Source: Bacteroidota bacterium (GTDB taxonomy: Bacteria; Bacteroidota; Ignavibacteria; Tepidaquicellales; Tepidaquicellaceae). Taken from it: a stretch of 64,000 bases of DNA. The translations under genes and the position numbers were made by a program. Below are positions 1-64,000 of this stretch, one piece after another. The stretch lies in contig JAFDZR010000003.1 of assembly GCA_018266875.1 (NCBI GenBank), positions 1 through 64,000 of the forward strand, in the 5' to 3' direction. The notes below the pieces were generated by a model. The model was not told the DNA's origin and searched no databases. It saw only the letters and a list, made by a program, of their open reading frames with translations. Position 1 is the stretch's first letter, and each line of letters starts with the position of its first letter.

Positions 1-26
1 CTTTCTTTTGGTCGTACAAAAGAAAG
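1..26. repeat. 10-bp perfect inverted repeat at the left edge
   Basis: CTTTCTTTTG at 1-10 is the exact reverse complement of CAAAAGAAAG at 17-26, with a 6-nt loop. No U-run follows on the plus strand, so it is not a convincing terminator for transcription in that direction. Similar CTTTCTTTTG palindromes are, from memory, common dispersed intergenic elements in several phyla. Its left context lies outside the window. Confidence 0.6.
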
Positions 27-167
27 TAAGTATACTCCAGTAAATTATGATTTCTTAAACTAAACGTATTAGACACAATTGCAGCATAATAATATTTCTT
101 ATATCATTTTAAATTTTATATTAAAAGTTAATGAGTTATTTTATTTATACTAAATTTAAAAAAGAAA

Positions 168-173
168 AAGGAG
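168..173 (+). promoter_or_regulatory. Strong Shine-Dalgarno that fixes an ATT start
   Basis: AAGGAG lies 7 nt before the ATT codon at 181. It is one of the best ribosome binding sites in the window. The reading frame it points to has no ATG, GTG or TTG until the GTG/ATG codons inside the mature protein, so the site decides the unusual start of the next gene. Confidence 0.6.
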
Positions 174-180
174 ATATATC

Positions 181-663
181 ATTAATCACAAAAATCTAAT
201 CAGGTCTTTTATAATCATTTTATCGGCTGTATTATTAACAGCTTGCTCGGATAAAAACAAAAGTGATCTAAAAACAAACAACGGAAAAAATAATTCCGGA
301 CAAACCGATAACATACAATCAAATGAAAATTTCAGCGCATATTCTGTGTCAGAAGCATATGATATTCTGAAGAAAGACCGAAACAGTGATGACCTGGTAC
401 TGCTCGATGTTAGATCTCCGCGGGAATACAATTCAGGTCATCTTTCGGGAAGCAGACAGATCAATTTCATTGACAGGAATTTCAAGGATCAGCTGGCAGA
501 ACTGGCTAAAGATAAAAAGTACATCGTCTACTGTCAATCAGGCGGAAGAAGTGAAGTTACAGTAAAATACATGAAGGATATGGGTTTCCGGGAAGCGCAC
601 AATATTGAAGGCGGTTTATCAGAATGGCAGTCTGAAAACTTACCGCTTGAGACCGGTAAATAA
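181..663 (+). CDS. Rhodanese-domain lipoprotein with a probable ATT start
   Basis: A single rhodanese domain of about 105 residues that moves a sulfane sulfur through a cysteine persulfide. The active loop reads YCQSGGRS, with the catalytic Cys first in the loop, and the fold ends in the usual N-I-E-G-G-L-x-x-W. The first ATG is at 346, inside the mature region. Reading back in frame from there gives a hydrophobic stretch ending LLTAC, a lipobox, preceded by a short basic N-terminus. The first codon after an AAGGAG at 168-173 is ATT at 181, and in-frame stops lie just upstream. I therefore take ATT(181) as the start, giving a 160-residue lipoprotein anchored outside the cytoplasmic membrane. 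Physiological sulfur donor and acceptor are unknown. The start is inferred; the domain call is firm. Confidence 0.75.
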   Translation: MNHKNLIRSFIIILSAVLLTACSDKNKSDLKTNNGKNNSGQTDNIQSNENFSAYSVSEAYDILKKDRNSDDLVLLDVRSPREYNSGHLSGSRQINFIDRNFKDQLAELAKDKKYIVYCQSGGRSEVTVKYMKDMGFREAHNIEGGLSEWQSENLPLETGK

Positions 664-795
664 TTTTAAGCTCCGGATTCATTTTTTATTTTTTTCATTC
701 AGATAATATTTTTCCGGCAGAAAATTTGCCGGGCTGAAGTTTATTACTGATCATTCCATTAACTAATAATAATTAATATTATTAATATAAATAAG

Positions 796-1167
796 ATGAA
801 AACAGTCTCCGCAAATTTAATTCTGCTTATCACATTAATTTTCATGACCGGATGTTCTTCTTCCCAGTCCACAATGTATAAACCGGGTGATGGAGAAGAG
901 GGATGGAAAATCGATGTAACAAAGAAAGACGGTCTGACCGAAGAATTCATCTGCAAAATTAACGGAACGAATGTAATGTCCGCTTCCTTTCCTTTCCTTG
1001 GCGATAATTTTGAAAAGACTGCGAAATACAAGGGAAAGAAGGTTGTTATGAACGGCTACAAGAGCACCGGTACAACAGTCGGGGCTGACGGTAAAGTCCA
1101 GAATAAAAACACTTTTCAGATAAGAGTTTTTATTGATGATCAGCTTGTGGACAAGTTTGATTTTTAA
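796..1167 (+). CDS. Small lipoprotein of unknown function
   Basis: A 123-residue protein that begins with a classic lipoprotein signal peptide: a basic start, a hydrophobic core, and MTGC at about residue 20, followed by a Ser-rich linker. The mature part of about 100 residues has alternating polar and hydrophobic positions, suggesting a small beta-rich domain. No catalytic motif is recognisable. The gene stands alone between the rhodanese lipoprotein and the RodZ-like gene, with no clear Shine-Dalgarno. It is supported as a gene by the well-formed signal peptide; no function is proposed. Confidence 0.7.
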   Translation: MKTVSANLILLITLIFMTGCSSSQSTMYKPGDGEEGWKIDVTKKDGLTEEFICKINGTNVMSASFPFLGDNFEKTAKYKGKKVVMNGYKSTGTTVGADGKVQNKNTFQIRVFIDDQLVDKFDF

Positions 1168-1366
1168 AAATTGCGGCTGCAAAAAATTTTTCCGCTGAAT
1201 TCAGATTTCAGTATATTCAAAGCTATGGAAAATACTTACCTATTGGTTTAATGTATTCATTCCTTATCAGGACTATTTATAATTTTCAATTTTTTATTTT
1301 TAATTGAGTTCATTATATACTTTAAATTTTTCTTAATTTCAGATAACTTGCATAAAATAAACATAC

Positions 1367-2464
1367 ATGTTAAAAACATTTGCAGAAGATCTGAAAGCCA
1401 TTCGTGAGGAAAAGAATATCTCATTAAAATCAATTTCACAGCACACCCGGTTAAATATATCCGTACTGGAAAACCTTGAAAACGGAGAATTTAATTTTCA
1501 GCCACAGGCATATATAAGAGCGTTTCTCAAACAGTATATAAGCTGTCTTGACCTTGACGTCGAGGAAGTTTTATTTGATTATGATCTTGCCAGAAGCGGC
1601 AAATATAAATCCAACCGTCCTGAAAGAGAGATCAGGGAAAAAGAACCGGAAATCAGAGAAACTAATGTCAGAGAACCCGAAGAGAGTTCAGAGAAAACAA
1701 TAACCATTGAATTAAAAGACAAAGCTGAAGAAGAACCAGCCGGAAAGGAAATTCCCAAAACAGGAAAATCTGATTCATCGGAACCAAAGAGAATAAAAAC
1801 AATTACGGTTAGTGAACCGAAAGTATCTAAACAGCCGGAGAAAAGGGAGAATGAACGGAAATTAAGGAAAGAAAGATTACCTTTGAAATCTCTTGATGAA
1901 AAATCCGTAAAACAATACACCATGCCGCCGGCAAAAAAATCATTTTCATTCTCATTTTTGAATTCCCGTATATTCAGGAATATTTTTATGACGGTTTTTG
2001 TCCTGCTTGTCCTTGCGGGCATATATTCACTGGTAAACATTTTATTTCTCGAAGGCAGGAACGAAAATCCTGAAATAATCAGACAGAATTTTGACGACGT
2101 GGTTAAGGAACAGGAAAAGAAATTACTCGGAAAAAAAACGGAAGAGGAAATTCTGGATTCCGTAAAAAAAGCCGGAGAAAATAATGCCGCAGTTACAGAT
2201 TCCATTTCTTTAAAAGTAACCACCACAGGTTATTGCGTTTTTTTTATTTCATCTGATTCAACCAATTATGATACGCCGGAAAGAGTAGTCACTGAAACTG
2301 GAGATGTAAAGACTTTTAAAGCTGCAAAATCATTTTACCTTACTACAAGATATGCAAAAAACATAAAGTTATCGGTGGACGGTAAACCGGTAAGCTTTAA
2401 GGATGCAATTCTGAACAATGTCAAGATTACAAAAAGCCTGACAGATAAAGCAGGTACAGAATAA
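1367..2464 (+). CDS. RodZ-like protein: N-terminal HTH, one membrane span, periplasmic domain
   Basis: Residues 1-70 form an HTH_25/XRE-type domain (ISLKSISQHTRLN, then LENLENGEF), as in RodZ, the membrane anchor of the MreB cytoskeleton. Residues 75-195 are a long, charged, Glu/Lys-rich linker. A single membrane segment lies at about 205-228. The last 130 residues form a periplasmic domain like the C-terminal part of bacterial RodZ-like proteins (DUF4115). At 365 residues the length is normal. In this family the HTH usually binds MreB rather than DNA. The downstream neighbour ligA starts 25 nt after the stop, so the two are probably cotranscribed. No mreBCD is present in the window, so the role in cell shape is by family only. 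Confidence 0.8.
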   Translation: MLKTFAEDLKAIREEKNISLKSISQHTRLNISVLENLENGEFNFQPQAYIRAFLKQYISCLDLDVEEVLFDYDLARSGKYKSNRPEREIREKEPEIRETNVREPEESSEKTITIELKDKAEEEPAGKEIPKTGKSDSSEPKRIKTITVSEPKVSKQPEKRENERKLRKERLPLKSLDEKSVKQYTMPPAKKSFSFSFLNSRIFRNIFMTVFVLLVLAGIYSLVNILFLEGRNENPEIIRQNFDDVVKEQEKKLLGKKTEEEILDSVKKAGENNAAVTDSISLKVTTTGYCVFFISSDSTNYDTPERVVTETGDVKTFKAAKSFYLTTRYAKNIKLSVDGKPVSFKDAILNNVKITKSLTDKAGTE

Positions 2465-2489
2465 AACAAAATAAATCTAATTTATACCA

Positions 2490-4505
2490 ATGTCTGCATC
2501 TCCTGACATTTTAAAGAAAATCCGGACTCTGAAAGAAAAAATTGCCGATGCAGATTACAGGTATTACACGCTTGCTGATCCGGATATTGATGACTTTACA
2601 TACGATAAGTATTTAAATGAGCTTTCAGAACTTGAGAAAAAATATCCGGAGCTGATAACACCCGACTCGCCGACTCAGAGAGTTTCAGGGAAACCCACTG
2701 TAAATTTCAGGACTGTAGAGCATAATATCCCGATGCTTTCGCTTTCAAATTCTTATAATTTTGAAGAGTTAATTGAATTTGACAACAGGGTTTCCGGTCT
2801 TCTTGAAAAAAGGAATTACGAATATATCTGCGAGCTGAAATTCGACGGTATTGCTATTTCTCTGATCTACAGCAACGGCATGTTAGTAACCGGAGCCACC
2901 CGCGGCGACGGATTCAAGGGAGATGATGTTACTCAGAATCTTAAAACCATCCGGTCAATTCCTTTGTCTGTAAATTCAGGAAAAATAAAAAATTTTGAAG
3001 TCCGGGGAGAAGTTTTTATCTGCAAGGATGATTTCATAAAGATCAATGAGGAACAGGAACTTAAAGGAGAGAAGATATTCGCAAATGCCCGCAACACTGC
3101 TGCAGGTACACTTAAATTAAAAAACACTGATTTAGTGGCTTCAAGACCTCTGAATTTTTTTTCGTACTATTTTTACAGCAGTGAAGTTGATTTAAAATCA
3201 CATGAAGAAGGACTGGCAATTCTGAAGGATTTAAAATTTCCTGTAAACGGCAGAACTGAAAAGGCAAAGAACATAGAGGAAGTAAAAAAGTTCTGTGATA
3301 AGATAGAATTACTTAGAGACGATCTTGAATATGAAATAGACGGAGTTGTTGTAAAGGTAAACCTTCTTTCACAGCAGGAAATACTCGGCAGTGTATCGAG
3401 ATCTCCGAGATGGGCAGTAGCATATAAATTCAAGGCAAAGGAAGCGGTAACAAAAGTAAACAAAATATTCTGTCAGGTCGGAAGGATCGGGACTATTACA
3501 CCGGTTGCGGATCTTCAGCCGGTTTTTCTTGCCGGGTCAACAATTTCCCGTGCAACGCTTCATAACTTTGACGAGATAAAAAGAAAAGATATCCGTGAAG
3601 GTGATTATGTAAAAATAGAAAAAGGCGGTGATGTGATACCGAAAGTTCTAGAGGTGATCACTGAAAAGCGGAAAAAAGATTCAAAGCCTTATAAAGTGCC
3701 TGACAATTGTCCTGTCTGCAGAACAAGGCTTGAAAAACCGGAAGATGAAGTCTATTACTACTGTCCAAATTATAACTGTCCTGCACAGGTACTTGGAAGG
3801 ATAGAGCATTTCGTTCACAGAAATGCGATGGATATAGAAGGTCTTGGAACGAGCATCATTGAGATATTCAATCAGAAAGGTTTTTTGAATAATTATTCTG
3901 ACATCTATGATCTTTACAAACACAAGAAGGAAATAACCGATACAGAAAGATTCGGTGAAAAAAGTACTGACAACATTCTGAAAGCCGTTGAATTATCAAA
4001 GGAAAAACCATTTGACAAAGTTCTTTTTGCGCTTGGGATAAGACATATAGGAGAGAGAACATCAAAGATCCTGGCAAAAAATTTCGGCAGTATAGATAAT
4101 TTAATTGCTGCCGGTGAAGAAGAGATCACAAAAATTCACGAGATCGGACCAAAGATAGCCGAGAGTGTAGTTAAATTTTTTAAAGACAAAAAAAATCTCA
4201 AGAACATAGAAAGACTCAGAAAAGCCGGATTAAAATTTGAGACCGAAAAAAAATCCGGAAATGAGAAGATCAATGAAAATATAAACAATAAAATATTCGT
4301 CCTGACCGGAACCCTTGAAAAATACAAACGCGAAGAGGCTCAGAGAATAATTGAAGATCGCGGAGGAAGAGTAAGTTCATCTGTAAGCAAAAAAACTGAT
4401 TATGTTCTGGCAGGATCCGAAGCGGGAAGCAAACTGGAAAAAGCTAAAGCGTTCGGAGTAAAAATTCTTGAAGAGAATGATTTTGAAAAATTAATAAAAC
4501 AGTAA
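2490..4505 (+). CDS. ligA: NAD-dependent DNA ligase
   Basis: Seals nicks during replication and repair, using NAD+ to form a ligase-AMP intermediate. At 671 residues it has the normal LigA length. The domain order is complete: N-terminal Ia domain with YY/DxxYD features, nucleotidyltransferase domain with adenylation motif ELKFDG (Lys117), OB fold, a Cys4 zinc finger (CPVC, then two further Cys about 20 residues on), helix-hairpin-helix repeats (for example IGPKIAESV) and a C-terminal BRCT domain containing GTLEKYKREEAQ. It is followed one base later by the methionine sulfoxide reductase gene, suggesting translational coupling in one transcript. Confidence 0.97.
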   Translation: MSASPDILKKIRTLKEKIADADYRYYTLADPDIDDFTYDKYLNELSELEKKYPELITPDSPTQRVSGKPTVNFRTVEHNIPMLSLSNSYNFEELIEFDNRVSGLLEKRNYEYICELKFDGIAISLIYSNGMLVTGATRGDGFKGDDVTQNLKTIRSIPLSVNSGKIKNFEVRGEVFICKDDFIKINEEQELKGEKIFANARNTAAGTLKLKNTDLVASRPLNFFSYYFYSSEVDLKSHEEGLAILKDLKFPVNGRTEKAKNIEEVKKFCDKIELLRDDLEYEIDGVVVKVNLLSQQEILGSVSRSPRWAVAYKFKAKEAVTKVNKIFCQVGRIGTITPVADLQPVFLAGSTISRATLHNFDEIKRKDIREGDYVKIEKGGDVIPKVLEVITEKRKKDSKPYKVPDNCPVCRTRLEKPEDEVYYYCPNYNCPAQVLGRIEHFVHRNAMDIEGLGTSIIEIFNQKGFLNNYSDIYDLYKHKKEITDTERFGEKSTDNILKAVELSKEKPFDKVLFALGIRHIGERTSKILAKNFGSIDNLIAAGEEEITKIHEIGPKIAESVVKFFKDKKNLKNIERLRKAGLKFETEKKSGNEKINENINNKIFVLTGTLEKYKREEAQRIIEDRGGRVSSSVSKKTDYVLAGSEAGSKLEKAKAFGVKILEENDFEKLIKQ

Positions 4506-4506
4506 A

Positions 4507-5010
4507 TTGGCATTTACAATTGAGACACCATTAAGTACGGAAAAAAGCGGAATATACACTTCACTTCTCCCGCAGATAAATTCACTGATAGAAGGAGAGA
4601 ACAACCTTACTGCCAATCTTGCAAATATCTGCGCTGCGCTGAAATATTCTTTTGAAAATTTTTTATGGGTTGGTTTTTACTTAAGAGACATAAAAATTTC
4701 CGGTGAGCTTGTTCTGGGTCCATTCCAGGGAAGAGTTGCATGCACGCGGATAACAATAGGCAAAGGAGTGTGTGGAAAGGCGGCAGCCGGAAATGAGACT
4801 GTTATAGTCAGTAATGTAGACGAATTTCCGGGGCATATAGTCTGCGACCCGCTGTCAAAATCCGAGATAGTCGTTCCGGTCTCAAAAGACGGATTTGTTT
4901 CGGCAGTGCTTGATATAGACAGCGGAAATTACTCTGATTTCGATGAGACGGACAGGAAATATTTAGAAATGCTTATAAAAAACATCAGACACATTTTTAC
5001 TTATGAATAG
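4507..5010 (+). CDS. msrC: Free methionine-(R)-sulfoxide reductase (GAF domain)
   Basis: A 167-residue, single-GAF protein of the fRMsr family (YebR/MsrC), which reduces free L-methionine-(R)-sulfoxide in the cytoplasm. Family signatures are WVGFYL, LGPFQG, the two cysteines in VACTRITIGKGVCG, the third in HIVCD, and a closing LDIDS. All three redox cysteines of the family are present. The start is TTG at 4507, one base after the ligA stop, in the context AATTGG. There is no ATG upstream in the frame. The end overlaps the following HU gene by 8 bp. Confidence 0.9.
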   Translation: MAFTIETPLSTEKSGIYTSLLPQINSLIEGENNLTANLANICAALKYSFENFLWVGFYLRDIKISGELVLGPFQGRVACTRITIGKGVCGKAAAGNETVIVSNVDEFPGHIVCDPLSKSEIVVPVSKDGFVSAVLDIDSGNYSDFDETDRKYLEMLIKNIRHIFTYE

Positions 5011-5269
5011 AAAAGAACTTATAAAAAAAATCAGCGCTGAAACGGGATTTAAAAAGAAGTCATGCAGGAATGCCGTTGAGACAGCTTTTGATCTGATCTC
5101 GCAGGAATTGATCAAAGGCAATGAAGTTAATATAGAGGAATTCGGAAAATTCTTCCCGAAAAACCGCGGTGTTGAAATATTCAATGACGGATCTTTTGTA
5201 GCAATAAATCCTCCTTCTGTTAAAATTGAATTTGATTCACTGATAAGGAATCAGAGGGGCATTGTATGA
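5003..5269 (+). CDS. HU-family DNA-binding protein
   Basis: An 88-residue HU/IHF-type nucleoid protein. The N-terminal helical dimerisation part (MNRKELIKKISAETGFKKK) is followed by the GNEVNIEEFGKF strand region; the arm is short and less basic than in canonical HU, with NRGVEIF in place of the usual arm start. The gene overlaps the upstream msrC by 8 bp and the next HU-like gene by 4 bp (ATGA), so the two HU proteins are made from one transcript and may form a heterodimer. DNA compaction or bending is inferred from the family. Confidence 0.85.
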   Translation: MNRKELIKKISAETGFKKKSCRNAVETAFDLISQELIKGNEVNIEEFGKFFPKNRGVEIFNDGSFVAINPPSVKIEFDSLIRNQRGIV

Positions 5270-5727
5270 ACAGGACTGAATTAATATCGGGGGTTTCAAT
5301 AACCTGCGGTTTAAGCCGTCAGGAATCCGAATTAATTATCAATTCCATGCTTAGAAATATTTCTGAAAGTATTTTTTCAGGAGATATAGTAAAGCTGAAA
5401 TCATTCGGAGAATTTCAATTGAGATCGGTAATGCCTGACGGTTCCGATTGTCAGTGGATAAGCTTTAAATCATCCGGCAATCTGGATTCTAAAATGAACA
5501 AACTTTATGAATTTCTTTCTCCTGAAAGAAGAGTTTACGACAGGAATAAACTGGAACAGATTTACAAAAAGTCTGGTCTGAAAGATTTTGATTCAGGAGA
5601 CTATACGGATTCAGAAGTCAATAATGACATTCCCGAAAAAAGACTGATCTCTGATAAACTTATAGATCTTCACAATGAGATAGTAAAGAATGAAAAGATT
5701 CCGCCAAAAAAAAATCTATGGGGATAA
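5266..5727 (+). CDS. Divergent HU-like protein with a C-terminal extension
   Basis: Residues 1-65 match the HU helical core (MNRTELISGVSITCGLSRQE, then GDIVKLKSFGEFQL), but the typical basic beta-arm is poor. Roughly 80 extra residues follow, acidic in the middle and Lys-rich at the end (PPKKNLWG). The start codon overlaps the stop of the preceding HU gene by 4 bp. Length is 153 residues, against about 90 for normal HU. The protein is probably a partner subunit of the upstream HU, with a tail for DNA or protein contacts; that is inference. Its 3' end overlaps the convergent lnt gene by 12 bp. Confidence 0.75.
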   Translation: MNRTELISGVSITCGLSRQESELIINSMLRNISESIFSGDIVKLKSFGEFQLRSVMPDGSDCQWISFKSSGNLDSKMNKLYEFLSPERRVYDRNKLEQIYKKSGLKDFDSGDYTDSEVNNDIPEKRLISDKLIDLHNEIVKNEKIPPKKNLWG

Positions 5728-7377
5728 CCGGTTTTTGATTCTGATGAAGAAACTAAAAATAAAAATCAGTAGTGAAAAATAAAGACAGTATCTTGCTAAT
5801 AAATCTCCGTTCTGCGAATAGAATGTTTCAACATTCATCAGATCAATGTCCCTTACGATAATCGCTTTTTCATTTATCTTCGTCTGCTGAAACATCTCTC
5901 CGTAAGGCGAAATAAAATCCGATATTCCTGTATTGGCACATCTGGCGATCCATCTTCTGTTTTCAATTGCTCTGAATACCGCAAACTGATTATGCTGGTA
6001 AGTTCCGAAAAGACTTCCCCACCATCCGTCATTAGTAATTATCACACAAAAATCCGCGCCTTTTTTTACAAAGCGGGAGAAAAACTCCGGATAAACAGAT
6101 TCATAACATATTGCGGTGTTAAATGTAACATTGTTCCCTAGCGAGAAATTATTTGTATCACGGCCGATCTGCCAGCTGCTGAGACCAACGCCCCATTCTA
6201 TAAGACTTTTTGTGAACGGCAGGACTTCCTGATACGGCATCCTTTCACTTCCGATAACAAGTTTTATTTTTCTGTGTTTCTGATATTCGTCTTTTTCTTT
6301 TCCCGGTTCAAAGAGAACAGCGCTGTTAAATGTATCATATTTTTTTCCTGTTGATCTCATTATTTTTGCATCGGAAGGCACATCTGCGGTATCGGGATAA
6401 TATTCCAGATCCGGAGTTCCGATAAGTATAGGAGTTTTTATGCTGTCACATACATTTTTTAACATTAAATATTTATCATCAAAATATCTTTCTCTGAAAT
6501 AATAAGGAAGAGCTGTTTCAGGGAGAATTATAAGCCCCGCATCAGGATGTTCATTATGAAGCCTGAGAATCTGAGACACATAATCCTCTATCAGATCATT
6601 CTGCTTGCCTCCCCATTTGATCCAGGGATTTACATCAGGCTGAATAATACCGATTTTGATACTTCCTGATGGGGAAGTATTCTTTCCATTGGAATATTCC
6701 GAATTGTAAAGATCAGGCAGGAAGTAAATAAGTATTAATACTGCGGCAAGTAAAATATTACCAGCCGAAAAAGGGGATTTTTTCTTTTCGAATATACTGA
6801 AATACAGCATATACAAAATTACAGAAACCAGACAGACCCAGAAGGAAACGCCGAATACTCCCGTGATTTCCGCATACTGTATTTTCGAAGGGTTATACGT
6901 GAGCGTGTTGCCCGCAAAGAGCCATGGAAAATTCATCTGACCTATGGTGGAGACATATTCAAAGCCTGTCCATATAAAGGGAAAAAGAATAAGGGAAAAA
7001 AGATAACCGTATCTGAATTTGAATCTGTTCTTAATTTTATAAAATACAATTAACGGCATTACAAAAAAAAGAGGGTAAACAAGTAAGACAAATATTCCCC
7101 CTGCTATAAGGAACCTGTCGGCATTTTCCCTCATTCCGCTGAGAGATATCCAGGATACAGCAGTAAGCGAGGCGATAAAGAATATCATGTACGATCTGAT
7201 AAATGCAGACCTGAGATTCTGAGATCTGCTGACAATAAATATCTGGACTGCAAATGAAACAAAGATCAGATAGTGTAAATTTACAGGCGGGAAAGATAAA
7301 CCGTAGAAAATACCTGAAAGCGGAATTAATATTTTAAATAACAAACCCTTTTCAGATATTTTTATTTTGCTTTCCAA
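5716..7377 (-). CDS. lnt: Apolipoprotein N-acyltransferase
   Basis: Adds the third acyl chain to the N-terminal Cys of lipoproteins at the periplasmic face of the inner membrane. The N-terminal half holds about seven membrane spans; the C-terminal half is a nitrilase-fold domain. The catalytic triad is visible: Glu in ILPETALPYY, Lys in YQKHRKIKL and Cys in NTAICYESVYPE. A last membrane span ends the protein. I place the start at the TTG at 7377, one base after the PAP2 stop. An in-frame ATG at 7458 would overlap the PAP2 gene by 80 bp and adds a non-conserved leader. The several lipoproteins in the window (rhodanese, BamD, NosL, NosZ) would be its substrates. It follows ispF and PAP2 in one minus-strand run. 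Confidence 0.92.
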   Translation of the reverse strand: MESKIKISEKGLLFKILIPLSGIFYGLSFPPVNLHYLIFVSFAVQIFIVSRSQNLRSAFIRSYMIFFIASLTAVSWISLSGMRENADRFLIAGGIFVLLVYPLFFVMPLIVFYKIKNRFKFRYGYLFSLILFPFIWTGFEYVSTIGQMNFPWLFAGNTLTYNPSKIQYAEITGVFGVSFWVCLVSVILYMLYFSIFEKKKSPFSAGNILLAAVLILIYFLPDLYNSEYSNGKNTSPSGSIKIGIIQPDVNPWIKWGGKQNDLIEDYVSQILRLHNEHPDAGLIILPETALPYYFRERYFDDKYLMLKNVCDSIKTPILIGTPDLEYYPDTADVPSDAKIMRSTGKKYDTFNSAVLFEPGKEKDEYQKHRKIKLVIGSERMPYQEVLPFTKSLIEWGVGLSSWQIGRDTNNFSLGNNVTFNTAICYESVYPEFFSRFVKKGADFCVIITNDGWWGSLFGTYQHNQFAVFRAIENRRWIARCANTGISDFISPYGEMFQQTKINEKAIIVRDIDLMNVETFYSQNGDLLARYCLYFSLLIFIFSFFIRIKNRLSP

Positions 7378-7378
7378 A

Positions 7379-7948
7379 TTATGTTTTAGTTTCAGATGGT
7401 ATAAGAATATGAAATTTACCGTTGAATAATTTCCACAGATAAATAATAAGCATTGCAAATAAAATCCCTACAACTGCTCCTGCCAAGATATCAAACGGAT
7501 AATGAACTCCGCACATGACCCTGGAGATCGATATAACAGCAGCTCCCGAATACAGAAAATATTTTACATCAGGATAAAAGTAAGAAAAAAAGTATGCAGC
7601 GGCAAAATTGTTTACGGCATGATTTGACGGAAAGGAATAGGATTCCGAACAGTTGATAAGTATATTTACGTCTGTCAGAACGTGACACGGTCTTATCCTC
7701 TGGAAATACATTTTCAGAACATTATTCGCAAACTGATCGGTTATTAAAATTAGTATCAGAACAAGAATCCCCGCAACCTTTCCTTTTCTTCCCCCTTTTA
7801 ACATCAGGTAAAGCCAGATCAAAACATAGAAGATAAACCAGTTATTCCTTTCAGTAATAAAAGGCATAAGTCTGTCAGTTACAGAATTGGCAAGCGTTCT
7901 GTTTATAAAATGGAAAAGAAATGCATCTATATTTTGTATTATTTCCAA
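7379..7948 (-). CDS. PAP2-family membrane phosphatase
   Basis: A 189-residue membrane protein with about five to six spans and the complete lipid-phosphatase signature: KMYFQRIRPC (Kx6RP), SFPSNHAVN (PSxH type) and SRVMCGVHYPFDI (SRx5Hx3D). It likely dephosphorylates undecaprenyl pyrophosphate or phosphatidic-acid-type lipids outside the membrane; the substrate cannot be told from sequence. Start ATG 7948, 6 nt downstream of the ispF stop; its own stop is one base from the preferred lnt start. The neighbours ispF (isoprenoid precursors) and lnt (envelope) favour a role in envelope lipid metabolism. Confidence 0.88.
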   Translation of the reverse strand: MEIIQNIDAFLFHFINRTLANSVTDRLMPFITERNNWFIFYVLIWLYLMLKGGRKGKVAGILVLILILITDQFANNVLKMYFQRIRPCHVLTDVNILINCSESYSFPSNHAVNNFAAAYFFSYFYPDVKYFLYSGAAVISISRVMCGVHYPFDILAGAVVGILFAMLIIYLWKLFNGKFHILIPSETKT

Positions 7949-7954
7949 GTACTT

Positions 7955-8437
7955 TTAATCTTTATGCAAAAGAATTACAGAATAGGCAGCGCAGCCTTCT
8001 TCCCTTCCTATGAAACCTATACCTTCAGAAGTAGTTGCTTTTATTGAAATGTCTTCAGTTAAAATTACACCGGATATGTTTTTTTTCATTTCATCAGTAT
8101 ATTTGTAAATCTTTGGCTTTTCAAGAAGCAATGCGCAGTCAAGATTCACAACTTCCCATCCATTGGATTTTATAAGTTCGAAACATCTTTCAAGAAGGAC
8201 AAGGCTGGAGATATCCTTAAAATTGCTGTCAGTGTCCGGGAACTGATGACCGATATCCTTGAATCCGGCAGCTCCGAGCATTGCATCACAGACTGAATGC
8301 AGCAGAACATCGGCGTCAGAATGACCGGCTAATCCCCTGTCATTTGGAATCTCTACTCCTCCGAGTATCAGCTTTCTGTCTTCTGAAAATCTGTGAACAT
8401 CGTAACCAAATCCGGTCCTGAATTTAAATTTACTCAT
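7955..8437 (-). CDS. ispF: 2-C-methyl-D-erythritol 2,4-cyclodiphosphate synthase
   Basis: Catalyses the fifth step of the MEP isoprenoid pathway, the cyclisation that releases CMP. At 160 residues it has the normal length. Metal ligands are in GYDVHRF (Asp13, His15) and in the first part of LLHSVCDAMLGAAG (His47); the AGHSDADV and DIGHQFPDTD signatures are intact. First gene of a minus-strand run with PAP2 and lnt. No ispD is fused or adjacent. Confidence 0.96.
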   Translation of the reverse strand: MSKFKFRTGFGYDVHRFSEDRKLILGGVEIPNDRGLAGHSDADVLLHSVCDAMLGAAGFKDIGHQFPDTDSNFKDISSLVLLERCFELIKSNGWEVVNLDCALLLEKPKIYKYTDEMKKNISGVILTEDISIKATTSEGIGFIGREEGCAAYSVILLHKD

Positions 8438-8612
8438 TTAAAATAGAAATAGGTTATTAACTTATTGGTTTTTATTAATTAAAACAATTTAACAATTCTT
8501 ACTTTTAGAAACCTGGAAATCCGGAAAAGAAATTTATTCTATCCATCTTTATTCATTTTTAAGTAGAAAATGAAACCAAAAGATAGTATTTTGATTCTTA
8601 AATAAAATTACC

Positions 8613-8698
8613 GCCCGGGTGGCGGAACTGGTAGACGCGCAGGACTTAAAATCCTGTTGCCTGCAAGGGCAGTATCGGTTCGATTCCGATCCCGGGCA
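8613..8698 (+). tRNA. tRNA-Leu (anticodon UAA)
   Basis: An 86-nt class II tRNA. The acceptor stem is GCCCGGG pairing with CCCGGGC. The D-arm begins TGGCGGAACTGGTAGAC. The anticodon loop CTTAAAA carries TAA, between GGA and TCC arms. The long variable arm is TTGCCTGCAAGGGCAG. The T-loop is GGTTCGATTCC, and the discriminator base is A. The CCA end is not encoded. An intrinsic terminator follows 8 nt downstream. Confidence 0.97.
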
Positions 8699-8705
8699 CT
8701 GTGAG

Positions 8706-8738
8706 AAACCTGCTTTTAACAAAAGCAGGTTTTTTTTT
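8706..8738 (+). terminator. Intrinsic terminator of tRNA-Leu
   Basis: A 12-bp perfect stem, AAACCTGCTTTT (8706-8717) with AAAAGCAGGTTT (8721-8732), a 3-nt loop, then a T run to 8738. It sits directly after the tRNA. Confidence 0.9.
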
Positions 8739-8740
8739 AA

Positions 8741-8790
8741 CCACATAGACACATAGAAACATAGGCACATAGAAAAATAGGCACATAGAG
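8741..8790. repeat. CACATAGA short-unit repeat (ACCAC..AGACAC family)
   Basis: After the tRNA terminator the sequence starts ACCACATAGACACATAG and repeats CACATAGA/CATAGGCA units to about 8790. It resembles the ACCACTGAGACACAAAG stretch at 59371, the inverted copy at 59474, and degraded forms at 28425 and 44809. No coding potential is seen. Confidence 0.6.
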
Positions 8791-8810
8791 TCCTTGACTT
8801 TTCTGAAACT

Positions 8811-9106
8811 TAATCATTTATCATTTATCATTTATCATTTATCAATTACCATTAATCATTAATCATTAATCATTAATCATTAATCATTAATCATTAATCA
8901 TTAATCATTAATCATTAATCATTTATCATTTATCATTTATCATTAATCATTAATCATTTATCATTTATCATTTATCATTTATCATTTATCATTCATCATT
9001 TATCATTTATCATTTATCATTTATCATTTATCATTTATCATTTATCATTTATCATTTATCATTTATCATTTATCATTTATCATTTATCATTTATCATTTA
9101 TCATTA
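8811..9106. repeat. 7-bp microsatellite, about 40 units of TCATTTA/TCATTAA
   Basis: About 300 bp made almost entirely of a heptamer in two forms, TCATTTA and TCATTAA, arranged in homogeneous blocks: TTTA form, a long TTAA block (about 8843-8918), TTTA, a short TTAA block, then about 20 TTTA units to 9106. Seven is not a multiple of three, and every frame contains stops or very low complexity, so the region is not coding. It fills most of the 459-bp gap between the tRNA-Leu terminator and the phospholipase D gene. Confidence 0.9.
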
Positions 9107-9197
9107 CTAATTTATGATTGAACAAAGTTTGTCTTAATTTCTAAGGGTAGAACATGGTAAGAAAAAGAAAGGAAAGGAAAGAAATTTTAAAGACGCA

Positions 9198-10451
9198 TCA
9201 ATTTCTTTTTACAGATTCGTATTTTTTATTAACGTCAATTTTTTCTGTGTATGGACTTGTCCAGCCCAGTTCAAAGACACCGAGAAGTTCTTTGTTTACT
9301 TCAGGATTTTTAATTACCAGAGTTGCATTCCTGGAATTTCTGAAGTAACCGGATTCCCAGTTGGAAGTGCTGATCCAGGAAAGGTCATTATCTGAGATAA
9401 AATATTTGGAATGGTCAACCCTTGAGTAAGGTATAAATCCCCCGCTGAAAAGAGGTATTGAGGAAATTTTTATTTCAATGTTTTCTGACAGGGAAAGATC
9501 TTTTAAAAATTCTTCGGAATAATCTTTCATTGCCCAGTCAGGTATAATAATTCTGATCTTCACTCCCCTTTCACCCGCTCTTTTCAGAGCGTTTGATATT
9601 ACGTCAAATTTTGCTGTGTCGGATTTTTCTTTATCTGAAAATGAATATATCTGAATGTTTAATCTGTCTCTGGTATTTTCTATGATCTTAATTAACTCAT
9701 TTTCTTCAGTACTCAGTCCGGGGAAATTATACTGCGGCGGACTGAAAGCAGGATACACAACAACTTTCCCGTATTTATCGGAATTGACAGTGACAGGATT
9801 TTCTGAATTTGAAATGACAACAGCTTTTTGATTCATGAGTCCGTAAGCATTACCTTCGCAGAGTTTCCAGTCTGTCTCAAAAACTTCAGCGAATGTTCCC
9901 GCAATGATCTTGTTTTTCACACGGACTCCCATCTCATGAATATGCTTTAAAGCTCTCCAGTCAAAATTCTGACTTCCCATGAAAAGATTTTCATTATCAA
10001 CAATAAAAAATTTTGCATGCATAACACCTCCTCCGAGATTGCCGAAAGGAATTTTTCTGATCGAAATGTTTTCTATTCCCTCCAGACTGTCAACTGATTT
10101 ATCATTTCTTGAATAAAAGGAAGAATCGACTATAATTCTTATCTTTACACCTTTAGCGGCGGATTGTTTTAACGCATCAATGATTTTTTCAAGAGGTTCA
10201 TTTTTTTCATCTGCGAAATAGAAAGTTTCAATATCAATTGTTTCCCCCGCATCCTTTATCATCTTCATCCACACATCAAAGGATTTAGACACAGGAGAAT
10301 TTTCATATACAGTTTCCGCCGGAGCGCTTTCCACTATTTCTATTTCATCCCCGGCTTTTAATATTGCCGGGGAAAAAAGAAGTAAAAAAAGAAAAGTAAA
10401 TTTAATAATAAATTTACTTTTCCCTGTAATGTTCTGAAGGATAAATTTCAT
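9198..10451 (-). CDS. Secreted phospholipase D-family protein with two HKD motifs
   Basis: A signal peptide (hydrophobic residues 15-31, then KAGDE) is followed by two PLD-type half-domains. HKD 1 is at residues 145-160 (HAKFFIVDNENLFMGSQNFD). HKD 2 is near residue 345 (DHSKYFISDND, then STSNW). Both His/Lys/Asp sets are present, so the protein can form the usual two-lobed active site. The substrate may be a phospholipid or a nucleic-acid phosphodiester; the sequence does not say which. Export suggests action in the periplasm or outside. The stop of the downstream SirB1-like gene is 3 nt from this start, so the two are cotranscribed. Confidence 0.88.
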   Translation of the reverse strand: MKFILQNITGKSKFIIKFTFLFLLLFSPAILKAGDEIEIVESAPAETVYENSPVSKSFDVWMKMIKDAGETIDIETFYFADEKNEPLEKIIDALKQSAAKGVKIRIIVDSSFYSRNDKSVDSLEGIENISIRKIPFGNLGGGVMHAKFFIVDNENLFMGSQNFDWRALKHIHEMGVRVKNKIIAGTFAEVFETDWKLCEGNAYGLMNQKAVVISNSENPVTVNSDKYGKVVVYPAFSPPQYNFPGLSTEENELIKIIENTRDRLNIQIYSFSDKEKSDTAKFDVISNALKRAGERGVKIRIIIPDWAMKDYSEEFLKDLSLSENIEIKISSIPLFSGGFIPYSRVDHSKYFISDNDLSWISTSNWESGYFRNSRNATLVIKNPEVNKELLGVFELGWTSPYTEKIDVNKKYESVKRN

Positions 10452-10453
10452 AA

Positions 10454-11338
10454 TTATCTTACCAGAGAATTCATTAGTTTATCGATTTGAGAGGCTTTAA
10501 GCTCTTCTTCCTTTTTATAAATCTCGATCAGATTTCTGAGGATCCTGAGAATGATTTCCAAATCGGTGGTTTTGTTGAGATAAGGAATCTTGTCAAAATC
10601 GGATTTCTGTATGCCGAGGTTCTTTGCGAATCTTTCAGCTTCCGGACCTGATATAATAATTCCGCCGTTAAATGGATCTATATAATATTCGACTTTTTCC
10701 TTTTCATACTTCAGCAGGAAATGTCCCGGCATATTTATTCCATAGACAGGCAGATTCAGCTTTCTTGAAACCAGCAGATAAATTACAGACAGCGTAATAG
10801 GAATACCTGTTTTATTATCAATAACCTTATTCAGGAAACTGTTATCAGGGTCATAATAATTATCATTATTTCCTCTGAACATTTTATCTTTAAAAAGAAA
10901 ATCATTGATCGTTTCAAGATAGTCCAGTGGATTTTCAGGATCGGCTTTTCCGAATTTCTTAATTATGTTAAGTCTGATCACAGCCGCATAATCGGAAATC
11001 ATATTTCTGTAATGCGCGGCATCTATACCGGGATATCCGTAAGAGGAAATCAGGAACACGGCTTCCTCAAGGAAATCTTTATTTTCGGGATTCAGTCTGA
11101 AGAATTTTTTCTCAAGATTTTTGAAATTCAGGATTGAAACTATCTCATTTGCTCTTTTATTGATCAGAATATTCTTATCATTCAGATAATTTTTCAGGAA
11201 ATCCTCACTTTGATTTCCGAAAGAAAGGAACCGTTCTTTTACACTTGAATAGATATTATCATCCTCGTCATCGAGAAGCTTAATCAGGTGATCAAGTTCT
11301 TTATTAGGGGAAACAATTAATTCTTCGTTTTCACTCAT
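10454..11338 (-). CDS. SirB1-like transglutaminase-fold protein
   Basis: A 294-residue protein with an N-terminal helical part and the SirB1/YchA core: NKVIDNKTGIPITLSVIYL, then GINMPGHFLLKY and YYIDPFNGG. These positions hold the conserved Asn, Gly-His and Asp-Pro-F-G of the family. The core has a transglutaminase-like fold, but the usual catalytic Cys is not obvious, as is common in this family. Function is unknown. The start overlaps the MFS gene by 8 bp. Confidence 0.8.
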   Translation of the reverse strand: MSENEELIVSPNKELDHLIKLLDDEDDNIYSSVKERFLSFGNQSEDFLKNYLNDKNILINKRANEIVSILNFKNLEKKFFRLNPENKDFLEEAVFLISSYGYPGIDAAHYRNMISDYAAVIRLNIIKKFGKADPENPLDYLETINDFLFKDKMFRGNNDNYYDPDNSFLNKVIDNKTGIPITLSVIYLLVSRKLNLPVYGINMPGHFLLKYEKEKVEYYIDPFNGGIIISGPEAERFAKNLGIQKSDFDKIPYLNKTTDLEIILRILRNLIEIYKKEEELKASQIDKLMNSLVR

Positions 11339-12548
11339 TTATTAAAATCTCCTTTGCATTTACTTTTTTTAATAGGAACATACCAACTATGAAAAAAAGT
11401 CCAACTGAAAGCACAGCTAATTTCTGTGAACCGCTGAGCCATGATACAAGCCCGAAAGTAAGAGGACCGATAAGCGTTGAAGTCTTGTCCATAAGCGCAT
11501 AGAATCCGAAGAATTCAGTTTTCATTTCAACCGGCGTAAGGAATGTCATTAGAGTCCTTGAAAGGCTCTGAGTCGAACCCAGAAAGAGACCTGCAAATCC
11601 TCCGATTACAAAGAATGAATTCTTGTCATTTGTAACGAATACTGCTATTGTAAGTAAAGTCCAGAAAATTAAATTAATATTCAGGGATTTAATTATTCCT
11701 ATTCTGTCCCCTATCAGGACAAACAAATACGAACCGGCCATTGCGGTGATCTGAACTATCAGGAAAAAAACCGCAAGTTCGGTAATGGTAAATTTCAATG
11801 TTGAACTTGCGTAAATACCCGAGAAGAAAATTATTGTGTTAACTGCATCAATATAAAAAAAGAAGGCGAGAAGGAAATTCTTAAGATTCCTGAATTTATT
11901 AATGTTCTTTACAGTTGAAATTACTTTCTTAAATCCGTAAGAAATATAATTTATCTTTACATTTTCAACTGCTCTTTTCTTTTCATTCAGAAATAAAAAA
12001 AGAGGCATGGAAAACACGAGAAAGAAAACCGCGCTGATGACAAAAAGAATATTCGGATTATCCTTTAAAGGAAATACAAGGATCACCGAGATTACCGACC
12101 CGACGTAACCTGCGGCATATCCGTAACCGGAGACTTTATTATAATCCTTTGGTTCGGCGATTTCAGAAATAAAAGCGTCATAAAAAGTCAGCCCTGTCTG
12201 AAAGCCAATATTAGACAGAATGAACAGAATCACAGCAAAGAGAATTGTTCCTTCACCGGTAAAATACATTAAGGAAGTTGAAACAACACACAGAACCGTA
12301 AAGAGGAAAAGAAATTTTTTCTTATTGGAAGAATAGTCTGCAATAGCGCCGCAGACGGGATTTAAAACCGCTGTGATTATCATTGAGATGTTAATGCCGA
12401 GTGACCAGTAAAAATCGCCTATGTTTTCACCTGATGCAATTACATTCTTGAAATAGACAGCAAATACAAACGCGACAATAATAACCGCATATGAAGAATT
12501 TCCAAAATCAAATAATGACCAGACAAGTACTCGGGATTTATTTTTCAA
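11331..12548 (-). CDS. MFS permease of the UMF1/Atg22-like family
   Basis: A 405-residue protein with about 12 membrane spans. The N-terminal WSLFDFGNSSYAV is the hallmark of the UMF1 (Atg22-like) subfamily, in which WxLYDFANSxF opens helix 1. PVCGAIADYSSNKKKFLF is the MFS loop 2-3 motif. Bacterial members are poorly characterised; amino-acid or nucleoside efflux has been suggested for relatives. It forms a run with the SirB1-like and PLD genes, and nusB lies 30 bp upstream. Confidence 0.85.
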   Translation of the reverse strand: MKNKSRVLVWSLFDFGNSSYAVIIVAFVFAVYFKNVIASGENIGDFYWSLGINISMIITAVLNPVCGAIADYSSNKKKFLFLFTVLCVVSTSLMYFTGEGTILFAVILFILSNIGFQTGLTFYDAFISEIAEPKDYNKVSGYGYAAGYVGSVISVILVFPLKDNPNILFVISAVFFLVFSMPLFLFLNEKKRAVENVKINYISYGFKKVISTVKNINKFRNLKNFLLAFFFYIDAVNTIIFFSGIYASSTLKFTITELAVFFLIVQITAMAGSYLFVLIGDRIGIIKSLNINLIFWTLLTIAVFVTNDKNSFFVIGGFAGLFLGSTQSLSRTLMTFLTPVEMKTEFFGFYALMDKTSTLIGPLTFGLVSWLSGSQKLAVLSVGLFFIVGMFLLKKVNAKEILINE

Positions 12549-12578
12549 GAATAATTTATTTACAGATTCGTAACTAAA

Positions 12579-13157
12579 TTAAATTTTCGTTTGACCTTTA
12601 ACCGCGGGATTTGGATTTTTCTTGTTGTTTAATTTCTTTTTGCCTGTTTCGAATTTTGGTTTAGAATGAGCAGGTTTCTTTTTGCCGTTATTCTTGTTCT
12701 TGCTTTCAGTATTAAGTAATCCTCTGCCGGTTTTATTCAGTTTATTTTCTTTTTTCAGATCTTCGTGAATTGCATCAAGCACGCCGTTGACAAACCTTCC
12801 GCTGCTTCTGGTGCAGTATTCCTTTGAAATGTCTATTGCCTCGTTAATGGAAACTTTCGGGGGAATATCAGGAAAGAAAAGCAGTTCGCAGATCCCCATT
12901 CTCATAACTATCCTGTCCACAAGAGCCATTCTTTCAAGTTCCCAGTTAAGTACTTTACCAAGAATATAATCATCGAGAAGTTTTTCATTTTCAAGTACAT
13001 TGCTGATAAGAGCATCAGAAAACTGCAGATTGTCTTCACCGTCCACATCTGACATAAGGTCTTTCTTGATCTTGCTTATTGGTTCTTTTGATATTTCATG
13101 TGCATAAAGAACCTGCATAACTTTAATTCGAACTTCTCTTCTTTTAAACTGTGGCAT
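12579..13157 (-). CDS. nusB: Transcription antitermination protein NusB with a basic tail
   Basis: The first 140 residues are a full NusB domain (RREVRIKVMQVLYAHE at the start; VSINEAIDISKEYC and RFVNGVLDAIHEDL near the end), which binds boxA RNA with NusE in rRNA antitermination. A Lys/Asn/Pro-rich basic tail of about 50 residues follows (KKPAHSKPKF and similar), not found in standard NusB. The tail may add RNA affinity; that is inference. First in a run towards the MFS and PLD genes. Confidence 0.93.
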   Translation of the reverse strand: MPQFKRREVRIKVMQVLYAHEISKEPISKIKKDLMSDVDGEDNLQFSDALISNVLENEKLLDDYILGKVLNWELERMALVDRIVMRMGICELLFFPDIPPKVSINEAIDISKEYCTRSSGRFVNGVLDAIHEDLKKENKLNKTGRGLLNTESKNKNNGKKKPAHSKPKFETGKKKLNNKKNPNPAVKGQTKI

Positions 13158-13225
13158 TAAATTTTTTTGTTAAGTCAAAGCTAATCATAAAATCTTTAAA
13201 AAAATATTACAAATTAATTTATTAT

Positions 13226-13690
13226 TCATATTTTTTTCCAGTAATCTTTCATTATTTCAGCGCACCATCCGGGCTGAATTATTTTTTCATCAGGCAGAAA
13301 CTCGATCATCACGGGTTTAATGTCAATTACCGGTGTTCCGTCCACGGCATCAAGACCTGAAACCTTAATAATATTTTTTTTCGCGCTGATAAGTTTAACT
13401 ATTGATGAACCCAGCAGATTCGGTCTTGCTTTCTTTCTCTGAGCAAATATTCCGATCTCAGGTAAATCAGGATTTTCCCTCGGATGGGAGGATGAGATAT
13501 TTATTTTAGACGGATCTGCAAGATGAAAATAAAAGATTACTTCAAGATGTGAAAATTCATTTATACCAATAAGACTCTTTTCCGATATCTTCGGACTTAT
13601 AATAATTTCCGAAATTACATTTCCCCAGTTATCGTCCCGGATTGTTTTTCTGTCGTTGGACACGTATCCGACAGGTTCTATGGTAAACAT
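13226..13690 (-). CDS. trmO: tRNA (N6-threonylcarbamoyladenosine37-N6)-methyltransferase TrmO
   Basis: A 154-residue TsaA/YaeB (UPF0066) family member. It uses S-adenosylmethionine to methylate t6A at position 37 of certain tRNAs. Family signatures: IEPVGYVSNDRK at the start, FSHLEVIFYFH, HPRENPDLPEIGIFAQRKKARPN and VSGLDAVDGTPVIDIKP. It is shorter than E. coli TrmO because the C-terminal domain is absent, as in many bacteria. It stands alone between nusB and dnaG. The window also encodes MtaB, which modifies the same t6A nucleotide. Confidence 0.92.
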   Translation of the reverse strand: MFTIEPVGYVSNDRKTIRDDNWGNVISEIIISPKISEKSLIGINEFSHLEVIFYFHLADPSKINISSSHPRENPDLPEIGIFAQRKKARPNLLGSSIVKLISAKKNIIKVSGLDAVDGTPVIDIKPVMIEFLPDEKIIQPGWCAEIMKDYWKKI

Positions 13691-13732
13691 TGTAGGTTAA
13701 TATTTATTTTATAAAATGGTTTTTAAAGTAAA

Positions 13733-15574
13733 TCATCTTCCTTCTTTCATCAGTTCATTGATCTGTTTTGAAATATTGAAAACCTCCAGATATTTTTCAG
13801 GATCAGTTTTATACTCAGATCTTTTAATTTCAAGTTCTCTTATTCTGAATTTCCTCAGAAGGTCCTGAGCGTTTTTTATATTGTAAACCGGATGGGAGTT
13901 CTTTGTCAGGAGATTGTCGCTTGCAGAGCGATCCAGCGGACTTGATTCAAATTCACTGTTTGCAACTTTTGTAAGGAGTTCCTTTTCTTTTTCATCAAGC
14001 TGGTTAAGAATTATTGAAACATCAACTGCGCCGTTATTTATGAGTTCGTCAAGCATGCATTCTGCAATCCTCAGGATGCTTCTGCTTTTAATGTATTCAA
14101 TATGCAGATTATTTTCAATATAGGTTAATGCTTCACTGTCACCGTGCACGAATAATTCTATGAGTTCAAGTTCGAATTTATTGGAATTGTTTTCCTCCTT
14201 TGAAATCCTGACGGTGTCCTTTTCAGGCAGAGTTACTGACGATTTCGGGAATGACGTTCTCCCCGCGGTTTTCAGAATTCTGAAAAGCTCTTCGGTTACA
14301 ATGCTTTCATTTAATCTGTATCTTTCCGAAATTTCTTTTATGAACAGCGCTCTTTTTATTCTGTCGGGAATTTTTGAAATGTAACCTATCATTTCCTTAA
14401 TAAAGGTGGTCTTTTCCTCCACAGTCCCGAGCTTGTTATCCTTATTGTAAATATCGCCTATGAAGTTTATGAACGACTGCTTTTCAGATATTCTTTTTTC
14501 AAATTCATTTTTACCTTTGCTCTTTAAGTAACTGTCGGGATCTTCGCCGAATGGGAGTGAAATTATGCTAATATCAAATCCTGTTTCAAGGAGAATCTCT
14601 ATTCCCCTTTTGGCTGCTTTTATTCCTGCAGCGTCGGAATCAAACAGAAGGTAAACATTCTTTGTGTATCTTGAAAGCAGTCTTGCCTGATCTTCTGTTA
14701 ACGCCGTTCCGCTTGACGCTACAACGTTCTCGAAACCGTTCCTGGAAAGCGCTATAAGATCCATATATCCTTCCACCAGTATCACAAAATCCGAATACCT
14801 TATTTTTTCCTTTGCAAAATTCAGCCCGTAAAGTATTCTGCTTTTATTGTAGATCTTTGATTCGGGCGAATTGATATATTTTCCTCCTGTGTCATCATCG
14901 TATAATTTCCTTCCGCCGAATCCCACTATCTTGTCGTTTTCGTTAAATATTGGAAACATAAGTCTGCCTCTGAATCTGTCATAATAAGAATTCCCGCTGC
15001 CTTCTTTTTTGATTATAAGTCCGGAACTTTCAATATTTGCGGCAGAAAATACATCTTCCTCCTGAAAGTGATGAAGGAGTCCGTCCCAGCTTTTATAAGA
15101 ATATCCTATGCCGAATCTGTCGATTGTTTTTTTATCAAGTCCTCTTGATTTCAGATAAGAGTTCACAAATTCCTTTTCACTGCTTTTAAGGTCCCTTATA
15201 TTGTTTCTGAAATATACAGCGGCTTCCTTATTGATTTCATACATGCGTGAGATCTCGCTGCTGATATCCGGTTTACTTGAATCATACTCAAGTTTTATAC
15301 CCGCTCTTTCGGCAAGTTTTTTTACAGCATCAATAAAAGTTATATGTTCATAATTTTCCAGGAAGGAAAAAACGTTGCCTCCGGCTTTGCATGAAAAGCA
15401 GTGATATACCTGCTTCTGCTGTGAAATATGCAGCGAAGGATTTTTATCAGGATGAAACGGGCAGAGCGCCAGAAATGATTTTCCGCGTTTTTTGACTTCT
15501 ATATATCCTGAGATCACATCCACTATGTCATTTGACACAGCAATCTCTGTAATTTTCTCCTGAGGTATACGCAT
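13733..15574 (-). CDS. dnaG: DNA primase
   Basis: Makes RNA primers at the replication fork. The N-terminal CHC2 zinc finger uses Cys38, His41, Cys59 and Cys62 (CPFH then HCFSC). The catalytic core contains the TOPRIM Glu in LVEGYMDLIAL and the Asp pair in LLFDSDAAGIKA. A C-terminal helical domain for helicase contact completes the 613 residues. The 149-bp gap upstream is shared with the divergent lhgO gene and should contain both promoters. Confidence 0.96.
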   Translation of the reverse strand: MRIPQEKITEIAVSNDIVDVISGYIEVKKRGKSFLALCPFHPDKNPSLHISQQKQVYHCFSCKAGGNVFSFLENYEHITFIDAVKKLAERAGIKLEYDSSKPDISSEISRMYEINKEAAVYFRNNIRDLKSSEKEFVNSYLKSRGLDKKTIDRFGIGYSYKSWDGLLHHFQEEDVFSAANIESSGLIIKKEGSGNSYYDRFRGRLMFPIFNENDKIVGFGGRKLYDDDTGGKYINSPESKIYNKSRILYGLNFAKEKIRYSDFVILVEGYMDLIALSRNGFENVVASSGTALTEDQARLLSRYTKNVYLLFDSDAAGIKAAKRGIEILLETGFDISIISLPFGEDPDSYLKSKGKNEFEKRISEKQSFINFIGDIYNKDNKLGTVEEKTTFIKEMIGYISKIPDRIKRALFIKEISERYRLNESIVTEELFRILKTAGRTSFPKSSVTLPEKDTVRISKEENNSNKFELELIELFVHGDSEALTYIENNLHIEYIKSRSILRIAECMLDELINNGAVDVSIILNQLDEKEKELLTKVANSEFESSPLDRSASDNLLTKNSHPVYNIKNAQDLLRKFRIRELEIKRSEYKTDPEKYLEVFNISKQINELMKEGR

Positions 15575-15747
15575 ACTGCAAATTAATTATAATGAATTTA
15601 AAAGTCATATATATTTTTTTTATAAAATCCCCGCTGCGGATTTTTTTGATATATATTTTTTACTTTCAGCTGTTTTAAATAATAGTAAGATCTGTTTTTA
15701 TGTAACTATTTTTAAATTGGATAATGCTTATTTTAATCAATATCATA

Positions 15748-16950
15748 ATGGAAAATTTTGATCTGATCATTATCGGAGCGGGAATATTAGGGCTCAGCAC
15801 TGCATATGAATTTCTGAACAGAGCGCCCGGCGCAAAGGTCTGCATTTTGGAAAAGGAAAAAAAGGCCGCCGCACATCAGACAGGTCACAACAGCGGTGTA
15901 ATTCATTCCGGCATTTATTATAAACCCGGAAGTCTTAAAGCAAAGAACTGCAGGACCGGGTATGAACTTCTGATTAATTTCTGTCAGAATAATGATGTGG
16001 ATTTTGAGATCTGCGGTAAACTCGTAATTGCTGCTGATGAAAAGGAAATACCTGCGATGAATGAATTGTATAAAAGAGGAATTGAAAACGGACTTGAGAA
16101 TCTGGAAGTGATAGACAGCAGGCACATCAGGGATTTTGAACCCTATGCCGCGGGAGTAAAAGCACTTCACGTTCCGCAGACGGGAATAGTGGATTACATT
16201 TCAGTTTGTAAAAAGATAAGCTCAATCATATCAGGAAAAAACTGCCGGATTAATTTCAATGAGGAAGTAAAGAGTATCAACTGCACCGGACAGGAAGTAA
16301 CGGTAAGTACATCATCAGGAAAATACATGTCCGGATGTCTCGTTTCCTGCGCAGGACTTTATTCAGACAGGATCGCATCTCTGAGCGGAATGAAGACCGG
16401 CTTCAGGATAATCCCGTTCAGGGGTGAATATTTCAGCATAAAGGAAGAAAGAAAAAATCTGGTCAGAAACCTGATCTATCCCGTGCCTGATCCTGAATTT
16501 CCTTTTCTCGGAGTACATTTTACCAGAAGGAAAGACGGAATAACAGAAGCCGGTCCTAATGCGGTTCTTGCATTCGGAAAGGAAAGCTACGCTAAAAGTG
16601 ATTTTAATTTTAAGGAAACTTTTGATACATTCACTTACAGCGGATTCAGGAAGATTGCTTCAAAATACTGGAAGACCGGATTCTATGAAATGTACAGATC
16701 CTTTTCCAAAAAAGAATTTGTAAGATCACTTCAGAGACTTGTACCGGAAATAACAGGTAATGATCTGCTTCCCGGAGGAAGCGGGATCAGAGCTCAGGCA
16801 TGTTCGGAAGACGGAAAGCTCATTGATGATTTTCTGTTTGCGGAAAACGAGAACATTATCAATATATGCAATGCTCCTTCGCCTGCTGCTACTTCTGCAT
16901 TTTCCATTGCAGGGACAATTACAGATAAAATATTTAATAAACTAAACTGA
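15748..16950 (+). CDS. lhgO: L-2-hydroxyglutarate oxidase/dehydrogenase (FAD)
   Basis: FAD-dependent oxidase of the DAO fold that returns L-2-hydroxyglutarate to 2-oxoglutarate. The FAD Rossmann motif IIIGAGILGLSTAYEF opens the protein, and AAHQTGHNSGVIHSGIYYKPGSLKA is the LhgO signature. The C-terminal FAD contact is SPAATSAFSIAG. I choose ATG 15748 rather than ATG 15724 because the Rossmann strand normally begins within a few residues of the start; the upstream codons add a hydrophobic octapeptide of no known role. The cupin gene follows after 7 bp. Confidence 0.92.
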   Translation: MENFDLIIIGAGILGLSTAYEFLNRAPGAKVCILEKEKKAAAHQTGHNSGVIHSGIYYKPGSLKAKNCRTGYELLINFCQNNDVDFEICGKLVIAADEKEIPAMNELYKRGIENGLENLEVIDSRHIRDFEPYAAGVKALHVPQTGIVDYISVCKKISSIISGKNCRINFNEEVKSINCTGQEVTVSTSSGKYMSGCLVSCAGLYSDRIASLSGMKTGFRIIPFRGEYFSIKEERKNLVRNLIYPVPDPEFPFLGVHFTRRKDGITEAGPNAVLAFGKESYAKSDFNFKETFDTFTYSGFRKIASKYWKTGFYEMYRSFSKKEFVRSLQRLVPEITGNDLLPGGSGIRAQACSEDGKLIDDFLFAENENIINICNAPSPAATSAFSIAGTITDKIFNKLN

Positions 16951-16957
16951 TAAATAA

Positions 16958-17455
16958 ATGAGATCCAAAGAACAGATTCATTCCGAGATTAAAAAGGAAA
17001 TACTTGGAAACAGGTTAATAATATCGGGAGAGGATTTTGAAAGACCCTGGGGCGGTTTTTTTAAAATTTCCGACGACAGCCTGAATGACTTTCTGAATGT
17101 TTATTTCGACGGCAGAGAACTTCCTTTTGATATAAAACAATTAACCGTAAGTCCAAAGATCCTTGTTGTCGAACCCGGCAAAAAACTTTCATGGCAGTCA
17201 CATGAGAGAAGATCGGAACTCTGGAGAATTTTAAAAGGACCGGTGGGAATTTTCATGAGTGCCGATGATGAACTTCCTGAAGAAATGGAAATTTACAGGG
17301 ATAACGAAACCGTGGAAATGGAGCTCGGCATCAGGCACAGACTTGTAGGACTTGATGACTGGGGAATTGTAGCCGAGATATGGGTTCACAGATTTCCAGA
17401 TAACCCATCGGATGAAGATGACATAAGAAGAATTTCAGATGACTTCGGAAGGTAA
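16958..17455 (+). CDS. Cupin protein like type II mannose-6-phosphate isomerase
   Basis: A 165-residue single cupin resembling the isomerase domain of type II GMP/PMI proteins: ERPWGGF near the start, VEPGKKLSWQSHERRSELWRIL as cupin motif 1 with its metal-binding His/Glu set, and HRLVGLDDWGIVAEIWV as motif 2. Metal-dependent interconversion of mannose- and fructose-6-phosphate is the likely activity, but sugar specificity is unproved. Start and stop lie within a plus-strand run with lhgO and the DUF1287 gene. Confidence 0.78.
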   Translation: MRSKEQIHSEIKKEILGNRLIISGEDFERPWGGFFKISDDSLNDFLNVYFDGRELPFDIKQLTVSPKILVVEPGKKLSWQSHERRSELWRILKGPVGIFMSADDELPEEMEIYRDNETVEMELGIRHRLVGLDDWGIVAEIWVHRFPDNPSDEDDIRRISDDFGR

Positions 17456-17498
17456 TATCAGTATTTTAAACAGATCCTGTATTCATAAATTTTTTTCC

Positions 17499-18191
17499 GT
17501 GCGTAAAATTATAATATCAATATTTTTAAATGTATTTATTTTATTAAGCTGCAATAAAAAAAGTGATACTGCAGAAAATCTTACAGTTCCTGAACCGGAT
17601 TCACTGAAAAGCGGGAAGGTCACTGAGCAGAGCCTTTTACAGAGGAAAATTATTGAAGGCGCAGAAAAAAATTTAAGCGAGCAGACTGAATATGACATGA
17701 CGATGGGATATTACGTGCTTACCTTCAAAAACGGAAAAGATATGGGGAAAAAAGTTTATCCCGAAGGAGATCTCGATCCGGCTGTCGGAGTCTGCACAGA
17801 TGTAATAATCAGGTCGCTCAGATACGGCGGCATCTGCGATCTGCAGAAAGAATTACATGAAGATATAATTTCCGCAAGACAGAATTATCCTTTCTCAAGA
17901 TGGGGAAATAAAAAACCCGACACTAATATTGATCACAGACGCGTTATGAATCTGGAAGTATGGTTTTCCAGATACTGGGACAGTCCCGGAAACGGGGAAT
18001 TTATTCCGGGCGATATAGTAGTGTGGGACATGGATCAGGACGGTGCAAGCGATCATATCGGGATAGTATCTGATAATTTCACCGGACAAAGATATAAAGT
18101 GATCCATAATCATCCCGATCCCGGACACATTGCCGAAGAGGATAAATTATTTCACTGGGAAATTTCAGGTCATTACAGGATCAGAAATTAA
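17499..18191 (+). CDS. DUF1287 lipoprotein (NlpC/P60-like fold)
   Basis: The mature protein matches DUF1287: YPEGDLDPAVGVCTDVIIRSL carries the family Cys, NIDHRRVMNLEVWFSRY follows, then FIPGDIVVWD, SDHIGIVSD and the VIHNHP His motif. The Cys/His layout resembles cysteine peptidases of the NlpC/P60 type, so a cell-wall hydrolase role is possible but unproved. I start at GTG 17499, which gives a short basic n-region, a hydrophobic core and a lipobox ending LLSC. The upstream ATG at 17439 would overlap the cupin gene by 17 bp and add 20 residues before the signal. Confidence 0.8.
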   Translation: MRKIIISIFLNVFILLSCNKKSDTAENLTVPEPDSLKSGKVTEQSLLQRKIIEGAEKNLSEQTEYDMTMGYYVLTFKNGKDMGKKVYPEGDLDPAVGVCTDVIIRSLRYGGICDLQKELHEDIISARQNYPFSRWGNKKPDTNIDHRRVMNLEVWFSRYWDSPGNGEFIPGDIVVWDMDQDGASDHIGIVSDNFTGQRYKVIHNHPDPGHIAEEDKLFHWEISGHYRIRN

Positions 18192-18222
18192 TAAATTAAT
18201 TTTAAACAGGAAAAGAAAATAC

Positions 18223-19002
18223 ATGGAATTAAAAGAAGCGATAACCAAAAGAAGAACAACCAACACAGCGTTTGCGGACAGAAAAGTTTCCGAAGAGCAC
18301 ATTGAACTGCTGATAAAAATGGCATCACATTCGCCGAGTCATTTCAATTCACAGCCATGGAGATTTATTATAATAGATGACAAAAAAACGATAGGAAGAA
18401 TAGCAAAGATCGCCGGTGATTCAATGGTAGAACTAATGGATGACGGAAGATTCTGGAAACAGTACAGAAAATATTTCAGATTCAGCGAAGAGGAAATCGA
18501 AAAGACAAAAGACGGAATACATATTGATCATCTTCCTGTTTTTCTAAAACCGTTTGCCAAATCAATTTTTTCCGAAGCCGGAGGAAAGGTCATTTCAAAA
18601 TTCAAGGTATCAAGAATACTTGGAAATGATGAAGAGAAACTTGTGTCATCATCCCCTCTTTTGTTTGCGATTACATTAACAAAGGATGAATACAAAAAGG
18701 AGGAACTCTCAGGCTTTTATTCTGTAATCTCAATGGGAGCCGTAATACAGACACTCTGGCTTGTCACAACATCCATAGGCATGGGAATGCAGTTCATTTC
18801 AACGCCGGGAGAAATTCCGGAAAACTGGAAAGCGCTTTCTGACATTCTTGAAATTGAAGATAATTATGAACTAATGGCTGTGTTCCGAATGGGGTATATT
18901 GACAAAAGCATAAAACGCCCTACCATAGACTGGAAATCCTCACAGAGAAAAAGTCCTGAAGAGCTTGCATTCAGGAACAGATTCGGGGAAAATTTAAAAT
19001 AA
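18223..19002 (+). CDS. Nitroreductase-family flavoprotein
   Basis: Starts ATG 18223 after AGGAAAAG. The FMN-binding opening ITKRRTTNTAFADR and the HSPSHFNSQPWRFIII segment are typical of NfsA/NfsB-like NAD(P)H:FMN oxidoreductases. The C-terminal SIGMGMQFIS also contacts FMN. An in-frame ATG at 18130 lies inside the DUF1287 gene and would add a leader absent from the family. Substrate unknown. Length from the chosen start is 259 residues, within the family range. Confidence 0.85.
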   Translation: MELKEAITKRRTTNTAFADRKVSEEHIELLIKMASHSPSHFNSQPWRFIIIDDKKTIGRIAKIAGDSMVELMDDGRFWKQYRKYFRFSEEEIEKTKDGIHIDHLPVFLKPFAKSIFSEAGGKVISKFKVSRILGNDEEKLVSSSPLLFAITLTKDEYKKEELSGFYSVISMGAVIQTLWLVTTSIGMGMQFISTPGEIPENWKALSDILEIEDNYELMAVFRMGYIDKSIKRPTIDWKSSQRKSPEELAFRNRFGENLK

Positions 19003-19010
19003 TTATTTAA

Positions 19011-19328
19011 TTGAAAATTCTTTTTATCTCAGGTCTGATAATCTATTTAATTAATTACATTACCGGCTGGCTGTTAAGAAAAAAGATTATTTATATTTCA
19101 AAAGGAACTCACCGGATAATGTTTCTTGCCGTGCTCCTGAATCTCGTTTTAATTCTGACGCTGACTGCAATCAGCGGTTTAAACTTTTATATTTGCTTTG
19201 CTTCTCTGTTCTGTATGTTTATGCTTCCCTTCGGCAGAAAGGGAAACTTTTATCACATTGCAGTAAGCACGGCAGGACTTATTTTTTATTTAATCGTTTT
19301 CATGAATGTATTTATAAATTTAACTTAA
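19011..19328 (+). CDS. Small four-span membrane protein, unknown
   Basis: A 105-residue protein with four predicted membrane helices (about 2-20, 36-56, 58-75, 82-103). There are no recognisable motifs. It begins with TTG at 19011 in the context TTAATTG, 8 nt after the nitroreductase stop, and seems to belong to the same transcript. No homologue is recognised by eye. Confidence 0.55.
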   Translation: MKILFISGLIIYLINYITGWLLRKKIIYISKGTHRIMFLAVLLNLVLILTLTAISGLNFYICFASLFCMFMLPFGRKGNFYHIAVSTAGLIFYLIVFMNVFINLT

Positions 19329-19375
19329 TTTGTTTAAATTGTTTAAATTGTTATTATAAAATTTAAAGATATAAT

Positions 19376-20470
19376 TTGTTACGGACAAAAGACGGAAGCA
19401 CCGGAAGACTTTTACAGCTATGCGTTTTCTATTTTATTTTTTATGTAATAACCGGGATCAGCGTTAAATATTTTCTCGGCAGCAGTGAGCTTGGATTTCC
19501 TGGAATGGGAAATGTTCAGTACCTTTTCTACAGCACAACAGGCGGAACATTATTTGCGCTCGGGATTGTACTTGCACTAAGGTGGTATAAAATGCAGACC
19601 AACGGGTATATTACCTTTATGGGAATAAGAATGCCGGAAGAATTCGTTTACATTATCCCATCGGGTGTCTGCACTGCGGTGATAATTCCAACTACAACAC
19701 TGATGTATTCACTTCCGATATCTGTGATGGTTGCAATGGTAATAATGAGAGGAAGCGTAATTATTATCAGCAGGATCGTTGACTTCCTGCAGATACGGTC
19801 CGGGATTTTAAAGAAGAAGGTATACAGGGAAGAAAATATTGCCGTGATATTTGCAATACTTGCTGTATTGATCAACCTGTTCTGGATAAAAGAAGGCGGA
19901 TTTGATTTTTTATATAATACAGCTGCCGTTGTAATTCTGTCCTCATATATAGTTTCTTATTTTATTAGAATTTACATTATGAACTATTATAAGAACACCA
20001 GGGGAAAAAATATAAAGCAGGACAACAAAGGATTTTTTGCTGTTGAACAGATTGCCGCGTTCATTACATTGGTTATAGTCGGGACGATCTTATTTTATTC
20101 TCCTCAGTATTTCGGCTGGGAAAATCCGCAGATAAATGAGTTTACAGGTGCCATTCTTGATCCCGTTAAAGACTGGGGCTGGGCGATATTTGCAGGAACC
20201 GCTTTCGGAGCTGTTGCATTTTTCTCGGTGTTTATTTTTATGTTCAAGGGCAGGACAGCAACATTTGCAGGACTTGTCAACAGACTTACCTCACTGATTG
20301 CAGGCACGACAGCAACTTTGATATTTTATGTTTTTTTCGGCGGGAATTTTCCTACAGTTGAAGACTGGGTTTCGCTGGTATTCATACTGGCAGCTGTAGC
20401 ATTTATATCCAAAGCCGAGAAGAAGAGATCCGCAGAACTGAAATTAAGCAGGGAGCTCGATGAAGAATAA
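19376..20470 (+). CDS. Polytopic membrane protein, DMT-transporter-like
   Basis: A 364-residue protein with about ten hydrophobic helices and short loops. The layout is two sets of about five helices with a longer polar loop in the middle (KNTRGKNIKQDN). The end FVFFGGNFPTVEDW plus a final helix resembles EamA/DMT permeases, where the last pair of helices has this arrangement. No substrate can be proposed. It starts at TTG 19376; no ATG gives a better start before the first helix. Confidence 0.6.
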   Translation: MLRTKDGSTGRLLQLCVFYFIFYVITGISVKYFLGSSELGFPGMGNVQYLFYSTTGGTLFALGIVLALRWYKMQTNGYITFMGIRMPEEFVYIIPSGVCTAVIIPTTTLMYSLPISVMVAMVIMRGSVIIISRIVDFLQIRSGILKKKVYREENIAVIFAILAVLINLFWIKEGGFDFLYNTAAVVILSSYIVSYFIRIYIMNYYKNTRGKNIKQDNKGFFAVEQIAAFITLVIVGTILFYSPQYFGWENPQINEFTGAILDPVKDWGWAIFAGTAFGAVAFFSVFIFMFKGRTATFAGLVNRLTSLIAGTTATLIFYVFFGGNFPTVEDWVSLVFILAAVAFISKAEKKRSAELKLSRELDEE

Positions 20471-20520
20471 ACTTTTAAATTAAGATAAAATTTTTTTTCG
20501 AAATCTATCTGAGATAAAAA

Positions 20521-21147
20521 TCAGGACATTTTGAAAAGAGATACAATCCCCGAGTGAATTAGTTCGACGGCAATAGCAGCTACAAGCAATCCTGAAATCT
20601 TAGTCAGGATCTTCACACCTATAGGATGAAGCGCTTTCTCCATTTTCGTAGCAGCATTCAGAGAAAGCCAGACAGCGACCGCAACTACAAAAATTATCAG
20701 AACCAGAATAACATCTTCCAATATACCGCTGCTGCTGCTGCCGTAGAGAATAATGCTGCTGATAGCTCCAGGACCCGCAAGCAGTGGAATGGCAAGAGGA
20801 ACGACTGCAATATCCTCAGGATTTTTATTCGGGTCGCTAGGCAGACTTTTCTCGCCGGAATCTGATTTCCCTATTACCATATCAAGAGCGATAAGAAAAA
20901 TTATTATTCCGCCTGCAACTGTAAACGACGGAATCCCTATCCCAAACAGCGTAAGTACATATTTCCCGAAAAACAGAGATATCAGCAAAACAATAAAAAC
21001 GGAAACCGCTGTTTTCTTTACTATTTTTGATTTTATATCGGGATCGACATTTGCAGTCTTTGAAAGGAACATGGAAATCCCTTCAAGAGGATTTACAAGA
21101 ACAAAAATCGCTATAAATATTTTTATGTAGGTAGATACATCTGACAT
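20521..21147 (-). CDS. MarC-family (UPF0056) membrane protein
   Basis: A 208-residue, six-span protein with the MarC family features FVLVNPLEGISMFL near the N-terminus and VPLAIPLLAGPGAISSIIL in the middle. Despite the name, the E. coli protein is not needed for multiple antibiotic resistance; the family function is unknown. It converges on the DMT-like gene with a 50-bp gap. Upstream lies the terminator of the sigma/anti-sigma operon, so it is transcribed separately. Confidence 0.9.
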   Translation of the reverse strand: MSDVSTYIKIFIAIFVLVNPLEGISMFLSKTANVDPDIKSKIVKKTAVSVFIVLLISLFFGKYVLTLFGIGIPSFTVAGGIIIFLIALDMVIGKSDSGEKSLPSDPNKNPEDIAVVPLAIPLLAGPGAISSIILYGSSSSGILEDVILVLIIFVVAVAVWLSLNAATKMEKALHPIGVKILTKISGLLVAAIAVELIHSGIVSLFKMS

Positions 21148-21223
21148 TTAGTCTGAATTTGATTTTAAATGAAAGTTGTAAACTAAAAAATTTAAACCAT
21201 TATTACAACATTCATAATCAGAG

Positions 21224-21261
21224 AAAAAAAAACGGGCGGTTTATTCAGAATAAACCGCCCG
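21224..21261 (-). terminator. Intrinsic terminator of the ECF sigma/anti-sigma operon
   Basis: A 14-bp perfect palindrome, CGGGCGGTTTATTC (21233-21246) with its complement at 21248-21261. On the minus strand it is followed by a run of nine T's (21232 down to 21224). It lies just past the anti-sigma stop. Confidence 0.92.
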
Positions 21262-21285
21262 CAGATTATTATTTGTGATGTATCT

Positions 21286-23010
21286 TTATTTGTCTTCATT
21301 TTTTTCAGGAACATTTTCCTGTCCGCTGTCTTCTTTTATATTTTCATTTTCATCCTTTATCTGACCGGATTCGGACTTTTCTTTCTGCTGATTTTCCCTA
21401 ATTTCAATTCTCTGTTCTTTAAGTGCTTTTCTTATCTCCTCATTTACTTTTTCCATTTCTTTTTTAAATTCTTCAGAGTCAAAATATTTATTTTCCTTTG
21501 TGTTTTTATTCAGCTCCTGAAGTTCCTTTTTAAGATCTTCAAGTTCATTTTTCAGTTCTTCTTTGTTATATTTATCTGAATTCTTAATATCAATTTTAAT
21601 TTTTTCCATTTCCTTTTCAAGCTCCCTGGAATTGAAATCTGCAGAATCGTATTTGAATTTAAAATTTAAATTAACATCAGGACGATGGGGAATTTCAACA
21701 TCCAGTATGTCCGGCAGGACATAAATATTAGTGCTGTCGAAATAAATTCTGCTGATATCCTCATTATATTTTGAAAGATCTTTTTCAAGTTTATCAAGTG
21801 TCCCTTTTAATTTAACATTAACCTGTTTCTGAATATCTTCAATCCAGACCTCAAGTTCCTTTTCATTGAAATGTGCTATGCTGTCTTTCCTGATTTCTTC
21901 CGGAGGAGGTATGAACTTAACCACCTTATTGTAAATCTCATTTTTTTCAGAAGCGCCCAGCTTTTTTCCATTCAGGATATTAACCAGTGATACTGCATCA
22001 GTCATCTGCGCATTATCAAGAAGCACTCTAACGCAATTGTCACTGCAGTTACCAAAGTCAAAATCGAACAGGGCATTTTTAAATCCTTTGCTTGCATTTT
22101 CATTGAACGGAGTCCCTACCCCGACTCCGTTTTTTGTCATCACAATATTTCCGGCCGGGATGATGGCGTCTCTGATATTTGACTGTACATCAAGTTTTCC
22201 GGATTTTACGATAATCATTCCATCGCCTTTTTTATCAATCTTAACAGTATAGGAACCGTCCTTATTTTCAGCTACGGCTGAAGGGATTTCTACTTTGAAC
22301 GGCATATTGTTTACATTCTTAGTTTCGGTATTGATCATTCCGTATTCGACCATGATCTTTTTCAGACTGTCATTTCCGGTTACAAACACCACTTTGGAAC
22401 CCGGTTCAATAGTAACTTTTCCTATATCTGCGATTATGAGTTCGGCTCTGGAATTACTGTCAGTTGTGATCCACTGACCTTCCTTAATGCTGTCGGTTCC
22501 GGCAATGCCTATACCGCCAATCATCGGAGTGCCCTCGAGATTAATGACTTTCCAGTAAGTGGGAAGCCCGAATGTATATTGAAGAGGAGACTGTGTTTGA
22601 TTTAAATTTAAATTTTTGACTGCATAGACAACAAAAATCAGTGCAATGACAGCAGCGATTCCCGTTATCCAGAAATATTTCTTACGGAATAAACTGTAAC
22701 TTTCTGAAGAACCGCCGTCTTTAAGATCTTCTGATTTTGGAATTTCCGAAAAGTTTACTTTTGAAGATATATTTTCCCAGATATTTTCCTTTTCTTTTTC
22801 CTGAAGTATATTCCGGGATGAATTCAGCCGGTCAAGCTGATTAACGGTTTCAAGAGTATCCTTTAAATACTGTCTGCAGTTACTGCAGCCCGGAATATGG
22901 TTTTCAAGTTTTTGTTTATCCGACAGCGAGATCATGCCGTCGAGCTGATCATCTATCAGCTGCTGCATTTCACTGCAGAGATCATTATTGTTTTTTAATT
23001 CATCAGTCAT
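21286..23010 (-). CDS. Anti-sigma factor with zinc finger, membrane span, FecR-like domain and coiled-coil tail
   Basis: Residues 1-60 are a zf-HC2/ZAS domain (Cys near residue 12, then HIPGCSNC), which binds and silences the partner ECF sigma. A membrane helix follows at about 115-135. Outside the membrane is a FecR-like beta domain (about 165-290: GQWITTDSNSRAELII, IEPGSKVVF). The last 200 residues are a Lys/Glu-rich coiled coil (EKEMEKIKIDIKNSDK type). The tail is unusually long for the family at 574 residues. The gene overlaps its sigma factor by 4 bp (TGA/ATG), as is usual for translational coupling. Signal unknown. Confidence 0.85.
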   Translation of the reverse strand: MTDELKNNNDLCSEMQQLIDDQLDGMISLSDKQKLENHIPGCSNCRQYLKDTLETVNQLDRLNSSRNILQEKEKENIWENISSKVNFSEIPKSEDLKDGGSSESYSLFRKKYFWITGIAAVIALIFVVYAVKNLNLNQTQSPLQYTFGLPTYWKVINLEGTPMIGGIGIAGTDSIKEGQWITTDSNSRAELIIADIGKVTIEPGSKVVFVTGNDSLKKIMVEYGMINTETKNVNNMPFKVEIPSAVAENKDGSYTVKIDKKGDGMIIVKSGKLDVQSNIRDAIIPAGNIVMTKNGVGVGTPFNENASKGFKNALFDFDFGNCSDNCVRVLLDNAQMTDAVSLVNILNGKKLGASEKNEIYNKVVKFIPPPEEIRKDSIAHFNEKELEVWIEDIQKQVNVKLKGTLDKLEKDLSKYNEDISRIYFDSTNIYVLPDILDVEIPHRPDVNLNFKFKYDSADFNSRELEKEMEKIKIDIKNSDKYNKEELKNELEDLKKELQELNKNTKENKYFDSEEFKKEMEKVNEEIRKALKEQRIEIRENQQKEKSESGQIKDENENIKEDSGQENVPEKNEDK

Positions 23011-23585
23011 TTGTTTAACTCCTCTCTTAATAATTTTCTTGCTCTGTGAAGATGAGCTTTTGAGGTACCGGTTTTAATTTTCAGGATCTCAGCAATTTCA
23101 TGATGCATAAAACCCTCTACATCATGCAATATAAGAACCGCTCTGCACTGCTCAGGAAGTTTAAAGATCGCATTCTGAAGATCGATCCTTATGTCATTTA
23201 CATCAGAGGATTGTAAACCGGCAGTTTCTTCCGAATATTGCTTATCCTTTTTTAAAATTCTTTTTTCAGATCTGTCATTCATAAGGAACTGATTGAATGC
23301 AATTTTATGAAGCCAAGTGGACAGTCTGCATTCGAATTTAAAAGAACTCAGTTTTTGCCACGCATTAATAAAAACCTGCTGAGTAAGTTCCTTTGCAAGG
23401 TCGCTGTCAGATGTAAATCTAAGGCAAACGGAATATACCTTTGAGACATTGTCTTCAAAGATTTTCCTGAACGCATCTTTACTGCCTTTCAGGGCTTCCT
23501 TGATGAACCTTGTTTCAGGGTCTGCATCTTTAGGCAGAAGATTAATCGATACCTTATCCGAATTCATTTCATTTTCTTTCTTCAT
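23007..23585 (-). CDS. ECF-type RNA polymerase sigma factor
   Basis: A 192-residue, two-domain sigma-70 of group 4. Region 2 contains SVCLRFTSDSDLAKELTQQVFINAWQKLSSF, with the DAEDLxQEVF-like core and the -10-reading WLHKIAFNQFL. Region 4 contains LPEQCRAVLILHDVEGFMHHEIAEIL, an HTH for the -35 element. Cotranscribed with the overlapping anti-sigma gene. A CGTCTAAA motif 29-36 nt upstream of the start could be its own -10 element, suggesting autoregulation. Confidence 0.93.
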   Translation of the reverse strand: MKKENEMNSDKVSINLLPKDADPETRFIKEALKGSKDAFRKIFEDNVSKVYSVCLRFTSDSDLAKELTQQVFINAWQKLSSFKFECRLSTWLHKIAFNQFLMNDRSEKRILKKDKQYSEETAGLQSSDVNDIRIDLQNAIFKLPEQCRAVLILHDVEGFMHHEIAEILKIKTGTSKAHLHRARKLLREELNK

Positions 23586-23613
23586 AATTTAGATGCCGCG
23601 AATTTTAAAAAGG

Positions 23614-23621
23614 TTTAGACG
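23614..23621 (-). promoter_or_regulatory. Possible ECF-type -10 element in front of the sigma gene
   Basis: On the minus strand the sequence reads CGTCTAAA about 30 nt before the sigma start. CGTC-type -10 elements are typical of autoregulated ECF promoters. A clear -35 element at the right distance (16-17 nt) was not seen, so this is tentative. Confidence 0.3.
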
Positions 23622-23810
23622 AACCGGAAAAAAAACAGGGAATTAAACTGCTTAACTTCTGTAATTTAATGTTAATACTTTCCAAAATAAATTAAAAAAC
23701 CTTTTCAGAGTGAACTGATAAATTTTAGTTTCAGTAAGATAAAAATAATTAAATTGTAATTTCAATCTTATTAAGTAAAATTAAAGCCGGTAAATATAAA
23801 GAAAATATTT

Positions 23811-24542
23811 ATGCTTATTGTTTCTTCCGGAATGCAGAAATCCGGAACTGCATATTTCTACAATATTCTTAATGATCTAATAAAATCAGCCGGTGAGAAT
23901 GATGCCCGTATACTGAAAGAGGAATACAATCTCGGGAAACTGCTGAAATGGAGGAACAATAATGTGGACGGGATATCCGGAAAGGAACTTCTGAAGCTTG
24001 TACTAATAAGCAGAAAAAAAGGGATTTTTGCGGTAAAAACTCATTACGCAAACAGAAGACCGTTTATTTACCTCCTGAAACTCGGAATTATAAAGGTCAT
24101 ATACAGTTACAGGGATCCGCGAGATGTCATTCTGTCAGCAATGGATCACGGCAGAAAGCTTCTGGCAGCAGGTGATAACAGTACCTTTGCAAAAATGACG
24201 GATACAGACGAAGCTTTAAAATATGTAAGCTCATGGATAAAGGACTGGAAAGCATTTTCAAAAAAGGATGATATTTATAAATACAAATATGAAGATCTGA
24301 TCAGCGATCCTGAACGGATACTGGATGAAGTAATGAATTTTATAGATATAAATGTCAGTCATGAAAAAGTCAGAGAAATTCTATACAGATATAATCCGGA
24401 CAATCCTGAAATGCCGGGAGGAAGACTCCATTTTAACAAAGCGGTTATTTACAGATATAAAACTGAAATGAGTGAAAATGATCTTATGAAAATCAACGAC
24501 GCCATTGGAAATGAAATAATTAATATGGGTTATCTCATTTAG
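23811..24542 (+). CDS. PAPS-dependent sulfotransferase
   Basis: A 243-residue sulfotransferase fold. The 5'-phosphosulfate loop is SSGMQKSGTAYFYN at the N-terminus, with the conserved Lys-Ser-Gly-Thr. The 3'-phosphate motif is IYSYRDPRDVILSAM near residue 105. A helix rich in Lys/Trp (SSWIKDWKAF) and YKYEDLISDPE complete the family pattern. It would transfer sulfate from PAPS to a sugar or lipid acceptor, perhaps a surface polysaccharide. The stop codon is the first TAG of a hexamer repeat, so the gene ends inside a tandem array of in-frame stops. Confidence 0.85.
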   Translation: MLIVSSGMQKSGTAYFYNILNDLIKSAGENDARILKEEYNLGKLLKWRNNNVDGISGKELLKLVLISRKKGIFAVKTHYANRRPFIYLLKLGIIKVIYSYRDPRDVILSAMDHGRKLLAAGDNSTFAKMTDTDEALKYVSSWIKDWKAFSKKDDIYKYKYEDLISDPERILDEVMNFIDINVSHEKVREILYRYNPDNPEMPGGRLHFNKAVIYRYKTEMSENDLMKINDAIGNEIINMGYLI

Positions 24543-24582
24543 ATTTAGATTTAGATTTAGATTTAGATTCAGATTCAGATTT
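24538..24582. repeat. ATTTAG hexamer array overlapping the sulfotransferase stop
   Basis: About seven copies of ATTTAG/ATTCAG begin at the gene's last codons. Because the unit is 6 bp and holds TAG in the gene's frame, the array offers a stop every second codon. Changes in copy number could not alter the protein. On the other strand it can be read as Asn-Leu repeats, but that is not a gene. Confidence 0.8.
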
Positions 24583-24717
24583 AAATTCAATTATAGAATT
24601 AGATTCAGATTTATATTTTGAAAAACAGATGAAAAGATTAATTTTCAGTAATGATTGTTTAGAATTTAATGAAACCTATTTTTATTTAATGTGTTATAAA
24701 GTTCACACTATTAATTT

Positions 24718-27700
24718 ATGACCAATTCAGCAGGAGCCCGTTTAATTTACGATTCGTTTGCAAGAAAACTTTCTGAAGTAAAAAAGAAAGAACTTCTTTT
24801 TAATATCAGTAAAAATCTATTGCTTACATTTATATTCCTGATAGCTTTGGGATTTATTCTTGTTCTTTCTGAATCCGTTTTCAGATTCGGACCGGCAGTG
24901 AGGACCATTTTATACTGGGGATTCCTTTCTGTTTCCGTTACCACCGTAATTTATTTCTCTATAAATTATCTTCTTCACAGGACCGGAATCATCGGAAGTA
25001 TTGACATCATTAAATATTCAAGAAAGGTAGGCGATTACTTTGATGACATCAGGGACAAGCTTTCAAACTCACTTTCTCTTGTCAGCAGCGGATCCACGGG
25101 GGAAAGCGGCAATACCTTTTCGGAAGAACTCATATTTGAAGACATTAAAAGCATTGAAAGTATAGCAGGTAAAAAAGATCTTTCTTCCTTTATAAATTTT
25201 TCTTCATTAAAAAAATTACTCTTAATTCTATTATCGCTGATCGTTTTCATCTCGGCGGCATTTCTGGTTTTCCCGAAAACTCTCACTGGTTCCGTAAAGA
25301 GGATCATTAATCATAATTTCAGTTTTCTGGATAACGACATGGGAATTAAATTTGATGTCATTCCGGGAGATGTGGAAATATCAGCAGGTGAAAATGTGAT
25401 TGTGGGAGTAAACATAAATTCTACTTCAGGCGATCTGAAGATCAGGGAAATTGATTTGTTCACCAAACAGATCACTAAAGACGGATTTGAGATAGTCCCC
25501 GATCCGGTTAAACTCACTTCCGCAACTGAAAACAATTTTACGGGCACGATAGAAAATCCAATGAACGATCTTTTTTATTATGTTGAATACAAAGGCATTA
25601 GATCCGATGAATATAAAATCACAGTATCAGAATATCCTGTCATCAAAAATTTTAAAATAAAAGTGTTCCCTCCTGAATTCACGGGGATGCCGGTCAAGAC
25701 TCTGCCTGAAAATGAAGGTAATATTTTCTGTCCGGAAGGAAGCAGAATTGAATTTGAGCTTAATTCAAATATGGATCTCTCTTATGCGGGAATTGAATTC
25801 AACGCAGAGCAGAAACCCTTTGAAACTGAAGGCTCGAAAGCATCCGGATCTGTCACCTTTAATGAAAGCGGCAGTTACAGATTTATTCTTAAAGACCGTA
25901 ATGGCGGAGTTAACAGAAACTTCAAGCTGTATACTGTTAAAGTCATTGTCAACGAACCGCCGAAGATTACCATTATTGAGCCGTCGGAATCAAATTATGA
26001 ACTCAAAGGTGAAAGCGATCTCATTATAAGATCACGCATCTCAGATGATTACGGATTCTCAAAACTCGTACTCGGATACAGAAAAGTAAAACTCCTCACG
26101 GGAAAGGGTTCAGCTCCGGAATTCAGTTATCTTGATATAGAAATAAAAAATCCCAAAGCAACTTCACTTGAAGTTCCATATGTCTGGAATATTTCTTCAC
26201 TGAATTTAAAGTCGGGCGAAAGTGTGGAATATTTTACGGAAGTAACCGACAACACCGGTAAGTCGTCAAGATCAGAGATCAAAACAATACAGTATAAAGC
26301 TCTGACGGAGGTGTTAAAGGAAAGTCAGACAATGACTAAGGAGCTTAAGTCTGAAATGCAGAACTCTTTTGATCAGATGGAAGAGCTGAAAAAGAACATT
26401 GAGGACATTAAAAAACAATTCCAGAAAAATGAAGAGCTTGGTCTGAATGAAGAAAGCAAAAAGCAGCTTGAAAACAAACTTGATAATTTTCAGAAAAGTC
26501 TTAATTCTTCACAGTCCAAACTTGATGAGAACATGAACGAACTTCAGAAGAACAATATGCTGGGAGAGAAGACTCTGGAACAGTATATGGAGCTTCAGAA
26601 GATGTTTAACAAGATCAACACTCCGGAACTGCAGAGAATGCTTGAAAAGCTCAGAGAAGCGCTTAAAAAGAACAACAGCGAAGAACTAAAGGATGCACTG
26701 AAGAATTTTAAATTTGACGAGGAAGCTTTCAAAAAATATATGGAAAAAGCGATGGAGCTTATGAAGAAAATCGAGAATATGCAGAAGTTCGGAGAGCTGA
26801 CACAGAAGCTTGATGATATCAGAAAGCAGCAGGAAGAACTGAAAAAGGAAACCGAGAATTCTCAGAATTCGGACATGAATAAAATGAATGAGCTTTCACA
26901 GAAGCAGCAGGACATAAAGGATCAGACAAAAGATTTCAACAGCGAGCTTCAAAAGCTCATTGATGAAATGAACAAAATGAAAGACCAGTTAAGTCCTGAA
27001 GATCTGGAGAATATACAGAAGCAGATGAATAAAAAAGGCGTTGAGAATAAAATGCAGAAATCCAGCGACGAACTTCAGAAATCCCAGAAAAGCAGTTCGG
27101 AGAAAACCCAGGAAGAGATTATGGATGATCTGAACAGCATGAATGAGGATATGAAAAAAGCTCTAAGTGACATGATGGATTCACAGGATATGAATAATAA
27201 ACTTATGGATAAGCTTAAGGAAATACAGAAAAAGCTTGAAGAGATGAGCAAAAGGCAGCAGGAGCTGAAGGACAAGACCGATGAGCTTGAAAAAGAAGAC
27301 AAAGATGAATTTGAGAGCAATGAAAAAGAGCAGAAACAGCTCCAGGGTGATCTTTCTGAAAGCATAGATGACCTTATGAATGCTTCAAAAATGGGAATGG
27401 ACATGTCACCTGATCTCGGAAAGGAACTCGGTAACGCATATAATAAAATGGATAAAGCGGGAAAGGAACTCGGAGAAAAGAACAAAGGACCGGCTTCATC
27501 CAATCAGGGAAAAGCTAAAGAATCTCTGGACAATGCTTCAAAGATGCTTGGCGATATGATATCCAAAATGGGAAAGGACGGAAAGAGCGGAAAGAACGGA
27601 AAGGGAAATAAACCCGGTTCGGGAAATATGGGAGAACTCATGGGAAGACTCGGCGAGATCATAGCGCAGCAGATGGGTATGAACGGCAAAACAGGAAAAA

Positions 27701-28239
27701 TGGGAATGAACGGACAGGATGGAGAGAACGGAAAAACCGGCAAAGACGGAAGGGGAAATTCACCCGACGGACTGACTCCCGAACAGAGACAGGAAATGCA
27801 GAGGCTCAGTCTCGAACAGCAGCAGATCCAGAAATCCCTTGAAATGCTGAATGAAGAGCTTAAAAGAGAGCAGGAAAGAAGCGGAGAGAAAGTCCTCGGA
27901 AATCTTGATGAAGTCCAAAAGGAAATGCAGGAAATTGTAAAAGAGCTGAGCGAGTATAATGTTGATGATAAGCTGATCGAAAAGCAGAACAGGATACTTT
28001 CAAGAATGCTCGATGCAAGACTTTCCCAAAGAGAAAAAGATTTCGAACCTAAAAGAGAATCCAGACCTGGTGAAAACATTAACAGGTTATCGCCTCCGGA
28101 GATTGTTCTCAGCGGACCGAATTCCTACAATGCTCTGAAAGAGGACTTTCTTAGACTCAATAAAGAAGGTTACTCGGAAGACTATGAATCTCTTATTTCC
28201 AGATATCTGATGGAATTAAAAAAGAACGGAATCAAGTAA
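24718..28239 (+). CDS. Giant DUF4175-like membrane protein with coiled coil and Gly-rich segment
   Basis: A 1173-residue protein. Membrane helices lie at about 34-52, 62-86 and 164-186. An extracytoplasmic part with several beta-sandwich-like segments follows to about residue 520 (for example NEPPKITIIEPSESNYEL and SRISDDYGFSKL). Then comes a long Lys/Glu/Gln/Met-rich coiled coil, about 525-900. A Gly/Lys/Asn-rich, collagen-like stretch at about 940-1020 (GKDGKSGKNGKGNKPG) and a last helical part close the protein. The architecture matches DUF4175/TIGR02302-type proteins, whose function is unknown. It precedes the CBS and AAA genes on the same strand. The Gly-rich part is not repetitive at the DNA level enough to suggest recent expansion. 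Confidence 0.75.
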   Translation: MTNSAGARLIYDSFARKLSEVKKKELLFNISKNLLLTFIFLIALGFILVLSESVFRFGPAVRTILYWGFLSVSVTTVIYFSINYLLHRTGIIGSIDIIKYSRKVGDYFDDIRDKLSNSLSLVSSGSTGESGNTFSEELIFEDIKSIESIAGKKDLSSFINFSSLKKLLLILLSLIVFISAAFLVFPKTLTGSVKRIINHNFSFLDNDMGIKFDVIPGDVEISAGENVIVGVNINSTSGDLKIREIDLFTKQITKDGFEIVPDPVKLTSATENNFTGTIENPMNDLFYYVEYKGIRSDEYKITVSEYPVIKNFKIKVFPPEFTGMPVKTLPENEGNIFCPEGSRIEFELNSNMDLSYAGIEFNAEQKPFETEGSKASGSVTFNESGSYRFILKDRNGGVNRNFKLYTVKVIVNEPPKITIIEPSESNYELKGESDLIIRSRISDDYGFSKLVLGYRKVKLLTGKGSAPEFSYLDIEIKNPKATSLEVPYVWNISSLNLKSGESVEYFTEVTDNTGKSSRSEIKTIQYKALTEVLKESQTMTKELKSEMQNSFDQMEELKKNIEDIKKQFQKNEELGLNEESKKQLENKLDNFQKSLNSSQSKLDENMNELQKNNMLGEKTLEQYMELQKMFNKINTPELQRMLEKLREALKKNNSEELKDALKNFKFDEEAFKKYMEKAMELMKKIENMQKFGELTQKLDDIRKQQEELKKETENSQNSDMNKMNELSQKQQDIKDQTKDFNSELQKLIDEMNKMKDQLSPEDLENIQKQMNKKGVENKMQKSSDELQKSQKSSSEKTQEEIMDDLNSMNEDMKKALSDMMDSQDMNNKLMDKLKEIQKKLEEMSKRQQELKDKTDELEKEDKDEFESNEKEQKQLQGDLSESIDDLMNASKMGMDMSPDLGKELGNAYNKMDKAGKELGEKNKGPASSNQGKAKESLDNASKMLGDMISKMGKDGKSGKNGKGNKPGSGNMGELMGRLGEIIAQQMGMNGKTGKMGMNGQDGENGKTGKDGRGNSPDGLTPEQRQEMQRLSLEQQQIQKSLEMLNEELKREQERSGEKVLGNLDEVQKEMQEIVKELSEYNVDDKLIEKQNRILSRMLDARLSQREKDFEPKRESRPGENINRLSPPEIVLSGPNSYNALKEDFLRLNKEGYSEDYESLISRYLMELKKNGIK

Positions 28240-28676
28240 AAGACATAACAATTCAGATTAAAGTATAATCACATAAAATCGGATCATGCAAAGAAACATT
28301 TCAATAAATTTCCACTTCAGAGACAGTATTTCCTGCCAGTTCACTGACTCACAGACTTTCCCAAAACGCTTTATATGCCTCCAAGATTTTAAGACCTTAA
28401 GATAAAAATATCATTAAAATAATCACCATTGAGACTTAGAGACATTGAAGCGATAGCCATGAAACTCTTTTCGGGCGGAATTACTGTTTGTGAACGCAAT
28501 GATTCCGAAACTCTGTTTCATATACCGACTCCGCAAAGTCTGAAGAGCTCGAGACTCTGCACACAGAAAAAAAATCACTCCATAAAAGGCGGTAATTCAA
28601 TATTAAAGTTAAATGATATTATTGCTTATTGCCGAATTATTGTATATTTTTCAAAAAAACTTACCGGAGGTAAAAA
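28240..28676. other. 437-bp gap without a supported gene
   Basis: Between the DUF4175-like gene and the CBS gene. An 83-codon frame (28429-28680) exists, but it has no family features and overlaps the CBS start. The gap holds an ACCATTGAGACTTAG stretch at 28425-28446, related to the ACCAC..AGACAC repeats, and a hairpin of the CGAGACTCTGC family at 28531-28560. The CBS promoter is expected near the right end. Confidence 0.6.
28531..28560. repeat. GCAGAG..CTCTGC hairpin family, copy 1
   Basis: GCAAAGTCT (28533-28541) pairs with AGACTCTGC (28552-28560) with one mismatch. The loop GAAGAGCTCG is nearly the same as the loop region of the copy at 63696-63729 (CTGAAGAGCACGAGA). Another hairpin of similar design lies at 42931-42962. 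Confidence 0.55.
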
Positions 28677-29114
28677 ATGAAAACTCTAAAAGATCTTATA
28701 AAGGACAGACCTTTACATTTTGTAAAATCGGGAATGATGATCATCGATGTTGCAAAATTCATGGGTCTGCACAATATCGGCGCAGTGCCTGTTCTCGAAC
28801 AGTCCGAAAAACTCAAGCTCACGGGGATTTTCTCAGAGAGGGATCTTGTCAGGAAATGCATTGCAAAGGAAATAGATATTTTCAAAACTCCGGTGGATGA
28901 AGTCATGACAAGGAAAGTGATTGTAATAGAATCTCATGATTCTCCTGAATACTGCCTTCAGATAATGAAGCAGGAAAAGATACGTCATATTCCCGTTATT
29001 GACGGTCAGGACCTGCTCGGGATTATTTCCATGAGAGATCTTATGCTTTACGATATGACTCTTAAGGAAGAAAAAATCGAGATGCTGAATTCATATATTC
29101 AATTCAACGGCTAA
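28677..29114 (+). CDS. CBS-domain protein
   Basis: A 145-residue protein made of two CBS repeats forming one Bateman module (IGAVPVLEQSEKLKLTGIFSERDLVRK in the first, IRHIPVIDGQDLLGIISMRDL in the second). Such modules bind adenine nucleotides and regulate partner proteins. A GGAGGT Shine-Dalgarno at 28666-28671 lies 5 nt before the ATG, one of the few strong ones in the window. It lies between the DUF4175-like gene and the AAA ATPase, which suggests but does not prove a regulatory link. Confidence 0.92.
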   Translation: MKTLKDLIKDRPLHFVKSGMMIIDVAKFMGLHNIGAVPVLEQSEKLKLTGIFSERDLVRKCIAKEIDIFKTPVDEVMTRKVIVIESHDSPEYCLQIMKQEKIRHIPVIDGQDLLGIISMRDLMLYDMTLKEEKIEMLNSYIQFNG

Positions 29115-29169
29115 TCTGAATCTTCATATTAAATGTAAATATAAATTAAACAACAGCAAACTGAACTTA

Positions 29170-30696
29170 ATGAATCATAAAGAAATAAAGACATTCGGTG
29201 AGTTAAAGAAATCCGGATATAAAGTACTGTCAGTAAAAGATGAGATAAGAAATAATCTTATCAGGAAAATCGAGAATAAAGAAACATTTTTCAAAGGCAT
29301 CATAGGATATGACAACAGCGTCATTCCTTCACTGATGAATTCGCTGCTTTCAAAGCATGACATTATTCTGCTTGGTCTGAGAGGACAGGCAAAGACAAAG
29401 ATTGCAAGAATGATACCTGAGCTAATGGATGAATACATTCCCATAGTGAAAGGTTCTGAGATAAATGACAACCCGTTCCATCCAATCTCTAAGTATTCCG
29501 TCGATATAATCGAAGCTCAGGGTGACGATGCCGAAATAGAGTGGATACACAGGGATCAGAGATACAGTGAAAAGCTTGCGACTCCCGATGTTAACATTGC
29601 CGATCTGATCGGCGACATTGATCCTATCAAAGCCGCAAATCAGCGGCTGCATTATTCACATGAAGGAGCAATTCATTTCGGGATTATTCCGAGAACCAAC
29701 AGAGGCGTTTTTGTAATAAACGAACTTCCCGATCTTCAGCCGAGAATTCAGGTGGGACTTCTGAATATTCTTCAGGAAAAGGACATTCAGATCAGAGGAT
29801 TCAATATCAGGATACCTCTTGATATCCTGATGGTCTTCACTGCCAATCCGGAAGATTATACAAACCGCGGCAACATCATAACCCCGCTCAAGGACAGAAT
29901 AGATTCCCAGATCATCACGCATTATCCAAAAGCGCTTGAGGACGGAATAAAAATCACAGAGACAAATTCCTGGACAGAAAGAGATGTAAAAAAGAAAATT
30001 CATATTCCGTATTATTTCAGGGAAATAATTGAAATGACAGCAATGCAGGCCAGGTCAAGCGAATTCGTGGATCAGAAATCCGGTGTCAGCGCCAGACTTA
30101 CGATCTCCTCAATGGAAAATCTTATAAGCAATGCAGAGCGCAGATCAATATTCAACAATGAAGACATTATAATGCCGAGGATGTGCGATGTGCTTTCTAT
30201 TCTTCCGGGTATAACAGGTAAAGTTGAACTTGTATTTGAAGGGGAGCAGGAAGGCTCGCTGAAAGTAGCAAAAGCCCTGATCTCAAAATCCGTAAGGGAG
30301 ATCTTCAAAAAATATTTTCCGGATCCGCTGCAGAGGGTAAAAAAGAAAGCGCAGGAAAAACCTGTAAAAGATCCCTATGCCGAGATAACGGACTGGTTTC
30401 AGTTCGGAGGTAAAGTCAGCATTAAAGACGATATGAATTTCAAAGAATATTTCGCCGAGTTAAAGAAAGTGGATGGACTTGAATCTTTTGTCAGAAAATT
30501 CCCGCAGTATTTTGAAAACGATTTTGAACTTGCATCCCTGATGGAATTTGTTCTGGACGGACTGCATCAGAATTCAAAGATAGCAAAGGATGAAATTGAT
30601 TCTGTAATAATGTATAAAGATATGGTCGTAAGCATGTTCTCCGGAAGACAGGGTGAATCTGATTTCGGCGGTTACGACGAAGAATACTTTAACTAA
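29170..30696 (+). CDS. MoxR/ChlI-type AAA ATPase
   Basis: A 508-residue AAA+ protein. Walker A is GLRGQAKTKIAR, with the AKT ending usual for MoxR relatives. Walker B reads GVFVINELPDL, with Asn in place of the usual Asp before Glu, which I recall as typical of this subfamily. Sensor and arginine-finger regions follow (FTANPEDYTNRG, PLKDRIDSQI). A 150-residue C-terminal helical part is specific to the subfamily. Such ATPases usually work with a von Willebrand-factor-A protein as a chaperone pair, but no VWA gene follows; a strong terminator does. Confidence 0.87.
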   Translation: MNHKEIKTFGELKKSGYKVLSVKDEIRNNLIRKIENKETFFKGIIGYDNSVIPSLMNSLLSKHDIILLGLRGQAKTKIARMIPELMDEYIPIVKGSEINDNPFHPISKYSVDIIEAQGDDAEIEWIHRDQRYSEKLATPDVNIADLIGDIDPIKAANQRLHYSHEGAIHFGIIPRTNRGVFVINELPDLQPRIQVGLLNILQEKDIQIRGFNIRIPLDILMVFTANPEDYTNRGNIITPLKDRIDSQIITHYPKALEDGIKITETNSWTERDVKKKIHIPYYFREIIEMTAMQARSSEFVDQKSGVSARLTISSMENLISNAERRSIFNNEDIIMPRMCDVLSILPGITGKVELVFEGEQEGSLKVAKALISKSVREIFKKYFPDPLQRVKKKAQEKPVKDPYAEITDWFQFGGKVSIKDDMNFKEYFAELKKVDGLESFVRKFPQYFENDFELASLMEFVLDGLHQNSKIAKDEIDSVIMYKDMVVSMFSGRQGESDFGGYDEEYFN

Positions 30697-30725
30697 GTTA
30701 CTCCGTAACTGAAATAATTTTTAAA

Positions 30726-30767
30726 AAAATTCCGTTAAGAAAAAACATATTATCTTAACGGAATTTT
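30726..30767. terminator. Bidirectional intrinsic terminator after the AAA ATPase gene
   Basis: AAAATTCCGTTAAGA (30726-30740) pairs perfectly over 15 bp with TCTTAACGGAATTTT (30753-30767), followed by GTTTTAT. It separates the plus-strand ATPase gene from the convergent ccm genes. Confidence 0.88.
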
Positions 30768-30803
30768 GTTTTATATTCTGAGAAATTCTCAAATACGGTA
30801 AAA

Positions 30804-30938
30804 TTATTTTTCTTCCAGTTTTTTTATTTTTTTGTCCAGACTCCTTAAATATCCGAAAATACCGACCCAGATTATCAGCACTATCAGCAGGACAATATAA
30901 AGAGAGTTTGTTTCAAGAAAATCATATAATGATGACAT
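30804..30938 (-). CDS. ccmD: CcmD-like small membrane protein
   Basis: A 44-residue frame, short but with the exact CcmD layout: a short polar N-terminus (MSSLYDFLETN), one hydrophobic helix (YIVLLIVLIIWVGIFGYL) and a Lys/Glu-rich cytoplasmic tail (DKKIKKLEEK). It follows ccmC with a 4-nt gap, which is the normal place for ccmD in system I cytochrome c maturation loci. CcmD holds haem-loaded CcmE at the CcmABC exporter. The call rests on layout and position because the family has little sequence conservation. Confidence 0.78.
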   Translation of the reverse strand: MSSLYDFLETNSLYIVLLIVLIIWVGIFGYLRSLDKKIKKLEEK

Positions 30939-30942
30939 AGTT

Positions 30943-31605
30943 TTAATCTGTTAAGCTTAATTTTTTATAATTGAGTTTTTCGGCGCGTATTTTAAGGTCC
31001 AGCATCCATAGATACAGCATTGTAAATCCAACCAGTGCCGAAAGAAATACAGTCAGCATTGAAGAGTCCATATTAATCTTCCCCTGTGTATTCAGTATCG
31101 GATCGGGATGAAGACTTTCAACAATCCTCGGCATAATGAAAACAAAAAAAGGGACTGTGACAGCTGCAATTATCGAATAGACCGAAGAAAGTTTTGCGCG
31201 CTGATCTTCGGATTCAATTGCTGACCTGAGAGCAAAATAAGCTCCGTAGATCAGAAGCAGAATGAATATCGAAGTCTGTCTCGGATCCCAGTTCCAGAAG
31301 GATCCCCAGCTGAACTTAGCCCAGAGGGAACCGGTAGCAGTGGCGAGTATGCAGAATAAAAATCCAAGCTGAGCGCTGGAATATGATTTGATATCATAAT
31401 TATGATCACGGGTTTTCAGATACCTGATGGAATACCACATTGACATAAAGAACGCAAGTACTGATATCCATGACATCGGAACGTGGAAGTAAAGAACTCT
31501 CGCCTTGTCTCCGAGCGCGGGAATATCAGGAATAGGCAGCGCCAGCCCGAGGATTATAACTGCAGAAATGATAACAAATATTGCGTACGTGATAAAGTTT
31601 TTCAT
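30943..31605 (-). CDS. ccmC: Haem exporter permease CcmC
   Basis: A 220-residue, six-span protein of the haem-handling family. It carries the tryptophan-rich WGSFWNWDPRQT signature and flanking His residues (HVPMSW near the N-terminus and SLHPDP later) that hold haem. CcmC passes haem to the chaperone CcmE for cytochrome c maturation. It lies between ccmB (upstream, 104-bp gap) and the small ccmD-like gene. No ccmE, ccmF or ccmH is in the window. Confidence 0.93.
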   Translation of the reverse strand: MKNFITYAIFVIISAVIILGLALPIPDIPALGDKARVLYFHVPMSWISVLAFFMSMWYSIRYLKTRDHNYDIKSYSSAQLGFLFCILATATGSLWAKFSWGSFWNWDPRQTSIFILLLIYGAYFALRSAIESEDQRAKLSSVYSIIAAVTVPFFVFIMPRIVESLHPDPILNTQGKINMDSSMLTVFLSALVGFTMLYLWMLDLKIRAEKLNYKKLSLTD

Positions 31606-31709
31606 GATATTATATTTTCCCTGATCCTGATATTATCAGATCAGACTCTGAAAAAATTTTCTAATGAATTTCCTTAAATTTAAAGTTATAAAAGATTCTA
31701 TTCAATTAA

Positions 31710-32375
31710 CTAATCTTCCCATACATATTTAAAAAGCATAAGCGAAGCGACAGTTACTACTATAAAATATGAAAGAAGAATCTGTATCTCTCCGAGCAGT
31801 TTGCCGGTTTCAACTCCAACGCTTGCCAGTTTGGTTGCATTAATTACCGTGATCAGCAGCGGCAGTAGCACGGGAAAAGACAGAACGGGATAGAGTGTTC
31901 CTTTTGAATTTGCCTTGGAAATTATTGCCGCAATGATCGTCGAAGCCGATACAAGACCCAGATTCCCGAATACGATCACGATCATAAATCCCGAAAAATT
32001 TTTAATTTCGTAATCAGTAATTATAACAAAAAGAAACAGGATCAGCAGATTAAGCGAGAATGTCAGTATCAGATTGAAAAATAATTTTCCGAGAATAACG
32101 CTGTTAGATCCGGTAGATAATTTCAGCGAAAATGAAGTTTCCTTTTCCTCCTCCTTTACAAATGTTCTGGAAAGTCCGCTGACAGAAGTGAAGAATATTG
32201 CAATCCAGAGCAGTCCCGTAAGTATCTCATTGTCAACTTTCTCGTCCCCTATTGCAAACCTTATGATTGAAATGATCACAAGTACAAACATAAGAAGAGA
32301 ATTTATTACATACCTAGTCCTTAACTCAGAGCTGAGATCTTTTTTAAAAACTAGATATGAATTTTTTAAAAGCAT
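31710..32375 (-). CDS. ccmB: Haem exporter permease CcmB
   Basis: A 221-residue protein with six membrane helices. The N-terminal segment FKKDLSSELRTRYVINSLLMF and the cytoplasmic loop EEKETSFSLKLS are characteristic of CcmB, as is LFFNLILTFSLNLLILFLF. It forms the membrane part of the CcmAB ABC transporter that releases haem-loaded CcmE. Its start lies 5 nt downstream of the ccmA stop. Confidence 0.9.
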   Translation of the reverse strand: MLLKNSYLVFKKDLSSELRTRYVINSLLMFVLVIISIIRFAIGDEKVDNEILTGLLWIAIFFTSVSGLSRTFVKEEEKETSFSLKLSTGSNSVILGKLFFNLILTFSLNLLILFLFVIITDYEIKNFSGFMIVIVFGNLGLVSASTIIAAIISKANSKGTLYPVLSFPVLLPLLITVINATKLASVGVETGKLLGEIQILLSYFIVVTVASLMLFKYVWED

Positions 32376-32380
32376 TTTAG

Positions 32381-33016
32381 TTACTTGTAATCTTCAATAT
32401 TTAAACTGTCTGAGCAAAGCTCAATGTCATCGGCATCATTTGTTGCAACTATGAGAATCCCGTTTTCCCTGTGCGATTCAGCAGTTTCATAAACAATTTT
32501 TATACCTTCGGAGTCAAGATTTGTCCTGGGTTCATCCATGAAGAGAATCTTCGGTTCATTTATCACAGCAAAGATAAGTTTAAGTTTCTGTTTCATTCCG
32601 GAGGAATAATTTTTTACAGGTTCGTTTCTTTTTTCATAGAGTCCCACTTTGTTAAGATAAGAATTTATTCTGTCTTTTGAGTCTGAACCGTTTTCATCCC
32701 TTAGACCGCAGAAGAATTCAAGATTTTCAACCGCCGATAATTCATCATAAAGGTTAAGATAAGGAGATATCAGCCCAATCTTTGAATACCACTTGCCTCG
32801 TTCAACTTTTACATTATTTTCTTTTAAAAACAGATCTCCCCTGTTTGCCGAAATAAGACCTGCAAGAATTTTTATTAGAGTTGATTTACCCGAGCCGTTT
32901 CTTCCCAGAACAGTAAGCGAATCACCTCCGGCAAGTTTTAAAGAAAGGTTTTTGAAAATAACTTTCCCTGAGTAGGTCTTTGAAATGTTTTCCGAGATCA
33001 ACTCAATACTGTTCAT
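32381..33016 (-). CDS. ccmA: Haem exporter ATP-binding protein CcmA
   Basis: A 211-residue ABC ATPase. Walker A is LGRNGSGKST, the ABC signature is YSSGMKQKL, and Walker B is ILFMDEP, followed by RTNLDSEG as D-loop. The pairing with ccmB directly downstream identifies it as CcmA. First gene of the ccmABCD cluster; the thioesterase gene ends 20 bp upstream, so read-through is possible. Confidence 0.9.
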   Translation of the reverse strand: MNSIELISENISKTYSGKVIFKNLSLKLAGGDSLTVLGRNGSGKSTLIKILAGLISANRGDLFLKENNVKVERGKWYSKIGLISPYLNLYDELSAVENLEFFCGLRDENGSDSKDRINSYLNKVGLYEKRNEPVKNYSSGMKQKLKLIFAVINEPKILFMDEPRTNLDSEGIKIVYETAESHRENGILIVATNDADDIELCSDSLNIEDYK

Positions 33017-33035
33017 ATTCAGAGAAAGATGGGAA

Positions 33036-33518
33036 TTAATGATTAATTATGCCGTGCTTTTCGGTTAATCTCTGATTCCTTCTTATCAGAGCCTGTTCAT
33101 ATCTTCTTATTTCATCGGGAGTTTCCGGAATTATTTCACTTGCCCTGACAGGTTTTTTGGTTTTATTATCAATACTGACAAATGTGAGATAAGCGCTGTT
33201 TGAATGCGTAATGTTTCCTGTGGCAATTTCCTCGATCTCCACTCTGACTCCGACTTCCATCGATGTATTGAAAGCTCTGTTGACTGAAGCTTTCAACCTT
33301 ATTATATCTCCGAGCTTTATCGGATGGTGAAATACCAGATTATCCACTGCAGCGGTAACAGCAACCGTATTGCAGTGTCTCGCTGCGGAGAGAGCTCCGG
33401 CAATATCGATCCAGTGCATCAGTCTTCCTCCGAGAAGATTTCCGAGTATATTCGTATCATTGGGCAGAACAAGTTCGATCATTTCAACCTGTGACCGCTT
33501 GACCGTTTTATCATTCAT
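33036..33518 (-). CDS. Acyl-CoA thioesterase (hotdog fold, YciA/BACH type)
   Basis: A 160-residue single hotdog domain: NDTNILGNLLGGRLMHWIDIAGALSAARH holds the catalytic Asn/Asp region, and NLVFHHPIKLGDIIRLKASVNRAFNTSMEVGVRVE is the second half. It hydrolyses acyl-CoA thioesters; chain length preference is not evident. The gene abuts bamD (33519), whose stop touches its start. Confidence 0.87.
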   Translation of the reverse strand: MNDKTVKRSQVEMIELVLPNDTNILGNLLGGRLMHWIDIAGALSAARHCNTVAVTAAVDNLVFHHPIKLGDIIRLKASVNRAFNTSMEVGVRVEIEEIATGNITHSNSAYLTFVSIDNKTKKPVRASEIIPETPDEIRRYEQALIRRNQRLTEKHGIINH

Positions 33519-34274
33519 TTAAGATGGTATTTTATTTTTTAAGGAAATCACTTTCGGAGCATATTCGCTTGAAGAAAATATATCCTGAAATCTCTGTATT
33601 TCCTTTTTTGCCTCTTCGTATTTCTTTTTTATGATCAGCACCTGGATCTTTCCGTAAAGTGCGTCATCGGCATATTTTGAATCAAAATATTCGTCAAGAA
33701 TATCATTATAATAAACCAGCGCTGCTTTATAATTATCAAGATTAAAATACAGCTCTGCGCTTTTCAGGGTTTTGTATGCAAGCTTGTCTTTCAGTTCCGC
33801 TATCTTTCTGTCCGCCTCCGCAGCTTTTTTGCTTGCCGGATAAAGATCCAGAAAGTTCTGAAATTCATTTATCGCATATTTAGTATAAGTCTGATCCAGA
33901 TTATAAGGAGGCGAAAGCTGATAATAACACATAGCCATTCTGTATCTTGATGTTTCCGCAAATTTACTGTTGGGATAATTTTTCACAAGAGTTTCGAATT
34001 CATATATCGCAAGTATATATTCCTCTCTTTTGTAATAACTCATTCCAAGATAGTAAACGCTTTTGTCAATAATTGAAGAACCGGAAAATTTGAGTTTGAT
34101 CAGATTGAAATCATCAATTGCATCCAGATAATCCTGTTTATCATAATTTGTTTTGGCAATGTAATACGCTTTTTCAGGATCATCAGTATTGATGTTATTT
34201 TTGTCTGCCGAACTGCAGGAGAATAATACTGCCGAGGCAAGTATTATCATTAGCGGAAAAATTCTATTTTTCAA
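33519..34274 (-). CDS. bamD: Outer-membrane assembly lipoprotein BamD
   Basis: A 251-residue TPR lipoprotein that works with BamA in outer-membrane protein insertion. The signal peptide ends VLFSC (lipobox). Five TPR-like repeats follow: AYYIAKTNYDKQDYLDAIDDF, YLGMSYYKREEYILAIYEFETLV and similar. Its size and repeat layout match BamD/ComL. A small secreted protein gene lies upstream after 61 bp. Confidence 0.88.
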   Translation of the reverse strand: MKNRIFPLMIILASAVLFSCSSADKNNINTDDPEKAYYIAKTNYDKQDYLDAIDDFNLIKLKFSGSSIIDKSVYYLGMSYYKREEYILAIYEFETLVKNYPNSKFAETSRYRMAMCYYQLSPPYNLDQTYTKYAINEFQNFLDLYPASKKAAEADRKIAELKDKLAYKTLKSAELYFNLDNYKAALVYYNDILDEYFDSKYADDALYGKIQVLIIKKKYEEAKKEIQRFQDIFSSSEYAPKVISLKNKIPS

Positions 34275-34335
34275 TAATAAATATTAATAATTTAAACTGC
34301 CTATTAAAGAAACATATATGCAGTTTTAAAAATTT

Positions 34336-34956
34336 TCAGTTGCTTCTTATTGCAAAGAAAAGAATTATTGCAGCAGCTGAAACTGTAACTATGATCGCAG
34401 GGAAAAGATAATTTTCTATGCCTGATTCAACCGGCAGAATGCCCTGCGTAAATCCGAACCTTTTGTCTTCAATCTGATTGATTTTCTCAGGATCAATACT
34501 GTCTTTTACTTTTCTTTCTATTTTTTCATTAAAAAGAGAAATTCCCTTTTTCCGGTCAAAGATCTCGTAGTCAAATGACAGGCGTATTTCCCTGCTGAAT
34601 AATTTGTTTCCGGTGAAATCAGTTTTTGATAAGACCCTGTAAACTGGTTTTATGGATATGTTGCTGAAATTAATTCTGTAATCTACAGTATCGAATTTCT
34701 CATTAATGATAAATTTATATTTACCGAAATTTTGTCTGAACATATCCAGGAAGTAAACAGATTCCGGAGTCTTCTGACTTATTTCAATTTCATAAAATTT
34801 ATCGATGCCGAGAACGGTGATTTTATTTCCAACAGGCTCAAATCCCTCTGAGAGAAGTTCGTCAATTAGATAAAGATTTGACTGATTTTCCTGACAGAAA
34901 CAAACACCTCCTGATATAATATAAAAAACAATGATCAGGAGGAAGTTGATTTTCAT
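34336..34956 (-). CDS. Secreted protein with a C-terminal membrane helix, unknown
   Basis: A 206-residue protein. A signal peptide (hydrophobic residues 4-20, then CFCQENQ) is followed by about 150 residues of beta-rich, charged sequence, and a hydrophobic helix at about 181-200 ends it (FPAIIVTVSAAAIILFFAI). The topology is therefore periplasmic domain plus membrane anchor. No known motif was found. It lies between gdhA and bamD on the same strand, with a 2-bp gap to gdhA. Confidence 0.65.
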   Translation of the reverse strand: MKINFLLIIVFYIISGGVCFCQENQSNLYLIDELLSEGFEPVGNKITVLGIDKFYEIEISQKTPESVYFLDMFRQNFGKYKFIINEKFDTVDYRINFSNISIKPVYRVLSKTDFTGNKLFSREIRLSFDYEIFDRKKGISLFNEKIERKVKDSIDPEKINQIEDKRFGFTQGILPVESGIENYLFPAIIVTVSAAAIILFFAIRSN

Positions 34957-34958
34957 TA

Positions 34959-36242
34959 TTAACCGTAAATTCCTCTGAGTTTCAGAACTTTTGAAACCTT
35001 ATCAATAGCGTGAATATATGCTCCGAGTCTCAGCGTTGTATTGTATTTGATTGATGTATCATACACAACATCAAAAGCTTCCGACATCATTCTGTTCAGT
35101 CTGTTGTTCACATCATCTTCATCCCAGAAATAACCTATCCTGTCCTGAACCCATTCAAGGTATGAAACAATTACACCGCCGGAATTTGCAAGTATATCAG
35201 GAATAACTCTTATGCCTTTCCCGGCAATGATATCATCCGCATCAGCTGATATAGGTCCGTTGGCGCCTTCAACAATAAGTTTGGCTTTTATGTTGTTTGC
35301 ATTGTGAGCTGAGATCTGGTCCTCTTTGGCAGCAGGAACAAGTATGTCACATTCAATTTCGAGAAGTTCTTCATTTGTTACCGGAGTTCCGAAATTACCG
35401 CCTTCAAGTGTTTTATTTTTTGATACATATTCTATCGCCTTGTTTACGTCAATTCCGTTCTTGTCATAGTAACCGCCTGATACGTCACTGATAGCGATGA
35501 TCTTGATTCCTTTTTCATTTAAAAGCTGAGCGCTTACAGAACCGACATTTCCAAATCCCTGTACAGCACATGTCGTTGAAGTCGGATCTATTTCAAGAGT
35601 TTTTAATGCAGCCATGGTAGCTATCATTACTCCTCTTCCTGTTGCCTCTCTTCTTCCTTTGGAACCGCCGATGATGATCGGTTTGCCTGTTACAACTCCT
35701 GTAACAGTCTCTTTCTTGTGCATACTGTAAGTATCCATGATCCAAGCCATTATCTGTTCATCCGTATTCATGTCAGGAGCCGGAATATCTGAATCCGGTC
35801 CGAATATCTCCAGCATATTTACTGTGTATCTTCTTGTAATAAGCTCAAGTTCTCTTTGGGACAATTTTTTGGGATCGCATTTTACAGCGCCTTTTGCGCC
35901 GCCGAATGGAATGTTTGCTATTGCGCATTTCCATGTCATCCATGAAGCAAGAGCTTTTACTTCGTCAATATCAACATCGGGTGAATATCTGATTCCGCCT
36001 TTTGACGGACCGAGAATATTGTCATGAATTACTCTGTAACCTTCAAAGACTTCAAGTGTTCCGTTATCCATCGTTACCGGTATGGATACTATAACCTGTT
36101 TTACAGGTGAAGCTAAGTAATTGTATAGTCCTTTATCCAATTTATAAAGTTCGCAAGCTTTATCGAATCTGACCATCATTGATTCGAAAGGATTTGCCTC
36201 TCCGCGTCTGTAGGGAGCCGGCTCTTTGTATTCTTCTGGCAT
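34959..36242 (-). CDS. gdhA: Glutamate dehydrogenase (Glu/Leu/Phe/Val family)
   Basis: Interconverts glutamate and 2-oxoglutarate plus ammonia. The substrate-binding signature PSKGGIRYSPDV and the catalytic Lys region PFGGAKGAVKCDP are intact, as is the coenzyme loop VQGFGNVGSVSA. From ATG 36242 the protein has 427 residues, typical for the hexameric form. The upstream in-frame ATG at 36290 adds 16 residues (MLILNDKTFKNHN) before the family N-terminus MPEEYKEP, so I prefer the later start. Confidence 0.95.
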   Translation of the reverse strand: MPEEYKEPAPYRRGEANPFESMMVRFDKACELYKLDKGLYNYLASPVKQVIVSIPVTMDNGTLEVFEGYRVIHDNILGPSKGGIRYSPDVDIDEVKALASWMTWKCAIANIPFGGAKGAVKCDPKKLSQRELELITRRYTVNMLEIFGPDSDIPAPDMNTDEQIMAWIMDTYSMHKKETVTGVVTGKPIIIGGSKGRREATGRGVMIATMAALKTLEIDPTSTTCAVQGFGNVGSVSAQLLNEKGIKIIAISDVSGGYYDKNGIDVNKAIEYVSKNKTLEGGNFGTPVTNEELLEIECDILVPAAKEDQISAHNANNIKAKLIVEGANGPISADADDIIAGKGIRVIPDILANSGGVIVSYLEWVQDRIGYFWDEDDVNNRLNRMMSEAFDVVYDTSIKYNTTLRLGAYIHAIDKVSKVLKLRGIYG

Positions 36243-36424
36243 TATATAGAGATTATGATTTTTAAATGTTTTATCATTCAAAATTAACATAATGCAATTT
36301 TTATATCAAGTTAGTATATTTGACTAGAAAGGTTTCTGAAGTAAGAAATTAGGATGAGTTTTTGTACTTTCAATCCGTGGGGAAAATATTTTTTATGACC
36401 GGCATTTCGTAAACAATTATAAAA

Positions 36425-37102
36425 TTATTCGATCATTATCTTGTAATTATTTTTACTGATTATTTTTTTAATTCCTCTTTCTGATCCGGCATAAATTTCA
36501 ACCGGAAAAATCTTTGCCGGTGCGCAGCCTGGAAACCATCTCCTTCCGTTCCTGACAATGATCAGTAATCCGTTGTCATTTCCCAGCGCAGCAAATTCCG
36601 GACTGACAGCAGTGAACGGCGGGAATTCAGATTCGGATTCAAGTTCTCCGCAGAAAGAAACCACATCATCTGCAGGCAGTCCGATCTCGCTTATATCTAT
36701 AACGGATCCTTTTGAAAACTTCTGTCCGGAATCATTTTTCAGATTATGCCTGGAAATGAATTCAACAATATTGCCGGCGGGATCATGGAAATAGAAAGAA
36801 TGCGCATTCCAGCTCACAAAATTGAATTCATTATCACCGTCAAGCGTTATCAGTTCAATTCCCGATTTACTTATGAAATTCTTTGCCGCCGTGAACTGGT
36901 CTGATGGAATGTTAAATGCAAAATGATAAAAAGCAGATTTTATTTCCGGATCAGTTTTAAAAGTAAGAAGAGATCTCCCGGCTCTGAACGAGATCAGACT
37001 TTCCGAGGATTTAACAATTTCAAAACCGAGCTTTTCATTGTAAAACTTACTTATCACTTCCTTGCCGCCGGAAAGAATAAGAACTATTTCCTTTATTTGC
37101 AT
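36425..37102 (-). CDS. VOC-superfamily protein (glyoxalase/dioxygenase-like)
   Basis: The first half is a VOC module: KEIVLILSGGKEVISKFYNEKLGFEIV, then FYFHDPAGNIVEFISRH, which holds the typical metal-binding Glu. The second half resembles a second, degenerate VOC module (SEIGLPADDVVSFCGELE), so the 225 residues may fold as the usual two-module barrel. No substrate can be named. Stands alone between gdhA and the divergent yjbQ-type gene. Confidence 0.78.
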   Translation of the reverse strand: MQIKEIVLILSGGKEVISKFYNEKLGFEIVKSSESLISFRAGRSLLTFKTDPEIKSAFYHFAFNIPSDQFTAAKNFISKSGIELITLDGDNEFNFVSWNAHSFYFHDPAGNIVEFISRHNLKNDSGQKFSKGSVIDISEIGLPADDVVSFCGELESESEFPPFTAVSPEFAALGNDNGLLIIVRNGRRWFPGCAPAKIFPVEIYAGSERGIKKIISKNNYKIMIE

Positions 37103-37164
37103 TCTGCATTAGTTTATTTTTGTTAATATAATAAAATTCCGTGTTAAAATTTACCAACCTTTAA

Positions 37165-37593
37165 ATGGAAATCATACAGAGACAGGTCAGTCTGTCAAGC
37201 AGGAAACGCGGCTTTCACCTGATCACGGGAGAAGTGATAGGAGCAGTTCCGGAGTTAAAGAATTTCCACACCGGATTGCTGAATGTCTTTATCAAACATA
37301 CTTCCGCTTCCCTTACGATCAACGAAAATGCAGATCCGACTGTGAGAGCGGATTTTGAAACTCACTTTAATAAATCTGTTCCGGAAGATGACGAACATTA
37401 TCTCCACACCGCTGAAGGTCCGGACGATATGACTTCTCATATTAAATCCTCCATACTCGGCTGCAGTATTAACATTCCGGTAACGGACGGCGAACTGAAT
37501 CTCGGAACATGGCAGGGAATTTATCTTTGCGAACACAGAAATCACGGAGGTTCCAGGAAAATTGTCATAACACTTTCGGGAATTAAAACCTGA
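37165..37593 (+). CDS. YjbQ/UPF0047 family protein
   Basis: A 142-residue member of the YjbQ (UPF0047) family: [32 protein letters not shown] and the [25 protein letters not shown] end are fully conserved. The family forms trimers with a metal or phosphate site, and some members act as alternative thiamine-phosphate synthases. Whether this one does is unknown. It stands alone. Confidence 0.93.
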
Positions 37594-37833
37594 CCCTGGA
37601 TTTCATGTTGTTTTTTTACAGCCAGGAATTCTCAGTAAATTTCTAATAAAGGGTATAAAAAATAATTAAATTATTCGCATTGAGCTTTCGGGTGCCGGAA
37701 GAGTAAATTAAAAATTTTTTCCGGACAGTCATGCACAGGGGAAAGAGCGCGGGTACTGACCGGGAAATCCTTTTTACTGTTTTGATATTTTTTCTATATT
37801 CTAATTGCATTTCAATTTTCGTAAATTGAAAGA

Positions 37834-39123
37834 ATGAAAAGCGTTTCTTTACACACACTCGGCTGTAAGCTTAATTACAGCGAAACTTCCACTATTGGAA
37901 AAAGTTTTTCCGAAAAGGGTTTTACGCTCAGGGAATACGGAGAACCTGCTGATATATTTGTGCTTAATACATGTTCAGTAACGGAAAACGCTGACCGGGA
38001 ATGCCGTCAGATTGTCAGGAGCGTACTGAGAAAAAATCCAGATACATATGTGATAGTAACCGGATGTTACGCTCAGCTTCAGCCTGATGAAATCGCGGGC
38101 ATTGACGGAGTTGATCTTGTGCTCGGCATAAACGAGAAACTTCATCTGATGGATTATATCGATAATTTTGAAAAGAGGGATCTGTCATGCATTTACCGTG
38201 AGAGTCATGAAAAAGCAACTGATTTCTTTGAAGCATATTCTGCTGATACTGATTCACGGACAAGGGCTTTTTTGAAAATTCAGGACGGATGCAATTACAA
38301 ATGTTCATTCTGCACAATTCCCCTTGCGCGCGGAACATCACGAAGTCTTTCCCCTGAAAAAATTCTTGTAAACGCACAGAAAATTATTGACGCGGGTTAC
38401 AGAGAGATTGTTCTTACAGGCGTAAATACCGGTGATTACAGTTTTGAGAATTACCGGCTGATAGATATTTTAAAACTGACAGACGGACTTGATATTGACA
38501 GGATAAGACTTAGTTCTATCGAACCGAATCTCATTACAGATGAGATAATCTCCTTTGCAAAGGATTCTGAAAAATTCTGCAGCCATTTTCACATTCCACT
38601 GCAGAGCGGAGATAATGAAATTCTGAGATCAATGAGAAGAAGATATAACCGTGAGCAGTACCGTGACACGATATTAAAATTAAAAGAAAACATAAAAGAT
38701 ATCTGTATAGGAGCTGATGTAATCGTTGGCTATCCCGGAGAGACTGATGGAAACTTTCAGAATACGCTTGAGTTTATAAATGATCTTCCGTTAAATTATC
38801 TTCATGTCTTCAGCTACTCGGAAAGAAGAAATACTGATGCGGTGAATCTTCCCGGAAAGGTCAGTATCAGGGACAGAAAACTGAGAAGCGGTATTCTGCG
38901 CAGATTGTCAGACAGTAAAAGGTTTGAATTTTATTCAGGCTACATCGGGAAGCGTCTATCGGTCCTTCCTGAGTCATGCAAAGACGGATTTACAGAAGGA
39001 CTGACATCAAACTATATCAGGGTTAAATTCAGCGGTGAGAGTCTCACTGAAAACAGACTTGTGAATGTTAAACTCACCCGAACTGACGGCGTAAAGCCTG
39101 TATTTGCAGAGCTGCCTGATTAA
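37834..39123 (+). CDS. mtaB: tRNA t6A37 methylthiotransferase MtaB
   Basis: A radical-SAM, Fe-S enzyme of the MTTase family that converts t6A37 to ms2t6A in tRNAs reading ANN codons. The N-terminal UPF0004 domain has three cluster cysteines (HTLGCKLNYSE, LNTCSV, TGCYAQ). The radical-SAM motif is GCNYKCSFCTIPLARG. A C-terminal TRAM domain follows. The CKLNYSE opening is typical of MtaB rather than MiaB or RimO. It starts a plus-strand run continuing to the DUF192 gene. Confidence 0.92.
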   Translation: MKSVSLHTLGCKLNYSETSTIGKSFSEKGFTLREYGEPADIFVLNTCSVTENADRECRQIVRSVLRKNPDTYVIVTGCYAQLQPDEIAGIDGVDLVLGINEKLHLMDYIDNFEKRDLSCIYRESHEKATDFFEAYSADTDSRTRAFLKIQDGCNYKCSFCTIPLARGTSRSLSPEKILVNAQKIIDAGYREIVLTGVNTGDYSFENYRLIDILKLTDGLDIDRIRLSSIEPNLITDEIISFAKDSEKFCSHFHIPLQSGDNEILRSMRRRYNREQYRDTILKLKENIKDICIGADVIVGYPGETDGNFQNTLEFINDLPLNYLHVFSYSERRNTDAVNLPGKVSIRDRKLRSGILRRLSDSKRFEFYSGYIGKRLSVLPESCKDGFTEGLTSNYIRVKFSGESLTENRLVNVKLTRTDGVKPVFAELPD

Positions 39124-39163
39124 TTTATTTTTTATAATTCACATCCGGAAGGAAACTTATTAA

Positions 39164-39652
39164 TTGAAGTTATTTCTCGCAAGACATGCAGACGCCGTGG
39201 AATTTTCCGAATATTCAGATTTAAACGATGATCAGAGATATCTGAGCGGAGCAGGAAGAATAACCGAGCGTAAAGTCGCTGAAAAAGTAAAGGAGCATAT
39301 TTCTGATCTTGATATGATTTTTACAAGTCCTCTGATCAGGGCTGTGCAGACTGCAGAGATAATAGCTGCAGTTTCCGGATATTCTTCGGATATTATTCCG
39401 GTACAGGAACTCAGGAATGAAAGCAGGACATCTTCGCTGACCGATCTTTTAAACAGATCTGATATATATTCTTCCGTCATGCTGGTAGGTCACGAACCGA
39501 AAATGAGCATGCTTGTAAATTTACTTTCGGGGGCATTAATGAAGGAATCTTTTTCAAAATCGGGAATATGTCTTATGGAATCTCTGCAGGATTCCGGACA
39601 GTATATATTCAAATGGTATTTCGGTCCGAATAAAATGGCATATATCAGATGA
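39164..39652 (+). CDS. sixA: SixA-type phosphohistidine phosphatase
   Basis: A 162-residue member of the histidine phosphatase family: LARHADA holds the catalytic His, TSPLIRAVQTAEI the second Arg, and VGHEPKMS the second His. Members remove phosphate from histidines, for example in phosphorelay proteins. Start is TTG 39164 in the context TTAATTG, with GGAAGG 10-15 nt upstream. The stop overlaps the ABC ATPase start by 4 bp. Confidence 0.9.
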   Translation: MKLFLARHADAVEFSEYSDLNDDQRYLSGAGRITERKVAEKVKEHISDLDMIFTSPLIRAVQTAEIIAAVSGYSSDIIPVQELRNESRTSSLTDLLNRSDIYSSVMLVGHEPKMSMLVNLLSGALMKESFSKSGICLMESLQDSGQYIFKWYFGPNKMAYIR

Positions 39653-40470
39653 GCGTTTTACTTAAGATAAACGGTTTGAATTTTAAATACAGGGAGAACT
39701 CTAACGGAAGGGATAATTTCGGTCTTAAAAATATAAATCTGGAAATAAATGAAAAAGATTTTATTTCCGTGATCGGGAAAAACGGTTCCGGCAAATCAAC
39801 GCTTATAAAATTAATTTCAAGAATTGTTACGGCGGACAGCGGCAGTATACTTTTTAACGGTAAAGATATTTTAACTTATGATAAAAAAGAGCTGTCGAGA
39901 TGCATTTCATATCTTCCGCAGTCAAACGATCTGATCCACTTTGATTCAGAAGTAAAGGATTTCCTGATGCTGGGAAGATATCCCTATAAACAGTTTTCTG
40001 ATTTCGGTTTTAACAGATCCGATAAGGAGACAGTTGACAGCGCAGTTGATATTACAGGTACTCAATCTCTTTTAAACAAAAAAATTAACGAGCTCTCCGG
40101 CGGGGAAAGGCAGAAGGTTCTGCTTACCCTGTCAGTGGTTCAGCTCGGGATTTCGGATGATCTCAGCGGCAAACTCCTTATTATTGACGAACCGCTTACT
40201 CATCTTGATATAAATCATCAGATGGAAATTATGAACATTATCAGGGATCTTAACGAAAAGGGACTGACTGTTATTATTGTAATCCATGATCTGAACCTTG
40301 CGCTGAAATATTCCGGCATGTCGGCTCTGATGAATAACGGAGAGGTTGTAAAATATTCCGGTACGGAAAAAGTAATTACGGAAGAAATGCTGAAAGAACA
40401 TTTTTTAATTGATTCTAAGATAATGAGTTTCGAAAAGAATTTTTTTATTAACTATTTAACTGATCAATAA
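39649..40470 (+). CDS. ABC transporter ATPase, FecE/BtuD type, without visible permease
   Basis: A 273-residue ABC ATPase: Walker A IGKNGSGKST, signature LSGGERQKVLL, Walker B LLIIDEPLTHLDI and H-loop VIHDLNLAL. The layout matches ATPases of iron-siderophore or cobalamin importers (FecE, BtuD), including the QSNDLIHFDSEVKDFLMLGRYP section. No permease or binding protein gene is nearby; it overlaps sixA by 4 bp and is followed by a crotonase gene. It is thus an orphan and its partner is elsewhere. Confidence 0.85.
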   Translation: MSVLLKINGLNFKYRENSNGRDNFGLKNINLEINEKDFISVIGKNGSGKSTLIKLISRIVTADSGSILFNGKDILTYDKKELSRCISYLPQSNDLIHFDSEVKDFLMLGRYPYKQFSDFGFNRSDKETVDSAVDITGTQSLLNKKINELSGGERQKVLLTLSVVQLGISDDLSGKLLIIDEPLTHLDINHQMEIMNIIRDLNEKGLTVIIVIHDLNLALKYSGMSALMNNGEVVKYSGTEKVITEEMLKEHFLIDSKIMSFEKNFFINYLTDQ

Positions 40471-40472
40471 AG

Positions 40473-41243
40473 ATGAAATACAATACGATCATAATTGAAG
40501 AAACGGATCAGACCAAAAAGATCATTCTCAACCGTCCCGAAAAAAGGAATTCGCTGGATGAGGAAATGATTTCCGAACTGACACAAACATTCCGTGAATT
40601 GTCTTCCGACAAAGAAACAAAAAGCATCATACTCACCGGAGCCGGCGGGAATTTCTGTTCGGGACTGTATCTTGATTATCTTCAGAAGATATCCGAATAT
40701 GACATTCTGGAAAATAAAACCGACTCTCAGAAATTCCGCGATCTTCTCTTAAGCATTTACAACTGCAAGAAAACTGTAGTAGCGATGGTGGAAGGATACG
40801 CTCTGGCAGGCGGATGCGGGATTGCCAGCGCATGCGATATAATCGTTGCCGCAGATGATTCTCAGTTCGGATATACAGAAGTCAAGATCGGTTTTATTCC
40901 GGCGATAGTCATGATATTTCTCCTGAAAAAAGTAACCGAGTCTCATGCAAAGGATCTTCTGCTTACTTCGAAATTCATCACGGGAAAGGAAGCAAAAGAC
41001 ATTGGTTTTGTAAATTACGTAACCGGCGCCGGAGAACTTGAGGATCTAACGATGAAGATATGCAGAGATCTTAACAAACTTCCCGTCAGTTCAATCGGAC
41101 TTACAAAGGAAATGTTCAGAAATGTATCATCAATGAGCTTTGAATCTTCTCTCGATTATGCTGTGGACATGAATGCAATAACTAGAATGACGGAAGAATG
41201 CAGAAACGGAGTAAGGAATTTTCTGACGAAAATAAAAAAATAA
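40473..41243 (+). CDS. Enoyl-CoA hydratase/isomerase family protein
   Basis: A 256-residue crotonase. The oxyanion-hole segments are GAGGNFCSGLYLDYL and VEGYALAGGCGIASACDIIVAA. In true enoyl-CoA hydratases a Glu follows GGGC; here it is Gly (GGCG), while the later Glu (GYTEVKIG) remains. A reaction other than simple hydration, such as isomerisation or methylglutaconyl-CoA hydration, is possible. Starts 2 nt after the ABC ATPase stop, in the same operon. Confidence 0.85.
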   Translation: MKYNTIIIEETDQTKKIILNRPEKRNSLDEEMISELTQTFRELSSDKETKSIILTGAGGNFCSGLYLDYLQKISEYDILENKTDSQKFRDLLLSIYNCKKTVVAMVEGYALAGGCGIASACDIIVAADDSQFGYTEVKIGFIPAIVMIFLLKKVTESHAKDLLLTSKFITGKEAKDIGFVNYVTGAGELEDLTMKICRDLNKLPVSSIGLTKEMFRNVSSMSFESSLDYAVDMNAITRMTEECRNGVRNFLTKIKK

Positions 41244-41252
41244 AAATTTATT

Positions 41253-42317
41253 ATGAAAACACAAAAATACAAAACCATTCAGTATCTTGACAGGAATGAA
41301 TCACAGTACGGACCTTCGCTGAAGTGTTTCGATTATCTAAAGACGGTCGGTATTGAGGAACTTGCCTGGTATTCAAGGGATTTTGCAAGAGGCGTAAAAT
41401 CAAAACTTTCCGAAAGAATTGCAAAGGATTTCGGGTTTAAGGAAAGTCAGATCATTGTTTCATACGGCAGCGAAGACATTCTGAAGCAGCTCATACACCG
41501 TTATCTCTCGCGCGGCGAGAAAGTATTGATTCCCAAGGAAGCATGGTGGTATTACAAAAAGGTCGCTTATGAAGTCGGTGGATTCAATGTTGAATATCCC
41601 ATGAAAAAAGGAAAGATCGGCGGCATAGATTCATATCTTTACGACCTGGATAAAATGATAAAGATTTATGAAAGGGAAAGACCAAGAGTTGTAATAATCG
41701 CTTCTCCGAATAATCCCACCGGAAATATGATCACAAAAGAAGATCTGGGGAAATTCCTGGATGTTTGCAGAGGCGCGATAGTTATGATAGATGAAGCATA
41801 CTGGGGATTCGGTTCCACTGACAACAGTTATGTAAAGCCGTATATTGATGAATTCCCGAATCTGATAATTTGCAGAACATTCTCAAAATATTACGCACTG
41901 GCAGGAACAAGAATGGGATTCAGCTTTGCGGGCAATAACCTTGAAGAGCTGAAAGGTTTTACGACAAGATATCTGGGTTACAATCTTGTATCGGAGGGAC
42001 TCTCGCTCATTGCATATGAAGACAAAAAATATTATGAAAAGGTTACCGGGATGATGCAGGAAGATAAGGAATATTTCTACAGGGAATTTAAAAAAATGAA
42101 AGGATTTACTCCTTACAAATCATACGCAAACTTCATGCTCGTCGATATGCCTGCGGGAATAAGAAAGGATCTCAATAATTTCCTGAAGGAAAGGAATCTT
42201 CTCATAAAATTTCTTGACGAAGAAGCGTTCAAAACCGAAACAAGAATCACACTCGGAACGAGGGAACAGAATTATTATTTAATTGAATCAATAAAGGAAT
42301 TTCTAAAAAAATCTTAA
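41253..42317 (+). CDS. PLP-dependent class I/II aminotransferase (HisC-like)
   Basis: A 354-residue aminotransferase of fold type I. NPTGNM and IDEAYWGF are cofactor-binding motifs, and the PLP lysine lies in CRTFSKYYALAGTRMGF. It most resembles histidinol-phosphate aminotransferases (RNESQYGPSLKCFDYL at the N-terminus in place of the usual N-E-N-P-x-G). No his genes are nearby, so the substrate is uncertain. Same plus-strand run as the crotonase (9-bp gap). Confidence 0.83.
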   Translation: MKTQKYKTIQYLDRNESQYGPSLKCFDYLKTVGIEELAWYSRDFARGVKSKLSERIAKDFGFKESQIIVSYGSEDILKQLIHRYLSRGEKVLIPKEAWWYYKKVAYEVGGFNVEYPMKKGKIGGIDSYLYDLDKMIKIYERERPRVVIIASPNNPTGNMITKEDLGKFLDVCRGAIVMIDEAYWGFGSTDNSYVKPYIDEFPNLIICRTFSKYYALAGTRMGFSFAGNNLEELKGFTTRYLGYNLVSEGLSLIAYEDKKYYEKVTGMMQEDKEYFYREFKKMKGFTPYKSYANFMLVDMPAGIRKDLNNFLKERNLLIKFLDEEAFKTETRITLGTREQNYYLIESIKEFLKKS

Positions 42318-42323
42318 ACTTAA

Positions 42324-42905
42324 TTGAGTAAAGACATCAGGGAAAAACAATCGGGGAAAAAAGCCGGCAGACCGGATTTTTCCAGATATATTTTAATTGC
42401 AGTAATACTTATTATTGCCGGATATTTTGCCTACACAAATTTATTTAAGGAAGAAGCCATTAAGCCCCCGGTATTTATTGATCCGAAGGAGAAGGTTAAA
42501 AGCGTCCAGGAGCCGCAGTTCAAAAAGGAAGGCGAGCTGGAATTTCTCAGCGCAAATTCAAAAGACACTATAAGGAAAATAGACGTTGAGCTTGCCACCA
42601 ATGACGATGAAAGAATGCAGGGACTGATGTACAGAAAATCCATGGATGACAATAAAGGAATGCTTTTTATTTTTGATAAGGAAGAAGAGCAGTCTTTCTG
42701 GATGAAGAATACAATAATGTCTCTTGACATTATTTACATTAATTCTGAATTCAAAATTGTTAAGATTTACAAAGGCACAACGCCTTTTTCTGAAAATTCA
42801 CTTCCTTCAGGAAAACCGACAAAATATGTGGTCGAAGTGGCAGCTGGATTTACAGACAGATACAAAATAAAGGAAGGCGATAAGATAATGTTTACTAAAA
42901 ATTAG
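42324..42905 (+). CDS. DUF192 protein with N-terminal membrane anchor
   Basis: A 193-residue protein. A basic start is followed by one membrane helix (residues 21-38, YILIAVILIIAGYFAYTNLF) and an extracytoplasmic DUF192 domain: DERMQGLMYRKSMDDNKGMLFIF, SFWMKNTIMSLDIIYI and VVEVAAGF. The family is common and of unknown function. It starts at TTG 42324 in the context TTAATTG and is the last gene of the run that begins at mtaB. Confidence 0.85.
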   Translation: MSKDIREKQSGKKAGRPDFSRYILIAVILIIAGYFAYTNLFKEEAIKPPVFIDPKEKVKSVQEPQFKKEGELEFLSANSKDTIRKIDVELATNDDERMQGLMYRKSMDDNKGMLFIFDKEEEQSFWMKNTIMSLDIIYINSEFKIVKIYKGTTPFSENSLPSGKPTKYVVEVAAGFTDRYKIKEGDKIMFTKN

Positions 42906-42930
42906 CGTTCAATTTTCATTGTTAATGTTC

Positions 42931-42962
42931 CCGCAGAGTCTCCTGTTCTCCTGTCTCTGCGG
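42931..42962. repeat. GCAGAG..CTCTGC hairpin family, copy 2
   Basis: CCGCAGAG (42931-42938) pairs perfectly with CTCTGCGG (42955-42962). It sits in the 87-bp gap between two convergent genes, where it could also help end transcription, but no U-run follows on either strand. The design resembles the hairpins at 28531 and 63696. Confidence 0.55.
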
Positions 42963-42992
42963 ACCTCCCGAGCCGAAATAAAATCAAGATAT

Positions 42993-43709
42993 TCAATTAG
43001 TCTTTTCAGTAATAATATTCTCTTCCTTAACGCCATTTTCCGTCAGTATCCTTTTCACATTTTCATCCATAAGATCAGAACCGAACAGGTAATATTTTTT
43101 ATTTTTAAAATTCTCCACATGTGTCATTAAAATTTCCCCGGTAAAAACTCCAAACTCGTATTTCCAAAATTCATCTGTTTTATCTTCAATAAACGGAATA
43201 AAATCAAATCCGGGAATATTCTCCGACCACTTTTCAAATTCATTTAGGAATGCAGTCTGCCGGCGTTTTCTGTTGAAATAAAGAAGCGTGATATTTTCAT
43301 CAGGCAGGTTAGCGGAATAGTATTCCATCAGACTTCTTACAGGAGTAATCCCGATCCCGCCGGCGACAAGGACTTTATCAGACCTGTCTGCAGAGATATT
43401 AATTCCGAACGGTTTGCTGAGATATAATTCGGAACCCTGCTCCAGGCTTAAAATATTTCTCACAAATACGGAACCGTTTTCTCTTACAGCGATAATAAGT
43501 TTTTCCTTATCAGGTGAGCCGGCAAATGAGAACGGACGCGATATACCTTTTTTATCAGTATCTGAAAATATCAAATTCTCCGGCAATGTAAAATAAGCAT
43601 ACTGTCCCGGAAAAAATTCGTATCCGGATTCCGGTCTGTGAAAAGTAAAAAGATATGTGTTTTCGCATAATAACTTTTTACCGTGTAATTTTATTTTAAA
43701 ATCTTTCAA
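42993..43709 (-). CDS. Flavin oxidoreductase of the ferredoxin-NADP reductase fold
   Basis: A 238-residue protein. The FAD-binding RPFSFAGSPDKEKL (Arg-Pro-Phe-Ser type) and the FFPGQYAYFTL strand are followed by the NAD-binding GGIGITPVRSLMEYY. It transfers electrons between NAD(P)H and an unknown acceptor. No Fe-S domain is fused. Stands alone; its promoter faces the cytochrome c gene across a 276-bp gap. Confidence 0.85.
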   Translation of the reverse strand: MKDFKIKLHGKKLLCENTYLFTFHRPESGYEFFPGQYAYFTLPENLIFSDTDKKGISRPFSFAGSPDKEKLIIAVRENGSVFVRNILSLEQGSELYLSKPFGINISADRSDKVLVAGGIGITPVRSLMEYYSANLPDENITLLYFNRKRRQTAFLNEFEKWSENIPGFDFIPFIEDKTDEFWKYEFGVFTGEILMTHVENFKNKKYYLFGSDLMDENVKRILTENGVKEENIITEKTN

Positions 43710-43985
43710 GAAACATTAACAATTTGAGTTCATCAGTTTAATTTTTTTTGAAATAAAAAAAACCTGAAATTTGAATCCGGTTTTTTAAAAACAATTCTTA
43801 TTGCTTTTGTCCAAGATTGTAAAATTTACTCGCCGTGTAATATGTTTTTCCGTCACAGATATTCGGATTATGTTATTTAAGTCATTCCTGAAAAAATGAA
43901 AGCGGAACAGAACTGAAAATTCTTTTTAATTTTTGAAATTAATTATATATTTTTGAACATAATTCTTTAATTAAATTAAATAATC

Positions 43986-44609
43986 ATGAAAATCAAAGTA
44001 TTCATCTCCTTCAGCATTTTGTTGTTTTGTGTCTTTATCTTTTCTCAATGCTCTGAAACAGGAAAAGAAAAAGTGGAAACCAAAAAGTCAGACTTCGGCG
44101 GATTTGAAAGTCAGGTCAAATGGGGTGAACATCTTGTAACTATCGGCGGCTGCAATGACTGTCATACTCCAAAAAAGATGACTCCTCAGGGACCAGTTCC
44201 TGATGAATCCTTATTGCTGTCAGGACATTCGGCTCAGATGCCTAAGATCGAAATAGACCGGAAAGAAATTGAAAGTAAAGGTTTGGCAGTGACTCAGGAT
44301 CTTACCGAATGGATAGGCCCTTGGGGTGTTTCCTATTCTGCGAACCTAACTCCCGATGAAACAGGGATCGGCAACTGGCAGGAAAGCAATTTCATTACAG
44401 CAGTTAGGGAAGGGAAATATAAAGGTATGAAAAATGCAAGAACACTTTTGCCTCCGATGCCATGGGAAATGTTTAAAAGCATGTCTGATGATGAAATAAA
44501 GGCGATCTTTGCTTATTTAAAATCAATTAAACCGGTAAAAAATCTGGTGCCGGCTGTGCTTCCTCCTGTATCGGCTAATCAGACTCCGGCAGAAACGGAC
44601 AAGAAATAA
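43986..44609 (+). CDS. Monohaem cytochrome c lipoprotein
   Basis: A 207-residue protein. The signal peptide ends in IFSQC (lipobox), so it is probably membrane-anchored. One haem-binding motif is present, CNDCH at residue 58-62. A Met-rich end (LPPMPWEMFKSMSDDEIKAIFAYL) is expected to give the second axial ligand. It resembles the class I cytochromes of the multihaem/monohaem dehydrogenase subunit type. Electron partner unknown. Maturation would need the Ccm system, part of which is at 30.8-33.0 kb. A strong terminator follows. Confidence 0.85.
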   Translation: MKIKVFISFSILLFCVFIFSQCSETGKEKVETKKSDFGGFESQVKWGEHLVTIGGCNDCHTPKKMTPQGPVPDESLLLSGHSAQMPKIEIDRKEIESKGLAVTQDLTEWIGPWGVSYSANLTPDETGIGNWQESNFITAVREGKYKGMKNARTLLPPMPWEMFKSMSDDEIKAIFAYLKSIKPVKNLVPAVLPPVSANQTPAETDKK

Positions 44610-44663
44610 ATTCGTTTCTTAAAAACCTTTTTTCTGAATAATTAACAGCAGAGTTAATAATAA

Positions 44664-44700
44664 AAAACCATACCGGAATATACGGTATGGTTTTAATTTT
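44664..44700 (+). terminator. Intrinsic terminator after the cytochrome c gene
   Basis: AAAACCATACCG (44664-44675) pairs over 12 bp with CGGTATGGTTTT (44683-44694), followed by AATTTT. It can work in both directions. Confidence 0.88.
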
Positions 44701-44808
44701 AAAGAAGCCGTAAATCGAAAATAAATTCAATTAAAAGATTTTCCGGATATCAGAATTCAAAGTTATGTTTTTACTGACTGCTTAAAGGCAATTATATATA
44801 TTTATTTA

Positions 44809-44840
44809 ACCACGGAGAACAAGAGTTTATTAAACACGAA
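44809..44840. repeat. Degraded ACCAC..AGACAC repeat
   Basis: ACCACGGAGAACAAGAG followed by a related AAACACG stretch. It matches the opening of the ACCACTGAGACACAAAG element at 59371 but decays after about 15 bp. Located between the cytochrome c gene and the next minus-strand gene. Confidence 0.4.
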
Positions 44841-44863
44841 TATGAAATTTAAGCAGTGAATAA

Positions 44864-45160
44864 TTATTCTATAACCCTGAAAATATCTCGGTGTCCGGAT
44901 TCAACAAGCGGAACAAATTTCTTATACCACTTTTTCCATTCTTCATTTGAAAATACTTTTTTGAGTTCGTTTTCAAAATCCGCAAGACTTTCAGATTCAT
45001 TTTCCAGAATCAGAGTATATGAAGGACCTGTAACATCAGCAAGTACTCTTCCGAATCTTAAGCCCTGATCAGAAGCGATCTTTTTACCTTCCCTGATAAG
45101 CTCGGCGGCTTCCGCGGCTTTTCCAAACTTGAGTTTGAAAACATTTCTGGTAATAATCAT
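44864..45160 (-). CDS. Small conserved-looking cytoplasmic protein, unknown
   Basis: From ATG 45160 the protein has 98 residues: MIITRNVFKLKFGKAAEAA, then a helix and strand, LADVTGPSYTLILENESESLADFENEL, and a Trp/Lys-rich end. The pattern looks like a dimeric alpha-beta barrel (ferredoxin-like fold) domain of the antibiotic monooxygenase/NIPSNAP type. The start is set by a near-perfect AAAGGAGG Shine-Dalgarno 6 nt upstream of the ATG; the longer frame from a GTG at 45208 would run through it. It lies between the cytochrome c terminator and the terminator of the protease gene, so it is transcribed alone or by read-through. Confidence 0.72.
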   Translation of the reverse strand: MIITRNVFKLKFGKAAEAAELIREGKKIASDQGLRFGRVLADVTGPSYTLILENESESLADFENELKKVFSNEEWKKWYKKFVPLVESGHRDIFRVIE

Positions 45161-45190
45161 TTTAAACCTCCTTTTATATATTTGGTTAAT

Positions 45191-45224
45191 AAAAAATCCT
45201 GTCCGCACAGTGGTCCGGACAGGA
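45191..45224 (-). terminator. Intrinsic terminator of the T9SS protease gene
   Basis: TCCTGTCCG (45197-45205) pairs perfectly with CGGACAGGA (45216-45224). On the minus strand it is followed by six T's (45196 to 45191). It sits between the protease stop and the next minus-strand gene. Confidence 0.85.
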
Positions 45225-45243
45225 GTTTTTTTTAATAATAATT

Positions 45244-47055
45244 TTATTTTACCAATAACATTTTCTTTGTCTGCGCAAAATTTCCTGAGGTCAGAGTATA
45301 AAAATATATACCGCTCGAAAATCTGCTTCCGTCAAACTTAACCGAATAAAATCCGGCATCCTGCTTTTTATTTACTAGGGTTGCAATTTCATTTCCAAGC
45401 ACATCATAAACTTTCAGCTTCACATCGCTTGAAGTTCCTAATTCGTAATTGATAACTGTAGCGGGATTGAAAGGATTAGGGTAATTCTGTGATAAGCTGA
45501 ATCCCTTGGGAACGGTATTTACGCCTGAGACAGGATTTACTCCTGTTAAAGTCCTTCCGAGTTTCAGAGCTTCCCAGCAGTTAATAAGTCCCCAGCCTCT
45601 TAATCTGTTTGGTGTAGCCGAGCTGTCAGCAGTCTGTCTTAATACCTGAAGAACCTGCATCGGTGTAAGACTGTAATTTGCTGAAAGTATTACTGCGCAT
45701 ACTCCTGCAGTCATCGGACATGAAAAAGATGTTCCGCTTCCTGAAGTATAACCGGTATTTCCCGCACCCGGGGAAGCTACAACGTTTCCGCTTCCGAGAG
45801 CGCAGAGATCAGGTTTGATCCTTCCGTCAGTTGTCAGTCCTACAGAAGAGAAAGAAGATCTGTTTCTGTTTGAATTAACGGAACCAACAGTAATAACACT
45901 GTCTCCGTCAGCCGGAGCGATAAGAGTATTGTGAGAAGCATTGTAACCTTCATTTCCGGCGGAGTTGCAGACAATAATTCCTTTGTTGACCGCGAGATCC
46001 GCTCCGATAGTAATTACGCAGCTGTCTCCGTTCATCCAGGTCCAGTCATAGGAATGACTTGAACCGGGATCCATATCAAGATATCCTACAGAGCTTGTTA
46101 TAACATCAGCTCCGAGACTGTCCACCCATTCCGCAGCAGCAATCCAGTTATCTTCCTCGACCGGAGTTTCACTGTCAGTATTTTCAGTTTTGGCAAGAAT
46201 GAAACTTGATCTGAATGCGGGGGAAATAAGACTTCCCGGTTTGTAACCGCCGACAAGAGAGAGTGTTTCAGTTCCGTGAGATCCTTCTCCCATCTGTCCG
46301 TTCTCATTTCCGACAATTGTATCATGATTCACAAAATCATATGATCTGAAACCTCTTGCTCTGAGTGAATCAAAACAGGGATGCTGAAGATTGTCAAAGC
46401 CGGCGTCAAAGGATGCAACAATAACTCCCTGCCCGTAATAACCGCTGTCATGTGCTGTCGGAGCGTTTATGAGTTCCATTTGATTTATAGAATTTCCGTA
46501 ATTGAGAACATACGGCGCATCGTTTTCAATTGAACTGTTTTGTTCTATATTTTCCTGAACATTATTTTTAAACTCAATGTCGTCATTATCTTTTCTGAAC
46601 GTTCTGACCAGATCTATTCTGCTCACATAATCCTTAGAAGCGAGCTCTTCGATCTGATTTCTGTCCGCATAACAGGAAATACTGTTAAACCATTTTGATC
46701 TGTTCTTTATCTTCAAACCTGACTGAGTAATGCCGGTGACGTAAGATTCATTCAAAGGAATGTCTGTATAATCAACAAGAGCGTCAGCGGGTTTGACTTT
46801 CATTCTTCTCTGAATGGCTCTTTCCGTCAGATATCTCTGAGGATTATCAAGAAGATCAGATACGTTGCTACCTTTGTCCCTGAAAGTAACCCATACAAGA
46901 AAATTCTGATTACCGGAAAACGAACTGAGCTGCGAATTCAGTACCTTGCCTAATTTAAAATTATAGGTGAAATTATTACTGCCTGTAATGATTAAAAAAG
47001 TAACTGCTATTAAAGGGATAATAAAAAAATTACGGTGTGATGAGGATTTTTCCAT
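45244..47055 (-). CDS. Secreted subtilisin-like protease with T9SS sorting domain
   Basis: A 603-residue S8 peptidase. A signal peptide and a pro-region (to about residue 190) precede the catalytic domain, with Asp217 (VIVASFDAGFD), His260 (GEGSHGTETL) and Ser443 (SGSGTSFSCPM). The last 80 residues are a type A T9SS sorting domain (NYPNPFNPATVINYEL, then KKMLLVK at the very end). The protein should be exported by Sec, cross the outer membrane by T9SS and stay on the surface or be released. It is a close paralogue of the next gene, with identical residue numbering of the triad. Confidence 0.93.
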   Translation of the reverse strand: MEKSSSHRNFFIIPLIAVTFLIITGSNNFTYNFKLGKVLNSQLSSFSGNQNFLVWVTFRDKGSNVSDLLDNPQRYLTERAIQRRMKVKPADALVDYTDIPLNESYVTGITQSGLKIKNRSKWFNSISCYADRNQIEELASKDYVSRIDLVRTFRKDNDDIEFKNNVQENIEQNSSIENDAPYVLNYGNSINQMELINAPTAHDSGYYGQGVIVASFDAGFDNLQHPCFDSLRARGFRSYDFVNHDTIVGNENGQMGEGSHGTETLSLVGGYKPGSLISPAFRSSFILAKTENTDSETPVEEDNWIAAAEWVDSLGADVITSSVGYLDMDPGSSHSYDWTWMNGDSCVITIGADLAVNKGIIVCNSAGNEGYNASHNTLIAPADGDSVITVGSVNSNRNRSSFSSVGLTTDGRIKPDLCALGSGNVVASPGAGNTGYTSGSGTSFSCPMTAGVCAVILSANYSLTPMQVLQVLRQTADSSATPNRLRGWGLINCWEALKLGRTLTGVNPVSGVNTVPKGFSLSQNYPNPFNPATVINYELGTSSDVKLKVYDVLGNEIATLVNKKQDAGFYSVKFDGSRFSSGIYFYTLTSGNFAQTKKMLLVK

Positions 47056-47191
47056 TTGGAATTGGTTGTTAAATTTTAACTAAAATTATGTAATTTATTT
47101 TTAATAATCTAAATACATTTAAATCTGACAACTGTAAAAAAGCCATTAAAGTCCCTAAATTGTTTGTTTTGAATAATATTTTGATGTAATA

Positions 47192-47229
47192 AAAAAACCT
47201 TTTCTCCGGTAAGAAAGAAAAGGTTTTTT
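47192..47229 (-). terminator. Intrinsic terminator of the dockerin protease gene
   Basis: AAAAAACCTTTTCT (47192-47205) pairs over 14 bp with AGAAAAGGTTTTTT (47216-47229). The flanking A/T runs allow it to act in both directions; for the minus strand it follows the protease stop by 25 nt. Confidence 0.85.
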
Positions 47230-47253
47230 AAAATAATATCCGGTTTCCGGAAT

Positions 47254-49302
47254 TTACGGTGTAGCTGCTGTTACGAAATTTGCCGCATTGTTATCAGCAT
47301 AAAGGAGATCGGCAATATCTGTTATTCCGTCACCGTTTATGTCAGTCATGTTGTAACCGATCAGGAAATTTCCTGCATCATTATCAATTAATGCAAGATC
47401 AGCAATATCAATGGATTTGTCGCGGTTAACATCTCCGGAATAGAAAACCCATTTCGTACCTTTCAATATCATATTATCACCGTAAGCCATCACAGGCAAT
47501 AATGTAAAATCATAATTCATCTGATCAAGAATAAAAGCATTTGTGTTTTTACTCCAGGTCTCAAGACCGTTCCGGTGCAGGACCTGCAGATAATAATTTA
47601 CACCATTGGAAACGTTATTGTAACTGATTGCTGCCATTCCTGAAGTATTCAAAAAGCCTTTCCCCTGTTCAACTAAATTATACGGCGAAGATGCGTTTCT
47701 GATATTTACAGTTAAAGTATCAGGTGTCATAATATTCGAGTTTGCATCATAAAAACCTTCTATCATGGCTGTAATATTAAGTTGTTTCGGAACAGCTGCC
47801 AATGCCAGCTTGATAGCTTCCCATGTATTGATAACGCCGTATCCGTAAAACCTGTCTGGACTGCCGCTGTTGTCTGAAGTCTGATAAAGAATTGCTCTTA
47901 CTTCCATCGGAGTAAGATTCGGATTTGCAGAAAGTATCATTGCGCATGCTCCGGCTGTCATCGGACAAGAGAACGATGTTCCGCTTCCGCTTGAATATCC
48001 TGTATTTCCCGGACCTGTTCCGGCGATTTTATTATTGCTTCCCATTGCCATTACATCCGGTTTAATTCTTCCGTCTGTAGTCAGTCCGACTGAAGAAAAT
48101 GAAGATCTGTTTAAACTTGAGGTTACTGATCCGACCGAGATCACGCTGTCACCGTCTGTCGGCGCGATAAGAGTATTGTGAGATGCATTTGAACCTTCAT
48201 TGCCGGCGGAATTGCAGATAAGCATTCCTTTGTCAACAGCAAGATCAGCTCCGATAGTGATCACGCAGCTGTCACCGTTCATCCATGTCCAGTCATAGGA
48301 ATAGGGAGAACCGTTATCCATTGTCAGATATCCGAGCGAACTTGTTATAATTTCAGCGCCGAGACTGTCAGCCCACTCAGCAGCCGCAAGCCAGTTGTCC
48401 TCTTCAACAGGTGTTTCGCTGTCGGTGTTTTCGGTTTTAGCAATTATATACAAAGACCTGAATGCGGGGGAAATCATGCTTCCCGGCGCATAAGCTCCGA
48501 CTAGAGAAAGAGTCATGGTTCCGTGCCATCCTGCTCCCATCTGACCGCTCTGATCAGCTACTATAGTGTCATGATTGACGAAGTCATATGTTCTTATTCC
48601 TCTTGCCCGCAGCGAGTCAAAACACGGATGTCCGAGATTATCAACGCCTGCGTCCAGAAGAGCGATCATTATTCCCTGTCCGTAATATCCGCTGTCATGT
48701 CCGGTCGGCGCATTGATCACGTTCATCTGAGTGAGAGACGTACCGTAATTCAGGGAGTACTGAACATTGTACTGATTATTGTTCCCGTCAATTTCCGTGA
48801 TCTCACCCGGCGGAGAAAATTCTATATCATCAGCTCTTTTTCTGAACTTCATGACAAGCTCTACCTTACTGACAAAATCCTTATCAACTGCAGATTCAAT
48901 CTGTCTTTTGTCAGCATAGCATGAGATCCTGTTGAACCATCTTGATTTATTTTTAACGGAAATGCCGTTGTCCTTAAGTTCATTTATGTAATTCTGATCT
49001 ACAGGCAGATCTGAAAAGTCAATCAGATCACCTGCCGATTTAACTTTCTTTCTTCTTTCAAGCGATCTCTGTGTTACGACTTTTTCCGGCGCGGAAAGAA
49101 GCTGACTGCTGCTGACGCCTTTGTCCTTAAAGGATATCCAAACAAGCGCCTGCTCATTTTCCTGCATATCATTTATATGCAGGGATAGATTCCTGCCGAT
49201 CTTGTAATTGTTTGTGAAATTATTACTGCCGGTCAGAGAGATAAACGCGAATACTGAAACTGCAAAAATCACAGAATTGAAAAATTTGAATTCTTTTCTC
49301 AT
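47254..49302 (-). CDS. Secreted subtilisin-like protease with dockerin-like end
   Basis: A 682-residue S8 peptidase and paralogue of the gene at 45244. The catalytic residues fall at the same positions: Asp217 (IMIALLDAGVD), His260 (GAGWHGTMTL) and Ser443 (SGSGTSFSCPM). After a beta-rich linker domain (about 500-610), the protein ends in two calcium-binding dockerin type I repeats, GDVNRDKSIDIADLALID and TDINGDGITDIADLLYAD. No T9SS C-terminal domain is present. A Sec signal peptide opens it. The pair is probably an old tandem duplication. Confidence 0.92.
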   Translation of the reverse strand: MRKEFKFFNSVIFAVSVFAFISLTGSNNFTNNYKIGRNLSLHINDMQENEQALVWISFKDKGVSSSQLLSAPEKVVTQRSLERRKKVKSAGDLIDFSDLPVDQNYINELKDNGISVKNKSRWFNRISCYADKRQIESAVDKDFVSKVELVMKFRKRADDIEFSPPGEITEIDGNNNQYNVQYSLNYGTSLTQMNVINAPTGHDSGYYGQGIMIALLDAGVDNLGHPCFDSLRARGIRTYDFVNHDTIVADQSGQMGAGWHGTMTLSLVGAYAPGSMISPAFRSLYIIAKTENTDSETPVEEDNWLAAAEWADSLGAEIITSSLGYLTMDNGSPYSYDWTWMNGDSCVITIGADLAVDKGMLICNSAGNEGSNASHNTLIAPTDGDSVISVGSVTSSLNRSSFSSVGLTTDGRIKPDVMAMGSNNKIAGTGPGNTGYSSGSGTSFSCPMTAGACAMILSANPNLTPMEVRAILYQTSDNSGSPDRFYGYGVINTWEAIKLALAAVPKQLNITAMIEGFYDANSNIMTPDTLTVNIRNASSPYNLVEQGKGFLNTSGMAAISYNNVSNGVNYYLQVLHRNGLETWSKNTNAFILDQMNYDFTLLPVMAYGDNMILKGTKWVFYSGDVNRDKSIDIADLALIDNDAGNFLIGYNMTDINGDGITDIADLLYADNNAANFVTAATP

Positions 49303-49425
49303 AGTAGAATAAGTTTAATTAAATTGATAAAATATGAGAATCGAATTTGGGGGGTATAAAACTACGATTCAATTTTAACTTAAAAGATTTTCGATAAAGT
49401 TACAATTTTATTTTTCATCATAATA

Positions 49426-49818
49426 TTATTTTTTTCCAAGACAGCTCATATCCACTTCATTCCAGTGAGTATATATCTTGCCGTCTTTTATATAATAAAT
49501 ATCTATTCCTTTCATTTCAACCGGTTTTCCGGTTGGTTCTATGAAAAGGAATTTGTTTTTAAAGACAGCGTTCATTTTCCATCTGACTGAAATCTTTTCA
49601 CCTTCGGAGATCATATCTTCTATCTGATAAACGGCATCGGGAAACGAATTAATTATCAATATCAGCCTTTGTTCAATTCCAATAATTCCCTGTACCTGTC
49701 CGGGAAGAGAATCCTGTTCATGATAATCCTCTGAAATAATTTCCGTTATTGCCGCAGAATTATTTCTGTTGAGTACATCTCTGAAAAGTCTTCTGATGAT
49801 ATCTTTATTCGATGCCAT
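49426..49818 (-). CDS. SnoaL-like ester cyclase-family protein
   Basis: A 130-residue protein with the SnoaL/NTF2-like fold: a helical N-terminus (NKDIIRRLFRDVLNRNN), then ISEDYHEQDSLPGQVQG and IINSFPDAVYQIEDMISEGEKISVRWKM, ending in YIKDGKIYTHWNEVD. It lacks a fused partner and its substrate is unknown. It lies 53 bp after nosY on the same strand, so it may be the last gene of the nos transcript. Confidence 0.82.
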   Translation of the reverse strand: MASNKDIIRRLFRDVLNRNNSAAITEIISEDYHEQDSLPGQVQGIIGIEQRLILIINSFPDAVYQIEDMISEGEKISVRWKMNAVFKNKFLFIEPTGKPVEMKGIDIYYIKDGKIYTHWNEVDMSCLGKK

Positions 49819-49871
49819 ATCCGGTTATTATTTAAAGCAAAAATATAACAGATACAGACAAAAAATTTTAT

Positions 49872-50642
49872 TCAAAAATTTTTTTTACTGAAAATTTTCA
49901 TTGAGAGGATTCCGGGAATGATCATCCAGCAGATCAGAAGAATGGCTGCAGTAACCATTCCTGCAGTGCTGCCGAAATAATCCCTGAACAATGCGCCGGT
50001 AAATCCCATCAGAGCTGAGATATTGAGCTGAAGCAGTATTAGTATCCTGCTGAGATCAACCGGATTGAGCGAAGTAAAGATCAGTATGAATTTCTCAAGA
50101 GGATAATCGCTGAAAACAAAAAGTATTATAAAAATTATTCCGTCAAATATTACCGACATGAACAGCCAGATCATTACGGAAAGTCCGATTCCCTTTACTT
50201 TGTCATTGTTCATGACGGATGAAAGAAAAGCAAGCGATACAAATATAAAAGTCAGTACAACGCCAGTAATAATAAGCAGAAATACGGGGAATGTAAATCC
50301 GAAGAAAACGAGTGGGATACCTGTCCCGGCTGCAAAAGCAAGTGAAAGTGAAAATGCAATTCCAAGATATTCCGCCGTGAAGACGCTCCTTCTGTCAACC
50401 GGCTGTGTAAGAAGCAGTTCAATAAATTCACCCGAATTGTAAAAATGAATTGTCCCGAATATCAGACTGACAAGAGGTATTATAAACAGAACCAGATTAA
50501 GCATTGTCACAACGGCTTTTGAGGGATCATGTCCGATGTATATCACAGCTGAACTCAGGACAAAGAGAAATATTCCGTAGAAAATAATAAATCTGCTTCT
50601 TACCAGTTCTATGAAGATATATTTAAGAATTTTTATGCTCAT
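49872..50642 (-). CDS. nosY: NosY, permease for copper-site maturation of N2O reductase
   Basis: A 256-residue membrane protein with six helices of the ABC-2 permease type. The opening IELVRSRFIIFYGIFLF and the LLTQPVDRRSVFTAEYLG loop are typical of NosY. It forms the membrane part of the NosFY transporter, which works with NosD in CuZ assembly, probably for sulfur or copper delivery. Start overlaps the nosF end by 20 bp. Confidence 0.9.
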   Translation of the reverse strand: MSIKILKYIFIELVRSRFIIFYGIFLFVLSSAVIYIGHDPSKAVVTMLNLVLFIIPLVSLIFGTIHFYNSGEFIELLLTQPVDRRSVFTAEYLGIAFSLSLAFAAGTGIPLVFFGFTFPVFLLIITGVVLTFIFVSLAFLSSVMNNDKVKGIGLSVMIWLFMSVIFDGIIFIILFVFSDYPLEKFILIFTSLNPVDLSRILILLQLNISALMGFTGALFRDYFGSTAGMVTAAILLICWMIIPGILSMKIFSKKNF

Positions 50643-51351
50643 CTGATCCGATTTTATTCTGAATGATTTTCTTTATGGATTTACCGAGAGTTTCTCCCGA
50701 TCCGTTTATTAGATTTTTAATTCTGTCATTGAACAATATTTTTCCGTCAATAAGATATATCAGTCTGTCCGCCATCTCATTGATCTCTGAAACCAGATGG
50801 GAACAGATTACAACCAGTCTTCCTTCAGATCCTGATTTGATGATCTTGTCTTTAAGTATTTCAGTGGAGACGGGATCAAGACTTGATGTAGGTTCATCAA
50901 GTATAAGAATTTCAGGTTCGAATAAAAAAGCTATGGAAGCTGTAACTCTCTGCTTGTAACCTCCGGAAAGCTGTCCGAAATATTTATTCTCTATTTCCCC
51001 GAGTCCGAAATTTTCAAACAGCTCGTAATCATATTTACTTTTATCGCTTCTAATATCCTTTACTATTTTAAACAACTCCCGCACCTTGAGGTTTTCAGGA
51101 TAGTTGGCAATCTGAGGCATGTAGCCGATAAATTTTCTGTAATCAAACTTATTTTTTATGCTGACGCCATTGACGAAAATGTTTCCGGAATCAGGTATGA
51201 CAAGACCAAGAACTGATTTCAGCAGAGTGGATTTTCCTGATCCGTTGGGACCCATTAATCCGGCTACCTGTCCTTCGCCCAGATCAATGTCTATACTTTT
51301 AAGCACTTCGATTTTTCCGTACTTCTTTACTATTTTTTCAGTTTTTATCAT
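50623..51351 (-). CDS. nosF: NosF, ATPase of the NosFY transporter
   Basis: An ABC ATPase: Walker A LMGPNGSGKST, signature LSGGYKQRV, Walker B ILILDEPTSSLDP. I start at ATG 51351 (MIKTEKIVKKYGK), which is the normal beginning of the fold; the upstream ATG at 51387 lies further inside nosD. The start overlaps the nosD end by 14 bp, indicating tight translational coupling. Drives the NosY permease. Confidence 0.9.
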   Translation of the reverse strand: MIKTEKIVKKYGKIEVLKSIDIDLGEGQVAGLMGPNGSGKSTLLKSVLGLVIPDSGNIFVNGVSIKNKFDYRKFIGYMPQIANYPENLKVRELFKIVKDIRSDKSKYDYELFENFGLGEIENKYFGQLSGGYKQRVTASIAFLFEPEILILDEPTSSLDPVSTEILKDKIIKSGSEGRLVVICSHLVSEINEMADRLIYLIDGKILFNDRIKNLINGSGETLGKSIKKIIQNKIGSDEHKNS

Positions 51352-52591
51352 ACTGGTATTTGTGCATTCTTGGATTTTCATCCGCAAGCGTTTCCGGAAT
51401 GAAAACGGGCATTGCTTTTTCCGTTATATCTATCAGGTCGACAATAAAACTTCTCAGCAGTATAATGCTGTCAGGAATTTTTTCAAGCATCATTGAATAA
51501 AGACTTACCGGTCTGTAGGGAATATCACCTGTGCCGTCTTTGTTAAGATCATATCCGTCGTATTTATCCCAGTAGTTTTCTGAATAGAAATTTTTATTCC
51601 TTGAGCTGTTTGAAGCAATGTCAAAAGTATTTTCAGAAAAATTATTTTTACTGAGTATGTTATCCGAGCAGTTTCCCATGATCTTCAGAGCCCATCCGTT
51701 ACCGCTGAATTCATTTTCAGTGATGATGATCTTATCGCAGCTTTCCATATATATGCCCGTTGTATTTTCACTGATTAGATTTTTATAGATCCTGCTTCTT
51801 GTAATATCTTTCAGAAGCAGTCCGTAAGATGCCGCCCCCCAGTTATGATAAAAATGATTTTCGGTCATTTCAATATAATGAGAATACATAACTGCAACGC
51901 CGGCACCGTTGCTTATGAAAGTATTGTTCCTGTATGCATTGCTGTCGGAATACATAAAATGAAGTCCGTATCTCAGATTATGTTCGCTTAAATTATTTCT
52001 GATAAGCGATGAGATCACAAACTCAAGATAAATACCGTCCCGCTGACCTGAAACTCTGTTATTTTCAATAATAATGTCCCGGCATTTCCATAAATGTATA
52101 CCGTTGCCTGAAGAAGTTTCCGTGACTGCATTTCCAGTGATGGTATTCCCGGAGATAACGCATTCCCGGGAATTCGCGAGATAGATTGAGAAGAATGTAT
52201 TTAAGAGCTGATTATTCAGGACTTTACATTTTGAAGTATTTTCAATTTTTATAGCTGCCAGATCCTTTACATAACTTGCGGACATGTTCTTGATTATCAG
52301 TCCGCTTACAGAGGAGTTTTCCTTTGTCAGAATAAATCCGTTTCCCTGTGAATCTATATCAATCACGGGAAAGGATTCGCCTATAATCTCTACCGACTTT
52401 TCAGCTTTCAGATCATGCTCGCGGTAGTATCCGCTTTTAATGATTATTCTGTCGCCGTCCTGCGAAATATCCAGGGCTTCCTTTATGGTTTTAATGCCGC
52501 ATTCGCTGCAAACTGTAATTTCTTTTCCGAAAAGAAATCCGCATTTAAGAAAAAGAATAAAGACAGCTGATATGATAAAGAGATTTTTCAA
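51338..52591 (-). CDS. nosD: NosD, periplasmic beta-helix maturation factor
   Basis: A 417-residue exported protein. A signal peptide precedes about ten right-handed beta-helix (CASH/NosD) repeats, for example NTITGNAVTETSSGNGIHLWKC and NENEFSGNGWALKIMGNCSD-like units with N-x-I/F-S-x-N patterns. NosD holds partly assembled NosZ and receives material from NosFY. Its start overlaps the nosL end by 4 bp. Confidence 0.92.
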   Translation of the reverse strand: MKNLFIISAVFILFLKCGFLFGKEITVCSECGIKTIKEALDISQDGDRIIIKSGYYREHDLKAEKSVEIIGESFPVIDIDSQGNGFILTKENSSVSGLIIKNMSASYVKDLAAIKIENTSKCKVLNNQLLNTFFSIYLANSRECVISGNTITGNAVTETSSGNGIHLWKCRDIIIENNRVSGQRDGIYLEFVISSLIRNNLSEHNLRYGLHFMYSDSNAYRNNTFISNGAGVAVMYSHYIEMTENHFYHNWGAASYGLLLKDITRSRIYKNLISENTTGIYMESCDKIIITENEFSGNGWALKIMGNCSDNILSKNNFSENTFDIASNSSRNKNFYSENYWDKYDGYDLNKDGTGDIPYRPVSLYSMMLEKIPDSIILLRSFIVDLIDITEKAMPVFIPETLADENPRMHKYQYDKN

Positions 52592-53049
52592 TTTCCGGAA
52601 TGCTTGTTTTCAAAATTATTAAAAAGCGTCTCCCAGTCATAAATTTCCCCGCTGTTTTTACTTACATATTCAGCCGCTTCTGATTGCTTTCCATAAGAAG
52701 CGAGATTTCCGCTCATCGGACTTTTTACTGATTCGCTTTTCACAAAATAAGCTTTTTCGGTTTTAATGAGTTCTCCGGGATTCGAAAAATCAATTGTATA
52801 AAAATCCGCGCCTTCGGATTTGTCGGGATCTGAACCGTTTTCTTTCTCATAATCCAGCATGCATTCGATCGAATCAAATTTATATGTCTTTCCTTTTTTC
52901 GTGATTATCTCTGCTCCGAATTTCCTGTCCATTATAGTCATCTTACAGTGTTCACAGATGTCTTTACCGAAATTTATCGGAACGATCTCTCTGCTGCAGG
53001 AAAAGAAAATAAAACAGATAAAGGGAATTGTGCATAGTAATTTTTTCAT
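52588..53049 (-). CDS. nosL: NosL, copper-delivery lipoprotein
   Basis: From ATG 53049, one base after the upstream stop, the signal peptide reads MKKLLCTIPFICFIFFSC, ending in a lipobox. The copper site of NosL is in GKDICEHCKMTIMDRKFGAE (Cys-x2-Cys, Met). NosL passes Cu(I) to NosD/NosZ for CuZ assembly. The frame is open to ATG 53091, but that adds a polar leader inside the upstream gene. Confidence 0.92.
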   Translation of the reverse strand: MKKLLCTIPFICFIFFSCSREIVPINFGKDICEHCKMTIMDRKFGAEIITKKGKTYKFDSIECMLDYEKENGSDPDKSEGADFYTIDFSNPGELIKTEKAYFVKSESVKSPMSGNLASYGKQSEAAEYVSKNSGEIYDWETLFNNFENKHSGN

Positions 53050-53050
53050 T

Positions 53051-53632
53051 TCAGATTTTCCCTCCGGTTTTTTCCCTGGTTTTTCTTTCATAAAAGAAAA
53101 CCAAAATAAATACTATTCCAGTAATAAAAAATATATAACCTCCTGTGTCCGGAAGCGAAGTGGCAGTAAAATTTAAAAGATTCTTCGAACCTATAAGCGG
53201 AGGCTGATAATTCATTCCTGTGATCTTTATTGCTGCTGTAGGATCAAGGTTGTGTCCGTAATCGTATTCCCACATATAAAAATCGGTCATACCTGCTATT
53301 CCTGCAATTACAAACAACACTATCCATGCCAGCACTAATTTTCTTTTGTTCAGAATACTTACCAGCAAGCCCGCTGCAATAAAAAACGCAATGACCAACG
53401 GCATTACTGAAAGTTCCTTTATTGATTCAGGATGAATAGTTTTCATTCCAATATAATGATTAAGTCCGTTTATTATATTCAGATCCCCGCTCATTTTGTT
53501 TATCCATATTTTCATTCCAAGTCCTTCGGGATACTGCGGAGCCTGCAGAGATATGCTCCAGATAGGCACGAAATATAATACTATAAGCAGTAAGGAAAAA
53601 AATGCGATCAGTATTCTGCTTGATTTTTTCAT
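53051..53632 (-). CDS. NosB-like membrane protein of the clade II nos cluster
   Basis: A 193-residue protein with four membrane helices (about 8-26, 75-94, 101-119, 164-182) and a conserved-looking periplasmic part (SISLQAPQYPEGLGMKIWINKMSGD and DFYMWEYDYGHNLDPTAAIKI). A membrane protein of this size and topology lies after nosZ in clade II clusters and is often called NosB; its role is unknown but linked to this type of NosZ. The identification rests on position and layout. A terminator-like hairpin separates it from nosZ. Confidence 0.72.
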   Translation of the reverse strand: MKKSSRILIAFFSLLLIVLYFVPIWSISLQAPQYPEGLGMKIWINKMSGDLNIINGLNHYIGMKTIHPESIKELSVMPLVIAFFIAAGLLVSILNKRKLVLAWIVLFVIAGIAGMTDFYMWEYDYGHNLDPTAAIKITGMNYQPPLIGSKNLLNFTATSLPDTGGYIFFITGIVFILVFFYERKTREKTGGKI

Positions 53633-53640
53633 AATTCAAA

Positions 53641-53668
53641 TTAAAAAGGGTGCTGATGAGCACCCTTT
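53641..53668 (-). terminator. Hairpin with T-rich tail between nosZ and downstream nos genes
   Basis: AAAGGGTGCT (53645-53654) pairs perfectly with AGCACCCTTT (53659-53668) around GATG. On the minus strand TTTTTAATTT follows. It lies 16 nt after the nosZ stop and 9 nt before the NosB-like start, so it is probably a partial terminator or processing site lowering expression of the accessory genes relative to nosZ. Confidence 0.75.
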
Positions 53669-53683
53669 GATTATAGATAAAAG

Positions 53684-55663
53684 TTATTTTTTCTCGTTTC
53701 CGAGAGAGTATTTCAGCGGCACATTTGCATCCTTCGGAGATACTCTTACATATCCCTGCATTTCCTGATGCAATGCAGAACAGAAGTCCGTACAGTAGAT
53801 CGGGAATATTCCCGCTCTCGTCGGCACCCATTTAAGTGAACACGTTTCACCCGGCATTACAAGCATTTCGGAATTATTATTTCCCATTACTGCAAAGCCG
53901 TGTGGAATATCCCAGTCCTGTTCAAGATTTGTCATGTGAAAATAAACCGTATCTCCCAGATTTACGCCTTCAAAATTATCAGGAGTAAAATGCGATCTTG
54001 TAGCTGCGAAATATATATGAACTACATTTCCGATTTTCTCAGCTCTCGCATCGTTAATGCTCTTAACTGCGTAAGGATTTTTATTGTCCTCGATCCTGTA
54101 GATCTTGAGCTGATTTTTTGTCACGAGATCCGCCGGAATTCCCTGCGCATAGTGAGGTTCGCCGATCGTCGGGAAGTCAAGAAGTATTCTCATTTTGTCT
54201 CCGGAAATATCTATGAGCTGCGCAGACTGTGTAAGTTCCGGTCCGGTCGGCAGATATCTGTCCTTTGTCATTTTATTAAGCGCTATCAGATATTTTCCCC
54301 ATGGTTTCTTGCTGTCGCCACCGGGAATGCTAAGATGTCCGATTGAATAATAAACCGGAATTCTGTCAACGACTTCTTTTGTATCCAGACTCCACTTTAC
54401 GACTTCAGAGGAAATAAATGCTGAAGTATAAGCAAAACCTTTCCCGTCAAATTCTGTATGAAGCGGACCGAGTCCGGGATTCTTCACTTCGCCGGAGAGA
54501 CATGCGTCATATTTCAGGATCGGGATTCCTTCTGCATCTCCGTCAAATAGTTTTTCATCTATAGCTTTTTTTATCTTTGAAAATGCGAAAACAGGAATCA
54601 CTGTTGAGAGTTTGCCGCCTGCGGTTATGTATTCTCCTGTCGGATCAACATCCGTTCCGTGCGGTGATTTCGGACATGGGATGTAATACAAAGCTCCCTT
54701 TACGTCATCAGGCAGAATTGTTTTGGTTGAATTCATCATTGTAGAAGTTGCAGAGTGTGTTTCATCATTCCATACGTTATGAACGTATTTTGTATCCATT
54801 TCCTTTCCGATCCCCGACTTCAGCATATCTTCAATCATTCTGTAATTTACAGCAAGTATGTAATCCTTGTCTTTCTGACTGGCATTTACTTCAAGCAGAG
54901 AATTGGCTTCTTCAGAATTATAGCATGAGAAGAAAAACCATCCGTCTGAAGGTCCTTTGCCTGAATGACTCAGATCATAATCATAAGGCGGAGTAAGCAG
55001 CTGATATTCAATGCTCATATTTCCGGTATTCTTGTCTACCTTTATGAATGTGAGCGCGCCTTTAAACCCTTCTTTATAGGAAGTTATCGGAACATCCCTG
55101 TTCGGAACGGGAACGCTGAATCTGGTCCCGGCTACTACATAATCCGTATTCGGAGTTGTAAACGGTGAAGAGTGATTTCCCGATGAATTCGGGATCTCGA
55201 TTATCTCGACTGTTTTAAAAGTTTTCAGGTCTATCCTGGCGATCCTCGGAGTATTGTTACCGTTTATAAAAACCCATCTTCCGTCAGGCACTCCGTCAGT
55301 CTGCGAAAGTTCTGAATGGTGAGCGTCATCCCATGGAACAAAACCGTAAGAAGTATTCAGCATTGGTTTTGTCTCTTCCGTATATCCGTATCCGTTCTCG
55401 GGATTTACGGAAAATACCGGAATGACTTTAAACATTCTGCCTGAAGGAATTCCGTAGACCGACATCTGACCGCTGAATCCCCCCGATACGAAATAATAGA
55501 ATTCATCATATTTGCCGGGTTCGATATAAACTTTGGATGCCTCATCACCGCTTAGACTCAGAGTTTTGGAATTTTTTTCAGAGCATGAATAAAAACCGGC
55601 TGAGATCACTGTGATAAAAATACCCAGAAGAACTGCTTTTGATATTAATTTACTTTTCTTCAT
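53684..55663 (-). CDS. nosZ: Nitrous oxide reductase, clade II
   Basis: Reduces N2O to N2 in the periplasm. From ATG 55663 the protein has 659 residues. The seven CuZ ligands are all visible: His115/His116 (DDAHHSE), His164 (GNHSSPF), His335 (KSPHGTD), His402 (PLHTEFD), His443 (IGHLSIP) and His504 (GEPHYAQ). The CuA site at the end has His588 (DIPHGFA), Cys624 and Cys628 (CTDFCSALHQEM), His632 and Met635. The signal is Sec-type, not Tat, as in clade II. It ends GFYSC, so this NosZ may be lipid-anchored. AGAGGA precedes the start, which is chosen over ATG 55741 because the latter overlaps nosC. Confidence 0.97.
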   Translation of the reverse strand: MKKSKLISKAVLLGIFITVISAGFYSCSEKNSKTLSLSGDEASKVYIEPGKYDEFYYFVSGGFSGQMSVYGIPSGRMFKVIPVFSVNPENGYGYTEETKPMLNTSYGFVPWDDAHHSELSQTDGVPDGRWVFINGNNTPRIARIDLKTFKTVEIIEIPNSSGNHSSPFTTPNTDYVVAGTRFSVPVPNRDVPITSYKEGFKGALTFIKVDKNTGNMSIEYQLLTPPYDYDLSHSGKGPSDGWFFFSCYNSEEANSLLEVNASQKDKDYILAVNYRMIEDMLKSGIGKEMDTKYVHNVWNDETHSATSTMMNSTKTILPDDVKGALYYIPCPKSPHGTDVDPTGEYITAGGKLSTVIPVFAFSKIKKAIDEKLFDGDAEGIPILKYDACLSGEVKNPGLGPLHTEFDGKGFAYTSAFISSEVVKWSLDTKEVVDRIPVYYSIGHLSIPGGDSKKPWGKYLIALNKMTKDRYLPTGPELTQSAQLIDISGDKMRILLDFPTIGEPHYAQGIPADLVTKNQLKIYRIEDNKNPYAVKSINDARAEKIGNVVHIYFAATRSHFTPDNFEGVNLGDTVYFHMTNLEQDWDIPHGFAVMGNNNSEMLVMPGETCSLKWVPTRAGIFPIYCTDFCSALHQEMQGYVRVSPKDANVPLKYSLGNEKK

Positions 55664-55694
55664 TTCATTATCCTCTTTTATAGTTTTTAAATTT

Positions 55695-56114
55695 TTATTT
55701 ATCATTATTTCTGAAAAATTCCAGTATTGCCCTTGCATCATCCTGAGTTACATTCTGAAATGTCATTGGAGTCGGATACTGACCTGACATTGACAGAGTT
55801 TTGGCTATCATGTTTTCCTGAACCATCTGAACAGGATTAAGTATCATATTCATGATCCATTCGGGTTTTCTTCTTTTTGTCACATCTTTCAAGGCAGGAC
55901 CCACAAGTTTTTCATCTACCCTGTGGCAAGTTGCGCATTTTACTTCAAAAGTAGCCTTTCCCTTTGCGACAAGGTTCTGATCTATTACCGGATCGATCTT
56001 TACTTCCTTGACAGGTCCGATTCCCATTTCAGGATCATTGCCTCCGCATCCTCCGGAAGACATGGTTATTAAAGCTGATATAATAAAGACTGAGATGATT
56101 GTTAGTTTATACAT
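55695..56114 (-). CDS. Cytochrome c of the nos cluster
   Basis: A 139-residue monohaem cytochrome. The N-terminal signal peptide ends in SSGGC (lipobox-like). The haem motif is CATCH, with KVDEKLVGPALKDVTKR-like sequence after it and a Met (MSGQYPTPMTF) as likely second ligand. Clade II clusters carry such cytochromes as NosC1/NosC2, which probably donate electrons to NosZ. Only one is present here. It lies 31 bp upstream of nosZ and 16 bp after ric. Confidence 0.9.
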   Translation of the reverse strand: MYKLTIISVFIISALITMSSGGCGGNDPEMGIGPVKEVKIDPVIDQNLVAKGKATFEVKCATCHRVDEKLVGPALKDVTKRRKPEWIMNMILNPVQMVQENMIAKTLSMSGQYPTPMTFQNVTQDDARAILEFFRNNDK

Positions 56115-56130
56115 TGTTCTGTTTGTTTTT

Positions 56131-56871
56131 TTATAAATGATTAGTTTGATAATATTTTTTTAATAATTTTTTTTCCGCTTTCACTGCTTTTGGAAAAAGA
56201 AGATTGTTTTCAAAATGAAAATGAAGATGCAGGTCAATCTCAAATTCCTTAAACAATTCATAAAATTCTTTTTTTAAAGGATCTTTAATCCCTTTTATAT
56301 TAAAGCCTGAACATTCTGATTTGATTTCCCCGAAATTTTCAATTGCAATTTCATGTTCCCTGACCATCATTTTTACCGGATCAGATATATTCCCAAAAGG
56401 AGGGATCTCGTATTCTGAATTCCCGGTTTCGTGTTTGCGGATCTTTTTAATGTGCGGAAATAAAAATTTCTCTTCCTTATTCATATGTTCGCTGAAATCC
56501 GATTCCATTAATTCAAGCTTGCCTGTAATCCCCTCAATGACAGACCCTTTATTTTCAAGATTTCTGCTGAGTTTAATAAGTGAAGGAAAACTCTTTCTGA
56601 TGAAACCGTGATGACTTTTTACGATATAATCACACAGAAAATCTATATCCCATTCATGCATTCTGAAATGTCCGGTTATGCCGGAAGAAAGATTGCTGAA
56701 TTCATTGATCACTTTTTCGGGTTTTAAACTGAATTCGCTGCATGCGCTTCCGAGAGTTGAATTTCCTTTCAGGCAGTAATTCAGTTCATATTTTTCAAAA
56801 AGTTCTACTGCCAGGAAATTACTGTTTATAATATCGGTGAGCTTTGTGTCAATCATTTTTTTCATTGCCAT
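56131..56871 (-). CDS. ric: RIC-type di-iron iron-sulfur cluster repair protein
   Basis: A 246-residue protein of the ScdA/YtfE/DnrN family, which repairs Fe-S clusters damaged by nitric oxide or oxidants. The N-terminal DUF542 domain reads ELNYCLKGNSTLGSACSEF, where family members normally have YCCGG; the second Cys is Leu here. The C-terminal hemerythrin domain has the iron ligands His (VKSHHGFI, HMNKEEKFLFPHI, VREHEIAIENF, LHFHFENNLLFP). First gene after a Crp/Fnr-type site and promoter, with nosC 16 bp downstream. Confidence 0.9.
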   Translation of the reverse strand: MAMKKMIDTKLTDIINSNFLAVELFEKYELNYCLKGNSTLGSACSEFSLKPEKVINEFSNLSSGITGHFRMHEWDIDFLCDYIVKSHHGFIRKSFPSLIKLSRNLENKGSVIEGITGKLELMESDFSEHMNKEEKFLFPHIKKIRKHETGNSEYEIPPFGNISDPVKMMVREHEIAIENFGEIKSECSGFNIKGIKDPLKKEFYELFKEFEIDLHLHFHFENNLLFPKAVKAEKKLLKKYYQTNHL

Positions 56872-56888
56872 TATTCATCTTTCTTATA

Positions 56889-56896
56889 CAAAAATA
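56889..56896 (-). promoter_or_regulatory. Probable promoter -7 element for ric and nos genes
   Basis: On the minus strand TATTTTTG matches the Bacteroidota consensus TAnnTTTG exactly. It ends 18 nt before the ric start and is 22 bp from the Crp/Fnr box, which places the box centre near -41. Confidence 0.55.
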
Positions 56897-56917
56897 CCTA
56901 CAATGCATAATTTATCC

Positions 56918-56933
56918 TTTGACTTTAGTCAAA
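56918..56933. promoter_or_regulatory. Crp/Fnr-type operator TTTGAC-N4-GTCAAA
   Basis: A perfect 6-4-6 palindrome (TTTGACTTTAGTCAAA) centred at 56925.5, about 54 bp before the ric start. Fnr/Dnr sites have the form TTGAT-N4-ATCAA. The Crp/Fnr gene that ends at 56988 encodes a recognition helix with E-x-x-S-R, which reads TTGA/TCAA half-sites. Confidence 0.75.
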
Positions 56934-56987
56934 GGGATGATAAATACAAGAAAATAATTGAATATTGCCGAGAGAAAATGTTTGATG

Positions 56988-57686
56988 TTAAACTGATGCC
57001 GCCTGCCGGAGAGCGGATTTGCCGATGATGTGGATTTTTTTTCCTTTAACGGAAATAATTTTGTTTTCCTGAAATTTTTTAAGACATCTTGAAAGTGTTT
57101 CATCTATTGTTCCGAGATAAGCGGCAAGATCATGTTTGCTTATTCCCAGCTCAATGATCCCTTTTTCCTTTTGAGGGCTTTTTTTCAGCTCATCCAGGAG
57201 AAACCATGCAAGCCGTCTGGGAACATCCTGTGAGATGCTTTCTATGTGACTGTTAAGGTGTTTTAGTTTTCTGGAAAGTCCGGAAAGCATTTTGAGGCAG
57301 ATTGTTTTGTTTTTTTCAAGAAGGTTATAGAAATAATCTGATCTGATAAGGATAATTTTTGTCTTGTCCTCCAGCGCCATTGCATTTGCAGGGTAATAAA
57401 AATCCTCTGATCTGATCTTTTCAAACTGATCAAAGAGCGGAGCTTCAGCGAAAGTGTTAAAAGGATGAACAAAAAGAAGTACGTGTTCCCTGCCGTCTTT
57501 TGAGATCTTGAAGATCTTTACGTTTCCTTCGGCGACAATATAAAATCCTATATAAGGTTCTGTATCAAAGAAAATCATTTCACCTTTGTCATAGGTTTTT
57601 ACATTTGAATGAGAATAAATTTTATTCAGCTCTTCTTCATTCAGTCCGGAAAAGAGATTTACATTCTTTAATATGCTGCTATCCAT
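56988..57686 (-). CDS. Crp/Fnr-family regulator, probably Dnr-like
   Basis: A 232-residue protein: a cyclic-nucleotide-binding-like domain (residues 1-140, with FYIVAEGNVKIFKISKDGREHVL), a dimerisation helix, and an HTH (GISKHDLAAYLGTIDETLSRCLKKFQ). The recognition helix DETLSR has the Glu/Ser/Arg set for TTGA half-sites. There is no N-terminal Cys cluster, so it is not an oxygen-sensing Fe-S FNR; a nitric oxide-sensing Dnr-type role is likely. It overlaps SemiSWEET by 8 bp, and its stop lies 55 nt from the operator for ric. Confidence 0.9.
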   Translation of the reverse strand: MDSSILKNVNLFSGLNEEELNKIYSHSNVKTYDKGEMIFFDTEPYIGFYIVAEGNVKIFKISKDGREHVLLFVHPFNTFAEAPLFDQFEKIRSEDFYYPANAMALEDKTKIILIRSDYFYNLLEKNKTICLKMLSGLSRKLKHLNSHIESISQDVPRRLAWFLLDELKKSPQKEKGIIELGISKHDLAAYLGTIDETLSRCLKKFQENKIISVKGKKIHIIGKSALRQAASV

Positions 57687-57933
57687 ATTTAATTTTCATT
57701 ATCAGAGTTGCTGTTACAAAAAAAAAGGATACAGAGTTGGCTGCAAGCAGCGGTATGTCAGATATCATTATGCCGTAAATGATCCATACGATCACTCCGA
57801 ATTCAAGCATTATTAGCATCGGCAGAGAGAGATCCTTTGTGTGTTTTGTCTTTAAAGCTCTTATGGACTGCGGCAAGAATGCAAAAGTTGTGAGACTTGC
57901 GGCTATCAGCCCTGTGATCAGTACCGGATCCAA
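57679..57933 (-). CDS. SemiSWEET sugar transporter
   Basis: An 84-residue protein of three helices with the PQ-loop motif FAFLPQSIRALKTK and the second pair LEFGVIVWIIYG. SemiSWEETs work as dimers to move small sugars such as sucrose down their gradient. Its stop overlaps the regulator start by 8 bp and its start is 1 bp past the glyS stop. Confidence 0.9.
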   Translation of the reverse strand: MDPVLITGLIAASLTTFAFLPQSIRALKTKHTKDLSLPMLIMLEFGVIVWIIYGIMISDIPLLAANSVSFFFVTATLIMKIKYG

Positions 57934-57934
57934 A

Positions 57935-59302
57935 TCAGTCTGTTTTAGATTTAAGATATTCCTTTAATCTGTCTTTCTGGATTCTTTCCTGCTCCATGGA
58001 ATCCCTGTGTCTTACCGTAACGGAATTATCAGTCAGCGTTTCAGAATCAACTGTTATGCAGAACGGAGTCCCGCATTCATCCTGTCTTCTGTATCTTCTT
58101 CCGACAGCGCCGGAATCATCATAAAATACATTAAAGGTTTTTCTCAGATCATCAGTGATACTGTGAGCGATATCCTGCATTCCGTCCCTGTTGACAAGCG
58201 GAAAAATTCCGGCTTTTACCGGAGCCAGCGAAGGATGGAATCTCAATACAGTTCTCGTCTCGGAGGAAACGCTGCCGTCAGAATTTTCCTTTTTGATTTC
58301 CTCTTCATCATAAGCATTACAGAGGAATGCAAAGAAACTTCTTGATGCGCCTGCGGAAGTTTCTATTACAAACGGCGTGAATCTTTCTTTTGTCTGATCA
58401 TCGAAATATTCTATTTTCTTTCCTGAGAATTCAGTATGCCTTTTCAGATCAAAATCAGTTCGGTTGTGAATTCCTTCTATCTCTCCCCATCCGAACGGAA
58501 ATTCAAACTCAATATCAACGGCGGCTTTGGCATAGTGGGCAAGTTTCTCATGTTCATGAAATTTTATCTTATCCTTATCCATTCCGTAATTAATGAACCA
58601 GTTGTATCTCTGCTCTTTCCAGTAATCAAACCATTTTGAATCCTCTTCCGGATTGACGAAGAACTGCATTTCCATCTGCTCGAATTCCCTAGTCCTGAAA
58701 AGAAAGTTCTTTGTGTTGATCTCATTCCTGAATGCCTTTCCTATCTGAGCAATTCCGAACGGTATCTTCTGCCTCGATGATTCTCTTACGTTATTAAAAT
58801 TCACATAAATTCCCTGCGCCGTTTCCGGTCTTAAATATACGGCGCTTGATGACTCTTCAAGCGGACCTATGTGAGTCTTGAACATCAGATTAAAATTTCT
58901 CGCTTCTGTGAATTTACCTTCCTCAAAGCATTTAACTGCTTTTCTACCCTTGAATCCCTTATTGCCGCAGTCTGATTCATCGAGCTGATCGGCTCTGAAT
59001 CTGCCTTTGCATTCTTTACAATCCACCATCGGATCGGAAAAATGTTCGACATGACCTGAAGCCTCCCATACCCGGGGATGCATAAGTATTGAAGAATCTA
59101 TTCCCTCAACATTTTCACGGTAAGTCATCTCTCTCCACCATGATTCTTTTATATTTCTTAAAAGTTCAACTCCCAATGGACCGTAATCATAGCATCCGTT
59201 CAGGCCGCCGTAGATCTCCGAAGACTGAAATATAAATCCCCTTCTCTTTGAAAGTGAAACAATCTTTTCCGTTGTATCTGATTTTGTGTTTTTATTGCTC
59301 AA
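57935..59302 (-). CDS. glyS: Glycine--tRNA ligase, single-chain type
   Basis: Charges tRNA-Gly. A 455-residue class II synthetase of the alpha2 (eukaryote/archaeal-like) form: SKRRGFIFQSSEIYGGLNGCYDYGPLG at the start, motif 2 RNEINTKNFLFRTREFEQMEMQFF, and motif 3 near SAGASRSFFAF. The catalytic domain is complete, with a C-terminal anticodon-binding domain. The downstream SemiSWEET and Crp genes follow with almost no gap. Confidence 0.95.
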   Translation of the reverse strand: MSNKNTKSDTTEKIVSLSKRRGFIFQSSEIYGGLNGCYDYGPLGVELLRNIKESWWREMTYRENVEGIDSSILMHPRVWEASGHVEHFSDPMVDCKECKGRFRADQLDESDCGNKGFKGRKAVKCFEEGKFTEARNFNLMFKTHIGPLEESSSAVYLRPETAQGIYVNFNNVRESSRQKIPFGIAQIGKAFRNEINTKNFLFRTREFEQMEMQFFVNPEEDSKWFDYWKEQRYNWFINYGMDKDKIKFHEHEKLAHYAKAAVDIEFEFPFGWGEIEGIHNRTDFDLKRHTEFSGKKIEYFDDQTKERFTPFVIETSAGASRSFFAFLCNAYDEEEIKKENSDGSVSSETRTVLRFHPSLAPVKAGIFPLVNRDGMQDIAHSITDDLRKTFNVFYDDSGAVGRRYRRQDECGTPFCITVDSETLTDNSVTVRHRDSMEQERIQKDRLKEYLKSKTD

Positions 59303-59370
59303 ATTGTTTTTATGAAATTAAATTATTAATTTTACAACTTCTGTATTTCCTCTGTCAACTTCCCGTTGTT

Positions 59371-59499
59371 ACCACTGAGACACAAAGACACCAGGAAAAA
59401 ATTTTCAAACGACACCTGAATTTATTTCAAGATTATAGTTTAAAAATTATTTTTTAAACTCGTAAATTATTCTCTTCGTGTCCTGGAGTCTTCGTGGTA
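59371..59499. repeat. Inverted pair of ACCAC..AGACAC elements
   Basis: ACCACTGAGACACAAAGACACCAGG at 59371-59395 faces its imperfect reverse complement at 59474-59499, which reads TTCGTGTCCTGGAGTCTTCGTGGT on the plus strand. The 78 bp between them are A/T-rich and featureless. The pair fills the gap between glyS and the epimerase gene. Confidence 0.55.
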
Positions 59500-59503
59500 A
59501 ATA

Positions 59504-59540
59504 TTTGAAATTCGTAATTTGAAATTTGAAATTCGAAATC
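59504..59540. repeat. TTTGAAATTCG low-complexity repeat
   Basis: Three imperfect units of TTTGAAATTCG/TTTGAAATTTG run up to the stop of the epimerase gene on the other strand. No coding role. Confidence 0.55.
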
Positions 59541-60474
59541 AAACTTCAACTCCAAAGTCCGCTTTGAGCACTTCTCTTAGTCCTTCTTCAAATGGTCTTG
59601 GTTTATAATCCGGCATTATGCTTTTCAGATAGGAAATATCCGTTCTCTTTTCATACATGCCGTCCGGCTTGGAGCTGTCCCATTTTATTTCGCCTGTATA
59701 TTCAAATACTTTTTGTGCTATCTCAATATATTCTTTTATCGAGTGATCATAGCCCGTCCCGATATTAACTATTTCAGGTTTGTTATAATTTTCCATAAGA
59801 TAAATGCATGCATCAGCGCAGTCGTCCACGAAGAGGGCTTCTCTTCTCGGTCTGCCGCTTCCCCAGAAGACAAGCTCGGTGCCGTCTCTGTGAGCGTTTA
59901 CAAATTTCTGCACCATTGCGGCAATAAAATGGCTGTTCTTCAGATCGTAATTGTCATTTGGTCCGTAAAGATTTGTCGGCATTGCTGCTATCGCATTGAT
60001 TCCGTACTGTTGTCTGTAAAGCTGACATGCAATAATTCCCATTCCCTTTGCAACAGCGTAACCTTTATTTGTTTCCTCCAGCGGACCTGTCATGAATCTG
60101 TTTTCATTTATCGGCTGGGGATTTTCCCTGGGATAGATGCAAGTGGATCCGGTGTAAAGAAGTTTTGTTTCAGGGGAAAAGTTTTTCAGCGCTTCGATTA
60201 CATTGAGTATCATCATTGAATTCTGATAAAGGAAATCCGCCTGCCGTGTATTATTGGCAAGAATACCGCCGACAAGTCCCGCTACCATATATACATTATC
60301 CGGCTTTTCATTTTCAAAAAATTCCTCAACGCTTTTTTTCACAAGCAGATCGAAGCCGTTTTTTCTCGAAGGAGATAAAATGTTATCATAACCTTTTTTT
60401 TCAAGTTGTCTAACGATCGAACTGCCGAGCATTCCGGTTCCGCCGAATACGGCTGTCTTGTTGTTTTTATTCAT
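59539..60474 (-). CDS. GDP-L-fucose synthase-like NAD-dependent epimerase/reductase
   Basis: A 311-residue short-chain dehydrogenase of the extended type. The NADP motif is FGGTGMLGSSIVRQL, TGSTCIYPRENPQPI is the active Ser region, and YAVAKGMGIIACQLYRQQYG gives the YxxxK pair. It best matches Fcl (WcaG), which converts GDP-4-keto-6-deoxymannose to GDP-L-fucose; here no gmd is seen, so substrate is by family only. Its promoter region (60475-60707) also faces a small unknown gene. Confidence 0.9.
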   Translation of the reverse strand: MNKNNKTAVFGGTGMLGSSIVRQLEKKGYDNILSPSRKNGFDLLVKKSVEEFFENEKPDNVYMVAGLVGGILANNTRQADFLYQNSMMILNVIEALKNFSPETKLLYTGSTCIYPRENPQPINENRFMTGPLEETNKGYAVAKGMGIIACQLYRQQYGINAIAAMPTNLYGPNDNYDLKNSHFIAAMVQKFVNAHRDGTELVFWGSGRPRREALFVDDCADACIYLMENYNKPEIVNIGTGYDHSIKEYIEIAQKVFEYTGEIKWDSSKPDGMYEKRTDISYLKSIMPDYKPRPFEEGLREVLKADFGVEV

Positions 60475-60707
60475 GCTTAATTTTAATTACAAAATAATTT
60501 GATATAATCCAATTTATGAAAATCAGATTAATTCAGATTAAACTTTACATTTATTAATTCCAAAAATTTTTAAGAAGCCTGTTAATTTACTAAATATTTA
60601 GTGGAATTTTAAGAACTTAATGTATCTGTTTTATTTAGAATAGATTTCCTTAATGAAATGAATTAAATGATCGGAAAAAAGAATTTTATAATTAGATAGA
60701 AGGTAAA

Positions 60708-61112
60708 TCATAAATTCTCATAACCTTCAGTATATTTCCCCCAGGACTCTTCAGGATATATAATCGATCTGTTTTCTGAATCAATTCTAACTCTGATTAC
60801 ATTCCCTTCTTTTATTTTATCAAAATGCAGCGTATTCACGAACCATGTAGTTTCGGCTGCATACGGTTCACTGAATCCGTCGATTATCCGGAGTTTCAGA
60901 TGAATTATCCTGTTAATATCTCCTCCGGTCATTCCCTGTGAAGCGGAAATTATTTCTGCTGTAGCCGGTTTGGCTTTTGAGATCTTTTGCTTTAATTCGT
61001 CCGCATATTTTTTCTGCTTCTTAAATCCTCTCCTGAGAAAATACAATATCAAAAGAATCACAGCTACAGGAACTGCAAAGCTGAGAATTAATATTATGTC
61101 ACCTGTTTCCAA
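60708..61112 (-). CDS. Membrane-anchored protein, unknown
   Basis: A 134-residue protein with one N-terminal membrane helix (residues 6-27), a Lys-rich juxtamembrane part and a beta-rich domain of about 85 residues (TAEIISASQGMTGGDINRIIHLKLRI, then VIRVRIDSENRSIIYPEE). The domain resembles small cytosolic OB/DUF3592-like modules, but no family is certain. Stands alone between zwf and the epimerase gene. Confidence 0.6.
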   Translation of the reverse strand: METGDIILILSFAVPVAVILLILYFLRRGFKKQKKYADELKQKISKAKPATAEIISASQGMTGGDINRIIHLKLRIIDGFSEPYAAETTWFVNTLHFDKIKEGNVIRVRIDSENRSIIYPEESWGKYTEGYENL

Positions 61113-61193
61113 ATTATTTGATTTGATTTTATTTTAAATTTAAGTTTTCCAAAAATAATTATAATATTCAGACTTTTTAAATATCAATATTCC

Positions 61194-61283
61194 GCCGTTG
61201 TTAGTGTTTTCAAAAAGTTTGTCGGAATGACATATGAAAATTACTGCAAATCTTAAGCAAATTTTTTGATCACCAACAACGGC
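61194..61283. repeat. 90-bp palindromic repeat, copy A
   Basis: The outer GCCGTTGTT and AACAACGGC are perfect inverted copies, and the arms continue imperfectly for about 27 bp each: TTTTCAAAAAGTTTG on the left, CAAATTTTTTGATCACC on the right. The middle of about 35 bp is partly shared with copy B (for example ACTGCAAAT/ACTGCAGAT). It lies between zwf (downstream end) and the unknown gene at 60708. Confidence 0.8.
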
Positions 61284-61330
61284 ACAAAAATTTTTCTTGT
61301 CTTACTGAATTTAAATCACATATTAATTGA

Positions 61331-62806
61331 TCATTCCTTTGACAAAAAAGCTTCGCTTTCATCAGGTCCCTGAACACCTGCATCGTAATTCGGGAAATTG
61401 ACGGAAGGATTATTTTCCCATGATGTGATCACCGGCATAAGAGCTTTCCAGTCTGCTTCCACCTGATCGGCACGCATGAAAAGAGTTTTATCGCTCTCCA
61501 AAATATCCAGCAGAAGAGTTTCATAAGCTTCGGGAGTACCGGAAGTATATGATTCGTTATAATTGAATTTCATGTCAACAGGATAAAGCATCATTTTAAG
61601 TCCGGGACGTTTTGCCTGGAACCTCATGTGTATTCCCATGTGCGGCTGAATGTCTATAATGATTTTATTCGGCTGCATGTTAACTCTTGCTTCAGGCGGG
61701 AATGACTGATGGGGTACTGATTTGAACTGGATTGTAATTACTGAAATAGTTTCATTCATTCTCTTGCCGGTACGAAGATAAAAGGGAACTCCCTGCCATC
61801 TCCAGTTATCAATGAATAATTTTACTGCGGCAAACGTTTCCCTGTTTGAATCCTTACTCACATCCGGTTCCTGACGATAACCTTTGACTTTTTTTCCTTT
61901 AATCCAGCCGGGACCATATTGTCCGCGAATGGCATGTTTGTAAACTTCATCAGTGCTGATCTTTCTTAATGCGTTTATCACATCTACTTTGCGGTTACGG
62001 ACTTCATCTGCTTCAAAAGAAACCGGAGGTTCCATTGCAATGAGACACAGCAGCTGTAACAAATGATTCTGTATCATATCCCTGAGCGCCCCAGCAGTTT
62101 CATAATAATTCCCTCTGTTCCCGACTCCTAACTGTTCAAATACGGTTATCTGGACACTGTCAACGAAATTCCTGTTCCAGATAGGTTCAAACAAAGCATT
62201 TGAAAATCGAAAGGCAAGAATATTCTGCACGGTTTCTTTTGCGAGATAATGATCTATACGGTAAATCTGTGATTCGCTGAAGATGGTATGCAGGAGTTCA
62301 TTCAGCTTTGCAGCGCTTTCAAGGTCGTGTCCAAAAGGCTTTTCAATAACAATGCAGCTTTGCAGTTTATTTTCCGCAAGACCTGAAGAACCGATCTTTA
62401 TTGATATTTCTTCGAATGAATTCGGCGGTACAGCAAGATAAAAGATCCTGTTGGCAGTAACTTTCCATTTTTTTTCAATTTTTTTTATTTCTTTCTCTAG
62501 AAAAGAATAAGTGGAATCATCATGAAACTCTCCAGTATGATAAGTAAGACACTCTGCAAAATCATCCCATTCTTTCTTCTTTGCTTTTCCTCTTCTCGAA
62601 AATTTATTCACGCCTTCATGCAAATGTTCATTGAATTTCTTACCGGACATTTTTAAATAACTTACTCCGATAACAGCAAATTCATCGGGGAGCCATTTAT
62701 CAAGATAAAGATTGTAAACAGCCGGCATAAGTTTCCGCCATGTCAGATCTCCGGTAGCTCCGAGGATTATAAGGATAGTAGGTTTTGACTTGGTTACAAT
62801 TTCCAT
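61331..62806 (-). CDS. zwf: Glucose-6-phosphate 1-dehydrogenase
   Basis: Oxidises glucose-6-phosphate to 6-phosphogluconolactone, making NADPH. At 491 residues it has the normal length. The coenzyme motif is [19 protein letters not shown], the substrate-binding motif [12 protein letters not shown] precedes the catalytic [13 protein letters not shown]. The ends LRTGKRMNE and PYRTGS-like segments of the family are also present. It stands alone; no pgl, gnd or edd is adjacent. It is flanked on both sides by copies of the 90-bp palindrome. Confidence 0.96.
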
Positions 62807-63514
62807 TTTTTGATTCGTTTTATTTAAGTGTGCAGGTGATTAAACTCTCAGTGGACAGCATGATTAGTGAATGTATTAACAGCTAAGTTCAATTTCAGAT
62901 TTTATTGGATTAGAAGGCAGCTGAAGAGATCAGGATATGGTCGCAACAGATTTAAGATTAATTTAATGCATAGACTGAAAAATAAATCTCAACTGTCTGA
63001 GAATTAATATATAATTTCTTTTTAGTGACGGATCAATGTTTATTCAAACTTATTGCATATAACAAAGTTTGTCAATTCAGATACAATTCATATCATAAAT
63101 AAATTACTTTTGATTTAGTTACAAGACAGCAGGCAGTCATTTGTTGGTATTTTCAAAAAATTTGCCTGAGGTACGGTTGAAAGTAACTGCAGATAGTGAG
63201 CAAACTTTTTGATCACCAACAACAAACGGAGACCTAACTCCTGCTGCTGTAAAATGTAAGCAGCAATAAAACCCGCTTCTCTTCATCTATAAAAAATAAA
63301 TCCCTTGTAAAATATAATCTGCGAAATTAATTTATAGTCGGTTTTAAAATTAGAAAAAGAACATGATGATCAAAAATTATTTTTTCTTTACTGCCATGAT
63401 CATTCTATCAGGTTTAGTTGCAGACTTTGCCGGCAGAGTTGTTGGTGGCCAAAAAGTTTGCTTGAGTTGGGCTGATAAATTTAAGTTTTGCAGAGCAAAC
63501 TTTTTGGAACACCA
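62807..63514. other. Gene-poor region upstream of zwf
   Basis: About 700 bp without a supported gene. It contains the zwf promoter region, copies B and C of the 90-bp palindrome, and a 77-codon frame (63363-63596) whose first 25 residues look like a signal peptide (MMIKNYFFFTAMIILSGLVA) but which runs straight into palindrome copy C and has no family features after that. It could be the start of a broken gene. Confidence 0.6.
63138..63226. repeat. 90-bp palindromic repeat, copy B
   Basis: Left arm TTTGTTGGTATTTTCAAAAA and right arm GCAAACTTTTTGATCACC then AACAAC. Shares arms and part of the middle with copy A at 61194 and copy C at 63437. It lies about 330 bp upstream of zwf. Confidence 0.78.
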
Positions 63515-63522
63515 GCAACGGC
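63437..63522. repeat. 90-bp palindromic repeat, copy C, abutting a pgm relic
   Basis: Left arm TTGTTGGTGGCCAAAAAG and right arm GCAAACTTTTTGGAACACC with CAGCAACGGC. The right arm runs directly into the phosphoglucomutase fragment, so the remaining codons read through from the repeat without a break. Confidence 0.78.
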
Positions 63523-63670
63523 GGAAAACGGTTGGTTTGCAGCACGGCCTTCAGGAACTGAAGAAATTTATAAGATATACGCGGAAAGCTTTTTGAGTAA
63601 GAATCATCTGGATCAGATCATAAAAGAAGCGCAGGACTTAGTCGACCGGGCATTGGAACAGAAGGGTTAA
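63515..63670 (+). pseudogene. pgm: 3' relic of phosphoglucomutase
   Basis: About 50 codons that match the C-terminus of alpha-D-glucose-phosphate-specific phosphoglucomutase: ENGWFAARPSGTEEIYKIYAESF holds the phosphate-binding RPSGTE loop, followed by the final helix IIKEAQDLVDRAL and a stop at 63670. The other 500 residues are missing. The fragment begins where the right arm of palindrome C ends, so the repeat or a rearrangement at it seems to mark the break. Frame from an ATG at 63488 includes repeat codons. No start signal; very unlikely to be functional. Confidence 0.78.
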
Positions 63671-63695
63671 GAGCGGGAATGAGATTTTTTAATTT

Positions 63696-63729
63696 CCGGC
63701 AGAGCCTGAAGAGCACGAGACTCTGCCGG
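63696..63729. repeat. GCAGAG..CTCTGC hairpin family, copy 3
   Basis: CCGGCAGAG (63696-63704) pairs perfectly with CTCTGCCGG (63721-63729) around CCTGAAGAGCACGAGA. The loop matches the one at 28531-28560. It follows the pgm relic. Confidence 0.65.
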
Positions 63730-63753
63730 GGGCGGGAAATACTCTTCAATGCC

Positions 63754-63777
63754 GTTCCCAATCAGGAGATTGGGAAC
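63754..63777. repeat. GTTCCCAATC palindrome
   Basis: GTTCCCAATC (63754-63763) pairs perfectly with GATTGGGAAC (63768-63777) around AGGA, followed by GAGG. From memory, GTTCCCA..TGGGAACGAG palindromes are widespread dispersed elements, for example in cyanobacteria, often next to hairpins like the one at 63696. Confidence 0.65.
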
Positions 63778-63791
63778 GAGGTAAAATGTCC

Positions 63792-64000
63792 TCACTTGAT
63801 TAAAACCATTTTCTTTGCATCCCTGAAATTACCTGAGATCAGTTCATAGAAATAAATTCCGCCGGATAGATCGGCACCGTCTATATTAACAAGATAAGTT
63901 CCTCTTTGCAAATTTGTTTGGACATAACTTTTTACTTCAATTCCTCTCGCATCATAAACTCTGAGTGAAACATTACAGACAAGCGGGATTGTAAATTTAA
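63792..64000 (-). CDS. 3' end of a T9SS-exported protein (partial)
   Basis: The last 69 codons of a gene that enters from the right edge; no start lies in the window. The sequence is a T9SS type A sorting domain: VSLRVYDARGIEVKSYV, then GADLSGGIYFYELISGNF, ending KKMVLIK and a TGA stop at 63792-63794. The rest of the protein, and so its function, lies outside the window. Confidence 0.88.
   Translation of the reverse strand, partial: KFTIPLVCNVSLRVYDARGIEVKSYVQTNLQRGTYLVNIDGADLSGGIYFYELISGNFRDAKKMVLIK

Follow-up and report, generated by a model that had tools for sequence, protein, structure and literature searches.

Introduction

How is the synthesis of a clade II nitrous oxide reductase controlled in a bacterium of the class Ignavibacteria, and does the gene of a Crp/Fnr-type regulator located next to its nos operon take part in this control? 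The question is raised by a 64-kb stretch of DNA, the whole of which is called the window in the following, where such a gene (crp) directly precedes ric and the nos genes. The products of the ric-nos operon destroy the greenhouse gas N2O. Non-denitrifying clade II N2O reducers are important sinks of this gas, and many of them also carry nrfA (PMC11879220), which is part of the nitrite-to-ammonia enzyme encoded by nrfHA. The switch between N2O reduction and ammonification in such organisms is little known, and a survey of a wastewater community found no evidence of Crp/Fnr control of denitrification in metagenome-assembled genomes of Ignavibacteria and Bacteroidetes (PMC8510549). A first-pass annotation of the locus had proposed a local Crp/Fnr switch for ric-nos, a proposal that we have followed up in the window, in the remainder of the genome and in its relatives.

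Results

Box and predicted promoter element upstream of ric-nos

The features of the locus are listed in Table 1. The operator box TTTGACTTTAGTCAAA starts 54 bp past the crp stop codon in the 116-bp gap between crp and ric. It is the sole perfect TTTGAC-N4-GTCAAA in the window, which confirms the site described in the first-pass annotation as lying just past the Crp/Fnr gene. The number of perfect boxes expected from base composition is 1e-5 in the gap, 0.007 in the window and 0.4 in the genome of 3.5 Mb. No further boxes were found in the 64-kb window and autoregulation was thus not seen. A general scan for sigma70-type promoters gave no excess over shuffled sequences.

The primary sigma factor of Flavobacterium psychrophilum recognizes TAnnTTTG, which was mapped at positions -12 to -5 (PMC9723704). 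If this placement is applied to the element TATTTTTG, the predicted start of transcription falls on the position given in Table 1 and the box centre (56925.5) at -41.5, in agreement with the earlier claim of a centre near -41. Owing to the 22-nt spacing and the mapped placement in F. psychrophilum, the operator thus resides, with respect to this predicted start, where it is found in class II Crp/Fnr-dependent promoters, whose operators are centred near -41.5. In an alignment of ric-nos promoters, nearly all information is contained in the box and the -7 region.

Table 1. Features of the crp and ric-nos locus (positions refer to the window)
Feature	Position	Strand	Basis and remarks
Operator, TTTGAC-TTTA-GTCAAA, Crp/Fnr-type	56918..56933	.	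Predicted centre at -41.5
-7 element (TAnnTTTG) of predicted ric-nos promoter	56889..56896	-	22 nt past the 14-bp palindrome
Predicted ric-nos transcription start	56884..56884	-	Inferred from geometry only
crp, Crp/Fnr regulator resembling DNR (232 aa; DETLSR as recognition helix)	56988..57686	-	Pfam cNMP_binding, HTH_Crp_2; best PDB match DNR
SemiSWEET transporter gene	57679..57933	-	NF037968 over cut-off; overlaps crp start by 8 bp
glyS, assigned here as glycyl-tRNA synthetase	57935..59302	-	ORF; synteny with crp
ric, first operon gene, di-iron protein of the YtfE/ScdA/RIC type for Fe-S cluster repair	56131..56871	-	Hemerythrin and ScdA_N Pfam domains
c-type cytochrome	55695..56114	-	PF00034; synteny
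nosZ, Sec-dependent (clade II) N2O reductase	53684..55741	-	TIGR04246, 923 bits, over cut-off
nos-operon protein without family match	53051..53632	-	No NCBIfam/Pfam match; syntenic in relatives
nosL	52588..53091	-	PF05573
nosD	51338..52591	-	TIGR04247, 398 bits, over cut-off
nosF, ABC ATPase	50623..51387	-	PF00005; synteny
nosY, ABC permease	49872..50642	-	Weak PF12679 match below cut-off; synteny

Within the operon, ric scores 116 bits against TIGR03652, which is below the cut-off, and the in-frame start codons indicate that nosZ probably begins at 55663 rather than at 55741. The protein of unassigned family encoded after nosZ is 55-70% identical in close relatives. A strong hairpin is located between nosZ and this gene (53645-53668, minus strand), and hairpins of differing sequence are found at the same place in four loci of relatives. 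The retained position suggests a conserved 3' stabiliser or an attenuator after nosZ, and the downstream nos genes may in this way be uncoupled from the ric-nos promoter.

Conservation and co-occurrence in relatives

A search of 59 relatives with the Crp protein recovered about 30 orthologues, which belong to two families of the order. In most orthologue loci with ric nearby, a perfect TTGAC-N4-GTCAA is found between crp and ric, mostly in the form TTGACTTAAGTCAA, for which a search of the literature returned no match. The box remains about 60-110 bp upstream of ric even if crp is 0.5-1.8 kb away, and in four genomes where nos is unlinked from crp it is located before ric-nos and not after crp. 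The spacing between box and -7 element was determined in loci that were fetched by Crp or by the box, with those fetched by the composite pattern left out as circular. Among 24 sites in Crp-fetched loci, TAnnTTTG follows exactly 22 nt past the palindrome in 19 (23 if TAnnTTTA is counted) and at none of 36 other offsets, and in loci fetched by the box only, it is found at 22 nt in 13 cases and elsewhere in 3. The conservation of the box between crp and ric in relatives and its exact spacing to TAnnTTTG exclude a chance origin, which means that the conserved switch ahead of the N2O-reductase genes is real.

Among 294 genomes drawn from the class, 27 contain the composite promoter consisting of box and -7 element, at 42 places altogether, and 25 of these 27 genomes belong to the two families. 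The reversed pattern is present at 3 places. Its occurrence parallels that of the regulator: among 44 genomes of the two families, it is found in 25 of 33 with Crp but in only one of 11 without (Fisher p 1.5e-4, with the relatedness of genomes ignored), the lone exception being a genome that is 75% complete. Five of the eight Crp-bearing genomes without a strict composite promoter contain TAnnTTTA variants at 22-23 nt. NosZ-bearing genomes without Crp (five loci) have no box in their nos region, from which in two of these genomes (G012, G026) ric is also absent, and a genome of the same genus (G001) contains neither Crp nor NosZ nor box.

Properties of the regulator

The regulator belongs to the Crp/Fnr superfamily, as evident from matches to PF00027 and PF13545 over cut-off and from an AlphaFold model (pLDDT 90.5) that matches Crp/Fnr folds. 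None of the Crp/Fnr equivalogs in NCBIfam scores over its curated cut-off, the best being FtrB with 70.5 of 211. The protein contains two cysteines, C201, which is unique to it, and C130, which is shared by 20 of 30 orthologues, and it thus lacks the four that hold the 4Fe-4S cluster in FNR, as had been stated initially. It also differs from CRP, which carries an Arg at the first specificity position (R180) and binds TGTGA half-sites: this position is Asp in the regulator and Arg in none of the listed orthologues, and the conserved half-site is TTGAC. The ETLSR part of the recognition helix is nearly invariant in orthologues, with residue 196 always Glu and residue 195 never Arg. A helix of the form xETLSR fits the published specificity rule for TTGA half-sites (PMC1274295), which bears out the initial reading of DETLSR.

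Among sequences in the PDB, the best match is DNR of Pseudomonas aeruginosa, with 72.7 bits by single sequence and, in a profile search, 152 bits versus 106 for the next entry, which makes it the nearest among solved structures only. DNR also ranks first by TM-score (0.61) among the matches listed in a fold search. The heme ligand of DNR, which we take to be His187, is replaced by Tyr190 in the regulator, with a His found at the equivalent position in 7 of 30 orthologues. The conserved residues His143, His147, Met103 and Met133 are candidate heme ligands.

Many relatives within the family retain the gene order glyS-SemiSWEET-crp. Probably, crp is transcribed together with the SemiSWEET gene and expressed from the housekeeping context of glyS, and control would therefore be expected to originate from a ligand and not from the synthesis of the regulator.

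Further putative targets and host metabolism

In the genome that contains the window, the pattern TTGA-N6-TCAA-N22-TAnnTTTG occurs at exactly three places, compared to 0.06 expected from the frequency of TAnnTTTG in the window, and its reversed version at none. The three places precede ric-nos, nrfHA and a porin-like ORF. The nrfHA promoter TTGACAAAGATCAA (C35:18499-18542) contains one mismatch, and NrfA scores over cut-off. The description of the switch as local is thus supported with respect to the adjacent regulator but too narrow otherwise, since nrfHA has the same promoter elsewhere in the genome and nos is unlinked from crp in some relatives. In relatives, boxes are repeatedly found before nrfHA, and also before a NirK-like gene cluster, a ferredoxin-type gene in an nrfA cluster, and genes of fasciclin and cupin proteins.

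Several other genes were noticed behind these sequences. The third composite promoter of the genome (C17:79936-79979) is located 81 bp before the porin-like ORF, whose match to PF07396 is just below cut-off. Lipoproteins with a fasciclin domain, or similar to such proteins, are repeatedly encoded downstream of boxes, at seven loci in all. At four loci in several genomes, composite promoters precede genes of small proteins (about 110 residues), of which Pfam assigns one to the cupins. At seven further loci, a box of the TTGAT/TTGAC type, again separated from the -7 element by 22 nt, precedes the gene of a membrane protein of about 365 residues. This protein contains invariant His40, His263 and His277 and has no sequence match in Pfam, NCBIfam or the PDB. 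Its model (pLDDT 75) shows weak likeness to cbb3 oxidase and qNOR (TM 0.65 and 0.44), and it may thus be heme-copper-like or NnrS-like.

The genome, which is 94.6% complete, contains no match to NirK or NirS (TIGR02376, PF02239), and no NO reductase was detected, its two COX1-family proteins being oxidases of the cbb3 and aa3 type. Together with the presence of NosZ and NrfA, these results suggest an organism that reduces N2O and ammonifies nitrite but does not denitrify. The nir and nor genes, near which the first-pass annotation had advised to search for additional TTGAC-N4-GTCAA sites, were hence rejected as targets in this organism. The genome does hold a second such site (C7:114159), which was equally discarded as a target: it is located within an ORF of 239 residues and lacks a TAnnTTTG at the required spacing, and its presence is thus probably due to chance.

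Discussion

From the comparison of sequences, we consider it very probable that the product of crp is a class II activator of ric-nos that also acts on nrfHA in trans, with NO or another nitrogen oxide as likeliest ligand. In the proposed mechanism, a dimer of the regulator would bind to TTTGAC-N4-GTCAAA centred at -41.5 and recruit RNA polymerase carrying a Bacteroidetes-type primary sigma factor to TAnnTTTG, and ric, the cytochrome c gene, nosZ and its assembly genes would be made together. Acting in trans, the same protein would switch on nrfHA, and its likeliest ligand would be NO or another nitrogen oxide, bound via a heme. The conservation of the promoter, the movement of the box with its target genes and its co-occurrence with the adjacent Crp and not with a paralogue all support the class II geometry, the ric-nos target and the neighbouring regulator that had been proposed at the outset. 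The alternatives considered below are less supported than this mechanism.

The strongest of them accepts the activation of ric-nos and nrfHA and replaces NO by a different signal, such as N2O, nitrite/nitrate or the redox state, and although we do not favour it, we regard it as a serious contender. It is in line with Tyr190 occupying the place of His187 in DNR and with the fact that an NO-forming nitrite reductase of denitrification was not detected in the genome. Nitrate, NO and N2O reportedly act as signals for separate Nss regulators of the same enzymes in Wolinella (PMC6682613). In favour of NO, DNR as the nearest relative of solved structure is itself an NO sensor, ric as the first target gene belongs to a type associated with the repair of NO damage, and the conserved His and Met residues listed above could act as heme ligands. 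We thus leave NO sensing via a DNR-like pocket at plausible, since the heme ligand of DNR is not conserved. The initial assignment as NO-responsive protein of the Dnr type is plausible in view of the relation to DNR and the absence of an Fe-S cysteine set. It is rather unlikely, though deserving mention, that a single regulator related to DNR but with a different ligand pocket couples N2O respiration (ric-nos) to the ammonification of nitrite (nrfHA) in a non-denitrifier in response to a signal not acting via the DNR heme ligand; if true, the order would contain a regulator subfamily of its own.

It appears improbable that the site serves repression, either exclusively or in combination with activation. 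Such a role has a precedent in Nitrosophilus labii, where a negative effect of a Crp/Fnr protein on nosZ was inferred from expression correlations (PMC11539149), but -41.5 is the classical position of class II activators with its helical phase strictly kept, and the promoter alignment contains no evident -33 element, as suits a promoter that depends on an activator. We consider it very improbable that the box is a genuine operator of the same geometry bound by the other Crp/Fnr protein of the genome (C6:22659-23300). The helix of this paralogue (TETAIR), with Glu at the second and no Arg at the first specificity position, could read TTGA by the published rule, but three genomes that contain only paralogues of its kind (G001, G003, G012) have no composite promoters, and the boxes follow the nos-adjacent Crp that is syntenic with ric-nos. 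Finally, although the palindrome is located beyond the crp stop codon and can fold into a stem, its interpretation as intrinsic terminator hairpin of the crp or glyS-SemiSWEET-crp transcript was rejected as close to negligible in probability, since it has no T-run, is absent from the output of a terminator scan, is just slightly more stable as a fold than shuffled sequences (z -1.65) and tracks ric instead of crp, with occurrences also at nrfHA and unlinked nos and a fixed distance of 22 nt to TAnnTTTG.

The proposed activation of ric-nos and nrfHA by a Crp/Fnr protein has relatives in known systems. Control of denitrification and nrf genes by regulators of the DNR, NnrR and Nss type, the predicted TTGAC-N4-GTCAA site of HcpR and the class II placement are already known, to which our study adds a well-supported case, built on sequence comparison, of a TAnnTTTG promoter joining clade II nos with nrfHA. 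NO and heme activate DNR of P. aeruginosa, which exerts direct control over nir, nor and nos (PMC12403760). The regulator shares its Crp/Fnr fold without Fe-S cluster, but is only about 26% identical, recognizes half-sites that are mostly TTGAC, and has clade II nos and nrfHA as predicted targets in a genome where nir and nor were not detected. For HcpR of delta-proteobacteria, Rodionov et al. (2005) predicted the site wyTTGACnnnnGTCAArw and a regulon that in Geobacter and Desulfuromonas includes nrfHA (PMC1274295). The same site TTGACnnnnGTCAA is found here in combination with a residue other than Arg at the first specificity position and Glu at the second, and the Ser/Pro-Glu pair of HcpR is shared by many of the orthologues. 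In contrast, hcp and frdX, the targets that define HcpR, did not appear at the inspected sites, with hcp not among the downstream genes classified at boxes, and the structure of HcpR from P. gingivalis scores well below DNR against the model of the regulator. In Wolinella succinogenes, the Crp/Fnr proteins NssA, NssB and NssC were reported to increase the reductases of nitrate, nitrite and N2O (PMC6682613), and sites of the Nss type in Nitrosophilus (TTGA-N6-TCAA) are located about 48 bp before predicted starts (PMC11539149). This system resembles the one proposed here in the joint control of clade II nos and nrf but employs three regulators instead of one in an unrelated phylum. Its promoters are of the sigma70 type and are not known to contain TAnnTTTG.

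Collectively, a single regulator, its operator and a fixed promoter geometry predict that the genes for the reduction of N2O and for the conversion of nitrite to ammonia would be controlled jointly across two families of one order.
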